In this document: one piece after another, positions 1-33,331 of the stretch | Position numbering within the stretch: the first letter of the stretch is position 1 | Layout of the letters: each line of letters starts with the position of its first letter | Origin: Helicobacteraceae bacterium | GTDB taxonomy: Bacteria; Campylobacterota; Campylobacteria; Campylobacterales; SZUA-545 | Direction of reading: 5' to 3' | Length of the DNA: 33,331 nt | Assembly: GCA_031286325.1 (NCBI GenBank) | Contig: JAITUT010000095.1 | Span: forward strand, 1-33,331 | Position numbers and translations under genes: made by a program | Notes under the pieces: model-generated | What the model was told of the DNA's origin: nothing | Database searches by the model: none | Seen by the model: the letters and a program-made list of their open reading frames with translations, nothing else

Positions 1-96
1 AATTTCGCGCGCCATTTACGGCGGGAATTAGGCGAGGGTTTCTAATAGGAAAGCTTTTGCGTTTCGTATGAAAACCCCAGCTAAAGCTAAAACAAC

Positions 97-1626
97 TTAA
101 AAAAGCTCCAGTTCGCCCGAATCGTCGTCCGCGACTACATCATAGTTTAGCAACATTGACTCAATTTGCATACACGAGCTAAGAAGCGAAGCGTCCAAAT
201 AGTGAATATCCGCCGTGCTCCGCCACGAAAATATCGTTAGCCGCCACTTGTTAATGTCTTCGTAAATTCCGCGCAATAACACGGCGATCAGATCGGGGTT
301 GAGCCTCCCTAAAGCCTCCTCGTCCGCGTGCGAAAACAACGCGCCCAGCGAAGAGAGCGCGTATGAAAGCGGCGCGAACTCGTAAAGTTGCGAGATAATC
401 CCCGCGTATCGCTGAAAAATTTCCCCGATTTGGCGCGTCTCGTCCGGGGACAATATCGGCGTATCCATAATGTCTAATAATTCGGCGTCTAGATCGCTCA
501 TATCTTGCACTACTTCAAAGTCCACAGACGTTAGAGTGGAGCAGTATTGCTCCGCCGAAATTTTATCGGCGTAGCTTTGCCTCAATAGCCGCTGCTCGTC
601 ATCGTCCGCCACGCGCGTTTGCGAGTGAACCGCGTCTGTTATAGATATGCGATCCACATCGGTTTTGCTTAAGCCCGTTTGATCGCTTGGCGTTTCTATA
701 ACAGGTTCAGGGGCGGACTCCTGTTTGGGAGGCGCTACGAAACTCTCGGCAATCTCTTCGCTCTCTTTGATCGCCCCGCTAACTTTTTTGTTCGGATCCT
801 CTATAATCGGCAGGTCTTTCGGCGGCGCGTCCGACTTATCGTTCTCAGCATTTAAGTCTATCTTAATGTATAGAAACTCTTCGTCAAATTGAATGTATTT
901 GCCCAGAATTTCGCGTTGCGGCTCGGTCAAATCATTTTCTGCGATCAATCCGTTAATTTGGATCATAAGGAATAGCGCGTCAAAGCTCTCTTCAACGAAA
1001 ACCATTGTCGGAATGTGGCGTTTGATCGCCTTGCCGACCTCGTTGTAGAGCAGGACATTCGCCTCGCGGAACGCGATACTCTGCGATTTTTGGTAGTACA
1101 TATAGCGTTGCGTAAGCCACAAAGAAAAGTCCATAAAGTCGTCTTCGCTAACGATGTGCGTGGTCGATCTAATGGCGCGGACATTGTTCGAAAAAGGATT
1201 TAAGACGTGCTTTTTGCTCAGAAAGTCGTCGCCTAAGGCATTATGCTTTAGGTGTATAAAATTTACGAAGTTTTCTATCTTCGCCCGCACGAATTTAAGG
1301 CTTTCGAAAGGTTTTTGAATATAGCTTGACGCGCCGTAGCGCCGCGTGGAGTCCTCCATAGCGTAATTTACGACGGCGGTTATTATGATCACTATAGTAT
1401 CGGGCGAAATTTCTTTAACGCGGCGGGTCGCCTCGTAGCCGTCCATAACAGGCATCATAATGTCCATTAGGACCAGATCGTAGCGGCGGCTTTGCGCTTT
1501 TTCCACCGCGATCGCGCCGTTTTCGGCTTGGTCAATCTCCAAACCCTCTATTTTGGCGCACGCCATCGCTATAAAAGCGCGCGATTCCTCCGTGTCGTCT
1601 ACGATCAGAAGCTTTAAGTTTTCCAT
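97..1626 (-). CDS. Response regulator: N-terminal receiver plus long unassigned C-terminal region
   Basis: Residues 1-125 are a CheY-like receiver: the acidic pair follows LLIV near the N-terminus, the phospho-acceptor Asp is D55 (LMDIMMP) and the conserved Lys is K105 (QKPF). After it comes about 150 residues of mixed helical sequence, an acidic Pro/Glu/Ser-rich linker (about 265-345) and a helical C-terminal domain that I do not recognise; no DNA-binding, GGDEF, EAL or kinase motif is visible. I chose the ATG at 1626 because an AGGTGGGG Shine-Dalgarno sits six bases upstream; an in-frame GTG at 1638 would overlap that site. The gene diverges from cheY across about 90 bases, so it probably belongs to chemotaxis or motility signalling and may accept phosphate from the adjacent CheA. 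That partner is inference; the receiver call is firm. Confidence 0.85.
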   Translation of the reverse strand: MENLKLLIVDDTEESRAFIAMACAKIEGLEIDQAENGAIAVEKAQSRRYDLVLMDIMMPVMDGYEATRRVKEISPDTIVIIITAVVNYAMEDSTRRYGASSYIQKPFESLKFVRAKIENFVNFIHLKHNALGDDFLSKKHVLNPFSNNVRAIRSTTHIVSEDDFMDFSLWLTQRYMYYQKSQSIAFREANVLLYNEVGKAIKRHIPTMVFVEESFDALFLMIQINGLIAENDLTEPQREILGKYIQFDEEFLYIKIDLNAENDKSDAPPKDLPIIEDPNKKVSGAIKESEEIAESFVAPPKQESAPEPVIETPSDQTGLSKTDVDRISITDAVHSQTRVADDDEQRLLRQSYADKISAEQYCSTLTSVDFEVVQDMSDLDAELLDIMDTPILSPDETRQIGEIFQRYAGIISQLYEFAPLSYALSSLGALFSHADEEALGRLNPDLIAVLLRGIYEDINKWRLTIFSWRSTADIHYLDASLLSSCMQIESMLLNYDVVADDDSGELELF

Positions 1627-1650
1627 AAACATCCCCACCTATGTTAGTGT

Positions 1651-1656
1651 ATTATA
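1651..1656 (-). promoter_or_regulatory. -10 box for the divergent response regulator
   Basis: On the minus strand a perfect TATAAT lies about 25 bases before the chosen ATG, with the Shine-Dalgarno AGGTGGGG between. No good TTGACA is seen 17 bases further up, as is common for Campylobacterota sigma-70 promoters. No equally clear promoter for cheY was seen in the shared spacer. Confidence 0.5.
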
Positions 1657-1715
1657 TGCTCTTACAGTTTAATTTTGATATGCTAGCGAAAGTTTTGTTC
1701 CAAAAAGGGGTGGAA

Positions 1716-2102
1716 ATGGCAAAAAAGGTTATCTTGGTGGACGACTCCAAAACTATCCTCGCTACGGCGGAGATGGCGCTTCAGGAGTTAGTCGCAGCGG
1801 GGCAGATCGCTTTCGAGACCTACCTGAATCCGCGAGAGTTTCTGGATAAGGCTCTGGCGATGACAACCGATTTCGATCTGCTGATCACCGATGTGAATAT
1901 GCCGCAAATGAACGGGCTTGATCTCGCAAAAGCGCTTAAAGAGCACGCGCACTTCAAGGCGAAGCCGATTCTGGTTCTGACGACCGAAAGCAGCCCAGAG
2001 ATGAAAGAAAAGGGCAAAACGATCGGCGTTACGGGCTGGATGGTGAAACCTTTCGCAGGTGAAAAACTCGTCAAGTCCATTAAAATGGTCTTGGGAATTT
2101 AA
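1716..2102 (+). CDS. cheY: CheY-type single-domain response regulator
   Basis: This 128-residue protein is a receiver domain and nothing else, the length of classical CheY. It has the acidic pair D9-D10, the phospho-acceptor D59 (LLITDVNMP), the switch T89 (VLTTES) and K111 (MVKPF). The ORF is open further upstream, but the ATG at 1716 has an AAGGGGTGG Shine-Dalgarno and gives the usual family length, so the longer form is rejected. It is the first gene of the chemotaxis operon, ten bases before cheW. The expected role is to carry phosphate from CheA to the flagellar switch or another output. The classical aromatic switch residue is not evident because the region after T89 reads GVTGWMVKPF, so whether it binds FliM or acts as a phosphate sink cannot be told from sequence. 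Confidence 0.92.
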   Translation: MAKKVILVDDSKTILATAEMALQELVAAGQIAFETYLNPREFLDKALAMTTDFDLLITDVNMPQMNGLDLAKALKEHAHFKAKPILVLTTESSPEMKEKGKTIGVTGWMVKPFAGEKLVKSIKMVLGI

Positions 2103-2112
2103 GGAGGGCAAA

Positions 2113-2628
2113 ATGAAAATGACTAATGCCGAACACAGCGGCAAGACGTACGAGCGGTTTTTAACATTCTATCTGGGGGCGGAGTGCTACGGCGTGCCGA
2201 TTGCCTCGGTAAAAGAGATCATCGCGCTCATCAAAACTACCAAAATACCCAAATCGCCGTATTATTTGCGCGGCGTGATGAATCTGCGCGGCGTGATAAT
2301 TCCGGTGGTGGATATGCGCGCGCGTTTCCATATGGAAGCCGTAGAGGCAACGATGCACACGGCGGTAATCATCGTGAAAATCCGCGAGGATAGCATTGGT
2401 TTTGTTGTGGATCGCGTAGAAGAGGTTGTGAACGCCTCAAACGATCAGATAAGCGAGCCGACTTCATTCGGAGACGGCGTAGATCGCGGCTACATTAAAA
2501 ATATGATCCGCACCGAAAAAGCGGTGATTATGGTGATGGGTTTGGAGAACATATTAAGCGAGCAAGAGCTTGCCGAATTGGAGCACTCCGCGCAGAACGC
2601 CGGCAACAATATAACGGTTGTGCAGTAA
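2113..2628 (+). CDS. cheW: CheW chemotaxis coupling protein
   Basis: A 171-residue single CheW domain that links chemoreceptors to the CheA kinase. Visible family features are the opening strand FLTFYLGAECYGVPI, the segment YYLRGVMNLRGVIIPVVDMR, which matches the conserved receptor/CheA-contact region, and IGFVVDRVEEVV. The ATG at 2113 is preceded by a strong AAGGAGGG Shine-Dalgarno; an in-frame upstream extension inside cheY is not credible. It follows cheY by ten bases and is separated from the next operon gene by 206 bases that hold two hairpins. It should act at the cytoplasmic receptor array with the CheA encoded just downstream. Confidence 0.95.
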   Translation: MKMTNAEHSGKTYERFLTFYLGAECYGVPIASVKEIIALIKTTKIPKSPYYLRGVMNLRGVIIPVVDMRARFHMEAVEATMHTAVIIVKIREDSIGFVVDRVEEVVNASNDQISEPTSFGDGVDRGYIKNMIRTEKAVIMVMGLENILSEQELAELEHSAQNAGNNITVVQ

Positions 2629-2778
2629 CGATCGCGACATTTACGATCGCCCGTAGTTTCGCGAAGCGCGAATAGAGCGGACGAAACGCCCAAAGGCGTA
2701 AAGTAAAAAAGCCTATATTCCCGTATTTATGGCGGGTGAAATTTGCGGCGCGGAGCGCAACAGTAAATTTCGCGGAGT

Positions 2779-2819
2779 CAAGAGGCAAACCTCTTGCCGC
2801 GAGCGGCGGTTTTGCCGCC
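2779..2819 (+). other. Two adjacent hairpins in the cheW to STAS-like spacer
   Basis: A perfect 7-bp inverted repeat CAAGAGG / CCTCTTG (2779-2785 and 2790-2796, 4-base loop) is followed by GGCGG / CCGCC (2805-2809 and 2815-2819, 5-base loop). Both lie just before the GAGGAG Shine-Dalgarno of the next gene and have no clean T-tract, so they look more like an RNA-processing or translation-control element than a terminator. The rest of the 206-base spacer (2629-2834) holds nothing I can name. Confidence 0.4.
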
Positions 2820-2834
2820 ACCGAGGAGTAAAAT

Positions 2835-3116
2835 ATGTATATTGACGGCGATAGACTCACAGTCGCGTTGGATTCGGATTTAGCCGAGGTGATAGACATC
2901 GCGAGCTTTGTGAAAGAGAGGATAGATTTTATAGAGGGCGTGGATTTGGAGGGCGAGGCGCGCGAGGAGTTTATGACTTCAGCGATCTTTCAGCTCCTAT
3001 GCGCTATGAAAGTGGCGAAGCCTTCATTAGACATTCCGCTCTTTTCAAGCGAGGGTTTGGCGCTTAAAAAATTTGGCGTGTTACATTGGGAGGCGGCATG
3101 GACAAAGAACAATTAA
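2835..3116 (+). CDS. Small STAS-like protein between cheW and cheA
   Basis: A 93-residue protein starting at an ATG with a GAGGAG Shine-Dalgarno. I do not see a decisive motif, but the order of elements resembles a STAS domain: an N-terminal strand (RLTVALDSDL), a helix (ASFVKERIDF), the strand VDLEG, then FMTSAIFQLLCAMKVA in the place of the signature loop plus helix, and a final PLFSSEGLALKKFGV strand-helix. Its last 19 bases overlap the start of cheA, so the two are probably translationally coupled. A STAS-like module beside a CheA could bind the kinase or regulate a receptor complex; that role is inference. Alternatively it is an uncharacterised small Che-operon protein. Confidence 0.65.
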   Translation: MYIDGDRLTVALDSDLAEVIDIASFVKERIDFIEGVDLEGEAREEFMTSAIFQLLCAMKVAKPSLDIPLFSSEGLALKKFGVLHWEAAWTKNN

Positions 3117-5206
3117 AAGCCATATTTATGGAAGAGGCGAGCGAGATCATTGAGAAACTCGACTCGGAAATCCTCAACTTTGAGGAGAACCCCTCTGATC
3201 GCGGCATCTTAAACGAACTATTCCGCGGCGTACACACATTAAAGGGCAGCGCGAACAGCTTCGGCTTCACGCGGCTGGGCAAATTCGTGCACCGCTTTGA
3301 GGATTCGCTCGACTATTACCGCAGCGGAAACGAGGAAGTTACCCCCGAAACGATCAACCTCTTTTTGGAAGCTGTTGATCTCGTAAAAGAGCTGATGGAT
3401 TACGAGACCGAAGGCAGAGGGGGCGAGCCCGAAAATTACACGCGTTGCCTTGACGCGATCAACGCGCTTTTGGAGGGCAAAGACGGAGCGCGCAAAGCGC
3501 CCGCCTCAGCCGCGTCCGCGCCGTCTAAAGATTTAGCGAAGGAATTTGGCGCGGCTCCGACTCCAAGCGCGAGCGCCGCAGCTCCCGTTCCGTCCGATCC
3601 CGCCGCAAGCGTTCCCGCGCCTGATCTCCCGCCGCTTGAAGACGGCGAACGGCTCTTTGCGATCACGCTTAAAACCGACAACGACATATATTTTCGCGGC
3701 TACGATCACGCGACATTTTTCAGACTCCTCGCTGAAAAGGGTCGCATAATCGACTCGCTTTGGGATTTGTCAAAGATCGTCGCGCTGGAAGAATTAAATA
3801 TCCAAAACTGCTTGATCGGCAATGTGGAGATCCGTTACGCGACTCGCGTGAAACTTGATGAAATTAAAGATATTTTTGAGTTTTTAGAGCCGAACGAATA
3901 CGAAGTATCCGAGGTCGCGCCGCCGCCGCCAGTTGCCGCAAAGGAAACTCCGAAAAAGGAGCCCGAGCGCGAGATAGAGAACCGTTTGCAAAAGAGCGAG
4001 CAAGCCGCCGCTTCGAGCGAAGCGCGCAAAGACGCGCCCAAAGAAGCCGTGCACGCCAGATCGTTCTTGAAAATTGACTCAAGCAAACTTGACGAGCTCT
4101 TTGACTCCATCGGCGAGCTTGTGATCGCGCAGAACTTTTTGAGCGAAAACAAGTTGGTTCGCGAGATAGACGACGACAATCTGCGAAAGACGATCGATAC
4201 CCTCTCCAAAACTACGCGCCTAATTCAAAACCGCGTTATGGGTTTGCGTATGGTGCCGATCAAAGACACATTTGAAAAGATGCGCCGAGTTATGCACGAC
4301 GCCTCCAAAAAACTCGGCAAAAATATCAAATTGGTCGTAACGGGCGAGGACACCGATATTGATAAAACAATGGTTGATCAGTTAGGCGATCCGCTCATTC
4401 ACTTGATCAGAAACTCTATAGATCACGGCATTGAGATGACAAGCGAAGAGCGCGTGAAAGCCGGCAAAAACGCCGAGGGCGTCGTAAATTTGCGCGCTTA
4501 TCACAAGGGCGGCTCAATCGCGATTGAAGTCGCCGACGACGGTCGCGGCATTAACCGCGAAAAGGTACTGAAAAAGGCGATAGAGCGCGGTTTGGCGCGC
4601 GAGGGCGATAAACTCTCCGATCAGCAAATCGATAGCTTGATAATGCAAGCGGGCTTTTCAACCGCCGATCAGATCAGCGATATTTCAGGGCGCGGCGTGG
4701 GTCTTGACGTGGTGCGATCGAGCATTGAGGCGATGCACGGCAAAATTGAGATAGATTCAATTCCCGGCAAGGGCAGCTCGTTTAGGATTCTCTTGCCGCT
4801 TACGCTCGCGATCATAGACGGAATGTTGGTGCGCAGCGGATCGGATATATTTATCTTGCCCACGCTCTCTATCGTTGAGTCTATGCGACCTACCACCGAC
4901 ATTGTGCATACCGCGCAGGATAAAGGCGAGTTTGTGAATTTGCGCAGCGAGCTTCTGCCTGTGGTGCGCCTAAACCGCAAACTAAACCTTGACGATCGTA
5001 TGCCGCCTATAGAGGAGAGCACATTGGTTTGCGCTGAAAACGAACGCGGACGCTTCGCCGTGCTGGTCGATGAGCTAATAGGTCGCCAGCAAGTCGTGAT
5101 TAAGCCGCTCGGCAATCATCTAGCGAAGTTCAAAGAGATCAGCGGCGGCGCGGTAATGGGCAACGGCGAAGTCGCGCTGATTATCAACATTGAGGGGCTT
5201 TACTAA
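3098..5206 (+). CDS. cheA: CheA chemotaxis histidine kinase without C-terminal receiver
   Basis: A 702-residue class II histidine kinase. In order: an HPt (P1) domain with phospho-His H46 (VHTLKGSA); an Ala/Pro-rich linker; a P2-like domain around residues 180-270 that would dock CheY or CheB; a second charged linker; the P3 dimerisation helices (about 325-390); the ATPase domain with N-box LIHLIRNSIDHGIE (about 430), G1 VADDGRGIN (about 480) and G2 SGRGVGLDVV (about 530); and a C-terminal CheW-like domain ending NIEGLY. No receiver follows, unlike the CheA-receiver fusions of Campylobacter jejuni and Helicobacter pylori. The ATG at 3098 has a GGGAGG Shine-Dalgarno; an upstream in-frame TTG would lie on it. 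The stop overlaps the cheR ATG by one base (TAATG). Confidence 0.96.
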   Translation: MDKEQLKAIFMEEASEIIEKLDSEILNFEENPSDRGILNELFRGVHTLKGSANSFGFTRLGKFVHRFEDSLDYYRSGNEEVTPETINLFLEAVDLVKELMDYETEGRGGEPENYTRCLDAINALLEGKDGARKAPASAASAPSKDLAKEFGAAPTPSASAAAPVPSDPAASVPAPDLPPLEDGERLFAITLKTDNDIYFRGYDHATFFRLLAEKGRIIDSLWDLSKIVALEELNIQNCLIGNVEIRYATRVKLDEIKDIFEFLEPNEYEVSEVAPPPPVAAKETPKKEPEREIENRLQKSEQAAASSEARKDAPKEAVHARSFLKIDSSKLDELFDSIGELVIAQNFLSENKLVREIDDDNLRKTIDTLSKTTRLIQNRVMGLRMVPIKDTFEKMRRVMHDASKKLGKNIKLVVTGEDTDIDKTMVDQLGDPLIHLIRNSIDHGIEMTSEERVKAGKNAEGVVNLRAYHKGGSIAIEVADDGRGINREKVLKKAIERGLAREGDKLSDQQIDSLIMQAGFSTADQISDISGRGVGLDVVRSSIEAMHGKIEIDSIPGKGSSFRILLPLTLAIIDGMLVRSGSDIFILPTLSIVESMRPTTDIVHTAQDKGEFVNLRSELLPVVRLNRKLNLDDRMPPIEESTLVCAENERGRFAVLVDELIGRQQVVIKPLGNHLAKFKEISGGAVMGNGEVALIINIEGLY

Positions 5207-6060
5207 TGCTAGGTCCGCAAAATATCTCTATGGAGGAGTTCAGGCTCTTTCAGAAATACGTTTTTGATAATATGGGGATTACTCTCGCCGATCACAAGAT
5301 TACGCTTGTGCAAGGGCGTTTGTCTAAAAGGTTGCGCGTCCTGAATATCCCCAGTTACAGAGAGTATTACAAATATGTAATAAACGACAAAAGCGGCGAG
5401 GAAGAGGACGAAATTTTTGACCTTATCAGCACCCATGTTACGGAGTTTTTCCGCGAAAAGGGTCAGTGGGATTACCTAAACGAGAATTTAGAGCACATTT
5501 TGGAGAAGAAGCGCGATAAGAGAATCAGGATTTGGTCGGCGGCGTGCTCAACGGGCGAAGAGCCCTATTCGCTGGCGATCTTTTTGCACGGCAAAATGCC
5601 CGATTGGGCGCAGTGGGATATTAAAATTTTGGCTACCGATCTCTCAAAAGTCGTGATTCGCAAAGCCGCGCGCGGCGTCTATCGCGAGGACGATGTGGGC
5701 GGCGGTCAAAAGGGAATTAAAAATGTCCCGCGCCATATTTTAGGCTCCTATTTTGAGCTGCTCAAAACCGAAAGCGGCGAACGCGCATACAGGATCATAG
5801 AAGAGATGAAAAGACCGATGACGTTCCGCACATTTAATCTCGTCTATGGCGATTTCAAGCCATTCGTCGAGAAGTTCGACATAATTTTCTGTCGCAATAT
5901 GATGATTTACCTTGACCCCGAAGCGCAGCGCAAACTCGTCAGCAACTACCACAGAGCGCTTGTGCCGGGCGGGTTTTTGTTTGTGGGGCATAGCGAATCT
6001 TTGACCCAAAACAAAGATGAATTTAAGCTCATCAAACCATCTATTTACCAAAAGATTTGA
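5206..6060 (+). CDS. cheR: CheR chemoreceptor glutamate methyltransferase
   Basis: A 284-residue S-adenosylmethionine-dependent methyltransferase, the usual CheR length. The N-terminal helical domain (about 1-75) leads to STHVTEFFRE (75-84), then the SAM-binding motif RIWSAACSTGEEPYSLAI (108-125), the acidic strand ILATDLS and the catalytic-domain end DIIFCRNMMIYL followed by GGFLFVGHSESL. It methylates receptor glutamates for adaptation and is paired here with cheB and cheD. The start overlaps the cheA stop by one base, with GAGGGG upstream as ribosome site. No TPR or pentapeptide-binding extension is visible. Confidence 0.95.
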   Translation: MLGPQNISMEEFRLFQKYVFDNMGITLADHKITLVQGRLSKRLRVLNIPSYREYYKYVINDKSGEEEDEIFDLISTHVTEFFREKGQWDYLNENLEHILEKKRDKRIRIWSAACSTGEEPYSLAIFLHGKMPDWAQWDIKILATDLSKVVIRKAARGVYREDDVGGGQKGIKNVPRHILGSYFELLKTESGERAYRIIEEMKRPMTFRTFNLVYGDFKPFVEKFDIIFCRNMMIYLDPEAQRKLVSNYHRALVPGGFLFVGHSESLTQNKDEFKLIKPSIYQKI

Positions 6061-6070
6061 AAGGCGGGCA

Positions 6071-6967
6071 ATGGAAATCCACGAGTTTGACGACACTACG
6101 ATCCTAGCGGATCTCTCGCGTAGGCTGAACGAAAAGAACGTTTCGATTCGTGAAATGGAGTTTATGACGAAAAAACTCTTGGCGCTAAACGAGCAAGCGC
6201 GCGAAGCGGAGTCGATCAAGAGCAAATTTCTCTCGCTCATTAAAAACGAGTTTAACAACCCTATGAGCTCTCTTCTGAACCTTGCGAGCGCGCTCGTCAA
6301 ATGCACCGAGCAAGAGCAATTCGAACGTATTACGAGAATGCTCAACGGCGAGCTTTTGCGGCTGGATTTCCAACTTAAAAATATCTTTGCCACGACCGAA
6401 ATCGAAGAGGGTCAAATCGGCAGCCACTACTCGTACATTTCCTTCAAAGCAGTCTTTGAGGATGTAACCTCATCGCTCAAATACGCTATAGAGGACAAAA
6501 ATTTGAGCGTGGAGGTTTTGCATTGCGATACCGACGTTTTTGCCTCTGACGCGAGCAAAATTTATTTGATCTTGCTTAATTTGCTCTCAAACGCTTGCGA
6601 GTATTCACATTGCGACTCCAAGATCGGCGCGTATTTGCGCAAAGACGACAAATTTATCTATCTTTATGTGGAGGACGCGGGCGAGGGCATCAACGTCAAG
6701 CACGCGATGGAGATTTACGATCGCTTCGCTAAATTCATCAGCAAAAACCGCCGATCTTCAGGGCTTGGGCTTGGGCTTTCGGTAGTGCGCGGACTTACCG
6801 AGTCGCTTGACGGCGAGGTGAGTTTCAAAAGCGTGGAGAACAACACGATATTCTGCGTGAAACTCCCGATCGTAACGGGCGAAGTTACCAGCGGCGCGAT
6901 CGACGCGGAAACTTTCTTGTTTGACGACTTCTCAAACAACGCTGGCGAAGAGATGAGGGAGTTATGA
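6071..6967 (+). CDS. Soluble histidine-kinase-like protein with Asn in place of the phospho-His
   Basis: A 298-residue protein with no membrane segment or sensory domain. A short coiled coil (about 12-50) leads to an H-box-like segment, FLSLIKNEFNNPMSSL; aligned with the usual FLxxxSHELRTPLxxL, the position of the phospho-accepting His is N59. The ATPase domain looks intact: N-box LLNLLSNACEYS, G1 VEDAGEGI, F-box YDRFAKF and G2 SSGLGLGLSVVRGL. The ATG at 6071 has a GGCGGG-like ribosome site; an upstream in-frame start lies inside cheR. It sits between cheR and the HEAT-like ORF and overlaps the latter by ATGA. It may act as a nucleotide-dependent regulator or scaffold of CheA, or as a phosphatase or trans kinase; autophosphorylation at the standard site seems excluded. 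Confidence 0.85.
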   Translation: MEIHEFDDTTILADLSRRLNEKNVSIREMEFMTKKLLALNEQAREAESIKSKFLSLIKNEFNNPMSSLLNLASALVKCTEQEQFERITRMLNGELLRLDFQLKNIFATTEIEEGQIGSHYSYISFKAVFEDVTSSLKYAIEDKNLSVEVLHCDTDVFASDASKIYLILLNLLSNACEYSHCDSKIGAYLRKDDKFIYLYVEDAGEGINVKHAMEIYDRFAKFISKNRRSSGLGLGLSVVRGLTESLDGEVSFKSVENNTIFCVKLPIVTGEVTSGAIDAETFLFDDFSNNAGEEMREL

Positions 6968-7266
6968 TCACAAAAGAGCGTTTGGCGCGGATTAAACGCA
7001 ATCCAAATGAGGTTGCCGCGCTGATCTATGCCCATAATGACGCGGGAAACATCAATTTTGTCCTCGAAAATTTAGGGAGACTGCCGAGTGATTTCAACGC
7101 GGATTTTTTGTATAAATTATTAGATCACAACCACTCCGCGGTGCGCTTAAACGCAGTTAAAAATATAGGAAAATTAAACAAAAAACTAAACGCGGACGCG
7201 CTTTCTTTGCTCGTTTTTGAAAACGATTCAGATACAAAAGATCGTCTTTTTGGGGCGGCACGATGA
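6964..7266 (+). CDS. 100-residue HEAT-like repeat ORF, possibly a truncated gene
   Basis: The start codon overlaps the upstream kinase-like gene by four bases (ATGA), so it is read in the same operon. The sequence is helical, with HEAT-like units such as FLYKLLDHNHSAVRLNAV followed by KNIGKLNKKLN and DALSLLVFENDSDTKDRLFGAA. The last unit breaks off where a further helix would be expected, and no other frame continues the pattern before cheD, so it could be the N-terminal remnant of a longer repeat protein. The internal sequence is clean, without stops. Function unknown; HEAT repeats normally bind proteins. Confidence 0.6.
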   Translation: MITKERLARIKRNPNEVAALIYAHNDAGNINFVLENLGRLPSDFNADFLYKLLDHNHSAVRLNAVKNIGKLNKKLNADALSLLVFENDSDTKDRLFGAAR

Positions 7267-7302
7267 AAATTGTTTATTTTGCAATCGGGCGGGGGGCTTA
7301 AA

Positions 7303-7857
7303 TTGGAACTCCAGAACGCGCATTCACACTCTACCACGCAAACGACTGTGCAAGCGGTGCAACAGGCGTTGCACCGCACGACGCAACAGGTGTTAAAGCG
7401 CAAATTTATCAATGTGGGCGAAATTTATGTCTCAAAAGAGCCTATGGAGATCGCGACCGTGCTCGGATCGTGCGTGGGAATCGCGCTATACGATCGCGTG
7501 GAGAAGATCGGCGCGTTAAATCACTATTTGTTGCCGCTTTGGAACGGAAACGGCTTACAGAGCCCGAAGTTCGGCAACATTTCGATTCCCAAAATGATCG
7601 AGCAAGCGTTAAGAGCCGGCGCGAGCATACAAAATATGGAGGCGAAAATTTTCGGAGGCGCGAACATTAACCAAACCAACTTGGAGAATATGATGATAGG
7701 TAAAAAAAATATAATAATCGCCCGAGAAATTCTGGCGCAAAACAAAATTCCCGTAGTAGCCGAAGATGTGGGCGGCTTTCGCGGGCGCAGAATCGTAATG
7801 CGCAGCGACACCAATAAGGTGCTTTTAAGATATGCGGGCGAAGAGGACAAAAAATGA
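7303..7857 (+). CDS. cheD: CheD chemoreceptor glutamine deamidase
   Basis: A 184-residue CheD with its catalytic triad visible: T52, C57 in TVLGSCVGIALYD and H74 in GALNHYLLP, with the family-typical 17-residue Cys-His spacing. Later family segments are IFGGANI and DVGGFRGR. CheD deamidates receptor glutamines and often binds a CheC-type phosphatase; no CheC is seen here. The start is uncertain. I chose the TTG at 7303, which has a GGGGGG tract six bases upstream; an in-frame TTG at 7270 and internal GTG codons are possible. About 35 residues of Gln/Thr/His-rich sequence precede the conserved FINVGEIYVSKEP start of the domain, longer than in minimal CheDs. The stop overlaps cheB by ATGA. Confidence 0.9.
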   Translation: MELQNAHSHSTTQTTVQAVQQALHRTTQQVLKRKFINVGEIYVSKEPMEIATVLGSCVGIALYDRVEKIGALNHYLLPLWNGNGLQSPKFGNISIPKMIEQALRAGASIQNMEAKIFGGANINQTNLENMMIGKKNIIIAREILAQNKIPVVAEDVGGFRGRRIVMRSDTNKVLLRYAGEEDKK

Positions 7858-8891
7858 TTAGAGTTTTGGTGATAGACGACAGCGCGACGGCGCGCGCGGT
7901 GGTGCAGAATATTTTGGAGAGCGATCCTGAAATCCAAGTGGTGGGCGTGGCGAAAAACGCCTTTGAGGGGCGCGACAAAGTCGTGGAGCTTCGTCCCGAT
8001 GTGATCTGTCTTGATGTGGAAATGCCGCGAATGGACGGCGTAACATTTTTGCAAAAACTTATGCAATATGTGCCGACTCCAGTCGTAATGGTCTCGTCTT
8101 TAACGCGCAACGGGGCGGCGGTTACATTAGACGCGCTGGAAGCGGGCGCGGTGGATTACGTCGCGAAGCCCAGCAGCTATATCTACGATCGCGGATCGGC
8201 GATTGAGCAAGAGCTGCTCGAAAAAGTCCATTCCGCCGCAAAGGCGAAAGTCCTGCCGCGCAAACCCGCCGTGAAACCGCAAATAGCGACATTAAAAGCG
8301 CTTAGCGAAACTACGCAAAAACTCATTGCGATCGGCGCGTCTACGGGCGGCACCGAAGCGCTTAAAGAAGTCCTAATCCGTATGCCGCGCAACAGCCCTG
8401 GGATCGTGATTGTGCAACATATGCCCGCGAGTTTCACGGGTCCGTTCTCGCAGCGGCTTAATTCGCTTTGCGAAATTGATGTCCGCGAGGCGAAAAACGG
8501 CGACAGCGTCTCGACGAGCCAAGCGTTAGTCGCGCCCGGCGATCAGCACATGGTCTTGCGCAGGAGCGGCGCGCGCTATTATGTGGAGCTTGGCGGCGGG
8601 GATAAAGTTTCGGGGCATCGCCCCAGCGTAGATGTTTTGTTTAACTCTGTGGCGCAAAACGCGGGAGCAAACGCCGTCGGCGTGATTTTGACGGGTATGG
8701 GCGCGGACGGCGCGCAAGGAATGCGCAAAATGCACGACGCGGGCGCGAAGACGATCGCGCAGGACGAAAAAACCTGCGTGGTATTCGGTATGCCGAAAGT
8801 CGCGATTGAGCTAGGCGGCGTGGATAAGATCGTGCCGCTTGATTTCGTCCCGGAGACCGCGTTGCAATTTATTTCGGACATCAGCCACTAG
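7854..8891 (+). CDS. cheB: CheB receptor methylesterase/deamidase with receiver domain
   Basis: A 345-residue two-domain CheB. The receiver (1-120) has D8-D9 and phospho-acceptor D54 (ICLDVEMP). After a linker comes the methylesterase with the Ser-His-Asp triad: S163 in IGASTGG, H189 in VQHMP and D285 in GMGADG. It removes methyl groups from receptor glutamates when phosphorylated by CheA. The start overlaps the cheD stop (ATGA). Keeping the receiver is notable because Campylobacter jejuni CheB lacks one. Five bases separate its stop from the next ORF. Confidence 0.96.
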   Translation: MIRVLVIDDSATARAVVQNILESDPEIQVVGVAKNAFEGRDKVVELRPDVICLDVEMPRMDGVTFLQKLMQYVPTPVVMVSSLTRNGAAVTLDALEAGAVDYVAKPSSYIYDRGSAIEQELLEKVHSAAKAKVLPRKPAVKPQIATLKALSETTQKLIAIGASTGGTEALKEVLIRMPRNSPGIVIVQHMPASFTGPFSQRLNSLCEIDVREAKNGDSVSTSQALVAPGDQHMVLRRSGARYYVELGGGDKVSGHRPSVDVLFNSVAQNAGANAVGVILTGMGADGAQGMRKMHDAGAKTIAQDEKTCVVFGMPKVAIELGGVDKIVPLDFVPETALQFISDISH

Positions 8892-8896
8892 CCTAA

Positions 8897-10102
8897 ATGT
8901 ATGAGATTGATCTTGATAAATTAAACCGCAAATCCTCAAAATGGCGCGCGGTTATTTTTGCGATCGCGATTCTTGCGATCGCCGCCGCCGCGATCTGGCT
9001 CATATTTTTCCGCGAAGTTGAAAAAGAGATTAAATTTACAACCGCGCCGCTTACTAAGCGCGACTTAAAAGTTACCGTGCAGGCGACTGGCAATTTAGAA
9101 CCCTTGCGCACGGTAACGGTGGGTATTGAGGTTTCTGGGACGCTTGAAGATGTTTTGGCGGACTTCAACGACGAGGTCAAAGTGGGGCAAGTTTTGGCGC
9201 GGCTTGACGCCACGAAGTTAGAGTCCTCGCTTTCAAGCGCGAAAGCGCACCTCAAAGTCGCGGAGGCGAATGTCAGATCGGGCGCGATCGCCGAAAACGA
9301 GGCGAAGCTGCAACTTAACCGCCTCGCGAAAATCTACGAGAGTACCAAAGGCGATTATCCGAGCGAAAAGGATATGGAGTCCGCCAAAGCTACTTACGAT
9401 CGCGCCGTCGCGAGCCTTGCCGCGAGCCGCGCGCAACTTGAGCAGGCGAAGGCGGACGTGGATGCAAGCGAGGAAAATTTGCGCAAGGCGGTCGTAATTT
9501 CTCCGATAAACGGCACGATTTTGACGCGATCGGTTGATCCGGGTCAGACGGTCGCCGCCACGATGCAGACTCCAACGTTATTTACGATCGCGGAGGATTT
9601 GAGCAAAATGCAGGTCGTGGTGGCGGTTGACGAGGCGGACGTCGGCGAGGTCAAAGCGGGTCAGCGCGTAACGTTTTTCGTCAATGCTTATCCCAACCGC
9701 GAGTTCGCGGGCGAGGTCAAGCAAGTGCGACTCGGCAGTCAAATTACAAGCGGGGTCGTTACCTACAACACGGTCGTGCTCGTGGATAACAACGAATCGC
9801 TCCTGCGGCCTGGAATGACGGCGCAGGCGTCTATTATCACAAAGCAAGTTGACGGCGCTTTGACGGCGCCGAACGCGGCGTTTCGTTTCACGCCGCCGCC
9901 ACCGAAAGCGGACGGAATGGCGATGTTTAATATGTCGCGACCCAAAGAAGAACGCGGCGCGAGGCTTTTTGTCCTCGCAAACGGTGCTCCAAAGCGCGTG
10001 GCGGTGGAGCGCGGCGAGAGCGACGGCGCGTATAGCGCGGTGCGATCGGCAGAGCTTAAAGAGGGCGATCAGATTATTATCGGGGTTCAAAACGCGCAGT
10101 AA
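8897..10102 (+). CDS. MacA-type periplasmic adaptor (membrane fusion protein)
   Basis: A 401-residue HlyD/RND-type adaptor. It has an N-terminal transmembrane anchor (about 18-38), a lipoyl/biotin-like half (TVQATGNLEPLRTVTVGIEV), a long coiled-coil hairpin rich in Ala/Glu/Lys (about 100-195), the second lipoyl half (VVISPINGTILTRSVDPGQT) and beta-barrel segments (MQVVVAVDEADVGEVKAGQ, LRPGMTAQASI). This architecture matches MacA, which links an inner-membrane ABC exporter to a TolC-type channel. It begins five bases after cheB with no clear Shine-Dalgarno, so it probably relies on coupling. The only ABC component nearby is the ATPase 217 bases downstream, and no permease or TolC is present. 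The exported substrate is unknown. Confidence 0.9.
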   Translation: MYEIDLDKLNRKSSKWRAVIFAIAILAIAAAAIWLIFFREVEKEIKFTTAPLTKRDLKVTVQATGNLEPLRTVTVGIEVSGTLEDVLADFNDEVKVGQVLARLDATKLESSLSSAKAHLKVAEANVRSGAIAENEAKLQLNRLAKIYESTKGDYPSEKDMESAKATYDRAVASLAASRAQLEQAKADVDASEENLRKAVVISPINGTILTRSVDPGQTVAATMQTPTLFTIAEDLSKMQVVVAVDEADVGEVKAGQRVTFFVNAYPNREFAGEVKQVRLGSQITSGVVTYNTVVLVDNNESLLRPGMTAQASIITKQVDGALTAPNAAFRFTPPPPKADGMAMFNMSRPKEERGARLFVLANGAPKRVAVERGESDGAYSAVRSAELKEGDQIIIGVQNAQ

Positions 10103-10287
10103 TGCCGCGATAACTGAAAATTGGGAGTCATTGCGCGATGGTGATTTATCGCGCGCGGTAAAGGAGCGTAAGCGCGCAGAATCCAAGCGCGTAGAATCTA
10201 GGATACGCCGCGGGTGTTTTGGTTTAAAATTTAACTAGATAACGCTTGTATTTATCCGCGCCTATTTATTCCCAAAGTCTGCGATCT

Positions 10288-10305
10288 TTGGCGTCCCCCC
10301 GCCAA
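10288..10305 (+). other. Hairpin next to the ribosome site of the ABC ATPase
   Basis: TTGGCG / CGCCAA form a perfect 6-bp stem around a TCCCCC loop, two bases before the GAGGAG Shine-Dalgarno of the ATPase. It could modulate translation. The rest of the 217-base spacer (10103-10319) holds no ORF or repeat that I can name; the separate hairpin suggests the ATPase may be expressed at a different level from the adaptor. Confidence 0.35.
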
Positions 10306-10319
10306 GCGAGGAGTTAAAA

Positions 10320-10988
10320 GTGATCGAATTTAAAAACGTAAGCCGAGTCTATGGCAAAGGCGGCGCGAAAGCAATCGCCTTGCGCGGCGTTGATCTCAAA
10401 ATCCAAAAGGGCGAATTTGCCGCGATAATGGGTCCATCGGGCTCCGGCAAATCAACGGCGATGAACATCATCGGTTGTCTTGATTCGCCCAGCGGCGGCG
10501 ATTACCTCTTCGCCGAAGCCAGCGTGGGCGCGTTAGGTCGTGATAAAAAGGCGATTTTACGGCGCGAATACATAGGCTTTATTTTTCAAGGTTTCAACTT
10601 GCTGGGGCGCACAACCGCGCGCGAAAATGTGGAACTGCCGCTCGTCTATCGCGGCGTAGAGGCGAAAAAACGGCGCGAAATGGCGATGAAAGCTCTTGAC
10701 TGCGTAGGACTCGCTAATTTTGAGCGCCACACGCCATCGGAGCTAAGCGGCGGTCAGCAGCAGCGAGTCGCGATCGCGCGGGCGATCGTAACCGATCCGC
10801 TAGTATTGCTCGCCGACGAGCCAACAGGTAATTTGGACACGGCGCGGAGCGTGGAGGTGATGAATCTTTTGCAAAGTTTCAACCGTGATCGCGGTATCAC
10901 GATCGTGATGGTTACCCACGAAGAGGATATGGCGCGTTACGCCTCCCGCGTAGTGCGATTTCGGGACGGACGCATTGAATCGCATTAA
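10320..10988 (+). CDS. MacB/LolD-type ABC transporter ATPase, without permease
   Basis: A 222-residue ATPase of the MacB/LolD/FtsE-like group. Walker A is GPSGSGKST (38-46), the Q-loop [12 protein letters not shown] follows, the signature is LSGGQQQR (142-149) and Walker B runs into ADEPTGNLD (165-173). The start is a GTG with GAGGAG six bases upstream. In MacB the ATPase is fused to the permease; in MacB-like systems with separate subunits a permease gene normally follows. Here the ORF stops at the end of the nucleotide-binding domain, and 10989-11157 contains no coding frame. With the adaptor upstream it looks like two thirds of a tripartite exporter, whose membrane subunit is elsewhere or lost. 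Confidence 0.9.
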
Positions 10989-11011
10989 CTTCGCAAACTT
11001 CGCAAAGCTTA

Positions 11012-11026
11012 TTTTGCGCGGCAAAA
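11012..11026 (+). terminator. Weak hairpin, possible end of the chemotaxis/efflux transcript
   Basis: TTTTGC / GCAAAA form a perfect 6-bp stem with a GCG loop, followed closely by TTTAATTTTTA. It lies 24 bases after the ATPase stop. The stem is AT-rich and the T-tract interrupted, so this is only a candidate. The remaining sequence to 11157 shows no feature. Confidence 0.3.
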
Positions 11027-11157
11027 GACTTTAATTTTTAGAAACTCACGAAAATCGTAGCGCGATTTCCGCTCGCCATAAAGACGAGGTTTAAGGCTTT
11101 ATTTATTAGAGCAAAACCCGTTCATCAAAAACACAGCGTAAAAGCGCGGATTTATGT

Positions 11158-11253
11158 CTATCGCTTAGTCGACTGATCGCCAGAAAAGACGCGCGCCATA
11201 AAAAACATAGCGCATACGATCGCGACTATAAGAAAACCGCTCTTTATATTCAT
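11158..11253 (-). CDS. 31-residue single-pass membrane peptide
   Basis: The ATG overlaps the stop of the upstream 143-residue gene as ATGA, a classic coupling arrangement. The peptide opens with MNIKSG, has a hydrophobic stretch FLIVAIVCAMFFMA (residues 7-20) that could span the membrane, and ends in a short charged tail (SGDQSTKR). It is too short for standard gene callers. The positive charge before the hydrophobic segment favours an N-in orientation. Function unknown; it may anchor, chaperone or regulate the 143-residue partner, or be a type I toxin-like peptide, although no antisense RNA is evident. Confidence 0.5.
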   Translation of the reverse strand: MNIKSGFLIVAIVCAMFFMARVFSGDQSTKR

Positions 11254-11681
11254 ACTTTCACAGAGAGATTTTGACCTTTTAGAAATCCGCCGCTTAAAAA
11301 CTCAACAGAAAGTTCCGCATACGACAATCCGTGCCTACGGCTAAGGCGCAATAGCATTGTTTCAAGCTTTAACATCCTATCTATTACCGTTTCAAAAGCG
11401 TCGTTTTTGTCTTCAATCGCTACACGCTTAGATTGCCCCTCTGTGGGCTTGTATGCAAACACATCGTCTAAGCTTGGGATTTTGGGCATTAAAGCCGTTA
11501 TTTCCTCGTCGGTTAAGCGTTTAGTAATTGCGCCGTCAGGATTTTTTGTCGCGAATAAAATTTTCTCTGGTGGATTCTGCGTGTTTGCCGCGCCAGAGGA
11601 AGCGCGCGTTTGCGGCGCGCCAGAATATCCGAGGGGGAGTAGAAGCGAACAATATCCTGCGGAGGAAAGTGTAAGCGTCAT
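11250..11681 (-). CDS. Hypothetical 143-residue protein
   Basis: I do not recognise this protein. The first 40 residues are Ser/Gly/Ala-rich and low complexity (GYSGAPQTRASSGAANTQ). A middle part (ITKRLTDEEITALMPKIPSL) and an amphipathic helical C-terminal half (AFETVIDRMLKLETMLLRLS) follow. The ATG has an AAGGGG ribosome site five bases upstream and a well-placed promoter, so it is likely expressed. Its stop overlaps the 31-residue membrane peptide. The pair stands alone between the efflux genes and the pseudouridine synthase and could be lineage-specific. No signal peptide is convincing. Confidence 0.6.
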   Translation of the reverse strand: MTLTLSSAGYCSLLLPLGYSGAPQTRASSGAANTQNPPEKILFATKNPDGAITKRLTDEEITALMPKIPSLDDVFAYKPTEGQSKRVAIEDKNDAFETVIDRMLKLETMLLRLSRRHGLSYAELSVEFLSGGFLKGQNLSVKV

Positions 11682-11702
11682 CAGATTCCCCTTATGGTAA
11701 GT

Positions 11703-11731
11703 ATTAAAGACTTACAACAATGGAAAGTCAA
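11703..11731 (-). promoter_or_regulatory. Sigma-70 promoter of the 143-aa / 31-aa pair
   Basis: On the minus strand TTGACT (11726-11731) and TTTAAT (11703-11708) are separated by exactly 17 bases, each one mismatch from consensus. The predicted start is near 11696, giving a leader of about 15 bases that holds the AAGGGG Shine-Dalgarno. It is the best two-box promoter in the window. Confidence 0.6.
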
Positions 11732-11912
11732 GTATTCAAAATGTTTCACCCAAACCCTTTGCTCCCCTACACATCGTCAGTTAGAAAAATTTCTTTAATT
11801 TGCGGGGCAATATACGCACAATTCATATTTATTGGGATGTTTTTTCGCCTATAAAAGGATTTCCGATCGCAAATGTTATTTTCGCGGCTTTTCGCGCAAA
11901 CCCGCGCGGTTT

Positions 11913-12761
11913 TCACAGCGAAAATTTCCCGAATAAGGCGTTAAATTCCGCAGGGGGCGGCGCGGAGATTTCGCGGCCCAAAAGAGAGATAAACGCCGCG
12001 TGTAGCATTAGCCGTTTGAATGGCGCGCCGCCATAAGAGGTATCGCCCAAAATCGGCGCGCCGATATGCGCTAAGTGGGCGCGAATTTGGTGGGTGCGAC
12101 CCGTCTCTATCAAAACTTCCAGCAAAGTGCGTTTGCCTGAAACCGCGAGCGGTTTTACGCGCGTGATCGCGGGTTTGGCGTTGCCTTTTTTCGCGCTTTT
12201 TCCCCCGCGATCGCCGCCTCTTTCACCGCGATCTTCGCGATCTCTGGAATCAACGGCGCGATCTTTTAACGCGCTCTTCAACACAAAACTTCGCGCTTTC
12301 TCGCCCTTTTGCGTTACGATCGGCGCGTCAATAACCGCCTCCTCCGCTATAACTTTATTCGCCGCCGCGAGGTATTTTTTCACGACTTCGCGCCGCTTAA
12401 ACGCCGCGATCGCGCGCTCTAAAAACTCATCAGTTTTCGCGAAACACAAGACCCCGCTCGTCTCTTTATCTAGCCTGTGAATCAGCCGCGCGCCCGCAAT
12501 TTTCGCGCCGATTCGCCGCTCCAAATCGTAGGATTCCATTCCGCGCGGCTTGTCAATCGCAATCATTTCATCGTCTTCGTAGATCGCCCTGATCTCCGCT
12601 GGTCTCTCCACTTTGAACTCAACGCGCGCGTCAAATTCCGCTCGCGCGATCGCTACGCGCTTGCCGCCGCTATACACAAATCCGTCGTCAATGAGCCGTT
12701 TCGCCTCACCGTTTGAGACGCCAAGTTGCGCCGCGAGTAATTTATAAGCTTTTTCCATCAT
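11913..12761 (-). CDS. RluC/RluD-family pseudouridine synthase
   Basis: A 282-residue enzyme that isomerises uridine in rRNA. An N-terminal S4-like RNA-binding segment (about 1-50, with EAKRLIDDGFVYSGGKRV) is followed by the catalytic domain, with D98 in the signature HRLDKETSG and the later motifs RTHQIRAHLAHIGAPILGD and LMLHA. An unusual insertion rich in Arg/Asp/Gly/Lys (about 170-195) interrupts the catalytic domain. The ORF offers two adjacent ATGs (12761 and 12758) with no Shine-Dalgarno; a TACAAT -10 box ends seven bases upstream, so the mRNA may be leaderless. Which rRNA site it modifies cannot be told from sequence. It ends in an accessory region. Confidence 0.9.
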   Translation of the reverse strand: MMEKAYKLLAAQLGVSNGEAKRLIDDGFVYSGGKRVAIARAEFDARVEFKVERPAEIRAIYEDDEMIAIDKPRGMESYDLERRIGAKIAGARLIHRLDKETSGVLCFAKTDEFLERAIAAFKRREVVKKYLAAANKVIAEEAVIDAPIVTQKGEKARSFVLKSALKDRAVDSRDREDRGERGGDRGGKSAKKGNAKPAITRVKPLAVSGKRTLLEVLIETGRTHQIRAHLAHIGAPILGDTSYGGAPFKRLMLHAAFISLLGREISAPPPAEFNALFGKFSL

Positions 12762-12767
12762 TTTGGA

Positions 12768-12773
12768 ATTGTA
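12768..12773 (-). promoter_or_regulatory. -10 box directly before the pseudouridine synthase ATG
   Basis: TACAAT on the minus strand ends six bases before the first ATG, which places the predicted transcription start on or next to the start codon. With no Shine-Dalgarno visible, a leaderless transcript is likely. The 130 bases from here to the next gene hold nothing else I can identify. Confidence 0.4.
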
Positions 12774-12891
12774 GCGATTAGCCTCTCGCCGCCCTGAACA
12801 ACTTTGCCGCGTATATGTTTTGGCATACTTCGGCTTCGCGCCTGAAATTATCGCTTTTAAGCGGCGACTTGCTCAAATGCGGGGCTAGGCA

Positions 12892-13230
12892 TTAACTTCT
12901 CCGTCCAAACCGCTTGTCGTCAAAGTTTTTGATATAAATAAGGGCGTCTATGAATGAGCCAGTAAAGCTCCCGACAGGCTTGTCGTTGTAGGTAACTACG
13001 TCAAAGTCGCAAACCTCTTGGAAACGCTCGTTGTCTTTGTAGTATTTTATTTGGGTGGTTCTTGCGCCAGAGTCAAAGATATAGCATATTTTGCCGCTTC
13101 TGTCGGCGTATAATTTGGCGAAATACATTTTGTCGTCGTTATTGATGTCTATCAGCTCCTTGTAAGGTAGGGGCGGCTCTTGACGAATAACGAAGCCGTT
13201 AACTATTTGAATAGCAAGTTTTCTAGCCAT
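12892..13230 (-). CDS. Hypothetical 112-residue protein
   Basis: I do not recognise it. The sequence is rich in beta-prone and aromatic residues (MYFAKLYADRSGKICYIFDS, TQIKYYKDNERF), with no membrane segment or signal peptide, and looks like a small cytoplasmic alpha/beta protein. The ATG has no good Shine-Dalgarno (GGCGTTACGAAG precedes it). Its first 28 bases overlap, in another frame, the end of the coding-like minus-strand frame at 13203-13447. This suggests either translational coupling to that gene or that both are parts of one decayed accessory locus. Confidence that it is expressed is moderate. Confidence 0.5.
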   Translation of the reverse strand: MARKLAIQIVNGFVIRQEPPLPYKELIDINNDDKMYFAKLYADRSGKICYIFDSGARTTQIKYYKDNERFQEVCDFDVVTYNDKPVGSFTGSFIDALIYIKNFDDKRFGRRS

Positions 13231-13447
13231 CTTCGTAACGCCGTCTTTTGGATTTTCACGATATTTTTAACGGCGTTGTCTTTGAAGTATCTCGCCGCTT
13301 TTTTCTCGCTTTCACGCTGGAAAGCGGTGTGAACTTCACGACCATTATACACTAAAGTTATATTGTCTATTGTCTCCAAGCCATTTTTCGCGTCTGTTTC
13401 GACGCCGATAGAAAGCCCCGAAGCTTTGCTATGATCGGCAACGGATT
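13203..13447 (-). pseudogene. Coding-like frame without a start codon, possible gene remnant
   Basis: An open frame of 80 codons reads like a real protein, for example SGLSIGVETDAKNGLETI, TLVYNGREVHTAF and KAARYFKDNAVKNIVKIQ, yet has no ATG; the possible starts are a TTG at 13379 and a GTG at 13352, neither with a Shine-Dalgarno. A TAA closes the frame upstream at about 13450. The simplest reading is a gene that lost its 5' part, perhaps when the oppositely oriented ORF at 13465 was placed next to it. A perfect TATAAT (13344-13349, minus strand) lies inside the frame and might serve the 112-residue gene. Family unknown. Confidence 0.35.
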
Positions 13448-13464
13448 ATCCTTTGGAAATCGCT

Positions 13465-13650
13465 ATGGAAAGCAACTCTGATTTTGAATTTCGCGACTTT
13501 GCGCTTGGAATATTTGCGATGAGCCTTTTGGCAAACGACCCCAATAAATCGGACGATTCTGAGAAAATGAGCGACTCTGAGATTATTAAATTCTCGGCGA
13601 TAATTTTTTGGGCTATAGTCATATATATATCGTCGGCTTCTTTGTTGTGA
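13465..13650 (+). CDS. Hypothetical 61-residue protein with C-terminal membrane segment
   Basis: The ATG at 13465 gives a peptide with an acidic N-terminal half (ESNSDFEFRDFALGIF, then PNKSDDSEKMSDSEIIK) and a C-terminal hydrophobic segment FSAIIFWAIVIYISSA ending within four residues of the stop. That is the layout of a tail-anchored small membrane protein. An in-frame TTG at 13453 could extend it by four residues. No strong Shine-Dalgarno or promoter was seen. It lies in the accessory stretch between the pseudouridine synthase and infB; function unknown. Confidence 0.4.
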   Translation: MESNSDFEFRDFALGIFAMSLLANDPNKSDDSEKMSDSEIIKFSAIIFWAIVIYISSASLL

Positions 13651-13793
13651 AAGGCAAGGTAGGCTATTGTTTTTCAGTTGGTTTCTCGCCCTTATCTCAA
13701 TAAATATCTTTTTGTCGATAAAGTCTCATATCGTTTGTTTCGTCCGTCGGATCGATCGCGAATACTTTGATCAAAAGTCCGAGCCTCACATCT

Positions 13794-13844
13794 AAAATGG
13801 GAAGTTAAATGTCGCGAAAAATTGGCGACCAAAGCGCGTAAATA
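13794..13844 (+). repeat. 51-bp dispersed repeat, copy 1
   Basis: Matches the segment at 32782-32832 at 48 of 51 positions with no gap. It starts AAAATGGGAAG, contains ATGTCGCGAAAAATTG and ends AAAGCGCGTAAATA. In both copies an ATG...TAA frame of ten codons is preserved. Here it sits just beyond the infB terminator. The rest of the intergenic stretch 13651-13793 contains only short coding-like pieces on the minus strand, broken by stops. Confidence 0.75.
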
Positions 13845-13854
13845 TCAACCAAAA

Positions 13855-13914
13855 CAGAGGTTTTCCCGTAACTTTCGCCGACAAGCAAATTTGCGATTGA
13901 TCGGAAAACCTCTG
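13855..13914 (-). terminator. infB transcription terminator with nested palindrome
   Basis: A perfect 12-bp inverted repeat (CAGAGGTTTTCC on the minus strand at 13903-13914, partner at 13855-13866) begins 42 bases after the infB stop and is followed on the minus strand by TTTTGG. The 36-base loop is unusually long and holds a 10-bp palindrome GCAAATTTGC (13885-13894), so a branched structure is likely. Confidence 0.65.
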
Positions 13915-13956
13915 AAATTATATAAATATAATTTTTTCTATTCCGTTATTAGAATT

Positions 13957-16728
13957 TTACGCCTTCTCCTCAAAGATCGCTTCAATCTCAAACGATTTAT
14001 AGACAAATATCTGATCGCCCGGTTCAAATATGGCGTCCAGCCCAAGCCCAATACCGCACTCCAAGCCCTTTTTGACCTCTTTCGCGTCGTCTTTGAATCG
14101 TTTCAAGGTTTCCACGCGCCCCTTATAGACTTCGTCCTCGCCGCGCATCACTCTCGCGATCGCGCCGCGCGTAATCTCGCCGTCTTGCACCATACAACCC
14201 GCGATCCGCCCAAGTTTCGGAATTTCAAAGACTTGGCGCACATCCGCTTTGCCCGCGACGCGCTCTTCGGTAATCGGCGAGAGCATTCCGCCCAAAATTT
14301 TGCGCACATCTTCAATGAGATCGTAGATCACATCGTAACTCGCGATCGTAACGCCCATAGTTTTGGCTTTGTCTTTGATAATTTGCGAGGGCTTGATGTG
14401 AAAGCCCAAAATAACGGAGTGTTCGCTCGCCGCCGCCAGCGCGACATCGCTCTCGCTGATCGCGCCCACGCCCGCGTGGATAATCTCTACTTTCACTTCG
14501 GCGTTGCGCAATTTCATCAGCGATGCCGAGAGCGCCTCCAAAACGCCGTGCGCGTCCGCTTTTAAGATGATCGGCAACCGCTTCAAGCGCCCTTCGGCGA
14601 TCAAATCGTGCAACTCGTCTAAAGTCGCTTTCGTAGATCGCGACAAAGCGCGCAAACGTTCGTATTCGGCGCGTTTCGCCGCGACCGCTTTGGCGTGCTC
14701 GGCGTTTTCCATAGCGACCATAATGTCGCCGCTGCTTGGCACTTCGTCAAGCCCCACGATCTCGCCCGCTTCGGAGGGCAAAAGACGTTTTGCGTGCGCG
14801 CCGCGATCGCCCGTGATCGCGCGGATACGCCCAAAACTGCGCCCCGCCACGACATAATCGCCGATCTCCAAAGTCCCGTTCTGCACAATCACCGTCGCGA
14901 TTGGTCCGCGCCCGCGCTCCAACGCGCTCTCGATCACGATCGCTTTGGCGTAGGCGTCGCGCTCGGCTTTTAATTCCATTAACTCCGCTTGCAAAAGAAT
15001 CGTTTCGAGGAGTGTCTCAATCCCCGCGCCGCTCTTTGCCGAAACGCCCACGCACTCGGTATCGCCGCCCCAATCGTGCGGCGTCAAACCCGCTTCCGCC
15101 AGATCGCCCTTGACGCGATCAATGTTCGCGGCGGGTTTGTCGATCTTATTGATCGCCACGATAATTGGGCATTTCGCGGCTTTCGCGTGGCTGATCGCCT
15201 CTTTCGTCTGCGGCATTACGCTATCGTCGGCGGCGACTACGATAATCACGATGTCGGTCGCGTTTGCGCCGCGCGCGCGCATCGCCGAAAACGCCTCGTG
15301 TCCCGGCGTGTCGATAAACGTGATCGCCTTGTGATCTTTCGTAACGGTATACGCGCCGATATGTTGCGTGATCCCGCCCGCCTCGCCGCTAGCCACGCGC
15401 GATGAGCGAATATAATCAAGAAGCGAAGTTTTGCCGTGATCGACGTGTCCCATAATCGTTACGATCGGCGGGCGCGTTTCGGTTTTTAGCTCGTCCGTGT
15501 GGCGCATATCGTAGTCGGCGACATAGTCCATCTCCTCGCTCTCGTCTTTCGTGCGCACCTCCACGCCGAAATCCTCCGCCAAAACCTCAATCGCGTCTTT
15601 GTTCAAAAAGTCGTTTTTAGTAACCATCATTCCGAGTTCAAACAACTTTTTAATCACCGCCGCGATCGGCTGGTTAATTTTCTCCGCAAACTCATAAACC
15701 CGCACATCTTCGGCGATCTCTATCGCGCGGATCGTCTCTCCTTTGGATTCTACGCGCATCGTTGGGCGGTGCCGCCTACGTTTGGAGCGCGAAATCAAAT
15801 CGCCGCCGATACTTCTAGCGGTCGCGCCCGTCAAAGTTTTCGCTTTCTCAAAGTTCGTCCGCGCCGCGCGGTGGTTGCGCTCTTGATCGGCTAAAAAGTC
15901 GGTGATCGCGGGCGAAACGCTGGGAATTATCGTCATTCCCTCTTCAAAAATATCGCCGCTGTCAAGCGATCTGTCGCGCAAAATCTCGATCTTTTTGCCC
16001 GCGTCCGTCTTTTTCACGTCGCCGCGATGTTTTTTATCTTTCTTTTTATCGCGTTTTTCTTCCTCAATTTCGCCCGCGATCTTGCGGCGCCCGTATTCGG
16101 TTTTGATCGTCTCCGAAGTAATTTTTTCGCTGCCGTGCGTGTGATATTGCGGCTGGTTTTTCTTTTTGACGATCACAATGCCTGTGCCCTTGCCGAAGGC
16201 GATCTGCGGCTTTTGATCGGGTTTTTTCACCTCAACGGGCTTTTGCGGCTGTTCTTTCGCGGGTTGCGCCGGTTGCTGGATCGCGGGAGTTTGCGCGGGC
16301 TCTTTTACGACCTGCGTTTGCGGTTTTTGCGGCGCGATCTGCGGCTTCTCGGCACTTTCGACGGGCTTCATAGCGCGTTCGCGATCTTGCTTGCTGCTAG
16401 TTTTTTGGATAGGCTTCCTCTCGCCGAAAGTTTTTAACGGCTTTGGTCTTTCAATCGGCGGCGGCGGCGCTTTTTCAGCCTTAGGCGGCGTTTTTGGCGC
16501 GATCTTTTCGGACGGCTTTTGCGGAGGTTTGGGCGCGGGCTTTTTCGCCGCTTTTTTAGGCTCGGGGCGAATCCCGTTTATAAAATAATTTGCGATCTCT
16601 GCTGCTTCATCTGTGGTAATAGAGCCTTGTTGCGAGCCGACATCGTAGCCAAAGTCGCGGCACGCCTCATAGACCTCTTGCGGCTTTCTCGCCACCTCTT
16701 GCGCTACATCTACAATTTTTACTTTCAA
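13957..16728 (-). CDS. infB: Translation initiation factor IF-2
   Basis: A 923-residue GTPase that brings initiator tRNA to the 30S subunit. It has an N-terminal IF2_N-like segment, a long Pro/Lys/Ala-rich low-complexity linker (about 55-190), a second IF2_N module (about 335-390), the G domain with GHVDHGKT at 427-434, then DTPGHEAF and NKIDKP, and C-terminal domains with GFHIKPSQ. The start is a TTG at 16728 with AAGGAG eight bases upstream; it follows ylxR by three bases. Downstream is a terminator, so the rbfA/rimP genes that commonly follow infB are not here. Confidence 0.97.
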   Translation of the reverse strand: MKVKIVDVAQEVARKPQEVYEACRDFGYDVGSQQGSITTDEAAEIANYFINGIRPEPKKAAKKPAPKPPQKPSEKIAPKTPPKAEKAPPPPIERPKPLKTFGERKPIQKTSSKQDRERAMKPVESAEKPQIAPQKPQTQVVKEPAQTPAIQQPAQPAKEQPQKPVEVKKPDQKPQIAFGKGTGIVIVKKKNQPQYHTHGSEKITSETIKTEYGRRKIAGEIEEEKRDKKKDKKHRGDVKKTDAGKKIEILRDRSLDSGDIFEEGMTIIPSVSPAITDFLADQERNHRAARTNFEKAKTLTGATARSIGGDLISRSKRRRHRPTMRVESKGETIRAIEIAEDVRVYEFAEKINQPIAAVIKKLFELGMMVTKNDFLNKDAIEVLAEDFGVEVRTKDESEEMDYVADYDMRHTDELKTETRPPIVTIMGHVDHGKTSLLDYIRSSRVASGEAGGITQHIGAYTVTKDHKAITFIDTPGHEAFSAMRARGANATDIVIIVVAADDSVMPQTKEAISHAKAAKCPIIVAINKIDKPAANIDRVKGDLAEAGLTPHDWGGDTECVGVSAKSGAGIETLLETILLQAELMELKAERDAYAKAIVIESALERGRGPIATVIVQNGTLEIGDYVVAGRSFGRIRAITGDRGAHAKRLLPSEAGEIVGLDEVPSSGDIMVAMENAEHAKAVAAKRAEYERLRALSRSTKATLDELHDLIAEGRLKRLPIILKADAHGVLEALSASLMKLRNAEVKVEIIHAGVGAISESDVALAAASEHSVILGFHIKPSQIIKDKAKTMGVTIASYDVIYDLIEDVRKILGGMLSPITEERVAGKADVRQVFEIPKLGRIAGCMVQDGEITRGAIARVMRGEDEVYKGRVETLKRFKDDAKEVKKGLECGIGLGLDAIFEPGDQIFVYKSFEIEAIFEEKA

Positions 16729-16731
16729 TTC

Positions 16732-16965
16732 TTAAACTCCTTCAAAAGCCGATAAAACCGCGCTTAAATCTAATTTGGCGCACCTGAGCCGTTTCGGCAA
16801 ACTTTGCAATGTTTTTGGCTCTTTTACGCACTTTCGGCAGATGTAAAAACTGCGTCCTGTCCCAGCGAAAAACTCCACGCGATCGCTCTCTCGCCGAAAC
16901 CTTATCAGCGATCGTTGTTGTTGCCGCTCGCGGCAGATCACGCACATTCTTATCGGAAACGCCAT
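16732..16965 (-). CDS. ylxR: YlxR-family (DUF448) RNA-binding protein
   Basis: A 77-residue YlxR protein with the family cysteine pairs MCVICRERQQQRSLIRF near the N-terminus and YICRKCV in the middle, which can form a small metal-binding site. Members bind RNA and are almost always encoded just before infB, as here with three bases between. The ATG at 16965 has no clear Shine-Dalgarno but lies five to six bases after the start point predicted from the upstream promoter motif, so its mRNA is almost leaderless. Confidence 0.9.
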   Translation of the reverse strand: MAFPIRMCVICRERQQQRSLIRFRRESDRVEFFAGTGRSFYICRKCVKEPKTLQSLPKRLRCAKLDLSAVLSAFEGV

Positions 16966-16970
16966 AATGG

Positions 16971-16985
16971 GCGCGGATTTTAGCC
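16971..16985 (-). promoter_or_regulatory. Promoter motif of ylxR-infB
   Basis: The minus strand reads GGCTAAAATCCGCGC, with TAAAAT as the presumed -10 box. Exactly the same 15 bases precede plsC at 29333-29347, and a one-base variant precedes pglB. The ATG is five bases beyond this motif. Confidence 0.55.
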
Positions 16986-17048
16986 AAAAAAAGATTTTTA
17001 AGCGAATTTTGTTAAAAATCCGCGTAAATTTTGTGGAAAAGGCGGTTT

Positions 17049-17243
17049 ATGGAGAGCGCGACATACGAACAAAAGTTAGAGGCTGTGAAGGCGTTAATCG
17101 CCGAGCTAGGCAAGAGCGATCTGCCGCTTGACAAGGCTGTGGGCATATTCAAAGAGGCTAGAAAACTGCTTGACGAGGCGGGCAAAATGCTAGAAACCGC
17201 GGAAGCGGAATACGAAGAGCTGCAAAGCGGCGAGCAAAGTTAA
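17049..17243 (+). CDS. xseB: Exodeoxyribonuclease VII small subunit
   Basis: A 64-residue acidic helical protein, the normal XseB length. It has the typical pattern TYEQKLEAVKALIAELGK, LPLDKAVGIFKEARKLL and a Glu-rich end. Several XseB chains clamp around XseA to form exonuclease VII, which degrades single-stranded DNA; xseA is not in the window. I chose the ATG at 17049, preceded by AAGGCGG; a longer frame from 17031 has no better site. It diverges from ylxR across about 80 bases. Confidence 0.88.
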   Translation: MESATYEQKLEAVKALIAELGKSDLPLDKAVGIFKEARKLLDEAGKMLETAEAEYEELQSGEQS

Positions 17244-17274
17244 GTTTTGGAGTTGTAATACTAAAAATTCTAAA

Positions 17275-17350
17275 CGCGATCCGCGTATAACGAGAAGTTT
17301 TTCTCTCATAAAGGCTTTTTTGAGCGCGGCTTTGGCGGGCGCGGATCGCG
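17275..17350 (+). promoter_or_regulatory. Structured element upstream of the ABC-F gene
   Basis: CGCGATCCGCG (17275-17285) and CGCGGATCGCG (17340-17350) are perfect 11-bp inverted repeats. Between them GAGAA / TTCTC (17292-17296 and 17301-17305) forms a small hairpin, followed by a T-run. A further inverted repeat TAGCTC / GAGCTA lies at 17388-17408, before the TATAAT. The element could be the xseB terminator, an attenuator-like leader, or both. Confidence 0.4.
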
Positions 17351-17422
17351 CTTGTCTTTCCACCCGCCGGGGCTTTATTCGGCTTTCTAGCTCTTTATAG
17401 CGGAGCTATTAAACAAGTTGTG

Positions 17423-17428
17423 TATAAT
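17423..17428 (+). promoter_or_regulatory. -10 box of the ABC-F gene
   Basis: A perfect TATAAT lies 20 bases before the ATG, with TAGGAG as Shine-Dalgarno between. No TTGACA-like box was found 17 bases upstream; the region there is the TAGCTC/GAGCTA inverted repeat. The promoter would start transcription downstream of the structured element, so that element would only be in RNA from a longer xseB transcript. Confidence 0.5.
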
Positions 17429-17448
17429 TAAAGTTTTTAGGAGCAAAA

Positions 17449-19047
17449 ATGGTAACGGCTAATCAGATCGCAATGCGCTACGGATCGCGCGTCCTTTTTG
17501 AAAATATCAATTTAACGCTTGATCGCGGCAAACGCTACGGCTTAATCGGCGCGAACGGCGCGGGCAAGACGACTTTCCTTAAAATCCTAACGAGCGAAAT
17601 TGAGCCCAGCGGCGGCAATGTGCATATTGACCCGAACGCGCGCGCGGGCGTCCTTGACCAAAACCAATTCGCCTACGAAAATATGACGCTCACAGACGCC
17701 GTTTTGCTCGGCAACAAGCGGCTTTTTGACGCGATTAAAGAGAAAGAGCAAATTTACGCGGGCGGTAACTTTGACGATGAAAAAATCGCCGCGCGCCTCG
17801 CGGATTTGGAGTCAATCACCGTAGAAGAAGACCCCACTTACGAGGCGGACGTTCGGATCGCGAAAATCCTCTCGGAGCTTGGTTTTCCAGAAAATGCGCA
17901 CGCCAAAAAAATGAGTGAGATTACGAGCGCGGATAAGTTTAAAATTCTTATTGCCAAAGCGCTTTTCCCCAAACCCGACGTCTTGTTTTTAGACGAGCCG
18001 ACCAACAACCTTGATTTGCCCACGATCTCGTGGCTTGAAGAGCAATTAAACCGCCACGAAGGCACTTTGCTTGTGATCTCGCACGATCGCCACTTCTTAA
18101 ACGCCGTCTGTACGAATATGCTTGATGTCGATTACAAGACGATCCGCGAATTCGCGGGCAACTATGACGATTGGTATATCGCGTCTACGATTTTGACGCG
18201 CCAAGCCGAATTAGAGCGCGAGAAAAAGCTAAAAGAGAAAGCCGAGTTGGAGAAATTTATCGCCCGTTTCAGCGCGAACGCCTCCAAAGCGCGCCAAGCG
18301 ACAAGCCGCCAAAAGCAACTAGACAAACTTAATGTGGAGTCTATTAAACCCTCTTCACGCCGCGATCCGAGCATAGTTTTCAAGCCAAACCGCAAGATCG
18401 GAAACGAGGCTTTGAAAGTTGAGAATATCGCGAAAAGCTACGGCGATCACAAAGTTTTTGAGAATTTATCATTCGCCTTTGAGCCAGGGGACAAAGTCGC
18501 GCTAATCGGCGCGAACGGCGCGGGCAAGACGACATTTTGCAAAATTTTAATGGGCGAATTAAAGCCCGACAAAGGCGTCGTGAAATGGGGCGAAACCGTG
18601 CAAAACGGCTACTTTCCGCAAGACGCCACCGATCGCATTAGCGGCGATATGACGCTCTATGAGTGGCTGCGCGCTTTCGACAAACGCGCCGAGCTCGCCG
18701 CGATCAGAAATTGCCTTGGGCGAATGTTATTTTCAGGCGAGGAGCAAGAAAAGCCCGTCGGCAAGACGAGCGGCGGCGAAAAACACCGAATGATGCTCTC
18801 AAAATTGATGTTGGAGGGCGGCAATTTTCTCGTGCTGGACGAGCCGACAAACCATTTAGATTTGGAGGCGATCGTAGCTTTGGGCGAAGCGTTATATCAA
18901 TTTGAGGGCAACATTATTTGCGTAGCGCACGATCGCGAACTCATTGACGCGTTCGCAAATCGTATAATTATGTTCGGCGCGGACGGCAATACTATCGATT
19001 TCAAAGGCACATACGAGGAATTTCAAATTTCGCTTGTACAGGATTAA
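17449..19047 (+). CDS. ABC-F ATPase, YbiT-like
   Basis: A 532-residue soluble protein with two ABC cassettes and no membrane domain, as in ribosome-associated ABC-F factors. Cassette 1 has Walker A GANGAGKTT (34-42) and LDEPTNNLDL (181-190). Cassette 2 has the same Walker A and VLDEPTNHLDLEAI. Between them is the charged linker (about 250-300, EREKKLKEKAELEKFI) expected for the P-site tRNA interaction motif. Its overall pattern resembles E. coli YbiT. The cassette 1 signature, normally LSGG-like, reads ITSADKFKIL (158-167), while cassette 2 keeps SGGEKHR, so the two sites are asymmetric. Role: modulating stalled or initiating ribosomes, by family inference. Confidence 0.93.
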   Translation: MVTANQIAMRYGSRVLFENINLTLDRGKRYGLIGANGAGKTTFLKILTSEIEPSGGNVHIDPNARAGVLDQNQFAYENMTLTDAVLLGNKRLFDAIKEKEQIYAGGNFDDEKIAARLADLESITVEEDPTYEADVRIAKILSELGFPENAHAKKMSEITSADKFKILIAKALFPKPDVLFLDEPTNNLDLPTISWLEEQLNRHEGTLLVISHDRHFLNAVCTNMLDVDYKTIREFAGNYDDWYIASTILTRQAELEREKKLKEKAELEKFIARFSANASKARQATSRQKQLDKLNVESIKPSSRRDPSIVFKPNRKIGNEALKVENIAKSYGDHKVFENLSFAFEPGDKVALIGANGAGKTTFCKILMGELKPDKGVVKWGETVQNGYFPQDATDRISGDMTLYEWLRAFDKRAELAAIRNCLGRMLFSGEEQEKPVGKTSGGEKHRMMLSKLMLEGGNFLVLDEPTNHLDLEAIVALGEALYQFEGNIICVAHDRELIDAFANRIIMFGADGNTIDFKGTYEEFQISLVQD

Positions 19048-19082
19048 ATTCGTGTTACAATATGCCTGATCGCGAGGTAAAA

Positions 19083-19613
19083 ATGGTAGCGGACGCAAAG
19101 AGGACTTTCAAACGCAAAGCCGTAGCATTCACAGGTCCCTCCGACAGCGGTAAGACGACTTTGATCGTGAAAATCGCGGCTTTGATCGCCGATGTTAGCG
19201 GCGGCGCGGCGAAAGTGGCGATCGTGAAAAACGATCCGAAAGACAAAGGACGTTTCGATCAAGAGGGCAAAGACAGCGACAGGTTCTACAAAACCGGCGC
19301 CGAAGTCGCGGTGGTAAGCCCCACGCGCACCACGATTTTCAAACGCCGCTCCAGCGACATTGACGATCTGATAGCGATCTTCGCCGACTTTGACTACCTT
19401 TTTGTAGAGGGGCTTAAACATCTGCCGTTGCCGCGTATCGCGGTTTTCAGAAACGCGATCGACGAAGATTACTACGCTTACGCGCAAGCGCTCGCCATTG
19501 ACGATTCCGTAGATCGCGCAAAATATAAAATCCCAAAGACGCTCGACATTCTCGATCTCAACGACCCGCGCGCCGCGCTCGCTTGGATCGAAAAACGCGC
19601 GAAGGAGGTGTAA
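19083..19613 (+). CDS. mobB: MobB-like molybdenum cofactor GTP-binding protein
   Basis: A 176-residue P-loop protein with GPSDSGKTT at 18-26 and the MobB-like downstream segment [17 protein letters not shown] followed by SPTRTTIF and YLFVEGLKH. MobB assists MobA in forming molybdopterin guanine dinucleotide for enzymes such as formate dehydrogenase or nitrate reductase. The ATG at 19083 has GAGG upstream; a longer frame from 19062 lacks a site. A TACAAT box just before 19062 may be its promoter. One base separates it from fbp, and the GGAGG ribosome site of fbp lies inside its end. Confidence 0.88.
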
Positions 19614-19614
19614 A

Positions 19615-20457
19615 GTGAAAGAGGTATTCGAGGGCATTGCGAAAGCCGCCGCGCGTATTGCGGACGCGCTGGCGCACGACGACACGGGCTACTCCGACAA
19701 CAAAAATTCAACTGGCGATGTGCAGCTCAAACTTGACATCAGGAGCGATTATATCGTGGAGGAGGAACTCTCGCGCATAGAGACGATTCACGCGCTCGCC
19801 AGCGAAGAGAAAGAGAGTATCACGCCGATTAGAGACGGCGGGCAGTATTTGATCGGCTACGATCCGCTTGACGGCAGTTCGCTCGCCGACGTGGATTTGT
19901 CGGTCGGCTCAATTTTCGGAATTTACGAGAATAGTTTTGTCGGCGCGAATATAGTGGCGGCGTCGTATGTGGTCTATGGACCGCGTATTGAAATGGTTAC
20001 CGCCTACAAGCGCAATGTTGAATTGTGGCGGCAGGATCGCAGCGGCGAATTTCGCTTCGTGCAAACCCTGCAACTTAAAGACAAAGGCAAATTAGTCGCG
20101 CCCGGCGGCACGCAGCAATTTTGGTATCCGCACCACAAAAAGTTCGTAGATCAACTTTTCAGCGAGGGTTATCGTCTCAGATATTCGGGCGGAATGGTGC
20201 CCGATCTGCACCAAATTTTAATTAAAGGCGGCGGGATTTTCTCTTATCCGGGCACCAGCGACAAACCGCAGGGGAAAATCCGCTATGTCTTTGAATCTCT
20301 GCCATTCGCGAAAGTTTTTGAAATGGCGGGCGGTTTGGCGTTAAACGATCGCGGCGAAAGATTGCTTGACTCCGTGCCGAAAAATCACCACGACACGAGC
20401 CCGTGTTTCTTTGGCTCCAAAACCGAAATTGAGCGCGCGATCGCGGCATACAAATAA
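19615..20457 (+). CDS. fbp: Fructose-1,6-bisphosphatase, class I
   Basis: A 280-residue class I FBPase that hydrolyses fructose 1,6-bisphosphate to fructose 6-phosphate in gluconeogenesis. The metal-binding signature YDPLDGSS is at 82-89; the acidic residues [22 protein letters not shown] and [17 protein letters not shown] fit the family. The C-terminal region [13 protein letters not shown] includes the last metal ligand, E. The start is a GTG with GGAGG seven bases upstream. At 280 residues it is shorter than E. coli FBPase (about 330), as is usual in Campylobacterota. It is coupled to mobB with no evident functional link. Confidence 0.94.
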
Positions 20458-20466
20458 GGCGCGTTT

Positions 20467-21477
20467 TTGGAGCGGATCGTAGAGGTTGAAAAGGTTACGT
20501 TTGACAGCGCGGAGGACGCGGGGCTTCGCCCAAACGCGTGGGAAGATTACATCGGTCAAGAGGCGATCAAAGGCAATTTGCGCGTTTTCATAGAGGCGGC
20601 AAGAAAGCGCAAAGAGCCGCTTGACCACCTGCTTTTTTTCGGTCCGCCCGGGCTCGGCAAGACGACTTTGGCGCATTTGATCGCCCGCGAAATGGGCGCG
20701 AGTATCAAAGTAACCGCCGCGCCGATGATAGAAAAGGGCGGCGATCTGGCGGCGCTTTTAACCAATTTGCAAGATGGCGATGTGCTTTTCATAGACGAAA
20801 TTCACCGCCTAAGCCCCGCGATCGAGGAGCTTTTATACCCGCCGATGGAGGATTTCCAACTCAACATTATCGTAGGGAGCGGTCCGGCGGCAAACAGCGT
20901 GAGAGTCGATCTCGCGAAATTTACCTTGATCGGCGCGACCACGCGCGCGGGAATGATCAGCAATCCGTTGCGCGATCGCTTCGGGGCGCACTTTAGAATG
21001 CAGTTTTACTCGGAGGCGGAGTTGTCGCTCATTGCGCGCCGCGCCGCCGACAAACTCGGCAAACCGATAGACGAGGACGCATCGTTTGAGATCGCGAGAA
21101 GATCGCGCGGGACGCCGAGAATTGCTTTGCGCCTTTTGCGCCGAGTGCGCGATTACGCGGAAGTTAAGAGCGAAAAGCGCGTTTCTTTGGCGCGCGCGAG
21201 GTCGTCGCTGGATTCGCTGGGCGTAAATGATAAAGGTTTCGACGAGCTGGATTTGAAACTTTTGTCGCTTTTAGTAGAGGCTCGCGGCAAGGCGATCGGG
21301 CTGAATACTTTGGCGGCGGCTTTGAGCGAAGACGCGGCTACGATTGAGGAGGTTTTGGAGCCCTACTTGCTCGCGAACGGCTATATGGAGCGCACGGCGC
21401 GCGGGCGGATCGCTACGATCAAGAGTTACGAGGCTCTGAAATTATCGCCTCCCGCCTCCGCCGCGAGTTTGTTTTAA
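20467..21477 (+). CDS. ruvB: Holliday junction branch migration helicase RuvB
   Basis: A 336-residue AAA+ motor that, with RuvA, drives branch migration. Walker [10 protein letters not shown] is at 59-67, Walker [10 protein letters not shown] with D110-E111, then sensor 1 LIGATTRAG and the arginine-finger region LRDRFG, followed by a winged-helix end ([17 protein letters not shown]). The start is a TTG at 20467 with AAGG upstream; no in-frame ATG exists near the conserved N-terminus. It is nine bases after fbp and lies at the 3' end of the housekeeping block. Confidence 0.96.
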
Positions 21478-21504
21478 GCCGACTTATTTAATCTGGGAAA
21501 CAAA

Positions 21505-22458
21505 ATGGAAAAAGATTTTATAAACGTTTTGCAAAAGCTGGTAACGGAATATGGCAAAGATGTTTTACTGAACGCGAAAATAGCGAAACATTTATTAGCG
21601 GACTACACTCAAAACGAGTATAAAAGAGAGCTGGATTTATTACTAACCGCCATAGAAATAGGCGCGGCAAAAGAGATAACGAACGCGGGCGATCTTACAG
21701 CTTGCAAGAAAGCGCAAATACGCGAACTAATGGAAAAGAAATTTATAAATGAAACCGCCGCTGCGGAGATAATAGACGTTCTGGCGTTTGTTTTGCGCGG
21801 CGATATAAGCGCAAGCGCGGAATATCAATCGCCGCAACAGCTGTCTGATTATTCACAAACGCAGGCGCAAAATGCCGAAAGCAACACGTTCGCGCCCAAA
21901 AATAGCCAGCCGCAAAATACTGCGGCAAAATTCAAAATAGTCGGCGTTGTTTTTGCGATTTTATGCTTATTGGCTCTTGGCGGCTATGTGTATTATGAGC
22001 ATTATAAAGCTGAAGCGGACAAGGCGGACAAACTCTTTGAGCAAGCCCTTAACGCCGGGGAACGCGGAGATTATCAAGTCGCCGTAAATTTGTTTTCGCA
22101 AGTAATAGCTATAGACCCAAAAGACGCCGTAGCTTATTACAATCGCGCCTATGCGTATGCTAAACTAAAAAATTACGATCAAGCGATTAAAGATTATACG
22201 AAAGCGATCGCGCTTGATCCAAAAAATGCCAGCGCTTACAACAGTCGCGGCATTGCGTATAAAGAACTGCAAAATTACGATCAAGCGATTGAAGATTATA
22301 CGAAAGCGATTGAGCTTGACCCGAACTATGCTTTTGCTTACTACAATCGCGGCATTGCGTATGCTGAACTAAGAAATTACGATCAAGCAAAAAAAGACGC
22401 TAAAAAAGCTTGCGATCTCCTCGGAGAATGCGAACTTTGGAATAGAGTAAATCGGTAG
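21505..22458 (+). CDS. TPR-repeat membrane protein with N-terminal cytoplasmic domain
   Basis: A 317-residue protein. Residues 1-100 form a helical domain (FINVLQKLVTEYGKDVLLNA, then HLLADYTQNEYKRELDLLL) of a type I have seen at the front of multidomain bacterial repeat proteins. A Gln/Ser/Asn linker and one transmembrane segment (about 144-164, IVGVVFAILCLLALGG) follow, then three to four TPR units with the pattern AYYNRAYAYAKLKNYDQAIK. The TPRs would be outside the cytoplasm if the N-terminus is inside. The ATG has GGGAAA upstream. The adjacent downstream gene is a deleted paralogue. The role is probably protein-protein scaffolding; partners unknown. Confidence 0.8.
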   Translation: MEKDFINVLQKLVTEYGKDVLLNAKIAKHLLADYTQNEYKRELDLLLTAIEIGAAKEITNAGDLTACKKAQIRELMEKKFINETAAAEIIDVLAFVLRGDISASAEYQSPQQLSDYSQTQAQNAESNTFAPKNSQPQNTAAKFKIVGVVFAILCLLALGGYVYYEHYKAEADKADKLFEQALNAGERGDYQVAVNLFSQVIAIDPKDAVAYYNRAYAYAKLKNYDQAIKDYTKAIALDPKNASAYNSRGIAYKELQNYDQAIEDYTKAIELDPNYAFAYYNRGIAYAELRNYDQAKKDAKKACDLLGECELWNRVNR

Positions 22459-22519
22459 GAAGCGATAGCGGTTAATATCGTTATTCAAAATTGGATCAAA
22501 AACTGGTAAGGAAAAGCGA

Positions 22520-23269
22520 ATGGATACGCGAAAAGAGCGGAATTTATTGTTAATCGCCGCAAAAATAGGCGCGGCAAAAGAGACAGCGAAGCTAAAATCC
22601 AAAATAGTCGGCGTTATTTTTGCGATTTTTTTATGCTTATTAGCTTTTGCTTTATCGCCTTGCGATAGCTATGCAAATGAAGTTGGATTGGAGTTGCAAC
22701 AACAAACGGCGCAGGCGATGAAAGAGCAAGACCCAAAAAAACTTTTTGAGCAAGTCGATATTGCCGCGGACAACAGAGATTTTCAAGCCGCGATAAATTT
22801 ACTTTCGGAAGTAATAGCTATAAACCCAAACAATTCGAACGCTTACAACTATCGCGGCTATATGTATTATGAACTACAAAATTACGATCAAGCGATCGCG
22901 GATTATACGAAAGCGATCGAGCTTGACCCAGACGGCAGGGCTCTCTATTACAACAATCGTGGTTTTGCGTATAATGAGCTGAAAAATTATAAACAAGCGA
23001 TCGCGGATTTCACGAAAGCAATCGCGCTTAACCCAGAGAACGCTCCAGCTTACTACAGTCGCGGCAACGCGTATAATAAACTGAAAAATTATAAACAAGC
23101 GATCGCGGATTTCACGAAAGCGATCGAGTTGGACCCAAACCACTCTTTCGCTTACAATAATCGCGCCGTTGCGCATTATGAACTAAAAAATTATAATAAA
23201 GCGAGAAAAGACGCTAAAAAAGCTTGCGAAATAGGAGACTGCGAAGCTTGGAATTTGTTAAATCCGTAG
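22520..23269 (+). CDS. TPR-repeat membrane protein, internally deleted paralogue
   Basis: A 249-residue paralogue of the preceding gene. Its first 46 residues fuse what corresponds to residues 39-57 of the neighbour (RKERNLLLIAAKIGAAKE) directly to the transmembrane segment (KSKIVGVIFAIFLCLLAFAL), so about 85 residues of domain and linker are missing. About five TPR units follow (PNNSNAYNYRGYMYYELQNY and similar), more than in the neighbour. The sequence after both stop codons is also related (TAGGA(A/G)GCGATAG), which supports tandem duplication. The ATG has AAGGAAA upstream. After the hydrophobic part, SPCDSYANE could be a signal cleavage site; no clean lipobox is seen. Confidence 0.75.
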   Translation: MDTRKERNLLLIAAKIGAAKETAKLKSKIVGVIFAIFLCLLAFALSPCDSYANEVGLELQQQTAQAMKEQDPKKLFEQVDIAADNRDFQAAINLLSEVIAINPNNSNAYNYRGYMYYELQNYDQAIADYTKAIELDPDGRALYYNNRGFAYNELKNYKQAIADFTKAIALNPENAPAYYSRGNAYNKLKNYKQAIADFTKAIELDPNHSFAYNNRAVAHYELKNYNKARKDAKKACEIGDCEAWNLLNP

Positions 23270-23349
23270 GAGGCGATAGCTCTAAAAGCCTAGCGTCGCA
23301 AACTCAAATCCCAGCCGCCCGCCTCCGCGCGGCGAGTATTGTAAAACTT

Positions 23350-23365
23350 GGCTAAAATTCCGCGC
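23350..23365 (+). promoter_or_regulatory. Promoter motif of the pglB operon
   Basis: GGCTAAAATTCCGCGC, the ylxR/plsC motif with one extra T, lies 21 bases before the pglB ATG. The leader would include TTTAAGGAT as ribosome site. No terminator was recognised between the TPR genes and this motif. Confidence 0.45.
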
Positions 23366-23386
23366 GAATTTTATTTAAGGATTTTA

Positions 23387-25642
23387 ATGCGCTCTCTCCA
23401 AAAATTTTTTACCATTGATTTCAGCGGCGAAAAATCAAGTCCGCTTATCCTCGCCGCGCTGGTTTTGCTGGCGATCGTCTTTGGTTTCGTCTGCCGCCTC
23501 TATTTTTTGTGGGTCTTTAACGCGAGCGAATACGGCTATATGTATTGGAACGGCGAGTTAATGATCAATACGAATGACGGCTATTTCTGGGCGGAGGGGG
23601 CGCGCGATCGCGTGGAAAACCCGCCGTTCGCGGACGAACTCAGTCCAATGAGCCGCGCTCTGCCCGTGATTACGGCGGCGATCGCGCGGATTTTGCCCGT
23701 AAGTTTTGAGACGCTGATTTTGTTTATGCCCGCGATTTTCGCGCCGCTTTTGGCGATCCCAGTTTTGCTCGCGGCGCGGCTCGCGGCGGGTAACGCGGCG
23801 GGCTTTGCGGCGGCGTTGATTAGCGTGATCGCGTGGAGCTATTACAACCGCACTTTGATCGGTTATTATGATGACGATATGCTTACGATCGTGCTGCCAA
23901 TGCTGGCGTTTTACGCACTGCTCGCTGGGGCGATCACAAAAAAGCCAATTTATTTGTTGCTTGTCGCTATTTTCGCGCCGCTTTCGGTTTGGTATTATCC
24001 AAACTCAATACTTATCATATTCGCGTGCGCTGGAATTTTGACGCTTTTTGCCGCTTTGGAGTATAAAGAAGACAAATCCGTCTTTTTATTTTCGTTAATT
24101 TCTTTTATGTTTTTGGGCTTTATCTCGTATAACATTTTAACGGTATTTTTGGGTAATTTTGGGTTGATAACAAGCTTTGTTTTCAGCGTTGTTTTTTATA
24201 TTTTATATTTGCGATCGGCGAAGTTAAAAGAGAGCGTAAAAATCGCTTTAATTTTGTTTGTGGTTTTAGCGATCGCCGCGCTATATTTTTCAAATATATT
24301 TTCACACTTTTGGCATCAGGTTTCGACGTATATTGTGCGCGACGTTACGGACGCGATCGGAAGCGATCAAACGCAACTGCGCTTTTTTAATGTGGCGCAA
24401 ACCGTGCGCGAAGCGGGCAAAATCCCCTTTGAGGAGTTTGCGAATAGAATCAGCGGTCATCAAGCGACGTTTGTATTGGCGATAATCGGCGCGGTTATAA
24501 TGTTTATCGCAAAGCCAATTACGCTTATCTCTCTGCCATTTCTTTTAATGGGTTTTATGGCTTACGGAATCCCGATGTTTGGGATTAAAGGCGGCGGTTT
24601 GAGATTCACGATCTATGCGGTGCCGATTATGGCGATTTCGCTCGCGTATATTATCTTTTGGCTAAATAATCGCGTGATCTCAAAATTTGAGTTTAACAAC
24701 AACTTTGTTCACGCATTGTTTTTCAAATATAAAATTTTAGCTTTTTTGGCTATTTTTATATGCCTTTTGCCGCATTTTATACACATTAAAGAATACTTAA
24801 CTCCTACCGTTTTTTACGATATGGAGGTTCGAGCGTTAGACAATCTTAAAGAAAAAATAGAAAAACGTAAAGATTATGCGGTAACTTGGTGGGATTACGG
24901 CTTTCCTATCCGCTATTATTCTTATGCCAAAACCCTCGCGGACGGGGCTAAACACTCGGGTTCGGATAACTTTGCGCCGAGTTTTATATTAACTACGGAG
25001 AGTCAAAGAGCCGCCGTAAATTTATCGCGAATCGCGGTGGAATACACCGAAAAACAGATCGCGGATAAAAATTATAGTTCGGGTATTGTCGCTATGGCGA
25101 TGAAAGATTATAATCATAGCGATCCTAACAAATTTATTAAAACTTTAAGCGAAGAATTGATATTACCTGAAAAAACACGAGAAATTTATCTAGTTTTGCC
25201 GCGCAAAATGAATGAAATTTTTACTACTGTTATGGCGTTTTCTACGCTTGATCTTAAAACAGGTCGCAGAATAAGCGAACCATTCTTTTCGGCGGGTAAA
25301 ATAGCGAATAATGACGGCGCGATTATCACATTAAATAACGGAATTAAAATAGATACCGAGCGCGGCGTTATCAGAATGGGTCAGCACAACATTCCGATTA
25401 AATACGAATTTTTCACAGGTTACAACGAAAACGGCGAATTTTTCCGCCGATCGCAAACGCGCGATCTAAGCGCTCCTTTGTCGATAATTTTCACGCAAAA
25501 TACTGGAGACCTTATCATACTTGACGATCGCGCGCTTAACTCTGTTTTCGTAAAACTTTTCGCCCTTGAAAATTATGACGACGAGTTGTTTGAAAAAGTG
25601 ATCGCAAACCCATACATTAAAATATATAAAGCGAAACTGTAA
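23387..25642 (+). CDS. pglB: PglB-type oligosaccharyltransferase (STT3 family)
   Basis: A 751-residue membrane enzyme that transfers a lipid-linked glycan to Asn in the sequon of exported proteins. The N-terminal half has about a dozen transmembrane helices, with the metal-binding loop NTNDGYFWAEGARD after the first helix and a second acidic site YYDDDM. The periplasmic C-terminal domain carries WWDYG at residues 501-505, the STT3 sequon-recognition motif. The ATG at 23387 has AAGGAT upstream; a longer frame has no site. It ends directly before asnB. It resembles Campylobacter PglB; the rest of the glycan pathway (pglC, pglK, pglDEF) is not in the window. Confidence 0.95.
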   Translation: MRSLQKFFTIDFSGEKSSPLILAALVLLAIVFGFVCRLYFLWVFNASEYGYMYWNGELMINTNDGYFWAEGARDRVENPPFADELSPMSRALPVITAAIARILPVSFETLILFMPAIFAPLLAIPVLLAARLAAGNAAGFAAALISVIAWSYYNRTLIGYYDDDMLTIVLPMLAFYALLAGAITKKPIYLLLVAIFAPLSVWYYPNSILIIFACAGILTLFAALEYKEDKSVFLFSLISFMFLGFISYNILTVFLGNFGLITSFVFSVVFYILYLRSAKLKESVKIALILFVVLAIAALYFSNIFSHFWHQVSTYIVRDVTDAIGSDQTQLRFFNVAQTVREAGKIPFEEFANRISGHQATFVLAIIGAVIMFIAKPITLISLPFLLMGFMAYGIPMFGIKGGGLRFTIYAVPIMAISLAYIIFWLNNRVISKFEFNNNFVHALFFKYKILAFLAIFICLLPHFIHIKEYLTPTVFYDMEVRALDNLKEKIEKRKDYAVTWWDYGFPIRYYSYAKTLADGAKHSGSDNFAPSFILTTESQRAAVNLSRIAVEYTEKQIADKNYSSGIVAMAMKDYNHSDPNKFIKTLSEELILPEKTREIYLVLPRKMNEIFTTVMAFSTLDLKTGRRISEPFFSAGKIANNDGAIITLNNGIKIDTERGVIRMGQHNIPIKYEFFTGYNENGEFFRRSQTRDLSAPLSIIFTQNTGDLIILDDRALNSVFVKLFALENYDDELFEKVIANPYIKIYKAKL

Positions 25643-27436
25643 ATGTGCGGGATCGCGGGCTTTTACGGCAGAAGCTATGAAAAGGCGCAAAAATTACTTG
25701 CGAAATTAAACCATAGAGGACCTGACGAAAACGGAATTTTTGAGAGCGATTTTTTAACATTAGTTCATTCGCGCCTCGCGATTTTAGACGTCGCGGGCGG
25801 CAAACAACCGATGACTCGCGAAAATTTAACCATCGTATTTAACGGCGAAATATATAATCATTTAGAGCTTCGGATAGAATTTGGCGATGTTTTCAAAACC
25901 AGAAGCGATACCGAAACAATATTATTTTTATACGAAAAATATCGCGAGAAAATGCTCGAAAAATTAGATGGAATGTTCGCAATCGCAATATATGATTTCA
26001 AAGAAAAAACTTTATTTTTAGCTCGCGATCGTTACGGCAAAAAACCGCTTTGTTATTCATTCAAAAACGGTTTTTGTTTCGCCAGCGAAATCAACGCCCT
26101 GCGCGAGATCGCGGATTTCACGATCGAAAGAGATGCGATCGCCTCATATCTCGCGCTTGGGTTTACGCCGTTTGAGCACTCCGCTTTCGCCGAAGTTAAA
26201 AAGCTTTCCCCCGCCGAGTGGCTCAAATTGCGCCTTGATACCTTTGAAATAAGAAGCGGCAAATTTTTTAACGCTGAGAATCATTACGAAGGCGCGATCG
26301 CCGAAAACGCCGTAATCAGAGATGAAGCCGCCGCAATGGAGGCAGTCGAAATCGCGCTGAAAAATTCCGTAAAAAGCCGCTTGATTTCCAGCGATTTTGA
26401 GGTCGGCGCGTTTTTAAGCGGCGGCATAGACAGCGCGCTTGTGAGTTTTTACGCCGCAGAGGTTGCGAAAAACCTCAAAACTTTCACGATCAAATTCGCC
26501 GGCGCCTTTGACGAAACCGCTTTGGCGGCGAAAACGGCGCGAAAGATCGCAAGCGATCATGCCGAAATCAAAGTCGCGCCAGAAAACCTAGCGGACGAAA
26601 TTTTGCAAATCCTGCCCCGTTTCGGCGAGCCGTTTTGCGACTCCTCCGCGATTCCGTCATATTTTGTGGCGCGGGCGGCGAAGGAGCGCGTGAAGGTTGT
26701 GTTGAACGGAGACGGCGCAGACGAGCTTTTCGCGGGCTATCGCCGCTATCTGCCGATCGCGCGCGGTTGGTTCGGCGCGGCGCGGCGCGCGGCGTTTTTG
26801 AGACGCTTTTTGCCGCCGCCCCGCGACAAAATGAGCGGCTACAACTATATTTATAGGTTGCTCGACTCCGCGTCGGCGCGCGCGCCGCTTGACTTTTGGC
26901 GCAAAACGCGCACTTCTCTGCCCGCGCCGCTTGACCCCGCTAATCCGATCGCCGCCGAAGTTTCGCGCTTTCTCGTTGAATTGCCGCCGCTCTCGCCGCT
27001 CTCGCTCGCGCTGTTAAGCGATCAGGCGCTTTTGCTCTCAAGCGATCTGTTGCCCAAAATTGACATCACCTCAATGGCGCGCTCTTTGGAAGTTCGCAGC
27101 CCCTTTTTAAGCCGTGAAATTTCTTTGCTCGCGCCTCGTCTCGCCGACAATTTGAAAGTGCGCGGAAAGCAAATGAAATACATTTTGCGGCGGCTCGCGG
27201 CGAAAAATTTGGGCGCGGAGATCGCGAACGCGCCTAAACGCGGTTTTGAAGCGCCGCTCGCGGATTGGATTGAGGGCGATTTGCGCGAAGTTGTTTGGGA
27301 TTTTGTGGGATCGCCAAACGCTTTTTGGCGCGAATTTTTGCCGCAAAATATATTAGAAAAGCGAATGAGCCGTATTGAAAAGACAAATTTAATTTGGACG
27401 ATTTTTTGTTTAGAAGTGTGGAAAAAAACTTTGTGA
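25643..27436 (+). CDS. asnB: AsnB-like glutamine-dependent asparagine synthetase
   Basis: A 597-residue enzyme with an N-terminal class II amidotransferase domain whose nucleophile is Cys2 (MCGIAGFYG), with NHRGPDENG and VFNGEIYN, and a C-terminal synthetase with the PP-loop LSGGIDS at 258-264 and NGDGADELFAGYRRY. The reaction makes asparagine from aspartate with glutamine as nitrogen donor. The ATG follows the pglB stop with no gap and the end overlaps the glycosyltransferase GTG, so it sits inside the glycosylation operon. Some AsnB-like enzymes in polysaccharide clusters amidate uronic acid sugars (WbpS); that alternative role is possible and would fit the context. Confidence 0.92.
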   Translation: MCGIAGFYGRSYEKAQKLLAKLNHRGPDENGIFESDFLTLVHSRLAILDVAGGKQPMTRENLTIVFNGEIYNHLELRIEFGDVFKTRSDTETILFLYEKYREKMLEKLDGMFAIAIYDFKEKTLFLARDRYGKKPLCYSFKNGFCFASEINALREIADFTIERDAIASYLALGFTPFEHSAFAEVKKLSPAEWLKLRLDTFEIRSGKFFNAENHYEGAIAENAVIRDEAAAMEAVEIALKNSVKSRLISSDFEVGAFLSGGIDSALVSFYAAEVAKNLKTFTIKFAGAFDETALAAKTARKIASDHAEIKVAPENLADEILQILPRFGEPFCDSSAIPSYFVARAAKERVKVVLNGDGADELFAGYRRYLPIARGWFGAARRAAFLRRFLPPPRDKMSGYNYIYRLLDSASARAPLDFWRKTRTSLPAPLDPANPIAAEVSRFLVELPPLSPLSLALLSDQALLLSSDLLPKIDITSMARSLEVRSPFLSREISLLAPRLADNLKVRGKQMKYILRRLAAKNLGAEIANAPKRGFEAPLADWIEGDLREVVWDFVGSPNAFWREFLPQNILEKRMSRIEKTNLIWTIFCLEVWKKTL

Positions 27437-28575
27437 AAAAGACGATTGTATTTTTCGCGCCGCACGATCTAAATTTGTATTTATTTCGTTTGCCCGTTAT
27501 GATCGCTATGGAGAAAAGAGGTTTTAGAGTAATTGCGCTTGCGCCGCGTGAAAAATACGCTGAAAAATTTGCAGAGCATAATATAGAGTTTATTGAATTC
27601 GCGGCATTAAAAAGATCGTCATTAAATCCGTTTAACGAAATTATTACAATTTTCAAATTAGCGCGCGTTTTGCGATCTATTAAACCCGACTTTTTGCATT
27701 GTTTTACAATTAAGCCAAATTTGTATGGATCGCTTGCGGGAAAGATCGCGGGCGTAAAAAAAATTTATATTACGATCACGGGGTTAGGATCGTTTTTTAT
27801 CAGCGAAGACTTTAAGGCGAAAATTATCAGAAAAATTATACTTTTGGGTTATAAGATCGCGGGCAACTTCACCGCTAAAATTTTGTTTCAAAACAGAGAT
27901 GATTATAAATTTTTCACCGATCGCAAAATCGTAAGTTTCAACAAAGCGATAATAATTGGATCAAGCGGGCTTGATACCGCTTTTTGGCAAAGATCAAACG
28001 ATCGCGATGGCAATGGCGATCGGATAAATATATTATTTGTCGGACGCTTGATCGCGCATAAAGGAATTTTTGAGTTTTTAGAGGCGGCGGAGATTATCAA
28101 AGATAAATATAAAGATAAAGTAAATTTTATTGTAGTCGGCGGCGCGGATTTGGGCAATAAATTCGCGATAAAAGACGAAGATTTGGATCGTTATAAAGAT
28201 ATTGCTTTTTTCGCAGGCGAACAAAAAGACATTAAACCCTTTTACGAAAAAAGCGATATATTTGTTTTGCCGAGCTATCGCGAGGGAATTTCACGCGCGA
28301 TTTTAGAAGCCGAGTCGATGGAATTAGCGATAATTACCAGCGACGCTACAGGCTGCAAAGACGCGATCATAGAAAATGTTACGGGACTTCTTACGCCTAT
28401 TAAAAACAGTGCGAAATTAGCCGAAGCGATAGATCGTTTAATTAGCGATTCGGCGTTACGAAAATCAATGCAAAAAGCCGCTCGCGAACACGCAAAAAAT
28501 TCATTTGATATTAAATTTGCGGTAGAAAAATATATTCCGCTTTATGAAGTTGAGGAAAAACGTAAAATTGATTAA
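27433..28575 (+). CDS. PglA-like glycosyltransferase, GT4 type
   Basis: A 380-residue GT-B enzyme. The N-terminal acceptor domain (IVFFAPHDLNLYLFRLP) is followed by a short linker and the nucleotide-sugar domain with ILFVGRLIAHKGIFEFLEA and the E-x7-E pair E284 and E292 (YREGISRAILEAESM), a retaining glycosyltransferase motif. It resembles PglA, which adds the second sugar to the undecaprenyl-linked glycan used by PglB; the exact sugar cannot be told. The start is a GTG overlapping the asnB stop (GTGA), which gives the family-typical beginning; a longer frame reaches into asnB. It is the last gene of the cassette; a GCCGC/GCGGC hairpin lies just after the stop. Confidence 0.9.
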   Translation: MKKTIVFFAPHDLNLYLFRLPVMIAMEKRGFRVIALAPREKYAEKFAEHNIEFIEFAALKRSSLNPFNEIITIFKLARVLRSIKPDFLHCFTIKPNLYGSLAGKIAGVKKIYITITGLGSFFISEDFKAKIIRKIILLGYKIAGNFTAKILFQNRDDYKFFTDRKIVSFNKAIIIGSSGLDTAFWQRSNDRDGNGDRINILFVGRLIAHKGIFEFLEAAEIIKDKYKDKVNFIVVGGADLGNKFAIKDEDLDRYKDIAFFAGEQKDIKPFYEKSDIFVLPSYREGISRAILEAESMELAIITSDATGCKDAIIENVTGLLTPIKNSAKLAEAIDRLISDSALRKSMQKAAREHAKNSFDIKFAVEKYIPLYEVEEKRKID

Positions 28576-28678
28576 AGCGGCAAATGTCGCCGCGTTAGGC
28601 GGCATTGCAAAAGCAACGCGCCATTTTGAACTCTTTAAGCCGTAATTAAACTGCTGTCAAAGCGCGATTAAACCTAAA

Positions 28679-28873
28679 TCAAACCGCGATCGTCAATTCG
28701 TCAATCTCATCGCAGAAAATTTCGCTTAAAATTTCCGCGAAATTCGCCGCGGCCGCGCCCTCGCCGCTAGGCTCAAAAACCATTCTTCGCGAAAAATCGC
28801 GTGCGTGTTCAACGCCTTCGCTTTCGCGAATTTCAAGACTTTCGTCCATAAACTTGTTCCAATTTGCCTGCAT
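28679..28873 (-). CDS. Small protein of a tandem family, copy 1
   Basis: A 64-residue acidic protein, not recognised. It opens KFMDESLEIRESEGVEHARD and ends in the helix NFAEILSEIFCDEID, and aligns without a gap over about 58 residues with the next minus-strand gene. The ATG has AAAAGGAG upstream on the minus strand. The conserved pieces, DESLEIR, RDF, VFE, SGE and EIFC-EID, are kept in both copies, which argues for selection. Its end (ELTIAV) differs from the neighbour's longer tail. There is no membrane segment. Function unknown. Confidence 0.6.
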   Translation of the reverse strand: MQANWNKFMDESLEIRESEGVEHARDFSRRMVFEPSGEGAAAANFAEILSEIFCDEIDELTIAV

Positions 28874-28913
28874 TTTTAACTCCTTTTAACCTCTAGCAAG
28901 AGCAAAGCTCTTT

Positions 28914-29135
28914 TTACACGCCAAGGGCGTTCCTCAATTCTCGTAAAACCCGATCGCGCCTGTCAATCTCGTTGCAGAAAATTTCATTCAAAATTTTTCC
29001 GAAATTCACCGCAACCGCTACTTCGCCGCTGGACTCAAAGACGATTTTTTGCGAAAAATCGCGCGTGTGTTTAACACTTTCGCTTCCGCGAATTTCAAGA
29101 CTTTCGTCCATAAACTTACTCAAATCCGCTTGCAC
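28914..29135 (-). CDS. Small protein of a tandem family, copy 2
   Basis: A 73-residue protein that starts at a GTG with AAAAGGAC upstream. It shares KFMDESLEIRGSESVKHTRD and NFGKILNEIFCNEID with copy 1 and adds a basic tail RRDRVLRELRNALGV. A third fragment upstream keeps a version of that tail, so copy 2 may be closer to the ancestral form and copy 1 has an altered end. Downstream, its stop is followed directly by the hairpin AGAGC/GCTCT. Function unknown. Confidence 0.6.
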   Translation of the reverse strand: MQADLSKFMDESLEIRGSESVKHTRDFSQKIVFESSGEVAVAVNFGKILNEIFCNEIDRRDRVLRELRNALGV

Positions 29136-29175
29136 TTTTAAGTCCTTTTAATCTCTCGCAAGGGCAAAGCTCTTT

Positions 29176-29220
29176 TTACGCGCTAACCGCGTTACGCAAT
29201 TTTCTTAAAACCCGATCGCG
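29176..29220 (-). pseudogene. Tail fragment of a third tandem copy
   Basis: Minus-strand codons read RDRVLRKLRNAVSA and stop, matching the copy 2 tail RDRVLRELRNALGV. The sequence before it is unrelated (GGGAATTACGGGC region) and has no start, so only the 3' end of this copy survives. Confidence 0.5.
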
Positions 29221-29332
29221 CCGGGAATTACGGGCAAAACCCCACGCGGGCGCAATCACGGCGCAATCCTAACGCGCCGAAATCACAAACCGCTTACAAA
29301 ACGCGCGGCTTTGTAGCCGTTTTGCAACATTC

Positions 29333-29347
29333 GGCTAAAATCCGCGC
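29333..29347 (+). promoter_or_regulatory. Promoter motif of plsC, probable leaderless start
   Basis: GGCTAAAATCCGCGC, identical to the motif before ylxR. TAAAAT (29336-29341) would start transcription at about 29347-29349, on the plsC ATG. No Shine-Dalgarno is present. The bases between the tandem array and this motif (29221-29332) hold nothing I can name. Confidence 0.55.
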
Positions 29348-29348
29348 T

Positions 29349-30056
29349 ATGTTTATCAGGTCAATCATCTTTACGATCGGATACTTTCCGGTAATGCTTC
29401 TCATCTCGTTGGCGGGCTCTTTGCTGGGCTTTTTCCTGCCGCTTAAAGCGCGGTTTTTCGTGCCGATCGGCGTATTTCACTTCACCTCGCTGTGCCTTCG
29501 GCTTGCCTGCAATGTGCGCCGCGAGATCGTCGGCGTGGAAAATTTGCCGAAAACACGCGCGTTCATTATCGTCGCGAACCACCAAAGCACTTGGGAGACC
29601 TACGCTTTGCAGACGCTCGCCGTCCCGATTTGCACGATCTTAAAGCGCGAGCTTCTGTGGTTTCCTATTTTTGGCTGGGCGCTCGCCTTTCTCAATCCGA
29701 TCGCGATTGACCGTTCAAACGCCCTCGCCGCCTCGCGCAAAGTCTTAAAAGAGGGCGAGAAGCGGATTAAGAATAATTTAAACATACTTATATTTCCCGA
29801 AGGGACGCGCACGCCGCCGGGTACGGTTGCGGAGTTCAAAAAGAGCGCGGCGGTTTTGGCGCACAAGACGAAAGCGCCGATCGTCCCGATCGCGCACAAC
29901 GCCGGCAATTGTTGGCGGAAGGGCACATTTATAAAAAAAAGCGGCGTGATTAAGATGAAAATCGGCGAGCCGATTGAGACGGCGGGTAAAACGGCGGATC
30001 AGATTCACGCGGAGTATGAGAGCTGGATACGAAAAACTATGAAAGAGCTTGGGTGA
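29349..30056 (+). CDS. plsC: 1-acyl-sn-glycerol-3-phosphate acyltransferase
   Basis: A 235-residue membrane-associated acyltransferase that makes phosphatidic acid. It has an N-terminal hydrophobic segment (about 5-45), the catalytic motif NHQSTWE at 77-83 (an HX4E variant of the usual HX4D), the later motif FPEGTR at 149-154 and a final VPIAHNAGN segment. The ATG at 29349 directly follows the promoter motif; an in-frame TTG at 29322 would lie upstream of it and is rejected. The stop overlaps the next start (GTGA). It is the first gene of an overlapping four-gene set with mixed functions. Confidence 0.9.
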   Translation: MFIRSIIFTIGYFPVMLLISLAGSLLGFFLPLKARFFVPIGVFHFTSLCLRLACNVRREIVGVENLPKTRAFIIVANHQSTWETYALQTLAVPICTILKRELLWFPIFGWALAFLNPIAIDRSNALAASRKVLKEGEKRIKNNLNILIFPEGTRTPPGTVAEFKKSAAVLAHKTKAPIVPIAHNAGNCWRKGTFIKKSGVIKMKIGEPIETAGKTADQIHAEYESWIRKTMKELG

Positions 30057-30844
30057 AATTTGTAGTTTTCGCGGCGTTTTGCGCGATTTTTTTAGCTCTG
30101 ATCTTAATAGGTTTTGACGATCCGCATAAATTTAATAAAGACGAAATTATGTTAGCGCCGAGTTTAGAGCATTTTTTCGGCACCGATCGTTTAGGGCGCG
30201 ATCTATTCAGTCGCGTAATTTACGGAGCGCAAAATTCTTTAATTATAGGAATTTTAAGCGCGGCTTTTAGCTCTTTAATCGGTTTGATTGTTGGAATTAC
30301 GGCAGGATATTTTAAGGGCAATTTTGACAAAATTATCGTAATTATAATTGATCTTTTTTTGACATTCCCGACGTTCTTTTTATTATTAACGCTTGTGAGC
30401 TATTTAGACGCGAATTTATTTCTTTTAATTTTAGTAATTTCCATTACTGGGTGGATGAGTATCGCGCGAATGATTAGAAGCGAGGCTTTTGCGATCGGGA
30501 GCAAACCGTTTATTAAAATTTTAAAGGTCGCGAAAGCGCCTTTATGGAAGATTATTTTCAAATACTACGCGCCGCTTTTAGCCCCTATCTTTTTAATAGG
30601 TTTTACATTTGGCGTAAGCGGCGCTATTTTGAGCGAGAGCGCGTTAAGTTTTTTAGGGCTAGGAATCACCGCACCAGATATGAGCTGGGGTAGTTTGCTC
30701 GCTGAGGGCAAGGCTTTGATTGACATCGCGTGGTGGGCGAGTTTCTTTCCTGGATTATTTATTTTTATCGTTACTTTTTCGCTTTTATTGTTAAGCGATT
30801 ATTTGCAAAAGAAGTTTAATAGCCGTGAAAGCGTTTCTAGATAA
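30053..30844 (+). CDS. DppC/OppC-type ABC transporter permease
   Basis: A 263-residue inner-membrane permease. One N-terminal helix is followed by the DppC-like loop HFFGTDRLGRDLFSRVIYGAQNSL, then about five helices and the ATPase-contact EAA region (RSEAFAIGSKPFIKILKVA), ending with SALSFLGLGITAPDMSWG. In dipeptide/oligopeptide importers it pairs with a DppB-type permease, two ATPases and a binding protein; none of these is in the window. The start is a GTG overlapping the plsC stop. Its end overlaps the next gene by 20 bases. The substrate (peptide, nickel or other) is unknown. Confidence 0.88.
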   Translation: MKFVVFAAFCAIFLALILIGFDDPHKFNKDEIMLAPSLEHFFGTDRLGRDLFSRVIYGAQNSLIIGILSAAFSSLIGLIVGITAGYFKGNFDKIIVIIIDLFLTFPTFFLLLTLVSYLDANLFLLILVISITGWMSIARMIRSEAFAIGSKPFIKILKVAKAPLWKIIFKYYAPLLAPIFLIGFTFGVSGAILSESALSFLGLGITAPDMSWGSLLAEGKALIDIAWWASFFPGLFIFIVTFSLLLLSDYLQKKFNSRESVSR

Positions 30845-31565
30845 TTTATTATTGGATTGCAAATTAGACGAAGATAATTCAGACCCGCTTTTGATCGCGC
30901 GTAATTTACCCGATGACGCAATGCTTATCTGCGCGTTATTCGCATACGGAAATGTAACGGCAATGATAAAATTTCTGCGATCGTTAAATTTTGAGTTATT
31001 AAACGCAAGCGACTCTGAAATTCGCGAAAATTTAAAAAATCATTACTATCGTTTTCAAAGCCCGAATGATGTAATTTATGTATTTTGCGCTTTTGCCAAA
31101 ATGCGCAGAGAAAATATAATTTTTGAGGAGATTTTTACGCAAAATTATAAAAAAGATGGATTTTTATTTGCGTTAAGCGAATTTATCGCGCTTTTGCGAA
31201 AATATATTAAATCCGATTCGCAAGGGATAAATTTCCTCTTTTCAAAGCCTTTTGACCATAAAAATATAAGCGGGGTGAGCGCGTTAAAACGATATTTTAT
31301 GTATTTGCGCTGGCAAATTCGCGCTGGTTTTCCCGATCTTGGCCGCTGGAGGGAAATTAGCCCCGCCGATTTGATAATTCCGCTTGACACGCACACTTTT
31401 CATCAGGCAAAAAAGTTGGGGCTTTTGACGCGCAACACCGCCGATCTAAAAGCCGCGCTAGAGCTCACGGCGAAACTTCGCGAATTTGACGCGGACGATC
31501 CGATAAAATACGACTTCGCCCTATATCGCTTGGGGCAAAACGCGCCGAAAAGGAGTCTGAAATGA
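30825..31565 (+). CDS. TIGR02757-family (DUF2400) protein
   Basis: A 246-residue protein of the TIGR02757 family, known mainly from Campylobacterota and Bacteroidetes and of unclear function. Recognisable segments are ALFAYGNVTAMIKFLRSL, HYYRFQSPNDVIYVF, SALKRYFMYLRWQIR and IIPLDTHTFHQAKKLGLL; the last two resemble the helix-hairpin-helix part of DNA glycosylases, so a nucleic-acid role is possible. The start is a GTG inside the end of the permease gene; the stop overlaps panB by ATGA. No signal peptide. Confidence 0.85.
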   Translation: MKAFLDNLLLDCKLDEDNSDPLLIARNLPDDAMLICALFAYGNVTAMIKFLRSLNFELLNASDSEIRENLKNHYYRFQSPNDVIYVFCAFAKMRRENIIFEEIFTQNYKKDGFLFALSEFIALLRKYIKSDSQGINFLFSKPFDHKNISGVSALKRYFMYLRWQIRAGFPDLGRWREISPADLIIPLDTHTFHQAKKLGLLTRNTADLKAALELTAKLREFDADDPIKYDFALYRLGQNAPKRSLK

Positions 31566-32347
31566 AACGAAATGTCGCCCAGATCGCCGCTATGAAAGGC
31601 AAAGAAAAGATCGTGATGCTCACCGCTTATGACGCGCTTTTCGCGCGGCTCTTCGCGGACGCCGCCGACATTTTGCTCGTGGGCGACAGCCTCGCGATGA
31701 GTTTCGCGGGCGCCGCCGACACGCTGGGCGCGAGCCTCGATCAGATGATCTACCACACGAAAGCCGTCTGCAATGGCGCCCCCGAATCGCTCGTGGTTTT
31801 GGATATGCCGTTTGGATCGTTCGCGACTCCCGAAATCGCGCTCGCCGCCGCCCTGCGCGTTTATCAGGAGACCGCCGCCGCCGCCGTGAAAATTGAGGGC
31901 GGCGCGGAGAAAGCTGAAGTCGTGCGGACGCTGACGACGAATGGGATCGCGGTCGCGGGGCACATCGGTTTGTTGCCGCAATTTTTTCGCGCGGCGGGGG
32001 GTTTCAAGGTGCGCGGCAAAGATGAAATTTCCGCCGAACGTATTGCCGAGGACGCGGCGGCAATTGAGCAAGCCGGCGCGTTTTGCGTTGTTTTGGAGGG
32101 CGTTAAAGCGAGCGCGGCGGCGCGGGTGCGAGACGCGGTGAAAATTCCTGTAATCGGTATCGGCGCGGGGGCGGATTGCGACGGGCAGGTGCTGGTTTGG
32201 TCGGATATGCTGGGGTTTTTTGAGGCGTTTAAGCCAAAATTCGCGCGGCGTTATGTGGATGGCGCGGCTTTGGCGCGGGAAGCCGCCGCGAAATTCGCGC
32301 AAGATGTCAAAAATGGGACTTTTCCTAACGCGGACGAAAGTTATTAA
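31562..32347 (+). CDS. panB: Ketopantoate hydroxymethyltransferase
   Basis: A 261-residue PanB, which adds a hydroxymethyl group from methylene-tetrahydrofolate to ketoisovalerate in pantothenate synthesis. Metal and substrate ligands are visible: LLVGDSLAM with D42, LDMPFGS with D81, KIEGG with E112, and the catalytic E179 in VVLEGV; GHIGLLPQ and IGIGAG also fit. The ATG overlaps the TIGR02757 stop and has AAAAGGAG seven bases upstream. panC and panD are not in the window. It is the last gene before a long gene-poor stretch. Confidence 0.95.
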   Translation: MKRNVAQIAAMKGKEKIVMLTAYDALFARLFADAADILLVGDSLAMSFAGAADTLGASLDQMIYHTKAVCNGAPESLVVLDMPFGSFATPEIALAAALRVYQETAAAAVKIEGGAEKAEVVRTLTTNGIAVAGHIGLLPQFFRAAGGFKVRGKDEISAERIAEDAAAIEQAGAFCVVLEGVKASAAARVRDAVKIPVIGIGAGADCDGQVLVWSDMLGFFEAFKPKFARRYVDGAALAREAAAKFAQDVKNGTFPNADESY

Positions 32348-32781
32348 CGAGGAAATTTATTCGCCTCTGGCGGCACGCTCGCGGCGCGGTTTAGAGACGC
32401 CCATTTGAAAAAGGTTCTTAAATCGCGCAAAAAACTTATTATGAAGTTTGCAAACCGCGCCTCGCGCGAACAAGCGAGAGAGAATATCAAACTAACGGAA
32501 TAACAGCTTTATTCGCGGTTTTCTTTGCGCAAAAAGTTTTAGAGCGAAATAGTCGGGAAAAAGAGAGCAAATAACAGCCGTTTCAATTTTAGAAAGCCCC
32601 ATATTTTTTGCCAATCGCGCTTCAATGTCGCGGCGGGCGCGGGGTCAAAGTGGGCGAAGCTTTTGGCATTGAGGGTTATAAAGCCGAAAGGCTGATCGCA
32701 ATGGGCAAAGTCGCCCGCGCCGAAAATCAATACAAAAACGCTCGCGCTCGCGACGGGTAAAGCGCCTTTTGAAACGCCGCG

Positions 32782-32832
32782 AAAATGGGAAGTCAAATGT
32801 CGCGAAAAATTGACGATCAAAGCGCGTAAATA
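32782..32832 (+). repeat. 51-bp dispersed repeat, copy 2
   Basis: Differs from the copy at 13794-13844 at three positions only. The flanks are unrelated, so this is an element of about 51 bp rather than part of a longer duplication. It is followed 29 bases later by a GC-rich hairpin, whereas copy 1 is followed by the infB terminator repeat. Confidence 0.75.
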
Positions 32833-32861
32833 GTAGCTTTAACATAAAAAAAATGTTGACA

Positions 32862-32878
32862 AGACGCGCCGCGCGTCT
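32862..32878 (+). other. GC-rich hairpin
   Basis: AGACGCG / CGCGTCT form a perfect 7-bp stem around CCG, directly after TTGACA (32856-32861). It is not followed by a T-tract, so it is not a standard terminator. A -10 box at the right distance from TTGACA was not found. Confidence 0.35.
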
Positions 32879-33038
32879 CAACTTCGCGTTTACGCAATAA
32901 CGAAATTCTGAGTCAAGTCTGCGATAACGATCGCGCAAATCGCTAGCAAGTTATCTTGATTTCGTTATCCCATCGCCCTCTTTTGCCCCGTTTTTGAACG
33001 CGATCTCTTTCTCTAACTCGCCTCTCTCGTAGAAACGC

Positions 33039-33131
33039 TTAATCCTTTAGTACTTTAGCGGTGTATAGCAACTTGCCGCTACTCTTATCGTAGGCGCGGA
33101 CCTCTATCGCCTCGCCGTCAATTACAGAAAG
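33039..33131 (-). pseudogene. C-terminal protein remnant on the minus strand
   Basis: Thirty codons read VIDGEAIEVRAYDKSSGKLL and continue to a stop after YTAKVLKD, very protein-like, but a TAA closes the frame upstream and there is no start codon. It is probably the 3' end of a gene whose 5' part was replaced by the sequence before the gene at 33225. Family unknown. Confidence 0.35.
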
Positions 33132-33199
33132 TTATGACCGCGAGAAGTCGGCGGAACGTTCCAGTCCGCGAAGCAAATGGCACAAATTTTGCTGAAAAA

Positions 33200-33211
33200 C
33201 CGAAATTTCGG
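33200..33211 (+). promoter_or_regulatory. Perfect 12-bp palindrome, possible operator
   Basis: CCGAAATTTCGG lies one base before the AAAGGAG Shine-Dalgarno of the partial gene, where a dimeric repressor or an RNA hairpin would block expression. A second short palindrome, GGAACGTTCC, lies about 45 bases upstream. Confidence 0.4.
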
Positions 33212-33224
33212 CAAAGGAGCCAAA

Positions 33225-33331
33225 ATGAGCCGAGTCGCCACCATTCGCAAGGACATTCCCGTAGGCGTGATCCGCCGCACTATCAAGAACACAAATGACG
33301 GCGTATTCCGCTTGCGTTTGATGATCGTTGA
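33225..33331 (+). CDS. Partial gene running off the window, unrecognised
   Basis: An ATG with AAAGGAG seven bases upstream opens a frame that continues to the window end (35 codons): MSRVATIRKDIPVGVIRR, then TIKNTNDGVFRLRLMIV. The sequence is basic with strand-like segments; I do not recognise it. It follows a decayed stretch and a palindrome, so it may belong to an accessory or phage-like locus. Function not assigned. Confidence 0.55.
   Translation, partial: MSRVATIRKDIPVGVIRRTIKNTNDGVFRLRLMIV

Follow-up and report, generated by a model that had tools for sequence, protein, structure and literature searches.

Why should a chemotaxis operon encode a protein with the fold of a histidine kinase in which the phospho-acceptor histidine is replaced? 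The question is raised by a 33,331-nt stretch of DNA (here called the window) from a Helicobacteraceae bacterium, whose genome of 2.05 Mb (98% complete) carries such a gene directly after cheR. A sequence-only reading of the window had proposed that the protein is not a kinase but a nucleotide-controlled regulator of the chemoreceptor array. Comparison with its relatives confirms, as far as sequence can, a conserved pseudo-histidine kinase tied to chemoreceptor adaptation, and it points to the adaptation enzymes as the part of the pathway that the protein might serve.

A kinase-like gene in a che operon

The cluster runs in the order cheY, cheW, a 93-aa ORF, cheA, cheR, the pseudokinase, a 100-aa HEAT-like ORF, cheD and cheB (Table 1), with AAGGCGGG just 5' of the pseudokinase ATG. 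The sequence-only reading placed the gene between cheR and cheD; the order stands, but in the window the HEAT-like ORF, which overlaps the pseudokinase stop codon (ATGA), separates the gene from cheD. A search of the window's genome finds no second copy of this small ORF, and 68/70 core loci (defined below) leave no room for it between pseudokinase and cheD. For cheD the first start codon was taken, and the real start may lie later. The 93-aa ORF (2835-3116), between cheW and cheA, has no Pfam match; it may be a STAS protein, a label suggested by the letter S used in PMC9239204. The large response regulator upstream consists of a receiver domain followed by ~390 residues in which nothing reaches a Pfam cut-off.

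Table 1. Features of the window discussed in the text, with position, strand and basis of assignment
Feature	Position	Strand	Basis
Large response regulator, C-terminus SGELELF	97-1638	-	Pfam; divergent, upstream of the che genes
cheA; Hpt, dimer, ATPase and CheW domains, no receiver match	3086-5206	+	Pfam
cheR; beta-subdomain loop no shorter than that of S. Typhimurium CheR, which binds the pentapeptide	5206-6060	+	Pfam, alignment
Pseudo-histidine kinase gene, 298 aa	6071-6967	+	ORF, Pfam, AlphaFold2
Codon of Asn59 (AAC), phospho-acceptor position	6245-6247	+	Alignment of orthologues
Codons of Asn63-Pro64; Asn63 at the Thr/Asn phosphatase position	6257-6262	+	Alignment; PMC3510030 (available part)
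Codon of Asp202, which opens the G1 box	6674-6676	+	Alignment
G2 box GLGLGLS, residues 231-237	6761-6781	+	Alignment
C-terminal acidic tail ETFLFDDFSNNAGEEMREL, residues 280-298	6908-6964	+	Comparison with core orthologues
Small HEAT-like ORF, 100 aa	6964-7266	+	Pfam HEAT matches under cut-off
cheD, 'short' type, without C-terminal hydrophobic tail	7270-7857	+	Pfam, alignment
cheB with N-terminal receiver domain	7854-8891	+	Pfam

Pfam recognises the ATPase domain of the 298-aa protein (HATPase_c, 60.3 bits against a cut-off of 26.4) and gives HisKA 18.1 bits, under its cut-off of 26.9; no sensor domain, PAS included, is matched. The AlphaFold2 model (alignment A1; mean pLDDT 85.8, pTM 0.77) predicts a long helix at residues 8-77 and a second at 81-112, which make up the coiled coil and DHp, followed by a GHKL ATPase domain. 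Past ~residue 270 the predicted tail is of low confidence, with a short helix at 279-284. Foldseek returns HK853 complexes, YycG and DivL structures at E values of 2e-17 or less, and a profile search of solved structures returns similar kinds, including DivL and RetS. Its profile match and histidine-kinase-like predicted fold place the protein in the superfamily that joins HATPase_c to DHp. DivL (4q20) ranks third in Foldseek (E 6e-18); with ~20% identity to that structure and no PAS match, the window protein lies outside the DivL family proper.

A family without the histidine

Relatives were collected from a scan of genome contigs (17 loci), 14 genomes of the same family (13 with a match), 298 of the order and 397 of the phylum. 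The contig scan, a peptide-pattern search with the window protein, found all of its 17 loci in Campylobacterota. In a plasmid scan 27/51 records were covered at 80% or more, and those listed are generic kinases at 25-28% identity. On a profile (A1) built from 41 relatives, full-length orthologues score >280 bits, six distant members 147-208 bits and ordinary kinases at most ~150 bits. Matches of at least 280 bits, made non-redundant by their last 120 residues, form the core set (n = 70), from which the fragments L034 and L064 are left out; the distant members (L072, L073, L074, L135, L140 and L141) are counted separately. The control kinases (n = 33) are matches of 45-150 bits and >240 aa, of which the window's genome supplies three; this set leaves out weaker kinases, among them L003 of that genome.

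In a gap-free alignment of the H-box, FLSLIKNEFNNP of the window protein stands against FLANMSHEIRTP of a canonical kinase (L075), with Asn59 in the histidine column. The KNEFNNP box of the sequence-only reading, with N59 for His, is thus borne out against HEIRTP-type boxes. That reading had asked whether the Asn is fixed among orthologues, and had named His in most of them, or a conserved His elsewhere in the dimerisation helix that is shown to be phosphorylated, as findings that would speak against it. Position 59 is N in 61, S in 8, Y in 1 and H in none of the 70 core orthologues, and no other conserved His appears in the alignment, the best column (position 74) reaching 21/70. Of the six distant members, five carry N there and one E. 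Because His is found in 0/70 core orthologues and in 32 of the 33 ordinary histidine kinases of the fetched loci, chance is excluded. The sole exception among the controls is a canonical-type kinase (L083, 3181-4692, minus strand) that reads FTQELKTP, with Gln for His.

In a maximum-likelihood tree a single branch (support 99/99) parts the 76 pseudokinases from the ordinary kinases, so one early loss of the histidine is the simplest history, provided that the tree is rooted within the ordinary kinases. Judged by eye, Asn has changed to Ser or Tyr more than once along this tree and never to His.

Two positions beside the lost histidine have separate tasks in HisKA kinases, according to the available part of PMC3510030. 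The acidic residue adjacent to His serves the kinase reaction only (CrdS E372), and the Thr or Asn at +4 serves the phosphatase reaction only (CrdS N375), for which it is held sufficient alone. Among the core orthologues the first position is relaxed (E60 is present in the window protein, and E in 41/70), and the second is N in the window protein and either N (65) or D (5) in the 70; P64, S55, F53 and N104 are invariant (70/70). With His in none of the orthologues, a relaxed acidic neighbour and no conserved His elsewhere, the view of the protein as a regulator and not a kinase is well supported.

The same pattern (H 0/70, E60 41/70, N63 65/70 with D in 5) also fits a dedicated response-regulator phosphatase, in which Asn63 would orient water to hydrolyse the phosphorylated Asp of CheB or CheY and the tail would do no more than help to find the target. 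The protein resembles the bifunctional HisKA kinases CrdS, HK853 and EnvZ in fold, in alignment and in an Asn at the phosphatase-only position, and differs from them in the absent His, the relaxed acidic neighbour and the want of a sensor-domain match. We consider this role unlikely, if less so than the other rivals discussed below. Asn63-Pro64 may be kept for helix geometry, with Asp at 63 in five orthologues, and in some HisKA proteins the His itself can aid phosphatase activity. Of the pseudokinases that have been studied DivL is the nearest; in the available text of PMC4211667 it binds DivK~P, is neither a kinase nor a phosphatase, and binds ATP weakly. CheZ-like matches, almost always under the Pfam threshold, occur in pseudokinase genomes as well (e.g. 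G001, G011 and G017), which leaves no obvious need for a second phosphatase of flagellar CheY. CheZ has a tail that helps it find its target. The idea that the protein stands in for CheZ was not taken up for the same reason; at E <= 1e-3, CheZ-like matches are found in 98/298 genomes, 1 of them over the Pfam cut-off.

The ATPase domain was read from the window as having its N, G1, F and G2 boxes kept. All four are present in the window protein, which, to judge from them, may bind ATP. Across the family the N-box residues N170 and N174 and the G2 glycines G231, G233 and G235 are each found in 70/70 core orthologues, but G1 position 202, Asp in the window, is Asp in 32/70 and Asn in 38/70, and the third G1 glycine (Gly206) is altered in 27/70. 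Because these two G1 residues are changed in many orthologues, nucleotide control is unlikely as a function common to the whole family, and the 'nucleotide-controlled' part of the original proposal is not supported for the family as a whole.

These residues bear as well on a split kinase, in which the ATPase domain would act in trans on a histidine carried by a partner, such as the P1 domain of CheA; CheA3 and CheA4 of R. sphaeroides divide their labour in this way, according to the available part of PMC6829392. The N, G1 and G2 boxes of the window protein are consistent with such a role. The G1 Asp is changed in over half of the family, however, E60 is relaxed, and the pseudokinase is present where a cluster CheA was not found (below), which together make a split kinase very improbable.

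Pairing with short CheD and the adaptation enzymes

In the 397 Campylobacterota genomes, 97 CheD places lie over the Pfam cut-off, of which 53 are 'short' (profile match from position 10 or later) and 44 'long' (from position 1-3). A same-strand pseudokinase (189 bits or more) lies within 1.7 kb of 53/53 short CheD places and of 0/44 long ones, and conversely each of the 53 pseudokinase places, spread over 50 genomes, has a short CheD; the 97 places are not independent events, because whole operons share descent, and the pairing may reflect few events, with two operon types inherited whole. Both CheD types occur in six genomes (G140, G170, G200, G210, G453 and G462), and there the pseudokinase pairs with the short type only. 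The two genes are also close neighbours, the cheD ORF starting at -34 to +18 nt from the pseudokinase stop in 68/70 core loci. The two exceptions are L008, with its first cheD start codon at -85, and the window, at +303, where the HEAT-like ORF intervenes.

Long CheD proteins carry a C-terminal hydrophobic tail in 43/43 read, of 44 (the motif missed L227), with ends of the M[ED]IELF or TLF/ILF type (e.g. MEIELF, DITLF and GVILF; L142-L149, L211-L246). On the CheD of pseudokinase loci such a tail is found in 0/74. A tail on CheD and a pseudokinase beside CheD are thus complementary, which suggests that the pseudokinase may replace the cis tail in trans. As a partner encoded with CheD it recalls the CheC-CheD pair, but CheC has a fold other than that of histidine kinases. 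The CheX phosphatase has an ExxN motif (PMC3510030, available part).

That the gene is a functionless, decaying relic of a histidine kinase is scarcely credible. The H-box is eroded further in sister species of the window's genus (SAFSNP, SSFSNP), and the copy in G032 (L064) is broken into ORFs of 218 and 77 aa, as decay might leave them. Against decay stand the 19 invariant columns of the 41-sequence alignment, together with the constant closeness to cheD and the unbroken pairing with its short type.

Sister genomes suggest which part of the pathway the gene belongs to. In six of six same-genus sisters (G005-G010) CheA matches do not exceed 38% identity, against 70% in G003, a member of the same family; the sisters are draft assemblies in which a missing gene could be unassembled. 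In the five sisters searched for the cluster receptor (G007 not among them), the best matches lie at ~1e-27 to 1e-30 and none is of the cluster type; a search of six further genomes of the family gives 1e-93 to 1e-136. The same five retain cheR-pseudokinase-cheD-cheB, and G007 has cheR-pseudokinase at a contig edge. Persistence without the cluster CheA and receptor would tie the pseudokinase to the adaptation enzymes and not to CheA or the receptor.

This bears directly on the original proposal of a nucleotide-controlled regulator of CheA and the receptor array. The complete ATP boxes of the window protein, the N-box Asn and G2 glycines kept throughout the core set, and a cheA that shares the locus in many mapped cases all speak for it. 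With G1 altered across much of the family and the gene kept in sisters where the cluster CheA and receptor were not found, we regard it as improbable; regulation survives from that proposal, but its object is less likely to be the array than the adaptation enzymes, given the five sisters and the pairing with CheD.

Among those enzymes, CheB stands out. Its gene lies within 3 kb downstream of the pseudokinase in 67/70 core loci; one of the exceptions (L132) is cut by the contig end, and in the other two (L017 and L109) neither cheR nor cheB was found beside the pseudokinase, only cheD. A receiver motif is present in 93/106 CheB ORFs. Because it is encoded nearby and usually bears a receiver, CheB would be the protein most likely to dock on the kinase-like body.

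Several clusters hold further genes. In four loci of Sulfurimonadaceae (L061, L065, L071 and L137) a gene for a 454-459-aa protein separates cheR from the pseudokinase gene; the L061 protein, the one examined, has a PAS domain by Pfam. Downstream of cheB in L053-L056, L059, L060, L085, L087 and others lies a canonical histidine kinase (THELKTPLNAI) that adjoins a large response regulator, and here a true kinase and a pseudokinase share one cluster. The 'histidine kinase' in the legend of a published cluster, as far as the available part of that source goes, is probably the pseudokinase gene, or else the canonical kinase further on in some clusters.

The acidic tail and a possible role

An E[FLMI] ending is found in 69/70 core orthologues, against 19/1142 other ORFs of the loci, and in none of the six distant members. 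Receptors in the same clusters end FPL..DL[KR]EF, with 43 distinct DL[KR]EF tails in the loci, and a search of six further genomes of the window's family finds DLKEF or DMKEF receptors of this kind in all six. In the window's genome, for which receptor tails were read genome-wide, DLKEF is present on 0/12 readable receptor C-termini, of 13 receptor ORFs. A cluster-type receptor fragment at a contig edge of the same genome (contig C82, L162; 45% identity over its end) has a diverged C-terminus without DLKEF.

Likeness between these tails and those of receptors is uneven. On a position-specific receptor-tail score, 4/70 pseudokinase tails lie above all 1141 other proteins and 7/70 above the 99th percentile of those proteins, and 28/70 beat 95% of their own shuffles. 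The top-scoring tails are DMKEF/EMKEF types of Sulfurospirillaceae. The window's EMREL is not significant as receptor-like, 12.5% of shuffles being as good, and neither are the NAVEL and DAIEL types on this score. Receptor mimicry as a property shared by all clades was thus not upheld, and the window's own tail is among those that do not show it.

The best-scoring other proteins are mostly response regulators that end D[LI]E[LF]F or alike. An ending of the SGELELF kind is found on 39/54 ORFs classed as large response regulators in the fetched loci. A pattern search of the whole window genome for that ending gives nine stop-terminated frames; 97-1638 is the one long ORF among them, and the other eight have 6-89 residues. 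An ending class of 22/105 that mixes pseudokinases with ordinary kinases was left out.

The beta-subdomain loop of CheR, counted on alignments, has 14 residues in the window, 13 in S. Typhimurium and 10 in P. aeruginosa CheR1. It has at least 13 residues in 60/74 and is shorter in 14/74, among them L016 and L042 with 9; L016 has its short loop though its receptor ends DLKEF. By analogy, DLKEF is probably a CheR tether, because the Geobacter receptor ends DWKEF (class 36H) and EFEKF (class 34H) each go with their own CheR group in the available part of PMC2577667. Activated CheB binds the receptor pentapeptide too, according to the available text of PMC8609364.

The pseudokinase tail is like the receptor pentapeptide tethers (NWETF, DWKEF) in its position at the extreme C-terminus, in the low-confidence acidic stretch before it and in its hydrophobic last residue; unlike them, it sits on a non-receptor protein. 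It also falls outside the strict xZxxZ pattern (Z = F/W/Y, in the available part of PMC7390727), because its second position is L, M, A, V and alike and its last residue F, L, M or I (EMREL in the window; typically DMKEF, DAIEL or NAVEL). In an Arcobacteraceae genome whose receptor tails were likewise read throughout (G461), 9/20 receptors end [DE]W[ET]SF, unlike the MEIELF that ends the long CheD of the group, so two tail codes may exist.

The reading that we favour, at somewhat less than an even chance, is that the pseudokinase, without His-based phosphoryl transfer, is an accessory subunit of a CheR-CheD-CheB adaptation module, with CheB docking to it and its tail acting as a tether. The protein would have given up both making and passing phosphoryl groups by way of its own histidine. 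Its DHp/ATPase body would be retained as a dock for a receiver domain, in the way that DivL takes up DivK~P; the CheB receiver would be the likeliest, and those of CheY and the large response regulator would be alternatives. The body might read the phosphate on CheB, and perhaps remove it through Asn63. The tail might tether the pseudokinase to CheR, to activated CheB or to both at the site for the receptor pentapeptide, and the pseudokinase with its co-translated CheD would recruit CheR and CheB or compete with receptors for them. Nucleotide binding would be a modifier at most.

In its way of working, a DivL-like protein is the best reading of the sequences. Both have the DHp and HATPase_c fold of a kinase put to another use, and in both the phospho-acceptor His is replaced family-wide, by Tyr in DivL and by Asn or Ser in the che pseudokinase; receiver binding would be the property carried over. 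They differ in that DivL has PAS domains and a cell-cycle role with DivK and CckA, and the che pseudokinase is small, soluble and paired with CheD.

A more specific form of the favoured reading makes the pseudokinase both a tether in trans and a reader of phosphorylation: its dead body would bind the CheB receiver, its receptor-like tail would bind CheR and also activated CheB, and CheD would be carried along. This form is doubtful as a whole. It would have a docking code common to receptor DLKEF, the pseudokinase, the response-regulator D[LI]E[LF]F and, elsewhere, CheD MEIELF.

If the pseudokinase acts on CheR, CheD or CheB, it would be an extra controller of receptor adaptation beyond the standard scheme. 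Its family would be an old and conserved one in chemotaxis, easily mistaken for ordinary histidine kinases. It might also serve as a natural test of which parts of a histidine kinase survive under selection for receiver binding, maybe with dephosphorylation, and for nothing more. Pseudo-histidine kinases are little studied, DivL being the recurring case in the literature. Besides confirming that the loss of His is fixed in the family, the analysis adds the pairing with short CheD, the persistence with cheR, cheD and cheB, and the conserved acidic tail; in the available parts of the open-licence literature neither the replaced histidine of this protein nor its tail or its link to CheD is mentioned. 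CheO of Campylobacter jejuni was set aside, the available part of its paper giving it other partners and making no mention of a HATPase, as were the Hmr proteins of Caulobacter, a phrase match (PMC11481889, available part).

The receptor tails suggest a cluster class that is F7-like for the core set and F8-like for a distant subgroup. Three loci of distant members (L072, L073 and L140) show a second kind of che cluster, in the order cheR, cheY, pseudokinase, cheD. Their pseudokinases end LD[SA]FMFD and, like that of L135, keep the Asn, and the receptors of this kind of cluster (L072, L073, L140 and L135) end xF..F.
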